From Protula sp. h YS-2021 (lineage: Eukaryota > Annelida > Polychaeta > Sabellida > Serpulidae): a stretch of 64,000 nucleotides of DNA. The notes beneath the pieces are model-generated. The model was given only the letters and a program-made list of their open reading frames with translations. It ran no database searches and was not told where the DNA came from. The stretch covers positions 14,005,051 through 14,069,050 of the forward strand of contig OX457029.1 in the NCBI GenBank assembly GCA_949752745.1. Direction: 5' to 3'. Shown one piece after another: positions 1 through 64,000 of the stretch (position 1 is the stretch's first letter; every line of letters begins with the position of its first letter). The position numbers and the translations under genes were made by a program.

Positions 1-3000
1 TTAATATTGAGAAGTCCTTTAATTCTCCTGTTTGAAGAAGAGAAGGGTACTTAGTAATGTTGGAAATAAGTCTTTCGGTTATCTCCTTTAGAGTTCTGTT
101 TTATTATTCTAGTAGACCACAGATATACAGTGAGTCGGAAATATTAATTTAAACAAGAATACACAGTTAACATTTTGCAAAAAAACATGTATTATCAAAT
201 AGCTGAAGCAGCATTCTTTCACGTGGATACGAGAAATCCTGTGATATTATTGTAATACGCATTGTGTTGCTGTAATCAAATATGTGACACAGCATCACCT
301 TAGTTAATTCCTTTTATAAGCATGAGATCGGCTTATCTCTTCTTCTGACAGGGACAACAGATGGTGCCTTCATTATCCATAGTTGTAGTTTGGATGAGAA
401 GTTTTAGGCGGCCACAATTGATTTCCACCTTATCAGACGACTAATTCACAGGATGCTTTCTGCCGTGATGAACTAGATAAACTAATTTGCATGATTTTAA
501 ACCGCAGCTAATATTTTGTTTGGTGTATTTTGTAGCACATTTATCCATTTTGTCACATGTACATAAACCACAATCTCCGAATTGTATAGAAGTAACAGCA
601 TATCGTACACTTCTATCTGACAAGTGGTTTGAACTACCGTTAAATTTAGTATGCATTTTATTGATCTTATTATCAATATCTTTATGGAGTCAGAAAGGTT
701 GAAAACGATTATAGAAAGTAGAATGACATCAAGTTGTGAACTCTAAATTACGGAAAAAATATTACAGAGTTGAACTACATTGTCACATTTTTATAATTGT
801 TCAGTGAATGGAGATTAAAGAAGTGAATTTAAATTGGATACATCTGCAGTTTTGAACAATTGTCACTATAAATAAAACACAATTTAATGTATTTGAAAAT
901 CCTTTATAGATGAATGAAAGCATTGATATAAAATGCTAATCTGTTTTCGCTTGTCCCTAATTGCAAAGCGTAACAAAATTGTATTTTACATCTTTCGTTT
1001 CTTTCGTACAATTAATTAGATGCAGTGTGTTGCTTCTTGCGGAGAAACAAACCGTACGATCAGACTATTTTTTCCTTTCCTGTTGTGTACGTTACTGCTA
1101 GAAGAAGTCTGCCTCTGTATTGACATAGTCAAATAGATTTCAGAGTTGCTGTACAATGTGTAGCAATGCATGTAAGAGCATCTATTGAAACAATGAGATG
1201 ATGTAACTGTTAATCCCAAAAATACAGCAGCCAAAGCTAGTAATTTAAACAAAAATATGTAACATTTGATATGCTTATGAAAACTCATTTAAACAAAATA
1301 CTATTTTTTGAACTTGAGGATTTCACTCTCAAAAGTTCATTGAAATGGCACGCCACGTTTCTCATTAGCTGTATCCATAAAGTACGCACGCTCAAAGAAG
1401 AGGGTCATGTGAGGCTGTGCGAACGATAATATTATAATAAATGGATGACATCACAAATTTTGCGTACAGAGGGATGGGTCAGAAAGTTCTAGTTTTATCG
1501 GTTTTTGTTTAAAGTTTGATGGTCTTAGATGGTCGAAAGTAAGAGGACATAATATTGCGAAACATACTTTAGTACTTCTGTTTAATCCTCCTGTCATTCA
1601 TTTAAAATTAATCTGCATCTTCATGCAAAACTGACATTGAAATTTTAGTTTAAGTACACTCATTAGGTCTCCGCACAAAATGAAGCCCCTGTATTGTGCC
1701 TAAAAATGAGTTGATACTCCACCAACATCCTATTTATATCACGATTGTTTTTCCTTTTTGGATACCGTTTAACTGTTAAAATAGATACAGATCCTTTTAT
1801 GGAACGCTTGAGCAGTACTCAGGATCTTGAAATTAATGCATATGTATTATGTGATTTTTGACAACTTTAAAAGATGATTTTAATGATGAATTGTTATTAC
1901 ACATTACTAACGTCACCAAACGTCACCAGAAAGGATTTAGTGTCTGAGAATCCTGCATGACACCAAAATTATATCTTAAATTATTACACAGTGCATATAT
2001 TGTGTTTCTTTTACGCGAAACTACACTGAAGATGAAAAGAAAAGAAAAGTTTATTGGTAAGACATAAAACTGGTCACTTCTTTTGACATTTCCAGCAGAG
2101 AAACTTTAGCATAATCTCTTTCAAATAGTACAGACTCATGATACCACTATTTCTGAAGCTGAACAACAATGCAACTGAAAAACACAACAGGGATCAAGTG
2201 TTTGCCGCTGAAAACTTATTGGTGCTTCACAATCTTACTGAGAAGCGAACACAAACATTTCATTCCCGAAAAGCAAAATTTTCATAGAAGATGAATAGTT
2301 GTGAATACCATCCGAGTCATTTTGGTGGTGCAAAGAGCTAGTTGTGGTTGGCGTAAACTGTCCCCGATGTATCTGATTGCGCGTTGGCATCCATATAGAG
2401 CTGTAACCTAGACTCGGCACAAGTTGACATGATACAACTTGTGCATTTTCAAGGTTCTCTTCTGATTAACACATTCGATTTCGATGTCTTCGTTCATCTA
2501 ATACCATTCCGATGTGTGGTCGGTGTGCCCATATTTCTATTTTCACGGAAGCGTCTAATTTCTTGTTTTGGACTTATCCTACTTGTCTTTCCGGGTGGTT
2601 CCGCTGCGGTTGTTGTCGCCTTGCGAAAGCATCATGGCGGTGCATTATCGGGATACGCCGGTCAGGACGAGGCGTAGTAGCGACGGCTGTCTTGGTTGTG
2701 TCCCGTGACATGATAACGACTATGTGGATTGCAAACAGCATTTTTACTGTAACATAATTGTCAAGCCATCACTGGTAGCGAAGCACTGGTCTGCAACGAG
2801 GCTACAGTGTGGTTACGAAGTTTTATTACGGATTTTATGTACGATCGTTCTCATTGAACCTCTACTATGGCGGTATATTTGAGCAAAAACTCAAAACGTA
2901 CATGTTGTATATTTTATTTATTCTCGCATTTATTTGAATTTTCTCAGCCGTGCAACAGTCACATTCATATGTTATTTGACTGTTGTTTCGCGCTTTTTAA

Positions 3001-3384
3001 TTTCGCCATAGTTTTATCGCGCACCATAATAAAACGTCTTATGTTTTAAAGAACGTTTTTCTGACCATGCATTTTATCACGTTATTTAATAAGTTCAATT
3101 CATTCTATCATCTTTGTAATAATAAAAAACCACAGGTAGAAGTTAATGGTGACTTGGGTAACATAAAAAGTGGTTCGCGAAAAAATTACGAATGTTGGAG
3201 CGCGAACGCCATGAAATGTTTGTACAAATAAAACAATGTACTATTTAAAAAATGATCCAATTTTAGAATTGGAATTGGAAGGGTTCTTGATGCTTAATAG
3301 TTTTACGTTTCTTCCTTTATTTTTGAATCAGTTATCAATATCACGAAAACAGCAATGCTGAAAATTAGTACTTCATATAAGCAA
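1..3384. other. Intergenic DNA, no supported gene
   Basis: AT-rich sequence with stop codons in all frames. The longest open frames are under 100 codons, have no recognisable motif and overlap one another on opposite strands. No RNA gene, transposon end or tandem array is evident. A slightly GC-richer patch near 2480-2740 contains only short overlapping open frames that I do not recognise. Confidence 0.6.
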
Positions 3385-5475
3385 TTAATTAGGTCAGGGT
3401 CACCGAGGTACCTTTTATGTAACGCTGTTTAGGCCCAAAGGGTCGAGAATGACCGCAAAATCGCTCTAACTGTTTTCACCTTGAACGTGACCAAGAAGGC
3501 CAGGGTCACCGGGATACTTCTTATGTAACGTTGTTTAGGTCTAAAAGTGTCGAAAATCTCTAACCTTTTTGAGATAATAGTCAACTTTCTGATTTTGACC
3601 TTGACCATGACGACAGGGTCAAGGTCACCGAGGTACCTCTTGTGTAACGTTGTTTAGCCCAAAGGGTCGAAAATGGGCTGAAAATAGCTGAACGCTCTCG
3701 AGATAGGTCCTACTATCGTTAACGATACACGAGGTCATATGACCTTTGACCTTGATCTTCAAGGTTAAGATTCAGAATGGAAGGTTACCCCTACTGAGTA
3801 CGTTTTACATGTTCACACTAGGATTTGAGCACTTTTTATTGTCGTGATTAATGAGCGTTTTGAAAATATTTTGACCTCACTTTGACCTTGGTCTTTGAAG
3901 TCAAGATCAAAAATATTTGTGGTTTCACCGACACCTGATGATTGTCTATAAGCACACCGAATTTAAAGCTCCGCTGACTCAAACCTTGAAGGTCAAGGTC
4001 AAATTGAGGTCAAAGTTTTTCTGACCTCAAAGTGGTTTCCAGAAAACTCCTCCTACAGGGTTTGTCGTAAAAAGACGGCATGTGGCAGAGACATAGAGGG
4101 TAATGAGTTGTCGTCAAATCCGTAAAATTTTTTGACCTTGCACCTCAGAGGTCAAGGTCAAATTGAGGTCAAAATATTTTTGGAAACACCTATTAATCAT
4201 GAAAGGTAGCCATAAAAGTGATCAAATCCCACTGTAAATGCATAAAATGTACCCAGTAAAGGTAAACTTTCATCACTAACCTTGACCTTGAGGGTCAAGG
4301 TCAAAGGTCACGTGATTTCACGCGTCATTAACGACAGGCCGACTCATCTCGAAAACCGTGAGAGATAAAGCGATTTTGAGCTCATTTTCGGCCCTTTGGG
4401 CCTAAACAACGTTACATAAGAGGTACCTCGGTGACCTTGACCTTCTGGGTCACGGTCAAGGTCAAAAACCGGAATGTGACTATTATCTCGAAAACGGTTA
4501 GAGATAGAGCGATTTTGAGCTCATTTTCGACCCTTTGGGCCTAAACAACGTTACATAAGAGGTACCTCGGTGATCTTGACCTTCTGGGTCACGCTCAAGG
4601 TCAAAAACCGGAAGTTAACTATTATCTCGATATCTATAAGAGATAGAGCGATTTTGAGCTCATTTTCGACCCTTTGGGCCTAAACAACGTTACATAAGAG
4701 GTACCTCGTTGACCTTGACCTTTTGGGTCACGGTCAAGGTCAAAAACCGGAAGTTGACTATTATCTCGAAATCGGTTAGAGATAGAGCGATTTTGAGCTC
4801 ATTTTCGACCCTTTGGGCCTAAACAACGTTACATAAGAGGTACCTCGGTGATCTTCTGGGTCACGGTCAAGGTCAAAAACCAGAAATTGACTATTATCTC
4901 GAAAACGGTTAGAAATAGAGCGATTTTGAGCTCAATTTCGACCCTTTGGGCCTAAACAGCATTACATAAGATGTACCTCGGTGACCTTGACCTTCTGGGT
5001 CACGGTCAAGGTCAAAAACCGGAAGTTGACTATTATCTCGAAAACGGTTAGAGATAGAGCGATTTTGAGCTCATTTTCGACCCTTTGGGCCTAAACAACG
5101 TTACATAAGAGGTACCTCGGTGACCTTGATCTTCTGGGTCACGGTCAAGGTCAAAAACCGGAAGTTGACTATTATCTCGAAAACGGTTAGAGATAGAGCG
5201 ATTTTGAGCTCATTTTCGACCCTTTGGGCCTAAACAACGTTACATAAGAGGTACCTCGGTGACCTTGACCTTCTGGGTCATGGTCAAGGTCAAAAACCGG
5301 AAGTTAACTATTATCTCGAAAACGGTTAGTGATGGAGCGATTTTGAGCTCATTTTCGACCCTTTGGGCCTAAACAACGTTACATAAGAGGTACCTCGGTG
5401 ATCTTGACCTCCTCCATCATGGTCAAGGTTAAAAACTTCAAGTTGACCAGTATATATCAAAAACTGTTAGAAAAC
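3385..5475. repeat. 139-bp tandem satellite with inverted flanking copies
   Basis: A landmark block reading 'ccctttgggcctaaacaacg' recurs at 4392, 4531, 4670, 4809, 4942, 5081, 5220 and 5359. Spacing is 139 bp except one step of 133 bp, where 6 bp are missing. The same block occurs in the opposite orientation at about 3425, 3535 and 3650, so the region is an array facing diverged inverted copies. Between them (about 3720-4300) are more irregular stretches rich in 'aaggtca'. Each unit carries an 11-bp inverted repeat, tgaccttgacc ... ggtcaaggtca, around an 11-nt centre. Non-coding. Confidence 0.9.
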
Positions 5476-6046
5476 TGAATTTGATTTTTTGTGCCCAAAT
5501 GAGGTTACATTATATTCACTTCGATGGCCTCGTTCAAGATAATAATCCGGAAGCTGACAATTATTTTGAAACACTGAAAAATGTGTCTTTGACCAAATAT
5601 GTTGTGTCTCTGCCCTTGCAAGTGGGTACTATTTCGCTACGTGTAGCGAAATTCGGTCTAGTTATACATATGCCTGTCAGTCCAAATTAATGATACAGCT
5701 TTTTTTTATTTCGGGCAATATTGATATAATATATTGAATAAATTTGAAAAATAAAATAATTGAATTAAACAAAATAGTTATACTGATATCAGTTATTTAA
5801 TTATTAATATCACTGATTTAATCACTGAGATCAATAACTGGAATATTTACATCACAGATGATGAGTTATTGGGTGTGCAGACAGTACGTTCACGGACAGA
5901 CGCAAATTACACCTTCTGCTGATTTTCTTACAACCAAAATGTATTTTGAGAACTTTTTGCCACTTTGCGATAACCAAAGATTATATTCGATCCATGCACG
6001 GGATATTTCAACTGGTAGCTGGGCATTTCATGAGTTTGCAGACTTG

Positions 6047-6051
<5 letters not shown>
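5476..6051. other. AT-rich spacer, nothing recognised
   Basis: Low-complexity AT-rich sequence between the satellite and the GA microsatellite. The 69-codon frame at 5481-5690 begins with a non-ATG codon inside decayed repeat sequence and has no recognisable motif. Confidence 0.55.

Positions 6052-6136
<85 letters not shown>
6052..6136. repeat. (GA)n microsatellite
   Basis: About 42 uninterrupted GA dinucleotides. It produces artificial Arg-Glu and Ser-Leu open frames on the two strands, which I do not annotate as proteins. Confidence 0.97.
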
Positions 6137-6141
<5 letters not shown>

Positions 6142-8309
6142 ACTAAATCAAAATCTCGCGTTCTTAATGACATATTGAAGAGGGAATATTTGTTTTGTAC
6201 ACTGGATGTTGTGTCTTAAATCTTATTTATGTAGCTGCTGCCCCTCGGTGTTCTGCCCCATGATTCCCACTGACAAATTTTCACCATGAGCAGGGTAGGA
6301 TCAGAGGCATGGCCATCAGGAAACTGTGATTCGAAACGCCTGAGTCACTAACGGGGTCATCCGCGAAAGTTACGTTATTAATAATTTTGATTTTTTTACA
6401 CCCCTTCGCCCTCATTACGCAGAATTTGTGACGTCTCAAACCCCTTCCCGCTTTTTACTTTTCCGCTAACTTATCCCCCTCCCTCCATTCCTTGCCATCC
6501 TCTTCCCTGAATCACCATTTTACCAACAAAAAAAAAAACACCTAACAACATAGACTGGCCCTCTCTTGAGAGTCTTGACAAGTCGTGACATAAGTAACAT
6601 GCGCTAGGATTATAATCACTCTTCATTATAACTAATTATAAACAGTCCTGTAATTAGCTTTACTGTGATTAGTATTCTTTGTTGTAATGCCTGCTATTCT
6701 TCTGATCAGAAAATTGGGAATATAATTTACTATAATGAGCGTTTTTGAACTAATTAATTACTATAACTGAGTTATTTCGCGCGATAATATTATGCACCCT
6801 CACATAAACCATGTTGAATTTATGAACTTTGAAAAGCAGTCTTATCCTCTCTGGATGTCTCTTTAACTCAAATTTGAATGCAGAAGTGTGGAGTATCAGT
6901 AACGGGAAGGTCGGTTACTGTTATATTTGCCCCACCCTAGTCGTTAGCCAGCACCCCCCCCCCCCCCCCCACCTCTACATGCCCTCTGCTTTCGCTTGTA
7001 CTCATGAGCTATATCGGATAACTGCTATATCGGCATCCCACTAAAACATTCCGTGCACGAAGACCTTTGACTCATGGTTAGCAAAACGCTCTTTGATCTG
7101 AATTTGTGGCGGTCTGAGATTTAGTATTAACCATGGCGACCCCCCCCCCCTCCCCCCTCCCCTTCCCGCCCTCCTGCCGTCACCCTAATCACAAGCTGAC
7201 CGTCGTTGTTGGGTTTGCAGGCGGTGAGGGCCTCTCCTTCACAGTCTCCACAAATATGCTTGTATAACTTACAAATTTACTTAATTCTCCTCCAAGCTCT
7301 CTTAATCATAAATTATGCACACTGAAAAGTTTCTACAAAGGAACGAAAATCGAATCATTTATGCAAAACCACTTAGACCATGTCCGCGAATAACCTATGT
7401 ACTCACCCCCCTCCCCCTCCCCCGCACCCTCACCGAGCCTACTTTTAAAATATCCCACACAGAATGAGCTTGGTGAGAAAATGCATATTTCGGGTGTTTA
7501 GAAGTATCGTCTTAAATAAATGTTTAGGAAAACCTAACACCGTCAGATAAACAGCATCAAAGCACCAAATCCCTTTAGTAAATATTTTAAAAACACAATT
7601 ATTGAACCTATTATAGAGAACACTGTCATCGAACTTTTTAACTCTAAAAGGACAGGTTACATATAAAGCTGCATGCCTAAATACTACATATTTTTATGTA
7701 TAATTATTGTATATAGGCAGAGATATACCATTGAAGCAAAGGGGGTTTCTACCCGGGTCCCGCCAGTGACCTGGAAAAATCAAATCGACCCCGACATGTT
7801 TTGACAGTTTTTTTCTTTAATCTTATAGCGGCTGAATACCCTTTACCAACGCTGTTGCTCTCTTTTCTTTAACCTAACTCCTTTTTTCCCACCCACTTCT
7901 CTTTTGTCAATATTTTTGCATGAGACTTTCAGGTGAAATGTTGCATGGAGGGTTGGAGCATCACAAAACAAAAACAAATGCCGGCCCACTTCGGGCTCGC
8001 TATTCAGGAGGGTGAGTGGAGTCACGTTTGTTGCCCCGCCATCTGACCCTAAGAAAATATGATAAATTTGAAAGCCAATCTCTCTTCGTTATACTTCAGA
8101 CACTTTAGGTTTTGACTAGTTTGGTTTCTTTCTCCTGTTTTGTTGGTGAAGCCGAACAGACACAGAGCTATAATATCAAAAACAAAAATGAACCATATTT
8201 TGAGTAAGTGTCGACAGACTTATTTCTTGGAACCACAGAAAAGGAATTAGAACAACATGAGGTAACATTTCTTTATCCCCAAAACTAAGTGCAGTTAGGA
8301 CACCGGATA
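6137..8309. other. Intergenic DNA with poly-C tracts
   Basis: No gene seen. Homopolymer C runs lie near 6953-6970 and 7141-7156, with pyrimidine-rich stretches near 6410-6500 and 7405-7430. The remaining sequence is AT-rich without long frames or recognisable elements. Confidence 0.55.
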
Positions 8310-8815
8310 ATCTGCAAACGGGACAGGTCCCATCTATGGCTCGGCAGTTGGGACTAGCCCATCCACGGAAGTGCAGATGGGAGTGGCCTATCTCTGGATC
8401 GGCGGACAGGGCGGACCCAGCTATGGACCAGCAAACGAGAATTCCCGTCCAAGGACCGGCAGATGGGATTAGCCCATCTCTGGATTGGCGGAACGGGACG
8501 GGTCTAGTCTTTGGACAAGCAGACGGGACAAACCCATCAATGGACCGGAAGATGGGACTGCCCCATCTCTGGATAGACGGACAGAACAGGTCCCATCTAT
8601 GGACCGGCAGAAAGGGGCTAGTCCATCCAAGGTTCATCAGATGGACTGGCTCATTCCTGGATCGGCTGACGGGGAAGCTTCCATCCATGGACCAGCAGAC
8701 GGGACTAGCCCATCTAAGGACAGGCAGACGGGACAGATCCTATCTATGAACCGGCAGAAAGGACTGGTACATCTAAGGATCGGTAGAAGGAACTGGTCCA
8801 TCTGTAGACGGGGCG
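8310..8815. repeat. ~30-bp GC-rich minisatellite
   Basis: Diverged tandem units of about 29-30 bp, of the form 'gacgggactagcccatctatggaccggca'. The core 'cccatc' recurs at 8533, 8562 and 8592, and as 'tccatc' at 8622. Because the period is near a multiple of three, long frames of 121-170 codons stay open on both strands. Their translations are only repeats of the unit, so I treat the region as non-coding. Confidence 0.85.
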
Positions 8816-11800
8816 AATCGCAAAATGGGGGACTCTCATATAACTACTAAAAATAAATTAAAAAATGCGAGAAATATGGTCACTATTCAGACTTTCAATA
8901 CCTTTCGAAATAGCGATAAAAGTTGTTTTGATTGATGTATGACAACGATGCTGTAATTTATATTTTCTCTCCTTTTGGCGTTTCTTACTAACTCGTCCCA
9001 GCCCCCCCCCCCTGCCCAACCCCTCCACCCCGCTCCTAGCTTCACCCTCAGCCCCTACCCTCTCCCTATTTTGCATTTGTTTTGTTTTAGTTTTTTCGAA
9101 AACAGCTCTCGTTAACCAAATGTCTTCACTCGGTTGAAATAAGGGGCGGAATCAAAACGAGATTGAAACAAAAACAAATCACACAACTTGCCTTGAGGCT
9201 GGCAGGTATCACATATGTACAGCAACACATTACTACCAAAAAAAGAGGAACAAACTGAGAAATAAAGAAAGCATACTCTTTACCTATTGTCACGTGATGC
9301 AAGCTAATATATATGTCGTTATTTCATTACAAAACAAGAACAATTAAAAACAAAATGAAAACATGGGCAATCATCATGCCATCCGGTATTTAAAATACGG
9401 GTGTTCATTATTTTGTAATATAATAATAATGAGATTAACATAAAAAAAACATAATTATTATTCATCTATAAACAGTATTAGTACACAAAGCCTATTTATT
9501 TCATATTTATTCACCATTACACCTGCCAGCGAAGTAAACAATGTAAGTTGGCTGCCAATAATGAATTTCAGGTTGAAATGAACCAATCAGAGTTCGAGAG
9601 GCGGGGCAGACATGCAAGGAACGGGAACAAAACCAAATGCGCTATGAATCTTTCAACGTGAATCACGCTTAACTGAAAAAGGAATGCTACAGTTCTTTTA
9701 TTCAGTTCATAATAATAAAATTGTGCATTTTACTAAAAGGAATAAAGAATAGAACAGAAATCTGAGGAAACTGTTTGGAATTAACAAGACATGACATTTT
9801 AGCATTGGATACTTAAAATAACCTTTATCAGGGTAAGATATTAATAATTTCATAAATTGATGGATTTTTTTTGTTTGTTTAATAAGGGATAGGCATGGAA
9901 CATTATTTGTCTGTCTTACACGTTTAGTGTCTTTTAAATTTTATTTAAATCTAAGTTTGTCTGCGACAGTTTTTAGTCAGTGCGTTATTTTCTTTTGTGT
10001 GAGAAAGCCAAGGGGAAATATCAGCTCAAACAGCTTGCTCACTTTAACGTTTTGAAAATGAAGCTGGTGTCGGATTGGGCGGGGGATGGGGGGGGGGGGA
10101 GGAGCGGAGGGGGGCTTGTGCGAGGGTCTGTCCCTCAGCTGTTGGCATTGACAGCAACTAAAATTGTTTACTGTTTACGTAGTAATTTAAATCGATCTCC
10201 ACCAAGAGCTACTTGGCGTAACTAGGCGGGACGATGCTGTTGTACATTGAGTTTTTGCTTAGCAAAGTCAGAACCTCGTGGTTATATCCAGAGCGGATGG
10301 AAGATTTTAAGGCAAAGTGATATGTTCAGGGGGGAGGGGGGGGTTAGCATTTTACATTTTGTAACAGGGATTTGTAACTTTATTGTTTGCTCAACAAAAG
10401 GAATATCAGAGCTACTTTTCTCGTAGAGTGAAATACACATACTTTATTTTATATTTTATCAAAATGAAAACATTGGAATGTTATGCCAAGTGCTTCATAT
10501 CAATAACATGTGAAGAATCCAAGCCAGGATTCATACTGAAGTATTTTACTCTGAATACTTGTTATCTTTTTATGTTAAATGGATCTTAGTTTGAAACTGA
10601 ACTGGATCTGCCTAAGAGTAGACCTCCCCCATGGTAAAATGTCAAACTTCGCTTCTCTTCTGATAACACCCTGAAGGATTTTGGAGAGTGTTTCGCGGAG
10701 TTTTTTTTTTTTTGTGACTGCTGTTATTCTTACACAGTGTTATACGTTAAGAATTACTGCTAAAACAACAACATAACTGTACACTCGCTGACAGTATTAA
10801 CACCACCCTCCCTTCTGACAAGGATCACAATTTTCAGGTATCTTTTTTTTTTAATAGAGAGAAGAGTACATTATTTTCGGAATTACTTGTTGTGTGTGCT
10901 TGGGGGTGGGGGACGGGGAGGGGCTTGACGTTGCGATGTATATCTTGTATCTTCTGTCTGGGGGAAAACATGGTAAGGGAAACGAAGCAATTACTGGTCC
11001 GTGGTTCTCTAAATTATCCTGGTTACTGCTACCGGGTGCACGCAGTTGTGGATAGTCGGTGTATATTTTGTGCAAAAAAATGCTGAGATAAACCGTAGTG
11101 TTCTATTTAGGTTTATATTCGCCTTATTGGCAATTTCCCGGATGTACAATGAATAATTCCATTTACCCTCTACACAATTGAAACTAAAAAACCCTAAACT
11201 ATTTTATGTTTTTCAACAGACTCTAAATTAATGCTCCAAAATTGTGGCAAGTCTAACTCCAATGAAGAATATTCGGGATAAATTAGGAATTGCTGAAAAA
11301 ATATTTCGTTATCCCTCACGCCCCCTGTTGTCGTTTCTATGCAAAACTTTGATGTATGTTTAACTTTTGTTCAATTTATTGACTTGATCGTATAGAACAA
11401 TGGCATGTGGGTAATTGCAATTATACAGAACAAAAGTGGATCGATAATTGCATTTATACCTCTTTCATCAAAGGTAGACAATGGTATTTTCGACAATTTA
11501 AAAATCAAATGAAAGAGATTGTGTTAATCGTCACCTGTCGAAAACGTCATTGTTAACTCGATACAAATGTATTTCTTTCTATTCGCGCTTTGAGAAATGA
11601 TCTTCTTCCCATGAACAGCGATAATACAGCCACATCGGCTTGATCGATGATCTGACAGTCTATAAATAAATCTTGTGCCAAAGATCCATACTTGATCTCG
11701 ACATTCCTCTGGCCGATTACAGCCAGAGCTAGACAAAGAATCAGACGCGCAATCAAACGACCCCACGCTTTTGTTTACAAAATCCAATTGCAATTAGAGT

Positions 11801-14800
11801 GGTTCGGGCTAAATGTCGCAAAATTACCTTTTGTGATCTTGCTTTTGTTGTTGTTGTTGTTTTTTAACTCATGTCGGCGACGCTGTGCTCAGGTATAAAC
11901 TCAGTGTCATATACAGATGTATCTTCCAAGAATATTGAAAAGGGACACATGTGGTTTCCATGGCAACCACAGAGCAGCGGCATCCATGGCCACAATAACT
12001 GTACATACACAAATACAGGTGTTAATATAGATAATGTGCTACAATGCAATTGTTCATTTTCCACCCCATTTTCCCTATTTCTCCCCAGCTGTGACACTCA
12101 ATAATTATTCAGACTCAAAGAGTGGTCATCAATGAGGACACAGAAAGCGAGTAGTCCGCGGAGATTACACGCTAGCGATCGTGCACACCGCCATGACAAC
12201 CGACTGACACTTCTCTACCAGCAACCCTTATTTAAAACCACGAAGCTACTCCCATCCGACAATAGAAATAGAAATAAACATCCAGTCCTTTTTTCCCCGA
12301 CCCCTTTGCCTACAAACAAATACATCTTTACTACTATTCTCGCGGTGAGAATGAAGTCTTCTTAATATGTCGAAGACTGTTGATTTATTTACTAACTCGT
12401 GCTAAGTGGGCGATAAATACCACAAAATGCTCAACTCCGATTTCGTCTTACATCGGTCAGTATGAAATATATATAATTTAAACCACGGCCACAGTTTATT
12501 ATGCGTCCATTTACTATACAAAATGGCCGCTTGTGTCTTATTTTCTCGTCAGTTTTATGGCATCTTCAAGGTTTTGGTCAATATGTATTTTCCATTTTAC
12601 TTTCAAATTTATAGACTGTTTACAAGAGATGAAAGGTTTAAAATGACCATTTAATTTAAGTACTGTATAAGTCACTAACTTATCTAAATGTGTATAACTC
12701 CTTCAAAATGTAACCCTGCATAAATCAAAGCCCAAAATAAGTGTAAACATAAATAATTAAACCCCATTTCAAGGCACTGTATCGTTTTCATATTCCATTC
12801 ATAATTTTACATTTTAGTACAAATATTTAGGAATGCGAGGGCATTAAAACTGGATGGGTTTGTTTCCTCTTTTGGGGGTTCTTAGATGTTCTGCACTTTT
12901 GGTTTAGGATAATTACGTGAAGTATCTAGAAGTGTTGTTGAACCAACACAGCTAGCTTAAGAATTCTTTTAATATATTTATAATCCTTTGCTCTTCAGTT
13001 CACGAGTTAAATACAGGTGTAGTATGTTCATGGGTCGTTTTTTGCCAAAATATTATTATAAATGGAAACCATGATGTAATAGATATTAAGATATTATTAA
13101 AACATACATGCGGGGACTTCAAAGGACTATTTTGGCAGTGTTTTTTTTTTTTTGAATTATGTGGTTTCGCGTGTCGTACATTTCTTATTGGGTCCAGTCA
13201 ATTGGTGTATTGCTGAAAGGAAATTCCTTCTCCTTGCTGGCGTGAGACATCTGTTGTTTATTGCAAAATATACGCCTAGAAGTAAAAACCCCCTGAATAT
13301 TAAGAATAATCAGGAAACGGAACTAACTGTTTGCAGTCCCTTACCACATTTAAATATTAACTTAGCGTGTTTTGGAAATGATGAGTAAGGGCCAGTTGAA
13401 TATTGGTTCCTTTCCATGGTCGTTTCGATTATATGCCCACTAAAGACCAAGTGTAAACAAATTATATTGCCTGTCATACCGTGTCCACAAAATTAGAATT
13501 TGAATCGAGGAAAGGCTTTACCCTGTAATTGAAACATTACCATTTCTGATAGGAATGTTCTTTAAATGTATATCTATTTCTTGTAGCCCGAAGCAGTTTA
13601 GGATTCTTCATAGTCAGTGAAAAGTACTTATTATAATTTTCAAACATGAAAATTGGCGAATCCTAAAAAATAACTGTATAATACGACATATATATTTTTT
13701 GTTCATGGTAGCTCCCTCTGGTGGCCATATTAATTTAAACCAGACTTCTGCATATGCCAAATGCGATATTCTTTTCACCTGTTTAAATTAATTCAAGACG
13801 TGGTTAGTACGTAAAAAAGAATAATTAAAGCCATTGGCCTTCCTAATTGAATTTTGACTCAGCCTTTGTTCCTATTGACTGTTTTTGGTTTGACCAGCGC
13901 AAAGAAAGGAACGAATGGGTTATTCTTTCGCAAACACGACTCTAAAATATGCAGATGAAGATGAAGAAATTGATTCGGTCATCTGCACACATGTACTTTA
14001 GGAAAGCAATGGTGGTGGACAATTGCTACGTATTTAGACTAAACTATGATGTAAAATTGGAAATTGATTGATAAACTGTTGAAAACCAGTTGCTTTTATT
14101 ATCGTTTCATCGAGCTGATTGAAACGTTTTGCCATAATTTGTGATCTTGAGCTAGTTCTGGAGCCTCTTCAATTGGAAGCTCCCCCCTCCCGCCCCCCTC
14201 AAGGCTCTCCTCGAGGATTTTCTTTTTCATCAAGCGAATTTAAACAAAACTGAAGATTTTTTTGCGTAAAATGTTTTGGGATCAGTCAAGCATCCCAGAA
14301 GTAATTTTATTCAAGTATGGTTTAGTTTTTGAAAAGTTCGAGGTCATCTGTATGAAACAAAGCACAGTTTCGATGCAAAAGTCTGGAAATATCAAGCAGA
14401 TTTAAGTTCATATTGGCATTTCTAGGTCGGTATTCGTTGACAAATAACAAGACAAACATATATAATTTTAACCTGAGAAGCAAACATATCTTGAAGTTTA
14501 TTTCACATAGAGGTAGATAACAGTTATCAATTGGGTCTTGTTTGATGCAACCGTGGAAAAGAAAAAACCTTAAAAGTTTCTTTTCCGAATGATTAACTTG
14601 GGTTAATCCAGTGGCATTCCCCCAGACTATAGCACCCTTGTTTTGGGGGGTTTCTAGCGTGGCCCAACTTAATACAGAGTCCTTCTTAACATGGTTACAT
14701 ATGCCTGATATCTTTTACGAAAGCCAATATAGAGAGTAACAGACACACGCAATCTTTCTTGTTTTCAACAAGAGATTATAACACACTAAAATATTATATT

Positions 14801-15668
14801 CGGCCCATTACGTCGACTTCACGAGGTCTTTAATCCGAGACCACGACAGTGAAATTAATTGTACGAAGTGAAATTTTTATTCAAGGTTGTTTAAATAATT
14901 CGATTTACCAAACACAGTGACTTATATTTCGCACAATATGTTCTAAACAGTTCGTCCTTTATCTTTTCAGGTGCAGGCTCTAGTAGGTACAAGGCAAATA
15001 GACTTCCCTTCCCCCCTCCCCCGGAGCTTCGGAGGTAATGGATATGGAGTGATAGCCAATGATACGGCAAACGGCCATTTGATATTTTGCGGAGTCAGTT
15101 TGAGTAGAAGATATATCACTTGCTGTGACATATGTCTGCTTAACTCAAGGACGCCAGCAGCCACATTGCAAAGATTCCAGTCTGAGAACAAGAGAGCTTC
15201 AGACCAATTGCTTTTTATACATATATCAGACTGAATATCAAGGAAACAACACAATTTCATTAAGGCTTAATTCAATTACGAAATTCCATTATATGGAATT
15301 AAACCTACATTTTTTTGCCATTGCCACAGACAGCTTTTTGCCCTTGGGAAAGAAATGGAAAATGGTTGGAAACAAATACTTTTAATACGTGATCTCTGGA
15401 TTTGATTGCCTCTAGACCTTTAATGTGGAGGGATATATTACTTTGAGCGACATTAAAAGTATCAATTGGATTTGTGAGAAATCCTAGAAGACAGAAGATT
15501 GGCGAGACTGAGTGATGGTATAGAATAGACTAGCTGCACCGCTGAGGGATTCTAATTGGCATCGGTTCATGAAAGAGGTTAAGTGAAGCAAAGACTACAC
15601 TCGAGTCAGAGCTTCAAACTGCTCTTGAAAATGCACCAAATGATAAATGTTTTCATGGTAAAGAGCGA
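8816..15668. other. Intergenic DNA upstream of the protocadherin exon
   Basis: No gene supported. The stretch holds homopolymer tracts (C run near 9002, G-rich patches near 10080-10115 and 10330-10345), AT-rich sequence and short frames with no motif. A good splice acceptor, a pyrimidine-rich tract ending in ttttcag at about 14970, lies 700 bp before the protocadherin start. It could mark the beginning of a 5' UTR exon that runs into the coding exon, but no coding sequence before 15669 supports this directly. Confidence 0.45.
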
Positions 15669-18365
15669 ATGATTTACAACATGTTCTCGAGAAAAATGGC
15701 TGGAGGGATTTCAGCAGAAGGCAGTCATTTTCTGCAGTTATTTTGGCTAATTGCAATTCACTTGGCTTCCGTCTGGTGTCAAGATACTGAAGAAATCTCG
15801 TACCCCTTGCGGGAACAAGTGCCATACGACACACACATAGGTAACGTTATTGAAGATTCGAACCTTAAACACCTCTACTCACGCTCTGTTCTAACCACCT
15901 TCCAATTTGGATTACTCCAGGGTCGTCACAATAATTACTTTCAAATAAATAACAATGGCGACTTCTCCACTGCTGACCCATTAAACAGAGAGGATGTGTG
16001 TCCATCTATGGATATCTGCGAGATCGTTGTGAAGGCCGCCGTGTTGCGACCGCCTCAGTATTTTACAGAGATACTGATACAAGTCACAGTCCTGGACAGG
16101 AACGACTATACACCGACTTTTGCGCAATCAAAGCTCGTCATAAACATGTCTGAGAGTACATTACCAGGCGCGGAGTTCGTTATCCCTCCTGCTATAGATC
16201 TGGATAGCGCACGCTTTGGGATACAGAGTTACGAAATCAAGCCGCCAGTAGAGGAATTTGAGCTGCTCATTAGTTCTAACAGCGATGGTACACAAGATCT
16301 CCGCTTGAAGCTGAAAGAAAGACTAGATCGTGAGAACAATGCCCGGTATACTATCAATATCGTGGTGTACGATGGAGGGGAGCCCCCCAAACACAGCACC
16401 ATGGAAATCGAAGTTAACCTTCTCGATCACAATGACAATAGTCCCGTGTTTGATAAAACGTTGTATAATATTACTGTGAATGAGGACTTTGCGCTGGATA
16501 CCACTTTATTGCAAGTACACGCTACTGACGCCGATGATGGACTTAATGGACTGGTGAGATACAGTCTGGCGGCTCAGACTACGGCCGTGTATGGCGATCT
16601 CTTTTACATTGATTCCGCCACTGGTGCAGTGATGCTTGGAGAACATTTAGACTACGAGCAACACACGCTGTATACGCTAGTCATCGAAGCGAACGATCAC
16701 GGCGTTGGCTCACTTCCGGCCATCGCAAAGGTCTACCTGCACGTCAGAGATGTCAACGATCACGAACCGTCACTGACCGTTAGCGGTCTATCCCCGAGTG
16801 GCGAAATCGAAATCGCTGAACAGAGCGACATCGATGTGCCGATAGCGCACATTTCCGTTGAAGATCTGGACATCGGCAGCAATGGGGAAGTCGAATGCTC
16901 GACACCGAACAGTAACGATTTCTTCCTGCGTCAACGCCAAGGCAGTACGTTCATGGTGGTGTCAGCCAGAAGCTATGATTATGAAACAAAACGCCGCTAT
17001 AATTTGCCCATAATATGCAGGGACCACGGTACCCCCCCATTGAGCACTTCTGTTGACATAGCAATTGCCATCGTTGATGTCAATGACAACACACCAATTT
17101 TCGACACCAATGTCTATCTTTTAGAACTGGAAGAAAATAACACAGTTGGCGCGACTTTGTTGCAAGTAACCGCAAGTGACCAAGACTCGAACGACAATGG
17201 CAGACTGACTTACGTGTTGAACGGAGGTGCTTCGGACTACGTCCAGATCGATCCAGACACCGGGATCATTCGCGCTAAGGTGGCGTTTGACTACGAGCAA
17301 ACGCACGGCTTCGATTTTAACGTCACCGCTTACGACAATGGCGTGCCCCGAAAAAGTGACACCGCCATGGTCAAAATTATCCTGATTGACAAAAACGATG
17401 AAGTTCCTCGATTTTCACAAACTGAGTACAGTTTTGGTACGTTCGAAAATCAAGAGGTGGGAACCGAAATCGGAACAATCCAGGCCACGGATGCTGACTC
17501 ACCACCTTATGATACTTTCGTCTTCACACTGGATACTCATAGCAATGCTATTAGCGTTTTCGATATCGACCCCACTTCCGGTGAAATAACAACGAGGAGG
17601 ATGTTGGACAGGGAGCACGTCCCGACTTATTATCTCACAGTCGTCGCGACGAATACAGCCTTCCCCCGCCTCAGCGCCACCGTCAATGTCACGGTCTACG
17701 TCGTCGATCGTAACGATAACGCTCCTTTGATAACGTTCCCAAGCCAGGAGAACAACACAGTACAGGTGCACTCCAACGCAGCCCGCGGATCGATATTCAC
17801 CAGGATCATCGCCAGTGATTCGGATTTAGGTAAAAATGCAAAGCTTGAGTTCAGTATAGCGAGCGGCGATGACGACGGGCTGTTCGCAGTGGACTCTATG
17901 ACGGGGGCGGTCTCCGTGCAGAATGACCTGAGCGAGGCTGATCAGTCCACTTACGAACTACTCATCATGGTCAAAGATCTCAGCGAAGAGGAGCGAAAAT
18001 CGGCCGTAACTACTTTACATATTTTCATTAATAGAACAGTTACGAACAAGAAGGATGATTCACAATCTGGATCATCGATTCAGGACAGTCATAAAACGGC
18101 AATTATTATATTGGGGGCCGTTACAGCGGTACTTGTCGTCATCCTCGTCACGGCTATCATCATTATCAAACGTCGACAAGCCGTGCACTTACGACGAAGC
18201 ACGGAGAGCATGTACAAGGTGGAAGTGGCTCACCACAACGGCCCCGACGGCGCAGGTTTCTCACAGGAGAAGCAGGTGCAAGGCAATGCTACCGTGGCCA
18301 TGGAGCCAATGGAAAAGCGGCCTGACGATCACGTGATGTCAGATAGAACTCACCTTACGCTTGAG
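15669..18365 (+). CDS. Protocadherin, exon 1: ectodomain, membrane helix and proximal tail
   Basis: Encodes a type I membrane adhesion protein of the protocadherin family, expected at cell-cell contacts. A hydrophobic signal peptide (about residues 20-37 from the first ATG) is followed by seven cadherin repeats. The calcium-binding linkers are visible as DRNDYTP (about 141), DHNDNSP (252), DVNDHEP (360), DVNDNTP (469), DKNDEVP (573) and DRNDNAP (679). EC1 has the paired Cys typical of protocadherins (VCPSMDIC). A single membrane helix lies at about 808-832, followed by KRRQ. Seven EC repeats in one exon fit delta-type protocadherins. The frame runs 33 codons past 18365, but GAG|GTACGG there is a good phase-0 donor. 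Three ATGs are possible; the third (15696) has the best start context. Confidence 0.93.
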
Positions 18366-21300
18366 GTACGGTGTTATATTATCCCTAAAGCAATTCCGTT
18401 AAAAGACACCTGTATTAAAAGGGGGCGTAGGCGGTTGGCGTGGGGCGATGGGGGGAGGGATCGGTAGCGGGCCGGGCTTCAAGCGTGAGCGGAAATATCG
18501 TACTTTCAGTTTTCTTGGTATTTCTGAAAAGAGGAAGGGAGTAAAATACTTTTTGCTATAAAAAGAAATAAGAAACGGATAAATTGTTCTAAAAATGGAC
18601 CAGCTGAACTTTTCATGCGAGTTTAAGCGCCCAGTATAAGCAGGATCGAGGTTTTATCATTTCACGTGAAATGTGAAAGAAAAGAATAATACCCTCGATT
18701 TTTTGAAAATAAGCGAATTAGTAACTTTTAAAATCCCAGTGCCAAAAAAAAAAGTTCTTTGCCCTTGAAGCTGCATATGATTAGGGCTGGGTCTAGAAAT
18801 TGCATTCGATGCCGGTGTCTCGAGCCCGAAAAGTCGGATAAATAGATACATCGAAGACCCGCAGATCTGGACTATGTTATAACTAACATCTTAAGGAGTA
18901 ACAGGCATACAAGAACGCTTAACGCAATCACTAACAAACACACGTCACACTAGGACTTCAAATACTAAAACCGGAAGTCACACTCTAAAAGCAAAAAAAT
19001 AATTGTTTACAGTTGAGAGAATGATTGCTCTCCCACCCCCTCGCTTTGTGCTTTGTTTTGAGTGAAAAATGAGCACGGGTAAAGACGGTCCTGAAATTTA
19101 CTTTAAAAAAGATCTTGAAAAATGACGGAGTGCAGGAGTGAAATTGCAGCAGTGTAACTGCAGGAGTGAAATTGCAGCAGTGAACATTCATACAGATATC
19201 CAGTTTCGATTGAGACAAAGATTATCTGATTGATATTTAAAACTTGAGTGTGACAGTATCTAATGTATCTAGGAATGTTTTTATTGTCTTTTTTTTTCTA
19301 AAAAAAACTCACATGTGTTAAATTCTGTATCGTTTGAATCCACCCTGATGTTAATCTAATGTTACAGGGCCTTAAATAGAAACAATATGTAACATTTCAC
19401 CATTTAACTTGATGTTTGAAAGATTCCGATTGATCATCCGTCCACAGTGAAACCTTGAAGGTCTTCGCAAAAACGTAACCAAAAAAAAAATGCACGCAGT
19501 ATTCCGAACTTGCTGGCATTCTCTTATTTTACTCTCAAAAAACAAAGGACCTTTTTTTCTGGTGAGTTGTAGATTTTATCCTGTTAGATAACTTATTTGG
19601 CGCGATAAAGTTTTCACTCAACACAAGCTCATGCCATGTTAAATTAAAATCAAACGATGTTGAAATAACATAAAGATATCACTCGTATAAATAATACTTA
19701 CGGCATTCACTAAAACAGCATTAGTATAAAAACAAATAAACAAGTGCATCTTCACCAAAGGATTTATCATATGTTTTTAGTATGAAATCTCTCTTTTGTT
19801 ATACGAGATACTTTTTTCAGTCCGCTTTTAAAATTCCACTTGAGTGAATTCCATTTGAGTGAATTTACGGATCCAACGAGCACTTTCCTCTGGATCTTGA
19901 TTGAAGGCCACTCTCGGCCCGAAGGGATTGATTGCTTCATGAAAATGGTTTATATCGAAAAATGCCGAGATCTGGTGACAGAATTTCACAAACATCGCCA
20001 AGTGGTATTGGAAACAAAGTACTGGAGACAGATTATTGGAGACAAAGAACATGAAAAAGAACCTCGAGGAACAATTTAAAAGACAATGAAAATTCTTAGC
20101 TTTTACCCCACTAAAATCGAAGATATAATTGAAGCTTTTTTGGATCTTTACCACTTCGCCTGCTCAGCCAATGAATGCATTGCAGTAACCTCCCCCCCCC
20201 CCCCCACCCCACCCCCAGCTCCGACCTTACGGATCGCGTGTTATTTGCATTTGTTCAAATTATTTCATCTTTCAGCAAAGGTTTCTTTTTCCCGTTGTTA
20301 TTGGAATTTAGAAAGCGCTATATTGCCTTTAATAACTGTAATTGTTCCAGTAAATCAGCTCTTATCAGGGAATTATGAGCAAACTTAACACTTCTGAACA
20401 GCAGCTTTTCCTTTTATCAAACCTGTGAACCTTACTTCCTTTGATTTCATGCAGCCTGGGACAGAGACCATTTAATGGCAGGTTTTTTCGGTACTGCTTT
20501 CTAAGCAGCACAACAATTTAATTTTTACATTGCAGCTGTTTTCCTTAAGCAGTATGTTCCATATCACTTAGCTTTATCTGCATCAAAGAAATAGACTGAA
20601 TTATTTTGATGTCGCCCATTTTATTTTCATGGGAAGGCGGTTTTTTATCCCCTGTACCTGGAATATAACCTGTAACGGAGTTCCAAGCATGTTTAACATA
20701 AACTTTTTTCAGCATTGCCAAACAGCATTTTTGCCAAATGTATAAGCACAATTATTTCTTTTACTAAAGTGATTTACTGACGATAAAATGCACACAGCCT
20801 TACGTACTAGTTAGTTGCGTTAGCAGCAGATAAATAAGAAAGACTATGCAGTATGACGGCTTGGCGGTTTTTCAATCTCACTTATCACCCATATGTCAGG
20901 TGGTGGATAATGTAGAGAAAAAAATAACTGATTGGCTTCGGTTAGTGTCTTTTCCCTAGCGGGAAACTTGGCAGTAGCCTTGTTGCACCACCTAACCAGA
21001 AAATAGAGTTTTTTGCCCATTTTTTTCTTAACCAATTTGCTTTCACCGTTGTATACACGTACCTCCAAGGGTGCGGTGGTGTTATCTCCCCACCACCCCC
21101 ACCCCCCTCGTTAGCATATTATTCCTGCATGCTCGAATTGGTTGCACAACGCAAAATTAGCTAAATATAGGCAGAGTATATAAAACCAAAACCTTGATCA
21201 GTAGGGGGGTGGGAAATGGGTGGCATTTCTATAAAACCCTGGTTTGGTTTTTATGTGCCTTTTTAGGCGCTTCCCTCTGCCAAATAACCTACGCAAATTT

Positions 21301-22567
21301 GTACTACGCGCGCGCTTTAATAAAAACCCGTAATTACATTTTTTTCAGTATTTGTTTCGTAATGTGTAGCACTTTTATGTTGTGGTCACTGGGGACACCC
21401 ATACTTTGAAAATACAAACACAGTCGGACGTATTTGTTTTCACAGATTTAATTTTGTCCCAATTCATGTAACGAGGTAATGGGTAGTATCTTATCACGTT
21501 TAAGTCCCCTCTTATCTCTTTAACGTATTATCCTATTGTATCAGGCGACATGACTTTTTGGGGGGCTTTTGTAACATAATCTTCTCTCGTGGTTTTTATA
21601 AACTCTTCTGCGAGTTCGCAATAGTTTAGAGGCAAATGCTAACTCGACTCAAGTTTTTCTATTATGCTATATAAATACGTCTAAAAAAAGGTTCTATCTC
21701 TTGCTTAATTTATTTTAATATTCACGACTTATAGATATTTAATTCATGATCAAATAGATATTCTGTTTTGAAACTAAATACATGTTACGTTGTCAGTGCT
21801 TGAGGCACGCGGGTGAAGACATTTCGTGGCTACACAAAGCCTGCGGTGTCACAATACAACTGATTCCCTCCAAACTAGTGCACTTTTTTTCTCCGGCATT
21901 TCCTTGAAATAAAATTAAATAAAAGCGATTATGTTCGTGTGTAACTGATCGAAACACATTCGAAGCGTCGTCGTATGCGTCGGATGTTTTTGCGTCCCAT
22001 ATGCTTGCGTGTTTCGAATCCCTAGTGGTAGTTTTCCCTTAAATGAAGACAATAGTGGAAAATTTCGTTTTCAGTTACAAAGCTTCTATAAGAACCACCT
22101 GGCAAAGCGACTGGTTGTTTATAAATACATATCCGAAACAGAACAATGTTTACGTTCGATGCCAGCAAAACAAATTTTCTTACACAGGCAAGAATAAACA
22201 TGTAAACGAGATCAGGTCTCTAATCATCCTTCCAGGAGTGTGCAAATATTTTTGTATAGAGCCAATCTGTTCGGAGATTAAACACCAACCAGCCTATTTC
22301 TTTACCCAAAAAAATGAGTCCATATGTAGAAGTACAACAAAGAAGAAAGCTGAACTGTTATTGTGATTCTTCCAACATTCACTTCTTTATGTAGAAACTG
22401 CGTTGATGACGTAAGCATTAGATAAGAGAAATGCTCAACAGGGTGTATTGGTATTTGCAAGGGCAAAATATCTAAAAATAGCATTGTAATATTATTAATA
22501 TCACAGAAGTATCATTGTTTTCTGGAAATCTTGGTAATTATGTGTTCTTTTTTTATTTTGTTTGTAG
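18366..22567 (+). other. Protocadherin intron 1
   Basis: A 4.2-kb intron bounded by GTACGG at 18366 and TTTGTAG ending at 22567. The interior is AT-rich and non-coding, with a poly-C run near 20191-20206 and small tandem GCAG-type repeats near 19125-19190. I see no further exon or transposon inside. Retaining the intron would give a short alternative tail ending at 18467. Confidence 0.75.
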
Positions 22568-22699
22568 GATATTAAACGAATGAAATGCCTGTACAGAAAC
22601 ACCCCGGATGTAGCACGTCACACAGCACCGGAAGTACCGGACACACGTGCTCATGTACACAACCATGGTCAAGCTTACAACGTCAGAAAAAATGCCGAG
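22568..22699 (+). CDS. Protocadherin, exon 2: cytoplasmic tail segment
   Basis: A 132-bp, 44-codon exon with phase-0 boundaries: acceptor ...tttgtag|GATATT and donor GCCGAG|gtaaca. The translation (DIKRMKCLYRN...NVRKNAE) is hydrophilic and continues the frame of the preceding exon without a shift. Support comes from matching phase at both ends, consensus splice sites and an open frame into the last exon. I recognise no named domain. A transcript read would settle it. Confidence 0.75.
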
Positions 22700-23352
22700 G
22701 TAACACACACCTCTATAGCAATACATTCACATGAATAACTGCCCCTCCCCCCCCCCCCATTTCCATCTTTGCTTTCCCTTTAAGGGTTTTCTTTATTTAT
22801 ATGGTGTTTTCAGTTGTAAATCTGTGTTATTTATGGTTCAGAGGTAGCATAACTCAAGATATAGTTAAGTTTTATGTTCTCTGCTGTGTCTTTTACGGGT
22901 GTGTTTAAAATATCTGACAGTTCAAAATATCGCATTTCACGCCCTCGTCAAGCCAAGCAGACGTTTCCCTTTATTTAACTGCCACAAGAAAAGATCAATT
23001 TAGTGTTACATCAAGTCTTCCGATTGCTTGTTCAAAACTTACGCAATAAATAGCTATAATTGACCAGAGTTATAATTAGTAGCTTTTGTTGCCCTCGCTA
23101 ACAAGAGAAGGCATTGGGGTGTTTTAAAAGCAAATTTGATACGAAAATAGCTGGACTGCCTTCACAATGTAACCAGGTACACCCCGTATGAGGCCCATAG
23201 AAACGAAGATAACTTATAATTAAAGCAGTGCTATGTGAAGTCCCCGTGTCTTTTTCTTTCAAGGTTTGATTAATTGCACTGTTTGATTAAGAACTTTTAA
23301 GGCAAATAACTTAAAAATATAAAATCAATTAATCACGTGCATTTTATTTCAG
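22700..23352 (+). other. Protocadherin intron 2
   Basis: A 653-bp intron from gtaaca to a pyrimidine-rich tract and ttatttcag at 23352. It contains a poly-C run near 22745-22758 and otherwise AT-rich sequence with no other feature. Confidence 0.75.
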
Positions 23353-24027
23353 ATGCAAGGAATATTTGACCTTCTAAGCGACGGCGAAGGTCAGCCAATA
23401 GATGACGAATCGACCGATTCTAATGCCGACAGTGGCCGAGGCACAAGCGAGGCCGGAAATGACACCAGTGCGCAGAGAATTAACCTCAGCGACGACCGCC
23501 CAGCCATTATTAACAGACAAGGGATCTTAACGCCAGTTCATATGTATTTAAAAGAAAAGCCCAGCGTGTTACCCCAGAGGCCCAGAGACACCACAAGTAC
23601 GTTCGGTTCGCATTTAAATCGACACGACAGACAACCTCCTCCGAGTTATTCCGAAGTGGAAAATCCGAGCCGGAAGCAACAACACCACGTGACTTTTGAT
23701 TTGTCCAATCAATCAAATCCGCCAACGTTACCTCATAAACAGTATAATAAAACTCAAACCCCAGTTGTCAATCATTCAAATCAGCCGTTTCAACGGACTA
23801 AAAACAGTGTCGGTTCTAGTTCACAATTTAAAAACACTGAAGTTCAAGGTGCTTCTCCATACATCGACATGACACAAAGTACGCGGAGAAACGCACCAAA
23901 TGTAGCGATATATTCAAACCCTAGTGAGGTCAGTGAAAGCTGTGATAACCTGTCGCTAGCATCTACGACATCTGGCGAGTATATAGTGCAGTTAGAAAAC
24001 GGACCACTGCAATCAGTAGAAGTATAA
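23353..24027 (+). CDS. Protocadherin, exon 3: C-terminal cytoplasmic tail
   Basis: A 224-codon terminal coding exon, phase 0, opening right after a ttatttcag acceptor and ending in TAA at 24025-24027. The tail is disordered and rich in Ser, Asn, Gln and Pro. An acidic segment contains DSGRGTSEAG, similar to the short DSGRG-type tail motif of delta-protocadherins. A PPPSYSEV segment fits a PPxY WW-domain ligand. The last residues, VEV, fit a class II PDZ ligand (hydrophobic-X-hydrophobic). The ATG at the exon start is an internal Met. With the other two exons the protein is 1167 residues. Confidence 0.85.
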   Translation: MQGIFDLLSDGEGQPIDDESTDSNADSGRGTSEAGNDTSAQRINLSDDRPAIINRQGILTPVHMYLKEKPSVLPQRPRDTTSTFGSHLNRHDRQPPPSYSEVENPSRKQQHHVTFDLSNQSNPPTLPHKQYNKTQTPVVNHSNQPFQRTKNSVGSSSQFKNTEVQGASPYIDMTQSTRRNAPNVAIYSNPSEVSESCDNLSLASTTSGEYIVQLENGPLQSVEV

Positions 24028-25005
24028 ACATTCACTGAAGCTTTTTGTCATTATGGAAATTGATAATGAAGAAATTCTTTTGCCGATTACCAGTGTCGTA
24101 CGTTTTTCATATGATAAAATATCTGTGGTTTGGAGAAATTTCTCACGAAATCTTTCTACATTTGGGTGTTTGAAAAACACATTACAATTAAATCTCAATG
24201 ACATATGTTGTAGTTGAGAAACAAAGTACAATATCATTGTGAAAAAATGATATAATCTTGTATAACAAAGCCAAAACAGCAGACAACACGGTATGGCATA
24301 GACACCCTTCAGCTGTTTGAAAGAATGCATTGCCCTGTATTATCTACAAATTTGCTATATCAATTGTTTGTGGATACGAACAGTGCTTTTAGTGTTTGTA
24401 ATGGCGTGCTTTTCTGCACACACTGTATATAATTTCACTAAGAATACAACGCGGGCACAAAGTGTCATTTTAATTGCAGCAAAAGAATAATCAAAATTTC
24501 GTTCAAAGTACGCAATATAGAGACATGGAAAAACATTTGTTCCTCAAAACATAATGCTTTATGTTCTCTTAACTTAAGAATGCAGGTCCAGTTCATTGTC
24601 TTTTTTTAAAGGTTTGAGATCTTTCAACGATCAAGATTGTGATGGCTGACAGAAATTATAAAAGCTTTTCCGTTTTTTTCGAGGACTTCGATTATAGGTC
24701 TATTATTTGAATCATATTTCATGTCAGCGTAAAAACGTTAAAAAGAGCCAGTTTATATAAAACGCAGTTGCAATTGAGAATGTATATAGATGTGACGTCA
24801 CCATGCACTGCCCACCCTGCCACTAAAATAACGCCAGGTTCTTTGTACTGCTCTGCAAAAAAAAAAAAAAGAAGAAAAGAAAGAAATGCTATAAAATGTT
24901 CTTCAGTTTATTTATGTCACAATTTTAATATTCTCAACTGAATTAAATTCATTTGTTTGTTGTGTATACCATAAGTATTTTTATTTTGTTGAAAAAAAAA
25001 ATAAA
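24028..25005 (+). other. Probable protocadherin 3' UTR
   Basis: AT-rich sequence with no coding potential directly after the stop codon. It ends at the first clear AATAAA (25000-25005), which lies in an A-rich stretch. Treating this as the 3' UTR is an inference from position. Confidence 0.45.
25000..25005 (+). terminator. Candidate poly(A) signal for the protocadherin
   Basis: AATAAA about 970 bp after the stop codon, embedded in an A-rich run. Other AATAAA copies are common in this AT-rich DNA, so the assignment is tentative. Confidence 0.4.
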
Positions 25006-27394
25006 TATTTTACAAGCTTGACTAATGCATAGTTTTATTATAATTACCACCAGCATTAAGTTAAAAGGAGCCTCTTCGCTAAATCTGAGCAAATCAGAAA
25101 TTTTGTTTTTGTTGATATTTTATTCGGGTTGATGTTTTGTTATTTCGTTATATGTTTTGATTCTATACTGTTAAGCATGTAATGAACTGATTGAAATTTG
25201 ATCGGGCATTTAACAACAATTAACTGAACACATATATTTGGTTCTGTAAGTATGTCTTCATACTGAAAAAAAACAACTGTTTTCACAGGTGTTCTAATGC
25301 ACGTATTACGATTTTCTCAAATTGCAAAATGTAAACATCTTGCTTAGCAGTTTTAAGTGTAATATATCTGTGTCAATCACCCATAAAGGGAAGTTTCCAT
25401 TTGAATGGACAAAAAAAAACTTCACAGAACATTCAACATGCTGATCAGGCATAAACACAGATCAGCAAACAGACCTTTGTAATATCACTTAAGTCCCCCA
25501 AGCTTGTGCCTGGTTTTGCGAGCGTTCTGCCAAAAACCCAGTGCTTCATACCCCGCTCTCTAATACACAACAACAGCTCAGCATTACCATTGAAGCTACT
25601 AGCTCCATACCAAGCAGGCTAACATAGATTACGATCTAATAACGCAAATAAATTAAGTAATTTTTGCCTATTTTTAACTACGCTCTGCCCCACTGAAGTA
25701 CCCCTATTAAAATAGTAACTCTACCGGCTTGGTACCCTTAAAACACACCATTCCTTTCATGTGCATCTATCTGCTGGTTTCTTTTATAGAATTAAAACAC
25801 ATACACACAAAATGTCGGCATCTTCTAAAAGGGAGAAGTAAAGTAAAGGAATAATGGTGTGGGTGTTTATGTGTAAACAAAAGCATTATCTGATCCAGAC
25901 CAATCGCTGATCCAAGCAAGGAATTGTTCTATAAGCAAACATATATAACATAAACAAACATATAGTGAGACTGGGGCAGATAAAGCGAAAAACCAACAGG
26001 CAACCCTGTTACTGCAAAGGTAGTTAAATACTCCCCAGCACTGTAATCTATTCAACTGTATTCAATGTGTTTTTCTGCATGGCTTGTCAGGAGAGAGGGC
26101 CTTTGTTACTAATTCTCTGTGTCTTATTGTGGCGATCAGAACTGTTGGCGCATGTAGCGTATAAAACAGTCCCCTCTCGGCGCCCCGTGACATTGTTTTT
26201 ATTACACTGATACATCTAACACAGCCATAATTGCCCAATGCCCTGTGTATAACAGCCTTTGTACGGGGTATAGGAGGCAAATGAAGCGCATGCGCGGATT
26301 TTACAGTCCAAAACGCAAATCCAATGGGATCAGCATCTAATATTTAAAGTAACTTGGCCTACTCTTTGTAGAATAATGCAAATTAAGGAGGACTTAGGAA
26401 AGGTAAATGATTCAGCACCCAGTCTTATATAATTTATCGATAGATCTACCAATATATACAAATCGTTTTCGTATGTCTGCTCATAGAATATAATATTATA
26501 ACGCTTATTTTGCGTTTAATCTTCCTTGAAAATGACAATAATATTTGGGCATGAACGCCATTATTTGACAGATTTCTCACACCATCTGGTCTGCAAGGCG
26601 AATACAACTGGCGCGTATCATCCAGATTAAAAGTACATTAATTGTCTGTAAAAGATCGTTTTACCATACGCACCTATTTGGCTTCAATTAATATGCGAGA
26701 AAAATCCAGAATAGTTTGTTTCCAAATTTATTATTTTGAAGTATTTATTATCATGTTGAATGCTTTCTCCATTTTAACGAAGCTAGTTAACGAAAAATTT
26801 TGTTTCAAAATAAACTGTTGCTGAGAAATAACTGCTCAGCCGTTACCGTGTGTACAAATGTGAACAGTCTAGAAACAACCTCTCGTTCGTATATAACCAT
26901 ACAATAGGTTTTTAGAAATTTGAGATACATAGATATGAATTTGCAATTACAGAATATGGTGGCAGGGTAAATGTCAGCATTACGAGAATTAACTTCATTA
27001 CTTCATTTTCAAAGTATTAAGGTCAAGCTGAGATAACATGCAAAAAGTAAATATCAAGCTATGAGTCTCCAAGAACAGATCGTTCTTTCAACAATTACAA
27101 TTAAATATTTTCAGTTGATATTTTGTTTGGGATCAGTTGATCTAAGTATAGTACCAAGAGCTGAAAGTGTTTTATAAAACAACAGAAGGAATGCCTCGAA
27201 CACTTTAAATGAACAATTTGTCCTTTGAGTAATAGATTTTAGGGGGGGGGGTACAATGAGAGTACCGCCTATTTGTTTCTTCTGTAGCGTTGATTGTTAG
27301 CAGTAACCTCCGTTGCTTTATGCACACACGAAATCATGTAAAACCGCAATTGTTAAAGTTATGAACAATTTATTGATCTAGCAGCATTTACTTC
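25006..27394. other. Intergenic DNA with a possible regulatory patch
   Basis: No gene supported. Around 26080-26420 the sequence is less AT-rich and includes a perfect NRF-1-type palindrome (26286-26295). The rest is AT-rich, with a G run at 27243-27250. Confidence 0.45.
26286..26295. promoter_or_regulatory. NRF-1-type palindrome GCGCATGCGC
   Basis: An exact match to the NRF-1 core consensus. It sits in a patch richer in CpG than its surroundings. This motif is typical of CpG-type promoters, but no transcript start or adjoining exon is visible here. Confidence 0.3.
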
Positions 27395-27702
27395 GAGTTT
27401 GTTGAATACGCAGTTTTTTTGGTGGGAGTGCTAACTTATAATAATAATAATAATAATACTTGTGATTAGCGATTACATAGCTTTTTAAATGATTTGCTAC
27501 CTCTTTGTTCTTAAACGTTTGAGTGTAAAACTGATTTTGATTGTTGCTGAGTTTGTTGAATACGCAGTTTTTTTGGTGGGAGTGCTAACTTATAATAATA
27601 ATAATAATACTTGTGATTAGCGATTACATAGCTTTTTAAATGATTTGCTACCTCTTTGTTCTTAAACGTTTGAGTGTAAAACTGATTTTGATTGTTGCTT
27701 AT
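27395..27702. repeat. Two-copy 154-bp tandem duplication
   Basis: Copy one starts at 27395 and copy two at 27549, both beginning gagtttgttgaatacgc and each including a short TAA run. By eye the copies appear identical over their full length, so the duplication is recent or an assembly artefact. Confidence 0.92.
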
Positions 27703-28384
27703 CTGATTCATCTTACTGATTTGCTTCTCTTATTGGCCCAGAATTTAGGAATTTTGTTCAACTTCGATCGTCAGTGTTTTAGGGTTTGTCATCAATATTC
27801 TTATTTGGGGCAAACGACCTTGAAAGCCTTTGTCAAGGTCGATAGCTGAACTATAATAGTTTTATGAGACTCAATAATTACGGAAGATTCATTGTCTGCA
27901 GTTTAAACTAGAAAAATAAAAGTTTCCTGCAATATTTACTTGTTCTTCTATCCTGTTTTCATTCTAAAGTGTTTTATTACCCAAGCTCTACCTGATTTTC
28001 TGAAGTTGTCCCTAATTATCTAAAGGTGTGTCTGATTTTATGAAGTTATCCCTAATTATCTAAAGTTGTGCCTGATTCCCAGGTTTTATGTGGTTCCATT
28101 ATTTTTTATGTCAAGTATTGCTTTGTCGAGTATTGCATCAAACCGAGCATTCTACTTCTGGTTGAGGTTAGCAAGTTGACTAAGCCATGTGATTGAGTTC
28201 AATATTTAATTCATGGGCAGAAATGACTTCTTCCTAGTAGACACCCAACAAATAAGCGATCAGTGCAGAATAATCCATCTGCCGTTACAGTCGCACTTAG
28301 CAGTTTGACAATAGTCGTGACATAACATGATAACGACTGTCACATTAGGAAATCAATATTTTACTGGCCGTTCTGATAACGTTA
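27703..28384. other. Intergenic DNA, nothing recognised
   Basis: AT-rich non-coding sequence. A short tandem pair of 'tgaagttgtccctaattatctaaag' type lies near 27995-28075. Confidence 0.5.
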
Positions 28385-28513
28385 GTGTCATTTTCTCTCC
28401 CTTCCTCTCTCTTCTCTCTTTCTCTTTACCCCTGTCTCTGTCTCTCTCTCACTCTGTCTTTTTCTCCCTTTCCCTCTATCTCCTCTCTCTCTCTTATATA
28501 TATATATATCTCT

Positions 28514-28606
<93 letters not shown>

Positions 28607-28660
28607 TACCTCTCTTACTTTCTCTCCCTCTCTCTTTATCTTTCTTACTCTATTTCTAAC
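28385..28660. repeat. Pyrimidine tract and (TA)n microsatellite
   Basis: CT-rich low-complexity sequence (28390-28495) runs into about 100 bp of TA repeats (28496-28604), then more CT-rich sequence. The open frames here are artefacts of the repeat. Confidence 0.95.
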
Positions 28661-29890
28661 CCCTTTCCATTCTCTTCCAAAATGCGGGTCTCATAAATGT
28701 GTTTTGTCTAAATAAATTTTGTGATAAACAAGAAAATCTCGGCATTGATTATCTTTTAAATGTGTGATGGTCCTGCTATCATTTCTGCAATAGAATTAGT
28801 TGTGCTAAATTTAACCCGCACCTGTCATAGAAGTGGTGTTAATTACATAATTAGTTTCTGTATTGCTCTTATCTGTTCATGTCAAATGGACTAAAATCGG
28901 CCGTACATCTCTTGTTCGTTGTCTTATGAATAATAAATCAGAGCGGGTGCTTTTCCTTGCATTGGTGTGGTACATAATCATAGAAAACGTTAATTATTAA
29001 TGTAAAGCTTAGCGCTAAATTCTTATGTCTATTACCAACAGTTACCAATACATTGTACAGCTGAATAGATGTATCGGTGCATGTATTTTATGCCCCTCTC
29101 TTTTAGCTAAAGTTATTTGAGTATGTACTTATATCTTTCTGTCTATCTTGCTACAAATGTTTCACTTTTGCAGTAATTGCAATTATTTGTAGTTATTAAA
29201 ATTACCGTTTGTGGTTACAACGTAGCATCTTTGTAGCATTGTTTTTCTGGCGATTTTAGCTTTACCAATTTAAACAACCCAATTTGTGCACATCATCTTC
29301 CTGCCAATATTCCTGTTAACTTAATGTCATCATTACTACTCTTTCTGTTTCGTCTTTCGCTGTCCCTTGTTCTTTGTTGTCTGCATGCGTTTTTGTTCTA
29401 TTTTAGCCTCCAAATACTGCTGTTTTTGCTAATATCTCCAATAAACAGATGTACTTTCTTCACTATTTCCTTCAATTATTACCCAAGGAGGTCAAAATTC
29501 AACTACAATAAACTTTATACAAAGCCAAGCTCGCAAGTATGAAAACTGTCTGCGTTGCAAATTTATCAATATGACAATTTTCAAAATCCCACTGTCAAAG
29601 CACTAGTTTAAAAACAAATGCCTAAAATCGTAATACTTTATCTGTTTTGTGATGTGCAAGGCATATGCTTATTCATAAATGTGTACACCTATGAACTTTA
29701 ACTTATTTTTATACTTACTTTAACTTTTTATTTTCTTTTAATTTGTTTGATGTTGCTTGACTGCTTCCCTTTTACATGATATAGATAGAGTCCCGAAATC
29801 TCCCTAATTCTGTGAGGTATGTGATTGTAATGTTGCAGTTTTTATTGTTTTGTAGTTGAAATTACATGACTAATAATGCATGGCCGATTT
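28661..29890. other. Intergenic DNA with homeodomain-type motifs
   Basis: No gene. The stretch 28800-29005 holds CACCTG, TTAATTACATAATTAG and a near-perfect HNF1-type palindrome (28989-29002), a mix resembling an enhancer. This rests on motif appearance only. Confidence 0.35.
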
Positions 29891-29892
29891 TT

Positions 29893-30060
29893 ACAGGACT
29901 GACGGTTAGCCTAAATCACTAATCTGGTAACCTCGAAGTGCCGAGTTCGAATTCGATTCGTGATGGGAAGCACTTTCCTTCCAATCGCGATTTTACTAGG
30001 TTAGATCGTCTATTGCGGTATTATAATGTCCATTGAATCTTTTACTAATTGGAATAAAAC
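29893..30060 (+). repeat. Candidate tRNA-derived SINE fragment
   Basis: The sequence carries an A-box-like stretch (ttagcctaaatcac) and, about 45 bp on, a B-box-like stretch (gagttcgaattc, close to GGTTCGANTCC), the spacing of an internal pol III promoter. A cloverleaf does not fold convincingly by eye, so this is more likely a SINE head or tRNA relic than a working tRNA gene. Confidence 0.3.
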
Positions 30061-32000
30061 GCGTTTCTAAATTCAGCTGCTTCTAAATTCAGATCCATGA
30101 ATGCTTTACTTCACTGCGTAAGGTTCACAATTTCAAGTGACACCAAATTTTGAATCGACCTCACCTATTAAGATCATCCAATATGCACAGCTCAGTGAAT
30201 ATTGGTTGTATTTAAGTTCGTTTAGAGTGTCAAAGGTCCAAATAAGAACAGACTATTCTGGATAAGTAGAAGAATATTTTCCACAAGCTCGGTGTCTCAC
30301 CAGCTATCCGAATGTTGCAAATGAGCACACTTATACGTAAAACCTATTCCATTTTTATAGTAAATGGTGGTGGGTGTTGTTGTGATTTAACTTCGCCATG
30401 GAAAAAGTCGTGTCCTAACCTGTTCTTCACGGCCGACAGCCCAGGAGACAGGGGCGTTGAGATTATCCCCCAGAGATTAGCAATCGGCTGGCTATACTGC
30501 AACTGCTTAGCGGATATCCCTTGTCTAGCTCAGGAGTATATTAACAACAAGGAACAGCCGCCATTTTCCTTGCCATCAGGCGATGGTCGCCGCTCCTCGT
30601 ACGCCGCAAAATTACAGAGAATCCTCAACCCCTCCCATTCGCACGCCCCCTTCGCAGGCGTACGCAGTACTGGAAAGCGAGATTAGTGTTGGACTTTATA
30701 AAGTTTCTCACAAACAGTTTCGAATCGAATTTTGTCTGAAAGTCGTCTACAGCCGCCACGATGCTATTGACGTTGGAGATATTCCACGTGCTTCTCCGAG
30801 CCCGTGTTGCAATCGTTGGTGAATCTGTTGACTTGTTGACTATTGTATGGGGCTTACCGAGCTGTGCGTTGTTTTCCCTAAAAGTAGGCTGTAAAGATGC
30901 ATACACCTAACAAGTAGGTGTCGCTATCGCCCACTGAAGAGGTCAGAGTGGTTCAGCTGCCTGTATTCGTAGTCATATCTCATGCAGCAGGTGAGGGGAT
31001 AGCACATGTATGCGCATTTCACCACATTGCACCGGTTTCTAACCTCGGATGACTCGAGCTGACCGGAGCTGTAGCCGTGCCCTATCACCCATTGCTACCA
31101 CGCCGTCTTTTCTGGTGAGGCTTTTCTAGCCGCGAGACTCGGGAAGACCACGTTCGCGTTCCCCTACGCAGTCAGCACTGTGCCTGTCCTCCTGACCCGC
31201 AGGAACGAGCTTCAGAAGTTTTGAACGAAGCGAGATATATTGTTTCCTGGGGTTTTTCCTGTCAAAAAGGGGTCTTCTATGGGGACTGATGTCTCGTTCA
31301 GCGACTCCAGAAATGCTGTCATCCACGTGTGTCAATGCACTGCAAGTTTCCTAACGTTAGGGGGTTGTCTATTAACCCACCCTGTTGGTTGAACTTCCCT
31401 CGCTGCCGTCGTTGTCTGTCATCTCGCTTACTGCTGCTTCAAGGACACACTGCCCGGCTAATACATTATCAATAAGCGAGAGTCAATCCAAATAGAAAAG
31501 ATTTCCAATCTAAGCTGTCAGGAGCTTTTTCTTTGCCAATTCACGAAGACCTCTAGTAGCAGATTCGGCCTGCTGTTCTTCCATCTTTGGCTATTTTGAA
31601 TGTTGGCGTGCCACAACTCGCTACTAGCTGTGCTACGAACCAAATAAGGTTCCAGAACGTGATGTTGCCGTTCCCTGTGATGTTTAGCTACAATTGCGAT
31701 ATGAAACGTGGAAAGGGTGATTTGTATACAGCAGGAACTCTGTCTTAGGTAGTCAGTTGGTTAGTGAGCACAAGGCGAGACAAATAGCGGTATGTGGAAA
31801 TGGCGACAAAGATGTCTAATGACATCGTGCGTGTTCACTGTCGGGTATGGAAAGTTTATATGGTTGTTTCAAACAATTGCAGCCCAGGGAAAATTTTGTC
31901 CCTTTTACCTAGACAGTGAATACGCCATAAAGCATACGGCCGCGACCGTTTTAAACGAAAATAAACTTTATTTTATTCAATAAAGACAACTTACCCTCAA
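30061..32000. other. Intergenic DNA with a GC-richer patch
   Basis: Positions 30400-31450 are GC-richer than the surroundings and contain an exact YY1-like GCCGCCATTTT (30557-30567). Short frames here (up to 124 codons) have no recognised motif and overlap on both strands. It could be a promoter or a conserved non-coding element. Confidence 0.35.
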
Positions 32001-32110
32001 GCAGCACACAGTAAAACAGAGCAGCACACGGTAAAACAGAGCAGCACACGGTAAAACAGAGCAGCACACGGTAAAACAGAGCAGCACACGGTAAAACAGA
32101 GCAGCACACG
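32001..32110. repeat. 20-bp minisatellite
   Basis: About 5.5 nearly perfect copies of gcagcacacggtaaaacaga, with starts every 20 bp from 32001 to 32101. Confidence 0.95.
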
Positions 32111-32416
32111 AAAAATCATACTTGCCGCCGCCTCCCACCATTCGTTACAATTTAATTTTAACAACAAAACCACTAACAAAGGTTACAATATTGTCCAGCG
32201 AAGTTGTGGCCAAGGAAAATGTCCCATCAATATTAATGTGGATTAATGGGAATCTATCTGGTACACCAATACACAGCGGGCAAGAAGCTCGATACTGGGG
32301 AAGATTAAAACAAAACAATGACAGGGTGGAATCAGCTGCAGAAAATTACACCTTAAGCCATAATTAAAATATTATATATTCTAATATATTCACACAAAAT
32401 ATCGGTGGAGATAAGG
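32111..32416. other. Intergenic DNA, nothing recognised
   Basis: Non-coding spacer of about 0.3 kb between two minisatellites. It has a short + frame with no known motif. Confidence 0.5.
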
Positions 32417-32541
32417 AAAACAGCCATAATATCTCGAGTTATATAAGAAAAACAGCCATGATGCCTCGAGTTATATAAGGAAAACAACCATGATGTCTCG
32501 AGATATATAAGCAAAACAGCCATGATGCCTCGAGTTATATG
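32417..32541. repeat. ~34-bp minisatellite
   Basis: Four diverged units of the form aaaacagccatgatgcctcgagttatataag. Confidence 0.85.
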
Positions 32542-33599
32542 TACGAACCTAAAAGTCATTGTAACAAGGACTTACTCCGACGTGTGAATAAGGGTTATAT
32601 TTTCAAGATCATTTGCTTGATTCCCACTTGCAAACTGAGTGTCCAAATTGTTGCTTTAGTAGTTAATCTTAATGTTTCTTTCATTTTTCTCCATTTTCTG
32701 GATTTTTGTGGTAAACTAAACATATGTCAAGGTCAAATTTAGGTAAAAATGTTGTTAAAACTTTACTTATCACGAAAACTGACTAGGAACTTGGCTCAAA
32801 ACCGTCCATGGCAGGGCGATTCTGATATCGGAAGTACAGGAAGTCAAATGCTATCTCGACCACTTTTAAAGAACGTCCAACACATGTTTGGTGAGAAGTA
32901 ATTGGTCGTGAATTTGAATTTGCGAAGCATAAATCACGTAGCATTTATTTCTCGAAAACTACGTCGTTATAAGTAACACATAATTACACTTGGGGATTTT
33001 CAATCTCCATAGTTTATTGAATCCGTACGATACCGTAGGGCGTTTCCGCATGATTCCTTCTTTCCGTTACACTCTTGCCACCCGTACTGGTCTTGGACGG
33101 TTAGGGCTAGGAGGACCAAATTTGACAGAAACACGCTGTAAGATGTCTCAGTGGTCCACCTGATTATTTAGAAATTCATAAAATTCAAAAATTTTATATG
33201 CAAAGATGCACATTGAAATTTTGCAATTTTAGCCCAAATATTAGACTACAGTAGCCCATATTACAGCATGCTGACTATCTATCGACACTATCGCCAACAA
33301 GTTAGCGAATATTGCTCGCACGTGCTATGTGCTGTATATTGCCGTTTGCCTGAACAGCAAATATCCCCGGTGTGCTTATTTTACACATTTCACACTTTAG
33401 TCTCTTTCATTTTGCGTTTTCAGATTCCGTTACTGTAACAAGAAAAGCAAACAAGCATGTCCAAGGACATGACCCAGCCGAGTTACCAAACAAGGAAAGA
33501 GAAAAAACTCTGAAACGAATACTGTTCAGTCCAAAAATGAAGCCTGTAAAATGCATTTAATTCGAATTTGGAAGCTACTCGAAAAGGGATGTTGGAGGG
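32542..33599. other. Intergenic DNA, nothing recognised
   Basis: AT-rich non-coding sequence. Short frames lack motifs. Confidence 0.5.
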
Positions 33600-34200
33600 G
33601 TTGGGTTTTGACGATTCATATATTTACCGACATTTACACAATTTTACAATTTTTTTAAAATTCCACCATTTCGGCATTTTTTTGTCATTTGCGAAAAAAA
33701 TGCAAAGTTCAGGTGGAGAAGCACCTAAGAAACTTTCGATTAAAAGTTAATAGCTATTTGAAAAAGACTGAGAGAAATGAATGGTTTGACAATTTAGTTA
33801 TTTACTACCATTTATTCCAGTTTTTGCCAAACTTCAAAGTCCCGCCATTTCGGCAGTTTTTGGCTAGCCGCAAAAAATAATAGCCTGGTAGGCGAACCCT
33901 TGAGGAATATCCCTGCGTAACACCTAAACGACTGGAGTAAAACTGTAGGAGTAGCATTTTAAAAATGAATCAAAACGGTGCCGCCATTTTGTCAGTTTTT
34001 CATCAATCGTCAAAAATGTAATAGCCAGGTAAGGGACCACCCAAGGAACATCCCTGCATAATATTAAAACGATGGCAGCAAAACTGTTGGAGGAGTAGCA
34101 TTTTAAAGAAAAAGTTTAACATACGCACATATGTACATAAGCACATACATTCCAACCCCCTGTAGTGATACGACTATCCCAGTCCGACAAAGTCGGCTGG
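33600..34200. repeat. Decayed dispersed repeat with internal duplications
   Basis: Similar modules recur at about 33640, 33820 and 33975 ('ccgccatttcggcagtttttgg' type) and at about 33885 and 34030 ('ggaatatccctgcgtaac...ggagtagcatttta' type). The stretch ends in a short imperfect palindrome around 'agtccgacaaagtcggctgggttaaaaa', which resembles the end of a dispersed repeat. Family not identified. Confidence 0.55.
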
Positions 34201-35438
34201 GTTAAAAAAGTGAGTTTCTATACACGAAGAGCGATCCATCCATGTGTGATATGGTTGTTATAATATGACGCTATAATAATTTCAACATTTTGACGTTTCA
34301 TCAAAATCCACACCTTTTGTGTCAAAGACGTTAATCTGTGTTCGTAACCAATCAAAACCAAATTACAACCAGATTTAATATTGCGATTGGACCGGGTCAC
34401 TAACAAACCTCAGATCGACTTTTTATCTACGTCACAATGTTTACTGGCATTTGGCATGTCAAAAGCTGTATTGCATAGAGTTTTGATGCAACTGGCAATT
34501 TCGCATGTCTTTTAACAAAGGATTTTTTTAAAAGATTTCTGAATTTTAAAATGTTCAGAATCATATTTTGCCCCAAATGTAATTTTCGCTTCTCGGTAGA
34601 GAACACGGTCTAGTTTTACTTTGTGGTTTATCCAAGTGGGTCATTCTGCGGAATTCGGCCTACTTGCCTTTGTTTTTTAAGCTTTTATCATGATATTTTT
34701 TTTCAACAATTTATCAGAACGAGATCCATAATTTTGTTTTTACATGTGCTTGCGTGCAAAGTATTATTTCCCCCAAATGAAGCTGGATAATTTCTTATTT
34801 TTTCCTCTTTAATTTGCTATTTTATGATGTTCTTTAGGGGTTTTTATCAATTTGTGTCAAAGCCACTCTCGTTTCTTTTTTTTTTTTTTTTACATAAACG
34901 GCTGATAGAATTTATTAAATATTTTCCCCCTTTGTTTTACAAAAAAAGACTGTATCTCATCATATTGGATTCTTGTCAATTTCTCAGGGTCTAATAACTC
35001 GGCTTAAGTGCCAAAGATTGACATCTTATGATCGACAGTGGCATCTTTCTTCAATTCCCTCCAGGCTCCATTACTCCCTTGGAATCTCAATATTTTTTTC
35101 TCTCAGGCCAAGCGTACATTTCGTCTGTTTACCAATCCAACTGAGCGCTAAGCTTGAGGCGACACTAATGAAAAATAAACTCTGGTAAATCAGGCTTCTA
35201 TTTTAAAAGTGTTTCCTATACTGCTAATTCCAGGAGTTCGAGGAAAAGCAAGCAAAGCACTTAATTGCCAGCTGCAGTTTTTTTAACCGACTCCCTGGCC
35301 ATTTTGTACCGGTGTAACAGTATATGTTGCCCACTGTACAGCTTCCCTGCGTTGGGGGGGGGGGGGGGGAATAGACTAGTCTATCCTCCCCCATCTGGTA
35401 TTTTTTGCCCCCAGTTGTTATCTCTATAATTATTATTA

Positions 35439-35476
<38 letters not shown>

Positions 35477-37380
35477 GCTGTCGTTGTTGTTGTTGCTTCG
35501 ACTGGTTCCATTTTTACTGCTACTTTTAACGCTTTGTGCATTCCTCTTTAAGCGACCCCTCGTAATCGCCAAAAAGGACAGCAAAAACACACGTATCTTT
35601 TTCATTAAAAAAACAACAACAAAAACAAAAACAAAACAAAAAATAACAATAAAAAAACTTCATTTTATTGTTATTTATTTTGCATGTTGTTTGCAACACT
35701 ATAGCCTCACGCACCTATAGTAATTCAAATATACAAGGTTATCTTGGACATCTCGTTTCGGTGCCTTTAAAGATACTTTATATGAAGTAGTTTAAATTAT
35801 GTATTTATTTTTATCAACAGTGGCCTGTGCGTCTTTTCCTCTTCAACCTCTAAACCTGTCTATCTTGGAAAAATTATACATTTAAGCACTTAACTCTCTT
35901 TTATTTTGCAGCGTTTATTAAGGAGGCCCAGTAGGGTAATTCAGCGGTCGCCCCCAAAAGTAGCAACATTTAAGCATTTGAAGCAACCTTAAGGCTCATT
36001 GAAAAGAAACATCGTTTTCTTCCTGCGGGTCGTGAAGGGCCCATTGAAAAACGCAACCCTTTAGCACCGAGTGGGTCAATGAGGCTAATTCCCCTTCATA
36101 GTTTGGTTTGTCATTTGCACACCATTTTGGCTTAGGTATACCAAAAAAGAATATCAGCAGGTATTATAGAATTATTTACAATGCTGCACAGGAGTAAAAC
36201 CTTTGTCCATGTGAAGTTTTCACACCACTGTTAAACAAGCTAATCTGTTGGCATTTAGATCCACAAAGAGTGACATCTAGCGACTCATTGGCTGGAGTAA
36301 AGTATAACAAATGTATATTTAACCACATAAATGTTGCATCAGACTTCATAATATAGATGTAACCACTGCTTTGGATTTCGGTTTACACATTTAATCTTAA
36401 AACTGATTTCTGTACAATATCTTTGGGATATCTGCTAAATTTCTTAAAATGAAAAAATCTCAGAGACCAAAAGTTTCCTATTTAAAAGAGGAAGCTACTT
36501 CCTAAAAGTTATATGCGTTATCTTTTTTCTTGAATTTCCCACATATATCTTTCAATCGTGATAGGTCCTAAACTCAAGTATTTTTTCCTCATAAAATGCC
36601 TGTTATAATGTTCCATGCTGCAGTTGTAGAAAGTTGTTCAGTTTAACCGTTTATTTTCACGAAAATCACATGTGAATTGGAATTACTTTAAAATATACTG
36701 GACCAAAAAATTTTACAGGGGCATCAGATTTTTTCATGCAGTCGAAATTTCTCTACGTTTCGTAAGGATATTCGGTATCCATTTTTTATTATTTTATTGA
36801 TTCGTGTAAATAAACAACTAAGAAAAGATGACACTATCAGCAATCTTGACCTGCTTTGTATGTAAAACAACGCGTTTCTTCTCCGGGAGTAAGATGTGTA
36901 GATCACTCCATCTAACCTTAAGGTTATCAGCAGCAAATTTATGCCGATTTCTAATCAGTTGTGGCACTTGCCCGGAGGGTTCGTCACCAAGCCCTGATCC
37001 CAATTGACCTCAAACACTTACTTTTTTTGCAAGTAAAACACACATTTGTCAAAGCCCAGTTCGTTCTGAACGACTGACAGGAAATCGACGGGGACACGCA
37101 GCAATAACTACCCCGGTTAGGAGATCAAACAAGGCGCGAACTTCTGCATCTTCCCCTGATCGGTTATCAATGACTCGGCTTTGTCTCCGGTCGCCCACAA
37201 CGCACCGAGCCCGGGCCGAAGCAAGCCAAAGGTCACAATCTTTCCTACAGATCATAAGGCTCTTTGAATTCCAATCTTTCTATTTCAGAAATTATTGGTT
37301 ATGGTGTCTGAGCGAACAGGGGATTTTGGGAATAATTTTGACAGCCAAATAAGAGAATAGATGTGCTGCGGATAGCTGCC
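34201..37380. other. Intergenic DNA, no supported gene
   Basis: AT-rich. It includes a T run (34879-34891), a G run (35355-35368), an ATT microsatellite (35427-35475) and an A-rich tract (35605-35655). No coding frame with recognisable content. Confidence 0.5.
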
Positions 37381-37500
37381 TGCCTTATTTGCATATATGA
37401 TGGCGTTGTAATGAGATTGTCTTTCATCAAAGTGGGGATAATTTATGTGGTGCTTACACGAGCTGCGACACCAACGTGACACGCTGCGGATGGGAGCTAG
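37381..37500. promoter_or_regulatory. Candidate enhancer patch with POU octamer and TCF-like sites
   Basis: A perfect octamer ATTTGCAT (37387-37394) lies about 30 bp from CATCAAAG (37425-37432), the reverse complement of the TCF/LEF core CTTTGATG. The surrounding 120 bp has higher complexity than its flanks. Function is inferred from motifs alone. Confidence 0.25.
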
Positions 37501-38639
37501 GTGCCTCTATAATTACCACAAAATTATCCTAACAGCCCCCTGATTTAACTATTCAAACCGAGAAAATGTATATCTCTTCGTGTAAATTAATACACTGTAA
37601 CTGAAAGATACTAACAGACATATTTACCCACTTCAACGATAAACTTAACCACATCTCTCACATAAAAATCCATTAAGGGGATACATTTGGGGGGGGGGGG
37701 GGTGGTTACAGCAGGGTTTAAAATGTTGTCACAGCAATTAGCGTTTTAAAGTAAGCGTGTATCATAGACCAGTGATTGCACAAATACCTTTGATGTAATG
37801 AGGGAGGGTGTTATGTATAAATATTTTTCTTTTTAAACCTTGCGTTTAATGGTATGCCGAGCCGACCCTAAATTCGTTTCTTCTGCCTGCTCGAGCCTTA
37901 TGCCATAAGTGAGGTAATTGTTGCATCAAACGCCACATTATTAATCCCCTCCCCCCTTCCCCCTCCCCCCTCCCCCCTCGGCTATGCACAGCTAATGAAA
38001 TATGGAAAGGTGGCGGTGAAATATTTACTAGTTCTGTGCAGATCACCACAATAGATCAGCCCATAGCGAGATGTAAGTTGCAAATAAATAAAAAATCAAT
38101 CGTGTTTGATTTGGAATTACGATGAGCCCTATTTTTTCCTGCAGGGCGGGCACAGACCCATGCAGCTGCATGAATATTTTCTCAGCAGCGCAATAAGAAC
38201 CAGCCAAAACGATGTCGGATTAGATTGAATTAAGCAAACCCATCCTCCTGCCTGATTGATTAATTGGCAATGTTTGAGTACGAAGTTGGGGCCAATTTGG
38301 CTGTTTAAACCTTGAAATTAACTCCCCGAGTGATCCAACAACAGCATTGGATTGTCTAGAAAACAACTTCAACGCCGTTGCGTAGAAACGGGCCGAGTTG
38401 CGTCAGTTCGTGACTTTTAAGGTGTTCCATATCAAAATAATGGCATCAACAGTGTGGAGTTATTTTAGACTCTTTGCCATTTTTAACCTTTCAACCCAGA
38501 ACTTTACTTAAACAGCTACAGCACTGCGAGCTTTGGATTACTGACAACAACAAAAACAACAAAAATTGGCTGGAAAATGTGGTTTTTTTCGCACTTCCGC
38601 TACAAAATGAAAAAAAAAAATACCATGATTTTTTTTCAA
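37501..38639. other. Intergenic DNA with a possible conserved element
   Basis: No gene. A G run lies at 37689-37701 and a C-rich tract at 37944-37977. The stretch 38090-38350 is of moderate GC content and high complexity, with tgcatgaatatt, ggattaga and tgattgattaattgg motifs, which looks more like a regulatory element than neutral spacer. Confidence 0.35.
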
Positions 38640-38649
38640 ATATGATCAG

Positions 38650-38830
38650 AAATAGACCATGGGTATCCGGAATATCGGTGCTACAAAGGATGCGATCCGG
38701 AATATCGGGGCTACAATGGATGAGACCAGCATCGTATCCGGAATATCGGGCTACAATAGATGAGATCCGGAATATCGGGGCTACAATGGATGCGACCAGC
38801 ATCGTATCCGAAATATGGATGAGACCATAG
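38650..38830. repeat. 'atccggaatatcgg' minisatellite
   Basis: About five irregular units built from atccggaatatcggggctacaatggatg, with alternating inserts of agaccagcatcgt. Confidence 0.85.
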
Positions 38831-39195
38831 CGATGTCTAAGCTGCAACAAAAAAATGATGTGAATTTAAAATCAGTCATATTTAAAAACGACAACAAATC
38901 TTTGAAAATATCGGTTGAGTATCATCTGTCATTTAATAAAACCCGAACCATCAGGTTCTATATCAAATAAACGATATTCATAATTCATTGGTGTTTAAAA
39001 GCGAATTGAATATCTAATATATGAGAGATAATAAATATCCCTCAAGAAACAGTATCTTAATAATATGCATCGTCTTTTCTTAAGGGCTGAAAGTGGGTGA
39101 TAGATTATGTATGGAAGCCTTGCACTTCATATTATTCAAAGCAGAACCACGGGATAATGACGTCAAGTATATTCAGACCACCCTTGTGTCATTCG
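38831..39195. other. Intergenic DNA, nothing recognised
   Basis: AT-rich spacer without coding frames. Confidence 0.5.
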
Positions 39196-39600
39196 AGCCA
39201 TTTCTTCTGTACGAACCAAGAGAGAGATTTCCTCCAGATCTCTGTGTATACCCATTAGATATCTGTAAACCAAGAGAGAGATTTTCTGCAGAGCTCTGTG
39301 CATAACCCTAGATTTCTGTGTATGCCCCTAGATATCTATGTTTAACCCTAGATCTCTGTGTATAATCCCCTAGATATCTTTGCTAGCCCCCGAGACATCT
39401 GTGTATACCCCCTAGATATCTGTGTATAGCCCCTTGATCTCTATATACACCCCTAGATATATTGTGTACCCCTGGATATCTGTGTATACCCCTAGATATC
39501 TGTGTATGTCCCTAGATATCTATGTTTAACCCTAGATCTCTGTGTATAATCCCCTAGATCTCTTTGCTAGGCCACGAGACATCTGTGTACCCCCCGGACG
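39196..39600. repeat. 'ctagatatctgtgtatacccc' minisatellite
   Basis: Roughly sixteen diverged units of 20-27 bp built on ccctagatatctgtgtata. There is also a longer two-copy duplication of about 37 bp at its left end (aaccaagagagagattt). Confidence 0.85.
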
Positions 39601-41194
39601 CAAGAAACTACGTAAAAGTTTCATAGCTCTAAAATCACTTTAATTAATTGATAATTGGTTATTTTATTTTAAAGAAATGAAACGGGATAAAGTGTACTAC
39701 CCAAATGAAGCTCACCTGCGAAAATACTGTAATCAGCTTTGGTGGGGGGTGGGGGGGGGTGGAGGGGGTAGCCGATTCTTACAAGCTGTGTGCTTGAATG
39801 TTCCATCATGAATCCAGACCAAAAAAATTTTGAAAAAATCATTTAAAGGATGCTTGAGGAAGAAAGTCTCTTGCATTCTGTAGTGGGGTTAGTTTATTGT
39901 AGAATAACCGAGGAAAGCCCTGATCTGTTTGTTGTGTTCACATATGGACACACTTAATGTGTGCAGGAAAGGCACTCCACGGGTCATAAATGAAGACCAA
40001 AACTAATTTGACAAAGGTAGAAAGAGGTGGGAATATTTGCCTGCCGCACACATGACCTCGGTGAATCGTATTTTGGAAAAAAAAAACGAGAAGTGAAGAA
40101 ATTTTATTTAATATGAAAAGTTTTTGGGAACAACCTTTAAAAAAATACAATTCTGAAAGGAAACTAGAACGAATACATTAATTATCCCTTCACTAAAACA
40201 TGCGTTAAACCACCTTTTAAAACAGTTCTAATTTTCAAACAATTTTAATTTTCAAACGCATACGATTTTAAATTATTGATTTGAAAATTAGGGTAATTTG
40301 ATGAATAAGATAACGATCAAATTCACGTTGACCGCGTCATGCGTACAGGTTGACTTTACATCACCCACCATTCTTTGCATGCAAGCTTTCAAAATACAAG
40401 TTGGTTTGAATGTTTAGCATGCAACGGTTTGAAAGTATCGCGTGCACACTGGCAAAACGAAACCTCAGAAGTGTCTTTGAAAGTTCCCTGCGGGAAAAGC
40501 AGTGCTCCTTTTCTAATTGCCGTAACTGTAATCATGAACTGGAAACATGTAATCTAGTAAAAAGTTTGAACTATGGCACAGAAAATTATATTGCGTGTTT
40601 GATCGAAGAAAAATGAATCGCACTTTATGTCACAGTGGTAAGAAGGGGATTTAAATCTTGATGTTTTCACGGTTTAAGAACCGTCTTTGGAGTTTAAAAT
40701 CGTTTTCTGGCTTGTTAAGTTCATGTGCTGCCATGTAAATAATGCGTGCAAAATATATTTGTGTTTTTAAGTACACATAATTGATCTTGCTGTATATTTG
40801 CTTATTTATTTTAGCACACTGATCAAACGATCTAGCAAAACTGGAGCTCTGGTGAAGATATTGAACGGTAAATACAATTAGATAATTTTTATAATTATTT
40901 AACTTCGTCCCTTCCAAAATAACTGAAATAAAGCCGAAGGCACAAACTCTGCTGTCACATCAAAGAAAATCTGTTTGTGGAGGTGCTGTAATTTAAATGT
41001 GAATAAAAAATAATTAAACAACTATTATAACACGCACCAAGTGACAATGACCTCCCGTATAATGTAATGATAAGTAAAAATTACGTTCGCTAACCGCGCA
41101 CGAAACTTCGTGGGCCACATTCACACGAACGTCACAAGTATAAGCCAACGCGACTCTGATATCGAAAAAGAGGGTGTTTATGTTTACGCGTTAT
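39601..41194. other. Intergenic DNA, nothing recognised
   Basis: AT-rich, with one G-rich tract (39743-39770). No coding evidence. Confidence 0.5.
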
Positions 41195-41395
41195 TGGGCT
41201 ACCTGAACCACGACTGTGTGTGTTCGTGTTATAATAGCGAGAGTGCATGGTGCCGAAGTGTTCTGCATTGGGTTCGAGCACTTCTGGAAAGCTGAGCCAC
41301 GATTGTGTGTGTTTGTGTTATAATAGCGATAGCGCATGTTGCTGATGTGTTTGCATTGGTTTCGAGCACTTAAGGAAAGCCATGAGCCTCCCAGT
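41195..41395. repeat. Two-copy ~90-bp duplication
   Basis: The sequence 'ccacgactgtgtgtgttcgtgttataatagcg ... gggttcgagcacttctggaaagc' at about 41208-41294 is repeated, diverged, at about 41298-41384. Confidence 0.7.
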
Positions 41396-41784
41396 CTTGT
41401 GCGAATGCAATATAGAGCACCGAGCATCGTGATTTATCCCTATACTAAATAAATTATAAATCAACAACCAGGAATGTGGTCAGAGAAACATCGGAATACA
41501 ACTAAACATGTCAGTAAAAATTAAAAAAAAGACACAAAAACTCCCATAGGTCACAGGCCTATAAACACTTCAGAAGGCGTGAGAAGACTGAGTATCAGGG
41601 CGGTGCAAAGTGTGGTGTTTCAGAGAAGCGGCAACAGATGGAACCTATAACCAGCAGTTATCTTATAAAAATTGCTGGCATTTTCACGAAGTTAATACGG
41701 GAATTTCCAAATTTTTGTAGCTATCGTCAGTACTGGAGAAATGTAAGCTGCAGAAAGTCAGAGGCCACATTCTGCTTCAGAAGT

Positions 41785-42290
41785 CCACAGACACTGAGGA
41801 GGGCAATGCAGAAGTGCCCACAGAAGTGTCCATGATGAATTGAGCTATGTACAGAGAACGTCCACAGACACTGAGGAGGGCAATGCAGAAGTGCCCACAG
41901 AAATGTCCATGATGAATTGAGCTATATACAGAGAACGTCCACGGACACTGAGGAGGGCAATGCAGAAGTGCCCACAGAAGTGTCCATGATGAATTGAGCT
42001 ATGTACAGAGAACGTCCACAGACACTGAGGAGGGCAATGCAGAAGTGCCCACAGAAGTGTTAATGATGAATTGAGCTTTGTGCGGAGAACGTCCACAGAC
42101 ACTGAGGAGAGCAATGCAGAAGCGCCCACAGAAGTGTCCATGATGAATTGAGCTTTGTACGGAGAACGTCCACAGACACTGAGGAGGGCAATGCAGAAGT
42201 GTCCACAGAAGTGTCCATGATGAATTGAGCTATGTACAGAGAACGTCCACAGACACTGAGGAGGGCAATGCAGAAGTGCCACTCAAAGGA
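41785..42290. repeat. 77-bp satellite
   Basis: The word ccacag/ccacgg recurs at 41785, 41862, 41939, 42016, 42093, 42170 and 42247, exactly 77 bp apart, giving about 6.5 highly similar copies. The apparent 145-148-codon minus-strand frames are translations of this repeat and not genes. Confidence 0.96.
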
Positions 42291-43090
42291 AACACGCGAT
42301 GGTGAATTGAGGGAACGCCGGAAGCATAGTACTCTAAGTTTCATAGGATGGGCGGGATTTCTCCCTCCACCCCCATGGAAAATACCCCTCCCCGAATCAT
42401 TCCTTCCCCCTGTTTTGACAGCTGCTGAAAAAGACCTTTGCCAAACCCGGCATAAATACCCTATTCTTTTCTGTGGGATTTTTTTCAAGATGCTCCTCAC
42501 ACACATGAAAATGTGGGTCGTATGTAGAATGAATGATTATATTTTTGGCATGTGGGATGATCTGCTACACGAACCATTACCGAACCATTACACGAACCAA
42601 GGCACGACCGAATATTTTATCCCGTTACGCGTGACTTTACTTGGTTCTAAATCTGTTTTACTTTCATCTGTGTCTGTGTTTTTTTTTCTACATTTGATTT
42701 TAATGCTGATGCATCAGTCTGAAGGAAGATTCACAAGGAGTCGATTTTTGTTCCAGGTCAAATATTATTGTTCCTCTTGGCGTGCGTTTAGAGGAGGTGG
42801 CTCTGGGTTTACTCATGCATTAAGCGAAACAAATGAAAGTGGGATTCTTTTCTGACGCAACTGAGATGACAACATGGTATTTTAATGGAAACGAATCACA
42901 GTTGAACGCATTTTAGCAAACTTACTGGATATTTCCCAAGAACGGCGCATCACGGGGCTTTCAATGTATTTTTCACTAGAATAAACCAGTGAAATGAAGC
43001 AGCAGTTTTATTTATTATTGAATGAATGATCTACAAGACGAGTGGTCATTACAATACAGGGGAATAAAGTGAGGGAAATTGAGGGACCCT
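42291..43090. other. Intergenic DNA, nothing recognised
   Basis: The 207-codon + frame entering from the satellite (42232-42855) has no motif, begins in repeat sequence and shows no coding character. Confidence 0.5.
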
Positions 43091-43170
43091 CAGTATACCG
43101 GACACCTTGCTAAACCGGACAAACTAACTCAGTCAGTCCCGTGGGTGTCCGGTTTATTAAAGTGTTACTG
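43091..43170. mobile_element. Pogo/Tigger-like MITE
   Basis: An 80-bp sequence that starts cagtataccggacacc and ends ggtgtccggtttattaaagtgttactg. Its ends are inverted repeats sharing CAGTA/TACTG tips and a GGTGTCCGGTTTA-type core, as in short non-autonomous elements of the pogo branch of Tc1/mariner. It is too short to encode a transposase. Confidence 0.6.
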
Positions 43171-43799
43171 TGCCCTTAAGATTTAACGCAACCCTTAGCC
43201 TATTAGGAAAATTCTGTCAGAAAGAAGCGAGAAAAGTGGAGCAGTGACAGAAAGAAACTGGTCTCAAAGGCTCAGCTACCAGCTAAGAGAACTTTGTGGT
43301 TGCAATAGTTTCTGTTATCTAAATAGAGCCAAATTGACGGCTTTTTCATGTCTGTAAGGTTCTCTTTTCAAGAAACAAATTACGACAGGTTAGGCCTCTC
43401 TGTTTCAATTCTTCTCCCGTGGAGATTTTTTTTGTTTAAGCTGAAATCAAACTAACGCCGCTTCAGACATGATGGAAGGAAAGTAAAGATGATAAATGAA
43501 GTGCATACGAGGCTGATTAAGGGCTGTGGATACGCAAGAGTTACCAACCAAGTGAAATGAAATAGGAGGTCAAATCGATCTGACATCGACGAAGGAGAAC
43601 AAATGTCATGAAGACAGCGCAAAGGTCTGCGCAACGAGAAGCGGGAATAGTCATTCCCTGTCTTCTCTCCATGCAGAAAATAGCAGTAGTTCTGGTACAG
43701 TGGTGCCCCTCTAAAAGACCACCCTTGAGCTCAGGCTACATCTACATTTCACGATCGCTTTAGCGCAGCTGTTTGCTAAAGTCATCAACCTAAAAGAGA
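43171..43799. other. Intergenic DNA, nothing recognised except a possible TIR
   Basis: Non-coding. The stretch tacagtggtgcccctctaaaa near 43697 resembles a solitary Tc1/mariner end, but no partner was found nearby. Confidence 0.4.
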
Positions 43800-44055
43800 G
43801 TGAAGCGGGTGGTTACAATATATTTAGTTGTGACAACACATAATGTGATCACAACATAGTAAGGTGTGACCACCCACAATGTGGTCACAGCATATTAAGC
43901 TGGGACAAAACAATGCAGTCACAACATATCAAGTTGTGACAACACACAATGGGGTCACAACATATTAAGTTGTGACCATGCATGATGTGGTCACAACATA
44001 ATATGTTGTGACCACATCATGTATGGTCACATATTATGTTGCGACCACACACAAA
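43800..44055. repeat. Palindromic tandem repeat around 'gtggtcacaacat'
   Basis: Alternating direct and inverted copies of gtggtcacaacatatta with a period near 37 bp. The best copy is a perfect 20-bp inverted repeat, catgatgtggtcacaacata (43981-44000) facing its complement (44002-44021) across a single base. Confidence 0.9.
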
Positions 44056-44699
44056 AATATGGAAGCAAATTCCCAGCAAAAGACAGCTATAGAGAAATTA
44101 ATTGAGCGAAAAATGCTTCGGACTGCTAAGAAATGATTTTTTTTCTCTTAATTTTAAAAGAAGATTAAGAAGATGTAACCCATACACCAGCTGTTACTGC
44201 AAAACATTTGTTTGAGTTAAGTTAAAATATGCATGTGGGAACACCTTGACAACTTTTAGCTACCAAATTTGATTCATATTCTGCCGAGTCTCAGTCGAGT
44301 TCCTAAATTGACAGTTACCTTGGGTTTAACTGTATACAGTCAAACAATTGCTCAAATAAGCAACAGGAAAACAATTTGAAATGTGACTTGTTCAAATATT
44401 AAATCACTGCTAACTATCATGCGATTAGGCATTTCATTGACTCATTACATTATTATTCATTGCTCAAGCGCAAAATGACGCCAAATGACTTTACCATTAT
44501 TTGCCTTTGTCCAAAGTGATTTTTTACTTGAATGGTGAAGGGCCGCCTGATTGGTTTGTGCCATTTTCTTCTCATTTCAATGATCTCCCTGAGTCATACA
44601 ATGCACCATTATTTCGCTATAAATTGCATTTCTTCTTGTATTCTGCCAAACCTTTCTCAGAAAGGACCGTTTCCCCTTTCTTACGCGTCCGCCACACAC
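44056..44699. other. Intergenic DNA, nothing recognised
   Basis: AT-rich spacer. The 181-codon + frame that starts at 44501 runs into the adjacent minisatellite and carries no domain. Confidence 0.5.
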
Positions 44700-45000
44700 A
44701 GTGCCGTATACAGAGGGGATGTTGTCAGGCGGGACGGCCCATCCCGCAACCCCCCCACCCACCCCCGATAACACGTACTACAGGATACAGCGGGGATGTT
44801 GTCAGGCGGGACGGTCCACCCCCCACACCCCCCCCCCATTACACTACCGTATACAGAGGGGATGTTGTCAGCCGGTACGGTCCACCCCACCCCGATCACA
44901 CTGCGGGACACAGAAAGGATGTTGTCAGCCGGGACGGTCCACCCCGCACCCCCTCCCCCCCCCCGATTACACTACCGGATACAGAGGGGACTAATGCCAG
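44700..45000. repeat. C-rich minisatellite, ~60-72-bp units
   Basis: About four units of 'atacagaggggatgttgtcaggcgggacggtccacccc' followed by a C-rich spacer of variable length. Confidence 0.9.
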
Positions 45001-45455
45001 CACCATATCCATCGCAGACAAGTCACGAGCCCCGAACCCTACATAACACTGACACAAGCCCCGCAACCCTGCATACCACTGATGCGAGCCCGAGGCAATG
45101 CATACCATTAATACGAGCCCGGAAGCCTCTCATATAGCATTGACGCGAGCCCCGAAGCCCTGCATATCATTGACACGAGCCCCAAAACCTTGCATACCAT
45201 TGACACGAGCCCCGAAGCCCTGCATATCATTGACACGAGCCCCGAGGCCCGACATACCATTGATACAAGCCCCGCAGCCCTGCATACCACTGACGCGAGC
45301 CCCAAAACCTTGCATACCGTTGACATGAGCCCCGAAACCTGCATACCAATTGACACGAGCCCCAAAACCTTGCATACCATTGACACGAGCCCCGAAGCCC
45401 TGCATATCATGACACGAGCCCCGAAGCCTTGCATACCATTGACACCGTCCGTGGA
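45001..45455. repeat. 30-bp minisatellite
   Basis: About fourteen diverged direct copies of a 30-bp unit such as cattgacacgagccccgaagccctgcatat. The multiple-of-three period keeps frames open on both strands, which explains the repetitive 'proteins' here. Confidence 0.93.
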
Positions 45456-46300
45456 TAGCAAAACTAAAACAAAATCAGCAAAATCAAGAAAAAAAAACTT
45501 TCATTTTTCACTGGAATCTCAGACTTTCAGTTGTAATTTTAAAATATTGCATACACCGTGTGACTAACTTTTACCAAAAAAATCAAAACTCACTTTCGTT
45601 GCTTTGTTTTATTTTGTACTGCGATAGGTGGCCTCATGAAGAATTTACAATTCGAAAGCAAATAATCTGTGTGATGTGACCCCTCCCATGAGAAGGGCAG
45701 GGGTCACTTTCCTAAAACTGGTTATCATGTGTATCCATGACTTTTTAAAAATAACCCCTAATCACAGATTGTCAAGTTTAAAATAATACCCCCTATTAAA
45801 CGAAACACGGAGTGCAGTTCCAAAGGAACCCCCTCCCCCTCCTCACCCCTCTTTTGTGGGAAGTGCGGAGTGCTGAATGGAAAATTACTCCCCTTTTCGT
45901 AAAATTTGCACTCCATGCGGATCGCGTCTTGCTTTAAAGCTACCCCTTTTTCTCAGCTTTTTTTTTTTTTGGAACACGTATGGGAACACGTATGATACAA
46001 GCTTCTCCCTCGGGGACTTTTTGTTAATTCGTAAAAGAGATATTTCAATAGATTGCAGCTAAAGTCACTCTAATTTAAACCCATTAAGATAAAGCATTTA
46101 TCGCAGTTGTAGTTGTAATTTAAAAGGACATCCAGGTTCGCTTTTATATTTCCATCTAAATCCCTAGATCCATCACGCATCTGATGTTAAGTTGACACCT
46201 TTATCATTTCCATGAAAAGGTGCCAGCCTCTCTCCTCTAAGCTCTTAACCGTTAGCTCTGGATCTTTTGCCTGAGGGAACGACTGTCTCAATGGTTTTTA
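45456..46300. other. Intergenic DNA up to the assembly gap
   Basis: No gene seen. A T run lies at 45959-45971, followed by a duplicated gggaacacgtatg. Confidence 0.5.
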
Positions 46301-46500
46301 NNNNNNNNNNNNNNNNNNNNNNNNNNNNNNNNNNNNNNNNNNNNNNNNNNNNNNNNNNNNNNNNNNNNNNNNNNNNNNNNNNNNNNNNNNNNNNNNNNNN
46401 NNNNNNNNNNNNNNNNNNNNNNNNNNNNNNNNNNNNNNNNNNNNNNNNNNNNNNNNNNNNNNNNNNNNNNNNNNNNNNNNNNNNNNNNNNNNNNNNNNNN
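46301..46500. other. Assembly gap (200 N)
   Basis: Exactly 200 unknown bases, a conventional fixed-length scaffold gap, so the true distance is not known. It directly abuts poly-C repeats, a likely cause of the break. Confidence 0.99.
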
Positions 46501-46645
46501 CCCTGGTAGAGAATCAAATATTATGGGACCCCCCCCCCCCCTCGGGACATACTATGGACCGACCCCCCCCCCCCCTCGGGACATACTATGGACCGACCCC
46601 CCCCCCCCTCGGGACATACTATGGACCGACCCCCCCCCCCCCCCC
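46501..46645. repeat. Poly-C-spaced minisatellite left of the Polinton
   Basis: Three units of ctcgggacatactatggaccga, each followed by a run of 10-15 C, preceded by one unit ccctggtagagaatcaaatattatggga plus a C run. Both unit types recur in inverted orientation to the right of the Polinton at 62055-62140. Confidence 0.85.
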
Positions 46646-46998
46646 TCCCGGCTACTTTTTACGCCGCTGGCTCACGGCTCACCGTCAGTAGTATAAAAAG
46701 CTCGGGTTGACACCACTCTAATCATTGCATTGCCAAACCATCATGGACCAACCATAGTATGTAATTCAGCACTCCTATAAGAGCACCTTGTCTGTGCACA
46801 TATGTATCATTCAAGCTCTGGCTGCCGTTGGTTACACATGGGAAAACAGTTGCTCTTACCTATTGTGTTGTGCTATGCTGTTGAAGAACAAGTGAAACGT
46901 TAGTTATTCATTGGAAAAGAGAAGTGAAAGATTTGGTTATTCTTTGGAAAAGGGAAGTGCAAGATTGGAAGACAAATTAACCAATGACTTGTGGTAAG

Positions 46999-47000
<2 letters not shown>
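46646..47000. other. Left flank of the Polinton
   Basis: Non-coding. It includes accatagtatgtaattcagcac near 46750, a diverged copy of the right-flank repeat, and a duplicated 'ggttattctttggaaaagggaagtg' type unit (46905-46965). It ends at the T41 tract. Confidence 0.5.
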
Positions 47001-47041
<41 letters not shown>

Positions 47042-47044
<3 letters not shown>

Positions 47045-47722
47045 CTGAGAAATTTAAGAGTGCACTCGTACAGAGTTGTGAGGGGGAAAACCGATCAATA
47101 ATTTCAGAGTGCGCTCGAGTCTGGGAACAATCAATAAATTTGAGAAGGAATGGGATTTTCCCTACGTTAAGTCCAATGTTATGTTTTAAGTTATAGTAGT
47201 TGGAAAAATGACACTTCTAAAACACATTTAACAAATGTAGTTTTTTAACACCATATAATATATAAAATAAGTTTGAACATTTTAGCATGCTACTTATTTG
47301 AATATTCTAAAGTCATAGTAGTGGAAAAATGGTGGTTCTAGACCAATTTTAACAAATTTTGTTTTTTGACAAAATATTATGTATAAAATAAGTTTAAACA
47401 TTTTACCATGGTGTAGTAGGGTAAAAATGAGGGTTTTAGACCAACTTTAAAAAATTTTGTTTTTTGACAAAATATGATGTATAAAATAAGTTTGAACATT
47501 TTATCATGATGTAGTAGGGTAAAAATGAGGGTTCTAGACCAACTTTAACAAATTTTGTTTTTTTGACAAAATATGATGTAGAAAATAAGTTTGAACATTT
47601 TACTATGGTGTAGTAGGGTAAAAATCAGGGTTCTAATCCAAAATTTAATTTTCTTTGAAAATATATTATGCTTTTCTTTTCTTAATGCTTTCAGGTATCG
47701 TCAGAACACATCGCTCTCCGCT
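47042..47722 (+). repeat. Polinton left terminal inverted repeat
   Basis: About 680 bp that match the right end in reverse complement, with the inner limit at ...catcgctctccgct (47722). It contains about five tandem units near 97 bp, each with a 'gtagtagggtaaaaatgagggttctagacc' core, and outer units with 'gagtgcactc' and 'attgatcgg'. The TIR holds no long frame. Confidence 0.9.
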
Positions 47723-47751
47723 AGATGTCTCTGCAATACATGTCTAGGTGG

Positions 47752-47759
47752 TATAAATA
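47752..47759 (+). promoter_or_regulatory. TATA box for the DNA polymerase gene
   Basis: TATAAATA just inside the TIR, 66 bp upstream of the polymerase ATG (47818). It is followed 30-35 bp later by tatcagttt, a plausible initiator. The spacing would give a very short unspliced 5' UTR. Confidence 0.55.
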
Positions 47760-47817
47760 GGATGAGTGAGACCTACATTTCATCATATCAGTTTAGGCAA
47801 TTGACGTGACAACAACA

Positions 47818-50800
47818 ATGGCATCTAATTCAGACACATTAGTCATCTGTCATGATTGTAATGTGACATTTCCATCTCATGAATTGTTCGTAGCACATAC
47901 ATGCAAACGAGCTAAGATGAAACGTGCTAATGAAGAGCTTGTTGAGATGATTGAAGCCAAGAGACGAAAGACGGTACAAGATGGTGTTTTCAGACCTCAT
48001 CCAGTCCTCTGCTGTGAATGCATTAAAATATTTCCATCTATGGATACATTTGAGGCACATGCATGCATACCAGCTGAGATGGAAAATGCGTCTCATGAAG
48101 AACATGTTTCACAGAAAGAAAAAACAGGACAAGTAGGGAGAGGTAGAAGGGTTAGTCTGGGAGAAAACGCACAGGAAAGACGATTTGAGTCTGAGGATGG
48201 ATCGGATTTACTGCTTGAAATGCGACAACAAGAGAACCGTATCAAGACACATTTGTTGGAGACCTTAAACTATGGAATGAAATGGTACATTGTCGTTCAT
48301 GCACGTTTCAAGAAACTGACAGCGAATGCTGAAGGTGTTATGGTAGAACAAGTGGATAATTCATTTATCAGCAGTCCAACATATACAGCATACAACCCAG
48401 CAGATATTGAGCAGGACTTGCCAGACGCCTATAAAGAATTGTTTACTAAGTTTGATGAACATGAGCGACAAGGCTCTGGCTGGGTATTGGATAACATACT
48501 ATACATTGAAGTACATACAGCTACGTCAGCGCCACTGGATGCGAGTAGTTTTATTCCACTGCCGAAGAAAGTGAAGAATACATTAGGTGTGTTAAACATT
48601 CAGAATAAAGACAATAAATGTTTCTTATGGTCTGTACTGGCTCACCTTCACCCTTCAACAAATGTAAACCCAGAGCGTGTACATCAATACAAGCTATTTG
48701 AGAACGAATTGAAGGTGGAAGGCATGACATTTCCAACACCGATTACAGACATTCCAAAGTTTGAAAAGGAGAATGATGTGTCCATTAACGTGTTTGGATA
48801 TGAACATGATGTCGTTGTTCCCATACAACTCAGTCGAAACACCAGCGCCAACAGCGCGAGAGAAATCAACTTGCTTTTGATTAGCAATGACAAGACAAGA
48901 CATTATTGCCTCATCAAGAATTTCAGCAGACTGATGGCTTATCGATCAAAGCATAATGGTGCAGCTTTTTATTGTTTCAACTGTCTTCACGGGTTTATGC
49001 GACAAGAGCTTTTAGATGAACATCGTGAAGTGTGTGGCAAGCATGGCGCGCAACGTTTATCATTTCCCAAGGAACCATTCGTTAAGTTTAAGAATGTAGC
49101 CAAACAACAGCGAGCACCGTTTGTGATTTATGCAGACTTTGAATGTTTCACGCAAAAGCATGAAGAAGAAGACAAGTATCAACATCATCGTCCAAACAGC
49201 TTTGCCTATGTGGTTGTCAGCCAGTATGATACACGTGCACCAATCGTGTATCGAGGAGACAATGCTGTAAAGGTCTTTTTAGACCATATGTTGAATGAAC
49301 GTGATCGTATTGTACGTGGTTTAGAGCGACCAAAGGAAATGGTGATGACTCGCGAAGACAAAGAGAATTTTAAGAACGCTGTTGATTGCTACATTTGTCA
49401 TGAACCTCTAGGAGCAGATCGTGTGAGAGATCATGACCATATCAATGGCAAATATCGTGGAGCAGCGCACAATGAATGCAACTTACAATTCCGACTTAGA
49501 AAGGATCAGCAAGGGGATAAAGATTCTTTTATCATTCCTGTGTTTTTCCACAATTTGCGAGGCTATGACAGTCACCTTATCATGGAGGAAATTGGAAAAT
49601 TCAAAGATGAAACGATTACAGTCATTCCCAACACCATTGAGAAATATATTGCATTCACCATGAGCAATCTGAAATTTACAGACAGCTTTCAGTTCATGAG
49701 TACTTCTCTACAGAAGTTGGTATCCAACCTAGCGGCAGAAGGGAAAGACAACTTTTATAACATGACGTCACACATTCACAATAGTGACCAACAAGATTTA
49801 CTGTTGAGAAAGGGCGTATACCCTTATGATTACGTGGATGAGCCATCCAAGTTTGCTGAAACACAACTGCCGTCCAAGGACAAGTTTTACAGTCTGCTCA
49901 GTGAAGAAGACATTAGCGATGAGGATTATGCGCATGCGCAGAAGGTGTGGGAGACATTCAACTGTACAACATTTGGCGAATACCATGACTTGTACCTGAA
50001 ATCAGATGTGTTGCTGCTGGCTGACGTGTTTGAAAACTTTCGTCACGTATGTCTCAACACATATGAATTGGATCCTGCTCACTACTATACAGCACCAGGA
50101 CTGTCGTGGGATGCAATGTTGAAAGCGACAAAGGTGAAGTTGGAATTGATCAATGACATTGACATGTACCAAATGGTTGAGCAAGGCATACGTGGAGGAA
50201 TATCCGTGATCACACACAAGTATGCGAAAGCGAATAATCCCTACGTAGCAGATTACAATTCTGAGATACCAAACAACTATTTGATGTACCTCGACGCAAA
50301 CAACTTGTATGGTTGGGCCATGTCACAAAGCATGCCACAAAGAGGATTTATGTGGGTGAGCGAGCCAGAATCCATTGACTTCATGGATGTGGATGAAGAT
50401 GACGACATTGGATTCATTTTGGAAGTGGATTTAGAATATCCAAATTCAATCCATGATCATCATAATCACTACCCAGTGGCTCCAGAACGGAAATGTGTAA
50501 AAGTTGAAGAATTGTCAGAGTACAGTCAGAAGCTGCGGAAAGATCTAAACATGAAAGAGAAATCCAGTGAAAAGCTCATTCCTAACTTGTCTGACAAGAA
50601 GAAATATGTACTTCATTACAGGAATTTGCAACAGTACGTCTCACTGGGGTTGAAAGTCACTAAAGTACATCGCGCCATCATGTTTGAACAGAGCAAATGG
50701 TTGGCAAAATACATTACCTTGAACACGGAAAAGAGAAAATTGGCCAAGAACCCATTTGAGAAAGACTTCTTCAAACTGATGAACAACTCGGTGTTTGGCA

Positions 50801-51540
50801 AAACCATGGAAAATGTGAGAAAGCGAATCAATGTTGAACTTGTTCACAAGGAAAAGCGGTTTAAGAAACTTGTGGCCAAACCTTCTTTCCACAAATTCAA
50901 AATTTTCAACGAAGATTTGACCGCGATACATTTACGCAAAGTGGATTTGCTTCTGGATAAACCCATTCAAGTTGGTTTTACCATTCTCGACCTCAGCAAA
51001 GTGCTTATGTTCAACTTTCATTACAACTACATCATGGTCAAGTATCCCAATGCCAAGTTGTTGTTCAGCGACACCGACAGTCTATGTTACGACATAGAAA
51101 CGGAAGATATCTACAAGGATATGCAGCAAGATGCTGACCTGTTCGACACAAGTGACTATCCGCCAGATCACTTCCTACATTCCAACGTGAACAAAAAAGT
51201 GCTTGGGAAAATGAAGGATGAGACGGCAGGCGTCCCTATTGAAGAGTTTGTTGGACTCAGACCGAAAATGTACAGTTTATTGTGCGGTGGGAAAGAAAAA
51301 CATACAGCTAAAGGCATCACTCAAGCTTGTCAAAGACGCATTAAACATGTGCAGTATAGAGACAGTTTGTTTAAGAAAACTCAAACGATGGCTACAGGAC
51401 ACATTATCCGAAGTCATAGTCACCAGCTTTTCTCGGAGAAGTTGAGGAAAGTAGCCCTCTCCCCATATGACGACAAGCGATATGTGATGAGTGATGGCTA
51501 TTCCACCTTAGCGCATGGACATTACAAGGCTATGGTATAA
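47818..51540 (+). CDS. polB: Protein-primed DNA polymerase B of a Polinton
   Basis: A 1240-residue replicative polymerase; the start is the first ATG after a TATA box. In order: two Cys/His modules (CHDCN...HTC about 10-27 and CCECI...HAC); a region with DNKCFLWS (about 263-270) and RHYCLIKN (about 360-367); a third Cys/His module (FYCFNC about 385). Exonuclease motifs follow: I YADFEC (about 438), II HNLRGYD (about 579), III YLKSD (about 726). Between I and II is an endonuclease VII-like zinc module, CYICHEP...RDHDH..GKYRGAAHNEC (523-555). Polymerase motifs are A LDANNLYGWAM (about 825), B KLMNNSVFGKTM (about 986) and C SDTDS (about 1084). All catalytic acidic residues are present. Length and order fit Polinton PolB. 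Confidence 0.96.
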   Translation: MASNSDTLVICHDCNVTFPSHELFVAHTCKRAKMKRANEELVEMIEAKRRKTVQDGVFRPHPVLCCECIKIFPSMDTFEAHACIPAEMENASHEEHVSQKEKTGQVGRGRRVSLGENAQERRFESEDGSDLLLEMRQQENRIKTHLLETLNYGMKWYIVVHARFKKLTANAEGVMVEQVDNSFISSPTYTAYNPADIEQDLPDAYKELFTKFDEHERQGSGWVLDNILYIEVHTATSAPLDASSFIPLPKKVKNTLGVLNIQNKDNKCFLWSVLAHLHPSTNVNPERVHQYKLFENELKVEGMTFPTPITDIPKFEKENDVSINVFGYEHDVVVPIQLSRNTSANSAREINLLLISNDKTRHYCLIKNFSRLMAYRSKHNGAAFYCFNCLHGFMRQELLDEHREVCGKHGAQRLSFPKEPFVKFKNVAKQQRAPFVIYADFECFTQKHEEEDKYQHHRPNSFAYVVVSQYDTRAPIVYRGDNAVKVFLDHMLNERDRIVRGLERPKEMVMTREDKENFKNAVDCYICHEPLGADRVRDHDHINGKYRGAAHNECNLQFRLRKDQQGDKDSFIIPVFFHNLRGYDSHLIMEEIGKFKDETITVIPNTIEKYIAFTMSNLKFTDSFQFMSTSLQKLVSNLAAEGKDNFYNMTSHIHNSDQQDLLLRKGVYPYDYVDEPSKFAETQLPSKDKFYSLLSEEDISDEDYAHAQKVWETFNCTTFGEYHDLYLKSDVLLLADVFENFRHVCLNTYELDPAHYYTAPGLSWDAMLKATKVKLELINDIDMYQMVEQGIRGGISVITHKYAKANNPYVADYNSEIPNNYLMYLDANNLYGWAMSQSMPQRGFMWVSEPESIDFMDVDEDDDIGFILEVDLEYPNSIHDHHNHYPVAPERKCVKVEELSEYSQKLRKDLNMKEKSSEKLIPNLSDKKKYVLHYRNLQQYVSLGLKVTKVHRAIMFEQSKWLAKYITLNTEKRKLAKNPFEKDFFKLMNNSVFGKTMENVRKRINVELVHKEKRFKKLVAKPSFHKFKIFNEDLTAIHLRKVDLLLDKPIQVGFTILDLSKVLMFNFHYNYIMVKYPNAKLLFSDTDSLCYDIETEDIYKDMQQDADLFDTSDYPPDHFLHSNVNKKVLGKMKDETAGVPIEEFVGLRPKMYSLLCGGKEKHTAKGITQACQRRIKHVQYRDSLFKKTQTMATGHIIRSHSHQLFSEKLRKVALSPYDDKRYVMSDGYSTLAHGHYKAMV

Positions 51541-51550
51541 AAGGGGGAGG
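51536..51550 (+). promoter_or_regulatory. TATA box overlapping the polymerase stop codon
   Basis: TATAAAAGGGGGAGG, with the polymerase TAA stop at 51538-51540 inside it. It closely resembles the adenovirus major late TATA region (TATAAAAGGGGG). The next ATG lies 62 bp after the box starts, which suits a separate promoter for the small-protein cluster downstream. Confidence 0.6.
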
Positions 51551-51597
51551 TCCTCCAACGGAAGAGTTATTTGAGGTGTGAACATTGAAGTGTTAAC

Positions 51598-51954
51598 ATG
51601 GAACGTGAAAGTCGTAAGAGATTTACAACTGATATGGATACTCTTGCAGATGCAGTTAAAGACTTAAAAGTGAAAAATCCTACCACTACCATCAAGAAAT
51701 TGAAAGTGGAGACAGCACCAACACCACAGTCGTGGGATGGAATGCTTTCTCTAGGAAATGGAAAGTATATCAAGATTATGAAACAAAGCAATGAAGGAGT
51801 GGTAAACATTCGCAAGTACTTGAGAGATGAGGGGACTGGAAAAAACCGTCCAACGAAAAAGGGAATTTTGCTGACAATACCTGAATGGAAAATGTTGAAG
51901 AAGCAGGTGAAAGAAGTGGATAAAAGGCTTCGCAGACAAGAAGACGACTCATAA
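51598..51954 (+). CDS. PC4-like single-strand-DNA-binding protein
   Basis: 118 residues. After a charged N-terminal segment (about 1-45), residues 50-112 follow the PC4/SUB1 (p15) coactivator pattern: LGNGKYIKIM strand, VNIRKYL strand, a GTGKNRPTKKGILLT hairpin, then the IPEWKMLKKQVKEVDK helix, very like the GRKGISL...W..L..QI..ID ending of PC4. PC4 family proteins bind single-stranded DNA as dimers, so a role in strand-displacement replication or late transcription is likely; that is inference. ATG context is aacATGg, 58 bp after the polymerase stop. Confidence 0.75.
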   Translation: MERESRKRFTTDMDTLADAVKDLKVKNPTTTIKKLKVETAPTPQSWDGMLSLGNGKYIKIMKQSNEGVVNIRKYLRDEGTGKNRPTKKGILLTIPEWKMLKKQVKEVDKRLRRQEDDS

Positions 51955-51966
51955 CAAGGTAAAAAC

Positions 51967-52338
51967 ATGAATGCACTCATGCTGAACCGTGGTGCTTACC
52001 TTACTGTAAATGATAGGAATGAAGTGATACTAGGTTCTCAGACAAGTTATCATCGGTTTAAACCTGAAGTGTGGAAAGACTTTAAAAACATACCACTTGA
52101 ACATGGGTTTAAACGTAGACTTGAAAATAAAGTGGAAGTGACGGTGGCTGAATATGATTCTAACATACGTGTAGAAATCTGTAGAAATCTTTTACAGGAT
52201 TATCCAGAGGATTATAAGGGAGTTGTGCCAGATACACCATATACAGATTTGATCATCTTTGATATCAAGAACTGGCGCGCAGTCTTACGATTCCTAGAAG
52301 TGATACAACATCCACTCTTCACCATCTTGCGAGCATAA
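51967..52338 (+). CDS. Small protein, probable diverged double PC4-like module
   Basis: 123 residues, start 12 bp after the preceding stop. I recognise no named family, but the second half (VEVTVAEYDSNIRVEI ... TDLIIFDIKNWRAVLRFLEVI) repeats the strand-strand-strand-helix layout with the W of PC4. The first half (GAYLTVNDRNEVILGS...FKPEVWKDFKNI) is a shorter version. It probably arose by duplication of the neighbouring PC4-like gene and may share its nucleic-acid-binding role. The fold is inferred from pattern, not from alignment. Confidence 0.55.
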   Translation: MNALMLNRGAYLTVNDRNEVILGSQTSYHRFKPEVWKDFKNIPLEHGFKRRLENKVEVTVAEYDSNIRVEICRNLLQDYPEDYKGVVPDTPYTDLIIFDIKNWRAVLRFLEVIQHPLFTILRA

Positions 52339-52343
52339 AAAAC
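52334..52343 (+). promoter_or_regulatory. Possible TATA-like box overlapping a stop codon
   Basis: CATAAAAAAC, including the TAA stop of the preceding gene (52336-52338), lies 60 bp before the next ATG (52394). This is the same geometry as the box at the polymerase stop, but the match to TATA is weaker. Confidence 0.3.
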
Positions 52344-52393
52344 GTCTTTGCAGACAAGGAGACAGCTCATAGTTCATCTGACTGTTGAACGAG

Positions 52394-52735
52394 ATGGAAG
52401 ACTTTTTATCGGAATATGAACCCATTACGCATGGATTCTCATATCTGAGAAACGTATATGATGACATCGTGCTAAAACATTTTGGAAAGTATATCATTCT
52501 ATCAACTGACGAACAATCTGTGTTGAAAGACCATCTAGAGAAGCTGAGGATACCTGGCTTTCTCCTGAAACTCTCAGAGGATTTAGAAGTGCGTGTGACT
52601 GAGAACTATTTAGACGTGTTTGTACGATTTCGCCAATATGACGAGCTTACAAAATGCTACGACTACATCACCCTCAACACAGTGGAATGGCAAATGGCAC
52701 GCTCTGTTACAAGCATTGGATTGGAAAGAACCTGA
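52394..52735 (+). CDS. Small protein, probable diverged double PC4-like module
   Basis: 113 residues from the first ATG (MEDFLSEYE). Frame-only start codons lie slightly upstream but are not ATG. The second half (LEVRVTENYLDVFVRFRQ ... YDYITLNTVEWQMARSV) has the PC4-like pattern of three strands then a helix starting with a W. The first half (IVLKHFGKYIILSTDEQSVLKDHLEKL) is a shorter strand-strand-helix unit. This is the third of four such genes in a row. No named family recognised. It overlaps the next frame. Confidence 0.55.
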   Translation: MEDFLSEYEPITHGFSYLRNVYDDIVLKHFGKYIILSTDEQSVLKDHLEKLRIPGFLLKLSEDLEVRVTENYLDVFVRFRQYDELTKCYDYITLNTVEWQMARSVTSIGLERT

Positions 52736-53025
52736 CGCTTGAATTCAAAGAGGAAGGAGTGCAACTCATGCGAGGCACCAAGTCCATTGAACTGACGCAT
52801 CCCATGTGTGTTATGGTGATGAACATTGACATGAATGATCATGGATATGAACTGAAACTGTCTGAACATGAAGATGTTAAAATAATAAAGTTTGGTAGTG
52901 GACAGTGTTATGCTAGTTTTCATAGCATTTACAAACGTGGATGTAATGTCTATGATACATATATTAATTTAGATTGGTATGAATGGCATGTGTTTATCGA
53001 TGTATTGAATGTATTTGTAAAATAA
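52687..53025 (+). CDS. Small protein, probable diverged double PC4-like module
   Basis: 112 residues from ATG 52687, overlapping the previous gene by 49 bp in another frame. Alternative ATGs are 52654 and 52768; I prefer 52687 because it keeps the first strand (LTLEFKEEGVQL). The C-terminal half (VKIIKFGSGQCYASFHSIYKR ... YDTYINLDWYEWHVFIDVLNVF) repeats the layout of its neighbours, again with W before the helix. The stop overlaps an AATAAA. Function unknown; single-strand nucleic-acid binding is a reasonable guess. Confidence 0.5.
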   Translation: MANGTLCYKHWIGKNLTLEFKEEGVQLMRGTKSIELTHPMCVMVMNIDMNDHGYELKLSEHEDVKIIKFGSGQCYASFHSIYKRGCNVYDTYINLDWYEWHVFIDVLNVFVK

Positions 53026-53079
53026 AAAAATTCAATGTAAAATAATTGTTAAAATGTAAATAATGTATAACACAATAAA
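53021..53079 (+). terminator. Poly(A) signals of the + block
   Basis: AATAAA at 53021-53026, overlapping the last stop codon, and again at 53074-53079, inside the short AT-rich gap between the two convergent blocks. Confidence 0.6.
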
Positions 53080-53106
53080 CAAAGAATGTTGTATAAAACT
53101 GTCTTG

Positions 53107-53112
53107 TTTATT
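53107..53112 (-). terminator. Poly(A) signal of the - block
   Basis: TTTATT on the + strand (AATAAA on the - strand), about 70 bp beyond the protease stop codon. Confidence 0.5.
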
Positions 53113-53178
53113 TACAATATTCATAATACAATTCACAATTACCAACAACTTAACTAATGCAAATTAACTAATACAACA

Positions 53179-53616
53179 TCAATAAAATAATGGTTTATAA
53201 TGTCTATATACAAAATCCTTTACAACAAAATCACCATCACTTCTTCTTAATACATCAATGATTTTAAAAGGACTATGTCCTCGAGCTCTTTGAATTATAT
53301 AATACACACAATAAAATCCACATGTAGAGGATATTGGTGTTTGTAATGGAACTGAATTATAAATGAAATTAAACTTTAAAAACTTATTCAAACGACTGTC
53401 TATAGGTAAAAGTCCATAAGAGTCAAAATATTCTGCAGGGTCTTCGTCATAATATACTGCCACCCAATGCTCTCCTGGCTCATCATGATCGTCTGTGTTG
53501 ATGACATAGGCACCGCGTTGTAAAGATGGTAACTGGTCCATGGCAAACACACCTTGGAACAAGTCTTTTGTCGTGGCATCATGGGATAGGATGGCTTCTA
53601 TCTGCTTCGTGTTCAT
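53179..53616 (-). CDS. Adenain-like cysteine protease
   Basis: 145 residues; maturation protease of the adenovirus/Polinton type (family C5), expected to process virion proteins. Catalytic pattern: GEHWVAVYYD with His50, EYFDSYG with Asp65 (acid), LQTPISSTCGFYCVYY with oxyanion Gln92 and Cys99. This is the H-(D/E)-Q-C order of adenain but in a shorter protein. The ATG overlaps the capsid gene stop as ATGA, suggesting coupled translation. Last gene of the - block. Confidence 0.92.
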   Translation of the reverse strand: MNTKQIEAILSHDATTKDLFQGVFAMDQLPSLQRGAYVINTDDHDEPGEHWVAVYYDEDPAEYFDSYGLLPIDSRLNKFLKFNFIYNSVPLQTPISSTCGFYCVYYIIQRARGHSPFKIIDVLRRSDGDFVVKDFVYRHYKPLFY

Positions 53617-54986
53617 GACTGGTAGTCGAATTGAATGCTACGATTTGCACTTATTTCAACAATGTTATCAAATTCAGCATACACTATAACATTGACTGTA
53701 TTTTGCAAGGCGCCAGCAAAATTCATTTCTAGTCTCAAATTCCCATGTTTGATAAGGGCATAATGATCAGCACCATCATAATCAGGTGTTAAGTCAAAAG
53801 AAAATAAAGAATAACCTCTAGGCCAATCTTCCCGTTTTATAATCGAACTTTTCTCACCATCCAGTCTATCAAAAGATTTGTAAAGTGTTTCAAAAGCATC
53901 AAGATATTTGCCTCGATTTATATCAAGCTTGAGAGGTTTTGATAGGACTGGTTCACCATCAGAGTAAAGCTGCATAAAGTTAAGATTGAAATGTTCAAAA
54001 TTGTATGGATTTCTCAATACTGTTCCAGCAAAGGATTCATTATGAACCATTCCAATGACAATACGTTTTGGTAATTGGCCTAAAAAGATACTATCTTTCA
54101 CAAAAGATTGAAATCCAGTTGCAATAGCTAAAACTTTACATTCTTTTCTAGTAACAATAAACTTAGCAGGACTTTTCATCAACGCATCTGCATGTCCCAA
54201 CTGAATACCTGGACTAACCCTCACTTTGCGAATGGTTAAAAACGCTTCTCTGACTTCTACTTTAAAACCATTATTTGCAGCCATTAATACATATTCATCT
54301 TTTTGTCTATGTAAGCGTAATTTCATACTAACACCATTGGGAAGATAACGATCCTGCTCAAACAAATCTACCCTTAAACCACCTGTAAGCATAAACTCAC
54401 GGCTTAGACGTGTATACAAATAGCGATTATGTAAACCATTATTTCCTGTTTCAGCTATATCACCACCTTCAATATTTACATGAAAACCTGATACATATCT
54501 TTCATGATTAGGTCTTTTCACCTCATGAGTATTCATTGACCCGGCAGTATCTTTATAGATGAGACGCATAGAGCGCTCAGAATTGAGACTTTCTTCCGAG
54601 TCATGAACGAGATGAGATATGATACTGGTATAACCATGAGTATTGTTACTATGTGATACCAATCGATCATTTAGAAATAATTCAATATTAGACCATAACC
54701 CATTGAACAAATCATTGATACATGACACGTTATCATCTACACCACACGCTTCTCCATCAACCTTTACAATGCGACATACAATATGGAGTTTACTGTTCTT
54801 TAAATCTAGATATTCTTCGGTACTCGCAGGAATGTAGAATTCTATTGGAGCACCTTCTCTAATGGTAGTTAGTGGTTGATAGTCTACATTATAACTTTTT
54901 TCTACAGCAGTTTGCGTTGGTGGTATGTGAAACCATTCTAATGGAGAAAGACTACATTCACAAGAATGATTATGAATTAAAGACAT
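53613..54986 (-). CDS. Major capsid protein, double jelly-roll (hexon-like)
   Basis: 457 residues. The N-terminal region has the signature shared by Polinton and adintovirus hexons: IEFYIPASTEEYLDLKNSKL, then a segment with LWSNIELFLNDRLVSHSNN and conserved Tyr/His positions. The C-terminal half (FEHFNLNFMQLYSDGEP, YSLFSFDLTPDYDG..., LRLEMNFAGALQNTVNVIVYAEFDN) matches the end of the second jelly roll. The order penton-core protein-capsid-protease is also typical. The ATG starts two bases after the preceding stop, with no room for its own promoter outside that gene. It builds the icosahedral shell as a trimer in relatives. Confidence 0.93.
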   Translation of the reverse strand: MSLIHNHSCECSLSPLEWFHIPPTQTAVEKSYNVDYQPLTTIREGAPIEFYIPASTEEYLDLKNSKLHIVCRIVKVDGEACGVDDNVSCINDLFNGLWSNIELFLNDRLVSHSNNTHGYTSIISHLVHDSEESLNSERSMRLIYKDTAGSMNTHEVKRPNHERYVSGFHVNIEGGDIAETGNNGLHNRYLYTRLSREFMLTGGLRVDLFEQDRYLPNGVSMKLRLHRQKDEYVLMAANNGFKVEVREAFLTIRKVRVSPGIQLGHADALMKSPAKFIVTRKECKVLAIATGFQSFVKDSIFLGQLPKRIVIGMVHNESFAGTVLRNPYNFEHFNLNFMQLYSDGEPVLSKPLKLDINRGKYLDAFETLYKSFDRLDGEKSSIIKREDWPRGYSLFSFDLTPDYDGADHYALIKHGNLRLEMNFAGALQNTVNVIVYAEFDNIVEISANRSIQFDYQS

Positions 54987-54988
54987 GA

Positions 54989-55345
54989 TTAAAAAATATC
55001 TTTCTTATATTTTGTTGATGTTATCCGTTTAGCTGCCTTTCGCCTTCTGACAGGTTTTGCTGGTTTCGCTCTCTTTTGTCCTCCTAACTCATCACCAAAC
55101 ATACGTTGTGCTACTCGACCTGTAACATCTTTCGCGACATCTTTTGCAGCCTTTTTAAGATGTGGTGCAACGATTTTAGCCCCTGCCTTAAGCAGTGGAA
55201 TAGCTTTTCGAGCCAATGATCCCAGTATTGAACCAATACCATCTCCATATTGTATTCGCGCTCCTTTAAATCCTGGTAATTCTCCACCCACTTGACGAAG
55301 AAAATGGTTGCGATAAATAGATGGATTGTGTGTGTATGCTTTCAT
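54989..55345 (-). CDS. Small basic virion protein, adenovirus core/pVI-like
   Basis: 118 residues. N-terminal ELPGFKGARIQYGDGIGSIL, then a hydrophobic-amphipathic stretch (GSLARKAIPLLKAGAKIV, about 42-60), a Lys-rich helix and a strongly basic C-terminus (RAKPAKPVRRRKAAKR). A Gly-rich start, an amphipathic helix and a basic tail are seen in minor core or membrane-lytic proteins of adenoviruses and in equivalents from Polintons. A DNA-condensing or membrane-active role is inferred. The ATG overlaps the penton stop as ATGA. Possible adenain cleavage sites were not resolved. Confidence 0.65.
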   Translation of the reverse strand: MKAYTHNPSIYRNHFLRQVGGELPGFKGARIQYGDGIGSILGSLARKAIPLLKAGAKIVAPHLKKAAKDVAKDVTGRVAQRMFGDELGGQKRAKPAKPVRRRKAAKRITSTKYKKDIF

Positions 55346-56106
55346 AATGCTTTTGGTCGAAAATGAAGTTTACAGATCACCTTCCCAGTTTGAAATGGAA
55401 CATTATGGTCTGTGTCATCCTTAATATTCATTTCTATCACATCAAATTTGGATGTGTTTACAGGAACATAATGAGGTTCTCCATAAGTTTTCATGATAAT
55501 GTCTCCATCATGTCCTTGTATTGCAACAGAACGTAGCAAAGGAACATAATAATCACCAACAACTTGTGGCTCGCAAATACTACAGTACACATAAAGTGTA
55601 TAAAACCCCTGTTTCACATCAGCTTTATATTCAGCTGTACACGTTTCAGTATACCATTGATTTGGGATAAATCCTAAAATCTCAGCTAATCCAGTGGAGA
55701 ATGACACTTCAAAGCCGTATTTTAGATATAGAAAAACGCGTCGTCTAATTTTATCATACTTTATCCGAATACCTTCTTTAAGGTCATCTTTCATAGAATT
55801 AGTTGCTTCTTCATTGACTGCATGACATATTTCTTGTATGGATCTGTAGTAACCATAAGGAATATTGATTGTGCCAAGAACAACATCATTCAGTGGTTGT
55901 TGTCGATACTGAATAGAATAGTCCATTCCATGTCTCATGGTTGTCCATGTATGTGGATATTGAATTTCAGCTAATGCCACTTCATATTTTCCGTTCAGAT
56001 AGATGGTTCGAGGCATACGAATTTGATAATTCGAAGTCTTGTTGTTGGGATAATAGTTCATACTAGCATTGCTGGGTAAAGTAATGTAAAAACTTGTTGA
56101 CTCCAT
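55342..56106 (-). CDS. Penton-type minor capsid protein (single jelly roll)
   Basis: 254 residues. It opens with the conserved Polinton/adintovirus penton start FYITLPSNASMNYYPNNKT followed by a LNGKYEVALAEIQYPHTW strand. Later there are GYYRSIQEICHAVN and LAEILGFIPNQWY segments that are regular in this family. It is expected to sit at the five-fold vertices beside the hexon-like protein. The ATG lies 54 bp after the preceding stop; gTATATAc about 40 bp upstream could be its own TATA box. Confidence 0.88.
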   Translation of the reverse strand: MESTSFYITLPSNASMNYYPNNKTSNYQIRMPRTIYLNGKYEVALAEIQYPHTWTTMRHGMDYSIQYRQQPLNDVVLGTINIPYGYYRSIQEICHAVNEEATNSMKDDLKEGIRIKYDKIRRRVFLYLKYGFEVSFSTGLAEILGFIPNQWYTETCTAEYKADVKQGFYTLYVYCSICEPQVVGDYYVPLLRSVAIQGHDGDIIMKTYGEPHYVPVNTSKFDVIEMNIKDDTDHNVPFQTGKVICKLHFRPKAL

Positions 56107-56160
56107 GACAGCTAAATCGTTTATGTGATGTAGATAGACTAGATGTGTATATACATTACT

Positions 56161-56385
56161 TCATGTTTGACACTCTTCATCTTCACTTTCTACATTGTTG
56201 TCTACATTGTTGTCTACATTGTCGTCTAAATTGCTATCTACATGATCTAAATTGGTATCTACTACTTCTCCCTGACAACAAGCACTAACACACCTAATTT
56301 TTACAGGAATGGTATTTTTATTTCCATTTTCTTTACAACAACAACAACACCATAGCTCTTTAATCCATGTTAAAAAGTTTCCCAT
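56161..56385 (-). CDS. Small Cys-rich protein with N-myristoylation-like start
   Basis: 74 residues. MGNFLTWIKELWCCCCC starts with Gly2 and is followed by five consecutive Cys, a combination typical of dually acylated membrane-associated proteins. A KIRCVSACC segment follows, then a very acidic tail with repeats of DNVDNNV. The start overlaps the end of the preceding gene by 16 bp in another frame. No family recognised. Position among the virion genes suggests membrane association or assembly, as inference only. Serine is absent at position 6 of the classical myristoylation signal, so acylation needs testing. Confidence 0.6.
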   Translation of the reverse strand: MGNFLTWIKELWCCCCCKENGNKNTIPVKIRCVSACCQGEVVDTNLDHVDSNLDDNVDNNVDNNVESEDEECQT

Positions 56386-56960
56386 CCTTCTGGAAACAAC
56401 CTTTGTTGACGTTGTTGTATCTCTTTTGTAATATCTTCACGAGTTGTCTTTTTACCAAAAACAGTTTTTGGAATATTAGCATCTACAATTTCCTCAATAA
56501 ACTGCTTCCAACCATGCGGTGGTTCTCGTCGTTCTTTTCTTCTTGTAGTAACCAATGCTTCTTTCAACAAATCAATAATGTTGGAATTTGTAATGACAGT
56601 ACCCGTTTTTAAAACAAGTTCATTTTTATCTGTCCATCTCGTACCATATTTCTTAAGTTCTGCTAGAAGTTGTGTTAGTTTTACATGATAAATAGGTTGA
56701 AAATGGCTTAGAAACTGTTGGGACTTTTCTGATTTTTCTGCTTTGGATGATGTAACAGACTTTTGCCGCTGTTGTTGCGACTGAATTGTTCGTAAATGAC
56801 GACCAAGAACTTGAGACATTTCTATTGCCTTTTCACGAGTTCGTTTCCCACGTAAAAGTTTATTCACTTTCGTTTTGATTTCACCATCTTTTCCCTTCTT
56901 TTCTAACAACATTTTATATTCATATTCAGGAATGAGGACCATTTTCATAGTATGTTTCAT
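56370..56960 (-). CDS. Conserved-looking Polinton protein of unknown function
   Basis: 196 residues. The N-terminus MVLIPEYEYKMLLEK, a basic middle rich in Gln/Lys/Ser and a C-terminal region with NSNIIDLLKEALV ... PPHGWKQFIEEIVDANIPKTVFG resemble uncharacterised proteins found between the ATPase and penton genes of other Polintons. I know no function. The ATG overlaps the previous stop as ATGA. Confidence 0.65.
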   Translation of the reverse strand: MKHTMKMVLIPEYEYKMLLEKKGKDGEIKTKVNKLLRGKRTREKAIEMSQVLGRHLRTIQSQQQRQKSVTSSKAEKSEKSQQFLSHFQPIYHVKLTQLLAELKKYGTRWTDKNELVLKTGTVITNSNIIDLLKEALVTTRRKERREPPHGWKQFIEEIVDANIPKTVFGKKTTREDITKEIQQRQQRLFPEGWETF

Positions 56961-57283
56961 TTTAACAGCAACTGAGCTAACAAGGGTAATGCAAATTTAG
57001 CAATAGCTCCAATGAATCCTCCTTTCTGATTAACCAACTTCTTTTTTCTTCGAAGTGATATCTTCTTATCTGCTAGTGTACGTAGGGTATGACGTTCACG
57101 CTTGAATACCTTATACCTTTTTGAGCTTAAGGGTAAATGTCCTCGCAATATATTCAAACAAATTTCAAACAAGCTAGTTAATTCTTCCTTAGTAGCTTGT
57201 TGTAGCAAGGATTTACGTCGTTTAGGCCCGCTGCGTGCGAGCAAGTGAAGAAATGGTTGATTCGCTTGAATACGTTTAGACAT
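56957..57283 (-). CDS. Small basic Polinton protein with C-terminal hydrophobic helix
   Basis: 108 residues. An N-terminal helical region (LFEICLNILRGHLPLS) is followed by a Lys/Arg-rich segment (LADKKISLRRKKKLV) and a Gly-led hydrophobic end (KGGFIGAIAKFALPLLAQLLLK). This three-part layout is common to a small protein of Polintons and adintoviruses. The basic part could bind DNA and the hydrophobic end could contact membranes; both are inference. The start overlaps the ATPase stop by 8 bp. Confidence 0.65.
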   Translation of the reverse strand: MSKRIQANQPFLHLLARSGPKRRKSLLQQATKEELTSLFEICLNILRGHLPLSSKRYKVFKRERHTLRTLADKKISLRRKKKLVNQKGGFIGAIAKFALPLLAQLLLK

Positions 57284-57935
57284 CTTGGTTGCGAATGGTT
57301 AAGTGACTTGGTTCTTGTTCATACGCCACCTTATCAACATAGACGTAATGTGTATCTTTTGGTAAAATGCCTGTACGAATACGTAGTTGATCATTTGTCT
57401 TCGGCTTCAAATCAATGAATAAATAGCCATGAGGTTTGCTGGTAGCATCTTGATAGGCTTCTATGAGAAATTGAGATTTTCCAGGATACATTTGTCGCGC
57501 TAATGTACTTATTTGTTGACTGTCTCTAGGATTTTTAAACAGAATGATGTAATGTGTATTCAAACTAATATTTCGCATTTCTCTACCATGATGAAACAAA
57601 TTATGCACAATAAAAATAATGCTTAGATTTTGATGACTGCTACCAACACTAAATAGACGTGTCATGCGTTCATCACTATGACATTTGGTCATTAAGTCAT
57701 CAATGATGAGTAAGTTTGGTTTTTTCGGGTTAAAACGCTCTTCAATGTCATCTGGAATGCCTTGGTAAAATTCCACACCTTTCATTCCCTTGTACAAAGG
57801 CTGATCTGCTGCATAGAGCCATAAAATGGTTTTTGGAGAGGGTTTAATTAACTTTTGTTCTAGAATTTCTCTAACTAGAGAAGTTTTACCACTGCCTGTA
57901 GGTCCAGAGACCAAACACGTGAATGGATGCTTCAT
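57276..57935 (-). CDS. Genome-packaging ATPase (FtsK-HerA type)
   Basis: 219 residues from ATG 57935. A longer frame exists but starts with TTG. Walker A is GPTGSGKT (11-18) and Walker B LLIIDDL (75-81), with a SIIFIVHNLFHHG segment and a polar sensor region after it, as in the A32-like packaging ATPases of Polintons and related double-jelly-roll viruses. It would drive DNA into preformed capsids. The ATG overlaps the chromodomain ORF stop as ATGA. Confidence 0.93.
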   Translation of the reverse strand: MKHPFTCLVSGPTGSGKTSLVREILEQKLIKPSPKTILWLYAADQPLYKGMKGVEFYQGIPDDIEERFNPKKPNLLIIDDLMTKCHSDERMTRLFSVGSSHQNLSIIFIVHNLFHHGREMRNISLNTHYIILFKNPRDSQQISTLARQMYPGKSQFLIEAYQDATSKPHGYLFIDLKPKTNDQLRIRTGILPKDTHYVYVDKVAYEQEPSHLTIRNQDV

Positions 57936-58237
57936 TTTCGAATATCTGTTTCTTTCACCCAACTGTTAAACTTCTTTGGCCAACCTAACCACTTCACAAA
58001 TAATTCTTTAACACCTCGTCTTTTTCGTGTTTTCAAGACCTTTTCAATTCTGTAGACTGATTCAATATCTTTTGTCACTTTCTGCAGTTCTTCTTCATAA
58101 AAATGTCCGTCAATATCTTCATCCAAAAAGTCTTTCACACGATACAAGTGTATTCCTTGCTTCTTACAACGATGTGTGATAATGAACACTTCTTGCGTCC
58201 ACTTTATATGATAATCCCGTTGAAATACATATTTCAT
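57932..58237 (-). CDS. Chromodomain protein, detached C-terminal part of the integrase
   Basis: 101 residues. The first 45 look like the end of the SH3-like domain that follows the catalytic core in Polinton integrases. Residues 61-99 are a chromodomain (VYRIEKVLKTRKR.GVKELFVKWLGW...NSWVKETDI) with cage aromatics Tyr62, Trp83 and Trp93. In most Polintons core and chromodomain are one protein; here they are separate frames meeting at ATGA. Chromodomains of this type bind methylated histone tails and direct integration. It may be made by re-initiation, or the split may be a single-base lesion. Confidence 0.85.
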   Translation of the reverse strand: MKYVFQRDYHIKWTQEVFIITHRCKKQGIHLYRVKDFLDEDIDGHFYEEELQKVTKDIESVYRIEKVLKTRKRRGVKELFVKWLGWPKKFNSWVKETDIRK

Positions 58238-59034
58238 GTGAGAATGCGAACCTGATCACCAATTTTAAATTTGTAGGGTTTTTTCTTCTTCTTTGGTTTT
58301 AATTTCAATTTGTCTACATACATATACTTCCACACTTTCGATTCTATGTCTTTACGAATATCTGCAGGAGCATACTTATTAGGGAGGGAGCCATGAGGTC
58401 TATGGTTGTAATTATACACTAAGTCTGGAAGGATGTCCATATATCGATACGTTTGATTATGTAGGAAATATCGATACATCATTCCCTTTAGAGTACGAAT
58501 GACTCTCTCAGCAAAGTTGGCTTTGGTTTCATTCTTTGTCGTATAGGCATGTATTCCCTCCTTCTTCATAAATGCTTTTACCCATCTGTTTTTAAATTCA
58601 GTTCCTTTGTCTGACCTTAGAGTTCGTGGTCTTCGTTGTGTTTCATGAAAAATCTTTTGAAAGGCTTCTATGACACTCGTATGTGATTTATTAGGCATTG
58701 GTTGCACCCATAAATATTTGGAAAACACATCAATGACAACTAATAAAAAACGGGTGTCATCATTATAGGAAGCTATGTTTCCCATGTCAGCTAAATCAAT
58801 ATCCCACATGTCATCAATTCCACGTGTAATGACACGTTGCCTTTTAAACCTATATTTTACAGGTTGTAGTAAACTGAAGGCATCTTGATCCTGTAACCAT
58901 TTCTTCACTTGTGAATGAGTGACTGGTTGATCATGTTTTCTTAATATGTGATATAGTTTGTAAGGACCAGCAAATGCCCCGGGTTGACCAGGTTTAAAAT
59001 AAATATTGGTTAAGTAGTCTTTCCACGTCGACAT
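58234..59034 (-). CDS. Integrase catalytic core (retroviral/Polinton type)
   Basis: 266 residues. The DDE acidic residues appear to be Asp80 (MWDIDLADM), Asp142 (LRSDKGTEF) and Glu176 (NFAERVIRTLKG), giving a near D-D-35-E arrangement. The frame ends within the SH3-like domain (KFKIGDQVRILT) where other Polinton integrases continue to a chromodomain. The continuation lies in the next frame, sharing ATGA with this stop. It catalyses insertion of the element. The start context gttaacATGt is nearly the same as that of the PC4-like gene. No canonical slippery site leads to the next frame. Confidence 0.93.
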   Translation of the reverse strand: MSTWKDYLTNIYFKPGQPGAFAGPYKLYHILRKHDQPVTHSQVKKWLQDQDAFSLLQPVKYRFKRQRVITRGIDDMWDIDLADMGNIASYNDDTRFLLVVIDVFSKYLWVQPMPNKSHTSVIEAFQKIFHETQRRPRTLRSDKGTEFKNRWVKAFMKKEGIHAYTTKNETKANFAERVIRTLKGMMYRYFLHNQTYRYMDILPDLVYNYNHRPHGSLPNKYAPADIRKDIESKVWKYMYVDKLKLKPKKKKKPYKFKIGDQVRILT

Positions 59035-59114
59035 GTTAACACTAAATGATTAACACTTGTTAACATATCTTGTATTTTATTTTATCAACACATCTTGCAT
59101 TTTATCAACATATC
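59035..59114 (-). promoter_or_regulatory. AT-rich leader of the integrase gene
   Basis: An 80-bp gap between the Cys-rich protein gene and the integrase, with a duplicated unit 'aagatatgttgataaaatgc' on the - strand and gataaaataaaatac, either of which could serve as a TATA-like element. It is the largest gap inside the - block except those flanking the double-PC4 gene. Confidence 0.3.
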
Positions 59115-59447
59115 TTACAAATCAAGTATTGATACAATGGTGTGAATAATTGGAGTCCATTGATCTTCAATGTACATTAACCAACTACTTAATTCATCAA
59201 ATGTGATAGCATCTACACCATATTTTTCACAACGTTGATTTGCATTATCTAACACTTTATCTAAATGAATGTAATATTTAGCTTCATTCCAATATGTATA
59301 GACACATGTAGAATGACAAGTATGTTCTGAACACTCTTCATTTTGACAAGCAGGACATACTAAACATGCAAACTTTTTTACAGCTAATAACATTTCTTCA
59401 CAATATGTCTTTTGCACAATATATTGTCTCAATGTAATGTCTGTCAT
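59115..59447 (-). CDS. Small Cys-rich protein, unknown function
   Basis: 110 residues from ATG 59447. An upstream GTG gives a longer frame but I prefer the ATG. The centre has LVCPACQNEEC...HTCHSTC, enough paired Cys/His for a zinc-binding module, flanked by helical segments. The start shares a base with the previous stop (TAATG), a known geometry for termination-coupled re-initiation. No family recognised. It lies between early-type genes and the integrase. Confidence 0.55.
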   Translation of the reverse strand: MTDITLRQYIVQKTYCEEMLLAVKKFACLVCPACQNEECSEHTCHSTCVYTYWNEAKYYIHLDKVLDNANQRCEKYGVDAITFDELSSWLMYIEDQWTPIIHTIVSILDL

Positions 59448-59734
59448 TATACTGCAATGTAGATTAGCCACTCTCTCACTTCATAAAACAGTCTTGGATC
59501 AAATCGAGCAAAGTGATATGCTGCTTCCACATCAAACTCCTCAGCTCCGTCAATGTTTGAAAGCACACACTCTTTGATGAAATCCTCACGTAATTTCGGT
59601 ACGTTCAGCGTGGAATGAGCAAGTTCCCAATAGATGTCAAAGTGTTCCAGTTGTTGTTGAATAGATCCAAAACGCGCCAGTTCACTTATCATGTAGTCCA
59701 CATACGTCTCCTTGAAAAACGTTTCTACATCCAT
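59447..59734 (-). CDS. Small helical protein, paralogue of the 60493-60912 protein
   Basis: 95 residues. It aligns by eye with the protein at 60493-60912: FFKETYVDYMISEL vs VFKVNYVDYVFSKL, then YWE vs HWE, DFIKECV vs EFIHSFL, and FDVEAAYHFA vs YDIDSAFIRA, in the same order and spacing. All-helical appearance, acidic overall. No known family. A duplication within the element is the simplest explanation. Confidence 0.6.
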   Translation of the reverse strand: MDVETFFKETYVDYMISELARFGSIQQQLEHFDIYWELAHSTLNVPKLREDFIKECVLSNIDGAEEFDVEAAYHFARFDPRLFYEVREWLIYIAV

Positions 59735-59798
59735 CTTTCACATATCCATATGACACGTCTACACACTTTGAGGACTGGTAAGCAAATGACTTGTAGTC

Positions 59799-60419
59799 TT
59801 ACTCGGCAGATACTGTTAGTGAGCCACACTTGTTGCAGAAGTTGTCAGGTTCACACAACTTGCAATTGTACTTGTGGCAGTGACAATCATAATCCTCAGC
59901 ATATCCGTAAGTACCACAATATTCACAGGTAAGTCCAAGTTGATTTTGCACATCCATATTCTCCAATCGAACTTCAGCCAGTCTTTTCTTGGAAAGCTTT
60001 GACACTTTCATTCGATTGTCCTTTTGCAGCTTGATAGGAGTTTTCTTCCCATGACATTCCGTACATGGCAGTAAGGTTGAGGTTATGCTATGGATTTCCT
60101 GAAGCAATGTCCCCCATTCACCATCATTCATGTTGATGTAACGCGTATATTCTTTCCCTTCAAACAGTGATGTTTGCACAAAACTCACATAGCGCATATC
60201 CAAGTATGAAATGACTTCAAGCCACTTCGTTTGCGTTAAGTACAGTTTGAAGCCAATGTTGCGTAATCTTGCCAAGTTCTGACACACAATCTTCCACAAG
60301 GATGGTGATAAAGTAAGCCATCTCTCTCCACGTTTGATTCGAAGAAATAGCCCAAATTCTCCATGCTCCACAGTAATGGTTAAGTTTGCACTAATTTTAA
60401 AGCTGCTTGTCTTCTCCAT
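59799..60419 (-). CDS. Double PC4-like module plus C-terminal zinc-binding region
   Basis: 206 residues. Residues 8-55 (LTITVEHGEFGLFLRIKR...WLTLSPSLWKIVCQNLARL) and 58-112 (KLYLTQTKWLEVISYL...YVSFVQTSLF...YTRYINMNDGEWGTLLQEI) show the repeated strand-strand-strand-helix layout with W at the helix start, as in the small proteins after the polymerase. The C-terminal part has CTEC, CEYC, CHC, CKLC and CNKC pairs, enough for two zinc sites. This suggests a nucleic-acid-binding early protein. The name rests on pattern, not on a database match. TATA-like tataaaa lies about 75 bp upstream. Confidence 0.6.
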   Translation of the reverse strand: MEKTSSFKISANLTITVEHGEFGLFLRIKRGERWLTLSPSLWKIVCQNLARLRNIGFKLYLTQTKWLEVISYLDMRYVSFVQTSLFEGKEYTRYINMNDGEWGTLLQEIHSITSTLLPCTECHGKKTPIKLQKDNRMKVSKLSKKRLAEVRLENMDVQNQLGLTCEYCGTYGYAEDYDCHCHKYNCKLCEPDNFCNKCGSLTVSAE

Positions 60420-60490
60420 GGCTGCGCGTTGAATGATGACTTCACTTCACCCTTCTTCTTTTATGCCATTAGAAATTGCAGAGTCAGCTT

Positions 60491-60497
60491 TTTTATA
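60491..60497 (-). promoter_or_regulatory. TATA box overlapping a stop codon
   Basis: TATAAAA on the - strand, containing the TAA stop of the 139-residue protein (60493-60495) and lying about 75 bp before the ATG of the double-PC4/zinc protein. The geometry is the same as at the polymerase stop. Confidence 0.45.
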
Positions 60498-60912
60498 GTT
60501 CTTCAAACATTTTACAAAGCTTTGAATTCACCTCAACTCGTTCATTGTTGAATCGAACAAGTTCTGATGCATTCGTCGTCAATGGAACGCCATCATCATA
60601 ATGTAAAATAATTCTAGCAGCTACAGCTAGCATGAGTTCAGCTGCCCAAGTTGTATTCGCGCGGATAAATGCTGAATCAATGTCGTAAGTTGATGGTAAA
60701 AGTAGTTCTTCACATTCGTGTAGAAATGAGTGGATGAATTCATCTCTTGGAATTATCTTTCCAACAGCTTCCCAATGCTTATGCAAATTCTTCACTTGTA
60801 AAATCCAATTAGATTCAAAAGCAGGAAGCTTTGAAAACACATAGTCAACATAGTTCACTTTGAAGACGTCATCCATGGTCTCTACACATCGGTGAAGAAG
60901 TAATGTTGACAT
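60493..60912 (-). CDS. Small helical protein, unknown; first gene of the - block
   Basis: 139 residues, starting 18 bp inside the right TIR (acaATGt). No known domain; helical, with conserved-looking FKVNYVDYVFSKL, HWE and DIDSAF segments shared with the shorter paralogue at 59447-59734. A second ATG 12 codons in (MDDVFK) matches the paralogue start and may be the real one. Its place next to the TIR suggests transcription from a promoter in the TIR. Confidence 0.6.
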   Translation of the reverse strand: MSTLLLHRCVETMDDVFKVNYVDYVFSKLPAFESNWILQVKNLHKHWEAVGKIIPRDEFIHSFLHECEELLLPSTYDIDSAFIRANTTWAAELMLAVAARIILHYDDGVPLTTNASELVRFNNERVEVNSKLCKMFEEL

Positions 60913-60930
60913 TGTTAATAATCAGGTGAA

Positions 60931-61612
60931 AGCGGAGAGCGATGTGTTCTGACGATACCTGAAAGCACTAAGAAAAGAAAAGCATAATATGTTTTCAAAA
61001 AAAAATTAAATTTTGGATTAGAACCCTGATTTTTACCCTACTACACCATGGTAAAATGTTCAAACTTATTTTATACATTATATGTTGTCAAAAAACAAAA
61101 TTTGTTAAAGTTGGTCTAGAACCCTTATTTTTACCCTACTACACCATGGTAAAATGTTCAAACTTATTTTATATATCATATTATGTCAAAAAACTAAATT
61201 TGTTAAAGTTGGTCTAGAACCACCATTTTTCCACTACTATAACTTTAGAACATTTAAATAAGTAACATGCTAAAATGTTCAAACTTATTTTTTATATTAT
61301 ATGTTATCAAAAAACTACATTTGTTAAATGTGTATTAGAAGTGTCATTTTCCAACTACTATAACTTAAAACATAGAGTTGGGGAAAATCCCATTCCTTCT
61401 CAAATTTATTGATCGTTCCCACGGTCTAGGCCTTTGATGTTTTCAAATTTATTGATCGTTCCCACGGTCTAGGCCTTTGATGTTTTCAAATTTATCGATC
61501 GTTCCCACGGTCTGAACGAGTGCACTCTGAAATTTTATTGATCGGTTTCCTCCACACTCTGAACGAGTGCACTCTAAAATTTATTGATCGGTTTCCCCAC
61601 ACTCTGTACACA
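60931..61612 (-). repeat. Polinton right terminal inverted repeat
   Basis: About 680 bp matching 47042-47722 in reverse complement, starting at agcggagagcgatgtg. It differs from the left copy by scattered substitutions and by repeat number: three 97-bp units visible here, and an extra tandem unit 'caaatttattgatcgttcccacggtctaggcctttgatgtttt' at 61400-61490. The match fades after ctctgtac (about 61609). Confidence 0.9.
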
Positions 61613-61710
61613 TGTACTTATTCCTATGATGTGTGGTTAGAACCATTGAAATATGACTAATTAAATATTATCATAATAATAGTGAAAATAGACATAGAAG
61701 TATAGCCATT

Positions 61711-61751
<41 letters not shown>

Positions 61752-61870
61752 AGTCACAGTCACATAATGTCACAGAGTCACATGATGTCACAGTCACATG
61801 TTGTCACATAATGTTACAGAGTCATAAAAATGAGCAAAAAGTAAAAATAGCCAAAAAAATTTTTTTTTTG
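61613..61870. other. Right outer flank of the Polinton
   Basis: About 100 bp without a left-end counterpart, then A35 (61716-61750), then short direct repeats of 'gtcacataatgtcacagagtcac' (61752-61825) and a T run. Whether any of this belongs to the element is unclear. Confidence 0.5.
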
Positions 61871-61942
61871 TCCCAGCCGGGAACCGAACCCGGGGCTCTT
61901 AGGTTGCTAGTCGTTCGCTCTAACCAGTGAGCCATTACGACT
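61871..61942 (-). repeat. tRNA-like relic (SINE head or pseudo-tRNA)
   Basis: On the - strand, tggctcactggttagagcg matches a pol III A box with a D arm (GCTC...GAGC), and gggttcggttcccgg is a perfect T arm with a B box. The loop reads CTAGCAA, as for an Ala AGC anticodon. But the anticodon stem does not pair and the 5' end does not pair with the ggctggga 3' end. Not a functional tRNA; A/T runs on the 3' side fit a SINE. It would normally end at the T run downstream. Confidence 0.6.
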
Positions 61943-61981
61943 TCTCTGTTGAATGATCTGATAATGACATACATACGTTAC

Positions 61982-62014
61982 CAAAAAAAAAAAAGAAAAA
62001 AAAAAAAATATTAT

Positions 62015-62053
<39 letters not shown>

Positions 62054-62240
62054 GGGGGGGGGGGGGTCCTCATGGTATATGATTCTTCACCAGGGGGGGG
62101 GGGGGGGTCGGTCCATAGTATGTACCGAGCACTAGGTCGCTGGGCCGGGGGGGGGGCTCACTAGGTAGCTGGGCCGGGGGGGGGGGGGCTCACTAGGTAG
62201 CTGGGCCGGGGGGGGGCTCACTAGGTAGCTGGGCCGGGGG
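61982..62240. repeat. Poly-A and poly-G-spaced minisatellite right of the Polinton
   Basis: A-rich runs (61982-62049), then tcctcatggtatatgattcttcacca, tcggtccatagtatgtaccgagcact and four 'ctcactaggtagctgggcc' type units separated by G runs of 8-14. The first two units are inverted relatives of those at 46501-46645. Confidence 0.85.
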
Positions 62241-64000
62241 GGGGTATGACGTCACAAAATGCAGTGATTCTCTCGTGCAGTGATTCTCTCGTTTCTCAAC
62301 TACTTCACGAGTACATTATAGCATTTGCGTGAATAAATAAAGCCTCTCTCGAAAAAAATATTTGACTGTACTGCGTTCAGATTAATATTATACATGTGGT
62401 ATATTTAAATACTTGTGACTATTCTATCAATAATTGGACAGATAAATCATATACACTTTAGAGCAAAATTTCTCCAGACTGTCATTGCTAAATTTCAATA
62501 GATGAACTATTTGTGTCTTTTATTTTTCTTTTTAGAGTTCGCGGCAATCATGAGCGCGGGAAAGCACGGATAATCCAGCCCCTCCTTCCTCCCTTACGCA
62601 TCACTCGCCACGACACCACTGCAACGACTTTGCTCAATAAAATTTTAAAGGAATCATTTAGAAGTATCCTGTCAGTGTTTACAATGTCGTTTAGAAGGTG
62701 TAAATATTTATTTTAAACAGAGACAAACACGAAAATAAAGTTTGATACTTCACAAAATACGGAGCGGAGAAATGACGTCACATATAAACAGTGACACGTA
62801 CAAGACATGACGTCACATAGAAAATATTACGTCACAAGCCCGGAAGAGGGCTACTACCATGGGTGGGTTGGATTGGTATGTTCCAAGGGAACGACCGGCT
62901 CTTTAAAGCGATATTTTTTCGCGAAGCAGCCAGAATTCATAAAAGTACATCTCACTAGCACAGCCTCTGTATCAAGTCGTGATTATTAATCTAATTAATT
63001 AAAATAATTAATCAAACTAATTAATCTTTTCGATAATCAACTTTGTGAAACCTATTCTACCAGAAGATTGTGTCTGAACAGAAAAATGTGGAATAAATAT
63101 GAATGTTTAAAAAATATCCTTAACTAAAAATTTTCATCCTGAGTGAAAATGAAATGGAAATTTGATTATTTACAACAACCCCCTCCCTTCCCCCATTCCG
63201 ATTTAGGTGTGAGAGAGCTCATTCGAATGTGACCTTCTATTAGTCTGTAGTTTTCAGAATATTTCTGAAGAGAAAAAATTGTCTACCAGCTTACCGAGAG
63301 CGCAAAATCAAACTGTGTCGAGTCCTCGTGTGAAATCTATACAAGACATAAATAAAAAAGCTATTTTCATTACATTCCAAGATGTCTGAAGACAGTTGAG
63401 GTTAACTTGCAACTTTGAAACTTTAAACTTTTAAATGGCTAGTTTATATTGTCGAGAAGTATTATCAACGTCCCCTGAAAGAGTGGTTAAAATGGGTGTT
63501 GAGATTGTATGAAGGATATGTGATGGGAAGTTAGTAGTATTTCTGTGTCAACACCGAGTCAAATTTCTCCGGTAGAGGGCGTCTTGACTGTTGTTGCAGC
63601 AAAAAACTGAAAACTTGAAGTGAAACAGTTTGAAGATGGGGTCTTCATTTTTATATGAAATATAGAACATATTGTTTTCTGACTGTTTGCTAATTGTATC
63701 ATTTAACAAGCGTATCTTTGTGTGAAGGGGAAAACAGTATCATATACTAGAGGGTTTATTAAAAACAATGACCCACTTTTTATGTATCATAAGTAACAAA
63801 TGTCATACCGTGTATCTATTTGATTGCCAGCGGCTCTTTGTGTGTGGGCTCGATTTTTTTAAGGGACGGGCGTCTACGTTTATTTAATAAAAATTCCCCT
63901 ACTTTATCTACACTTGTCACTGAGTCAATACGTCATTGTTATTTTTAATCCACAATACGTTGATTATTAAAATCCATATTTGACCCCGTTAAGGAGCCAT
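62241..64000. other. Intergenic DNA with a CRE-like cluster
   Basis: No gene. It contains a 16-bp duplication gcagtgattctctcgt (62262-62293) and perfect TGACGTCA sites. A frame at 62513-62716 follows an acceptor-like ttctttttag but has no recognisable content. The remainder to 64000 is AT-rich without features. Confidence 0.45.
62773..62834. promoter_or_regulatory. Cluster of CRE-type sites
   Basis: TGACGTCA at 62773-62780 and 62808-62815 and TTACGTCA at 62827-62834, with a further perfect TGACGTCA at 62247-62254. Each is the CREB/ATF palindrome or a one-base variant; atataaa at 62782 could be a TATA element. No gene start is visible nearby. Confidence 0.35.

What the first reader, a model, noticed from the sequence alone, without database searches (positions are those of the whole stretch)
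51598..53025. Cluster of PC4-like genes downstream of a Polinton polymerase
The first gene fits the PC4/SUB1 single-strand-DNA-binding pattern well. The next three small genes share the same strand-strand-strand-helix layout with Trp at the helix start, and each appears to hold two such modules. PC4 genes are not part of the standard Polinton gene list I know, so a local expansion of four would be a notable accessory replication or transcription kit, comparable in layout to the double repeats of PUR-type proteins.
Basis: partly seen in the sequence, partly recalled or inferred. Interest (0 to 1): 0.82.

Follow-up and report, generated by a model that had tools for sequence, protein, structure and literature searches.

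The report
PC4 and PUR-like genes in Polinton
A virus-like mobile element in an animal genome carries one PC4 gene and at least three related two-module genes that look like single-stranded-DNA-binding proteins, which may be the helper proteins it uses to copy its DNA.

The parts
47122..47722 (.). left terminal inverted repeat (outer end not fixed)
   Evidence: inverted repeats with the right end, 77-98% complementary
47806..51540 (+). PolB ORF, 1244 aa
   Evidence: ORF; 60% identical to the PolB ORF of a second Polinton lineage, L060. Named PolB from recalled motifs; Pfam gave only a weak Endonuclease_7 match under its cut-off
51598..51954 (+). g1: PC4 domain protein, 118 aa
   Evidence: PF02229 E 2.3e-9, 37.1 bits, cut-off 25; PDB PC4 E 1.9e-7
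51967..52338 (+). g2: 123 aa, in the same frame as g1; possible, unproven double-module protein
   Evidence: hhalign against the double family E 0.013; no Pfam match; 6 of 150 g1 copies have a 249-aa open frame, a g1-g2 fusion in the two read
52394..52735 (+). g3: double-module PUR/PC4-like protein, 113 aa; end of the ORF altered in this copy
   Evidence: hhalign against the other doubles E 7.7e-9 with the g3 of L009; comparison of 30 loci
52654..53025 (+). g4: double-module PUR/PC4-like protein (ORF as listed 123 aa; overlaps g3)
   Evidence: hhalign against the other doubles E 9.7e-15 with the g4 of L009; BLASTP to c206 E 0.025
53179..53616 (-). protease (adenain-like)
   Evidence: PF00770 E 2.7e-4, 21.1 bits, just under the cut-off 21.3
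57276..57962 (-). packaging-type ATPase
   Evidence: PF02456 33 bits over 21; PF04665 26.9 over 22.8
57932..59034 (-). chromodomain ORF and integrase ORF
   Evidence: PF00385 34.8 bits over 25.1; PF00665 44 bits over 32.6
59799..60419 (-). c206: double-module PUR/PC4-like protein with a Cys/His-rich C-terminal part, 206 aa
60931..61421 (.). right terminal inverted repeat (outer end not fixed)

Best explanation
The block is an element-encoded single-stranded-DNA-binding kit of a Polinton. g1 is a PC4-domain protein. g3, g4 and c206 are a family with two PC4-fold modules in one chain, the arrangement of Pur-alpha repeats I-II, which form an intramolecular dimer that binds and unwinds nucleic acid. 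Polintons copy linear DNA with a protein-primed PolB that displaces one strand (recalled), so something must hold the displaced strand; these proteins most likely coat and unwind single-stranded element DNA during copying. Shown here: family, predicted fold of c206, gene order, recurrence of the set in other Polinton lineages of the genome. Inferred: the fold of g3 and g4 (from homology), DNA binding, dimer formation, role in replication.
Confidence: 0.5

Rival explanations
1. The proteins are transcription factors of the element: PC4/PUR-type coactivators that open element promoters or switch from early to late genes.
For: PC4 is a transcription cofactor (PMC4350104, abstract) and Pur-alpha a transcription regulator (PMC4764581, abstract in the listing). 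In the second lineage PC4 sits at the integrase end, away from PolB. The short derivative, in which no PolB body was found, keeps PC4 and a zinc-finger ORF.
Against: In the window lineage and the older lineage the genes follow PolB directly. No promoter data were examined.
Confidence: 0.27
2. The proteins act on the host: decoys or partners of host PC4 or Pur-alpha that blunt repair, silencing or DNA sensing.
For: The genome has a host-like PC4 locus, L001, and one PurA locus. g1 lost the stacking residues, as a non-binding partner of host PC4 might.
Against: Doubles keep the F77-like aromatic in 6 of 7, which suits direct binding. Nothing here points to a host target.
Confidence: 0.1
3. g2 is an unrelated small protein, and only g1, g3, g4 and c206 form the kit.
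For: g2 to PC4 E 0.15 with 22 of 100 shuffles as good; 5 of 300 residue shuffles reach its score to the doubles; no g2 match in 5 of 5 older-lineage loci (tblastn E up to 0.01).
Against: Its match to the doubles is co-linear over both modules, above 46 of 46 background proteins, with 0 of 100 column shuffles as good; it is fused to g1 in the two copies read of six with a 249-aa frame.
Confidence: 0.4

Closest known systems
MOSUB proteins of adintoviruses (A0A5H3CT48, A0A5H3CIS2)
   Same: Foldseek E 5.5e-4 and 3.1e-3 to the c206 model over 121 and 157 columns; 197 and 203 aa; from Polinton-related animal viruses. The name suggests MoSub1, a PC4 orthologue (inference).
   Different: Whether those viruses hold several doubles and a single PC4 was not checked. 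Their sequences and describing paper were not seen (0 papers; not held). The top match of the list is an unnamed Bacillus phage protein, J9PUR2, E 1.2e-4.
Pur-alpha repeats I-II (3k44, 5fgp)
   Different: 10% identity. PF04845 in the whole genome: 7 candidates, 6 matches, all within about 8 kb on C9, taken to be the host gene, none in a Polinton. Cys/His-rich tail in c206.
PC4/Sub1 (PF02229)
   Same: g1 is over the family cut-off.
   Different: g1 lacks the aromatics at F77 and W89; of 6 Polinton PC4s aligned 6 have I or L at 89 and 5 have Y at 77.
Whirly and MRP1/MRP2
   Different: No Pfam sequence match listed for c206; from plants and trypanosomes (entry titles).
Vertebrate Mavericks (PMC8097293)
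   Same: PolB, ATPase, integrase, protease, TIRs, accessory regions at both ends (passages).
   Different: 'PC4' and 'coactivator' do not occur in that main text; accessory genes may be named in supplements, which were not open.

Membership tests
PC4/Sub1 (PF02229), gene g1 | match over Pfam's curated cut-off | tested here: met
   37.1 bits, cut-off 25
PC4/Sub1 (PF02229), gene g1 | DNA-stacking aromatics F77 and W89 | tested here: not met
   Q and L; role from PMC4350104
PC4/Sub1 (PF02229), gene g1 | basic backbone contacts R70, R86, R100, K101 | tested here: met
   K, R, K, K
PC4/Sub1 (PF02229), gene g1 | homodimer that binds ssDNA | not testable with these tools
   needs protein
PC4/Sub1 (PF02229), g3, g4, c206 | match over Pfam's cut-off | tested here: not met
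   no match; best in a relative: P0001 E 0.16, 11.9 bits
PC4-like module, c206 family | beta4-alpha module alignable to PC4 by profile | tested here: met
   hhalign E 7.1e-6, module 2 E 2.2e-6, pairwise tests only
PC4-like module, c206 family | structural match to PC4 | tested here: inconclusive
PUR domain, c206 | two beta4-alpha repeats in one chain | tested here: met
PurA family (PF04845) | match to the sequence profile | tested here: not met
   not listed for c206 to E 10; in the genome 6 matches at one locus only
PUR/PC4-like double family, g2 | significant profile match | tested here: inconclusive
   E 0.013; 5 of 300 residue shuffles as good
Polinton/Maverick | PolB, rve integrase, packaging ATPase, adenain-like protease, TIRs | tested here: met
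   protease 0.2 bit under its cut-off; PolB by recalled motifs
Polinton/Maverick | capsid proteins and 6-bp target duplication | not tested
   two ORFs sit where capsid genes would be but have no Pfam match; element ends not fixed

The most novel reading that the evidence does not exclude
Polintons made PUR-type single-chain dimers from a PC4 module, apart from the Pur-alpha family, and expanded them into a multi-gene strand-displacement kit; a short derivative kept PC4 with a zinc-finger gene and the inverted repeats, as if PC4 acted on the element's own ends. On checking the calls the odds were set at 0.2 instead of 0.25, because the doubles match cellular PC4 better than Polinton PC4 alone, which speaks against an origin inside the element.
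Probability: 0.2. Interest if true: 0.7.

Novelty: new variant of a known kind. Interest (0 to 1): 0.5.

Why it matters
[quoted passage not shown] I found no account of how they handle displaced single strands in the searches made, but the 6 papers listed were not opened and one search showed 15 of 52. A named set of PC4/PUR-fold genes makes the question testable.

Tried and rejected
Rejected: 'four PC4 genes'. PurA membership by sequence. A PDB sequence hit of the doubles to MoSub1 (E 0.13) is not used as proof: it did not recur. The g3 model (pLDDT 41) is not used. The pN/pS of 0.11 for g1 among 30 copies is not used, because those copies were picked by g1 identity; g2, g3, g4 gave 0.67, 0.76, 0.69, the g3 value including the altered window copy. 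Between lineages synonymous sites are near saturation (pS 0.81-0.85 for c206, PolB and g4; pN 0.41, 0.22, 0.46), so no strong claim is made.

Led nowhere: IMG/VR scans with g1, part of a capsid-like ORF, two PolB alignments and the double family found no confirmed relative; protein searches with g1 and g2 found none; PHROGs gave nothing under E 0.04. The organism was not identified.

Full report
WHAT IS THERE. The finding lies inside a Polinton. Inverted repeats at about 47,122-47,722 and 60,931-61,421 enclose a PolB ORF on the + strand and, on the minus strand, a protease (PF00770, just under its cut-off), a packaging-type ATPase (PF02456), a chromodomain ORF (PF00385) and an integrase (PF00665). 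Two ORFs where capsid genes would be have no Pfam match. Right after PolB come four small + strand ORFs: g1 51598-51954, g2 51967-52338, g3 52394-52735, g4 to 53025. At the other end a fifth relevant gene, c206, lies at 59799-60419 on the minus strand.

GENE 1. g1 is a PC4 protein: PF02229 E 2.3e-9, 37.1 bits against a cut-off of 25; best solved structure PC4 6ycs, E 1.9e-7. Of the residues that bind DNA in human PC4 (PMC4350104, abstract and passages), the basic ones are kept (K, R, K, K for R70, R86, R100, K101) but the stacking residues F77 and W89 are Q and L. Among 6 Polinton PC4s aligned, position 89 is I or L in 6 and position 77 is Y in 5 and Q in g1; the host-like locus L001 has F and Y. 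The paper says alanine at either position abolishes ssDNA binding, so g1 may bind differently or not at all.

GENES 3, 4 AND c206. None has a Pfam match over a cut-off. BLASTP inside the element links g3 and g4 to c206 at E 0.001 and 0.025. With relatives from another lineage (L060, L062) and two proteins from the large protein collection (P0001, P0002, the only two matches among 536 candidates), leave-one-out profile comparison gives g3 E 7.7e-9 and g4 E 9.7e-15 against the others. The seven-protein family against PC4 gives E 7.1e-6, against cellular PC4 only 3.7e-5, with 0 of 100 column shuffles as good; the second module alone 2.2e-6, the first module 4.1e-5 over 24 columns, module 1 against module 2 about 1e-3. 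Against this: versus Polinton PC4s alone the family gives E 9.6e-4 in another register; single members give E 7.9e-5 to 0.089 against PC4, and g1 alone E 0.018 against the doubles. All are single pairwise tests, not database searches. A database-wide sequence search was not significant: MoSub1 at E 0.13 in one profile, no PC4 in another.

GENE 2. Its match to the doubles is E 0.013 and co-linear over both modules; it exceeds 46 of 46 background proteins and 100 of 100 column shuffles, but 5 of 300 residue shuffles reach it. Against PC4 it is at chance (22 of 100 shuffles). It is in frame with g1; 6 of 150 g1 copies have a 249-aa open frame in place of 121 or so, and in the two read (L063, L064) g1 and g2 form one 246-aa ORF.

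OTHER COPIES. In the same genome (863 Mb, 218 contigs) the best 150 of 6202 candidates for g1 are full length at 97% identity or more; 148 have no stop and 11, the window's included, are identical. A PF02229 search scored 150 of 5119 candidates, 150 over the cut-off; the window copy is not among them and the lowest score, 40.7 bits, is above g1's 37.1, so they are probably other families (inferred). L001, the best, looks like a host PC4 exon. P0001 gave 150 matches of 150 scored, of 9417 candidates. Of 28 loci, five (L005, L040, L043, L052, L053) hold pieces of the PolB body next to PC4; g3-like follows in 5 of 5, g4-like in 4 of 5, g2 in none. They are degraded and 74-78% alike in DNA. A second, well-kept lineage has PolB then a 112-aa double, and at the integrase end PC4, a 119-aa ORF and a 211-aa c206 relative, 44% identical. 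So the set recurs, in differing order. Only this genome could be searched; other animals were not.

THE WINDOW COPY. In the 30 near-identical loci read, which were the top g1 matches, g1, g2 and g3 ORFs of the same length are present in 30 of 30, and g4 of 126 aa in 28 of 30; the window and L029 differ. The window copy has a small insertion at the g3/g4 junction not seen in the other 29; it changes the end of g3. Intact copies exist.

WHAT IS KNOWN. Searches of the paper library for Polinton with PC4, Polinton with coactivator p15, and Maverick with PC4 found nothing; PC4 does not occur in the main text of three Polinton/adintovirus papers searched for it. But Foldseek on viral models finds proteins named MOSUB of two adintoviruses at ranks 2 and 6. 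So the kind has been named by depositors; the paper that may describe them was not held and no paper holds both words. What seems new, as far as these searches go, is the single PC4 beside several PUR-type doubles in one element, and the short derivative.

VERDICT. A real, recurring set of PC4 and PUR-type genes in the Polintons of this genome; most likely for handling single strands during copying (inferred). New variant of a known kind.

Noticed in passing
L050:1110-5969 and L045 (repeats checked); related PC4-centred DNA in L039, L041, L044, L046-L049, L051, L054-L058: A short non-autonomous Polinton derivative: inverted repeats of about 1 kb or more that match the window Polinton's repeats at 71-89% (L050), a PC4 ORF, a g3 remnant and a C2H2 zinc-finger ORF of up to 251 aa (Pfam on the copy in L006); shared DNA. 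pN/pS in 22 and 16 loci: PC4 domain 0.40, its N-terminal part 0.67, zinc-finger ORF 0.56; the PC4 value is biased, as loci were picked by PC4 score.
   Followed up: partly
window 59447-59734 and 60493-60912, minus strand: Two small ORFs related to each other (BLASTP E 5.5e-5). The second lineage has two ORFs at the same end that match the second one, at 68% and 26% identity (L062). No Pfam match for the first; the second was not scanned.
   Followed up: partly
C1:34393261, C2:20186446, C3:2349541, C5:19135280, C5:39433548, C6:228157: Six of 150 copies have a 249-aa open frame at the PC4 gene; in the two read it is one ORF of g1 and g2.
   Followed up: partly
window 59799-60074, minus strand (c206 from about residue 116): C-terminal Cys/His-rich stretch shared by c206, L062, P0001 and P0002; perhaps a zinc-binding tail, but the model is poor there.
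   Followed up: no
window 56161-57283, minus strand: Small ORFs between the ATPase and the capsid-like ORFs with relatives in L042 and L052; no Pfam match for the two that were scanned.
   Followed up: no
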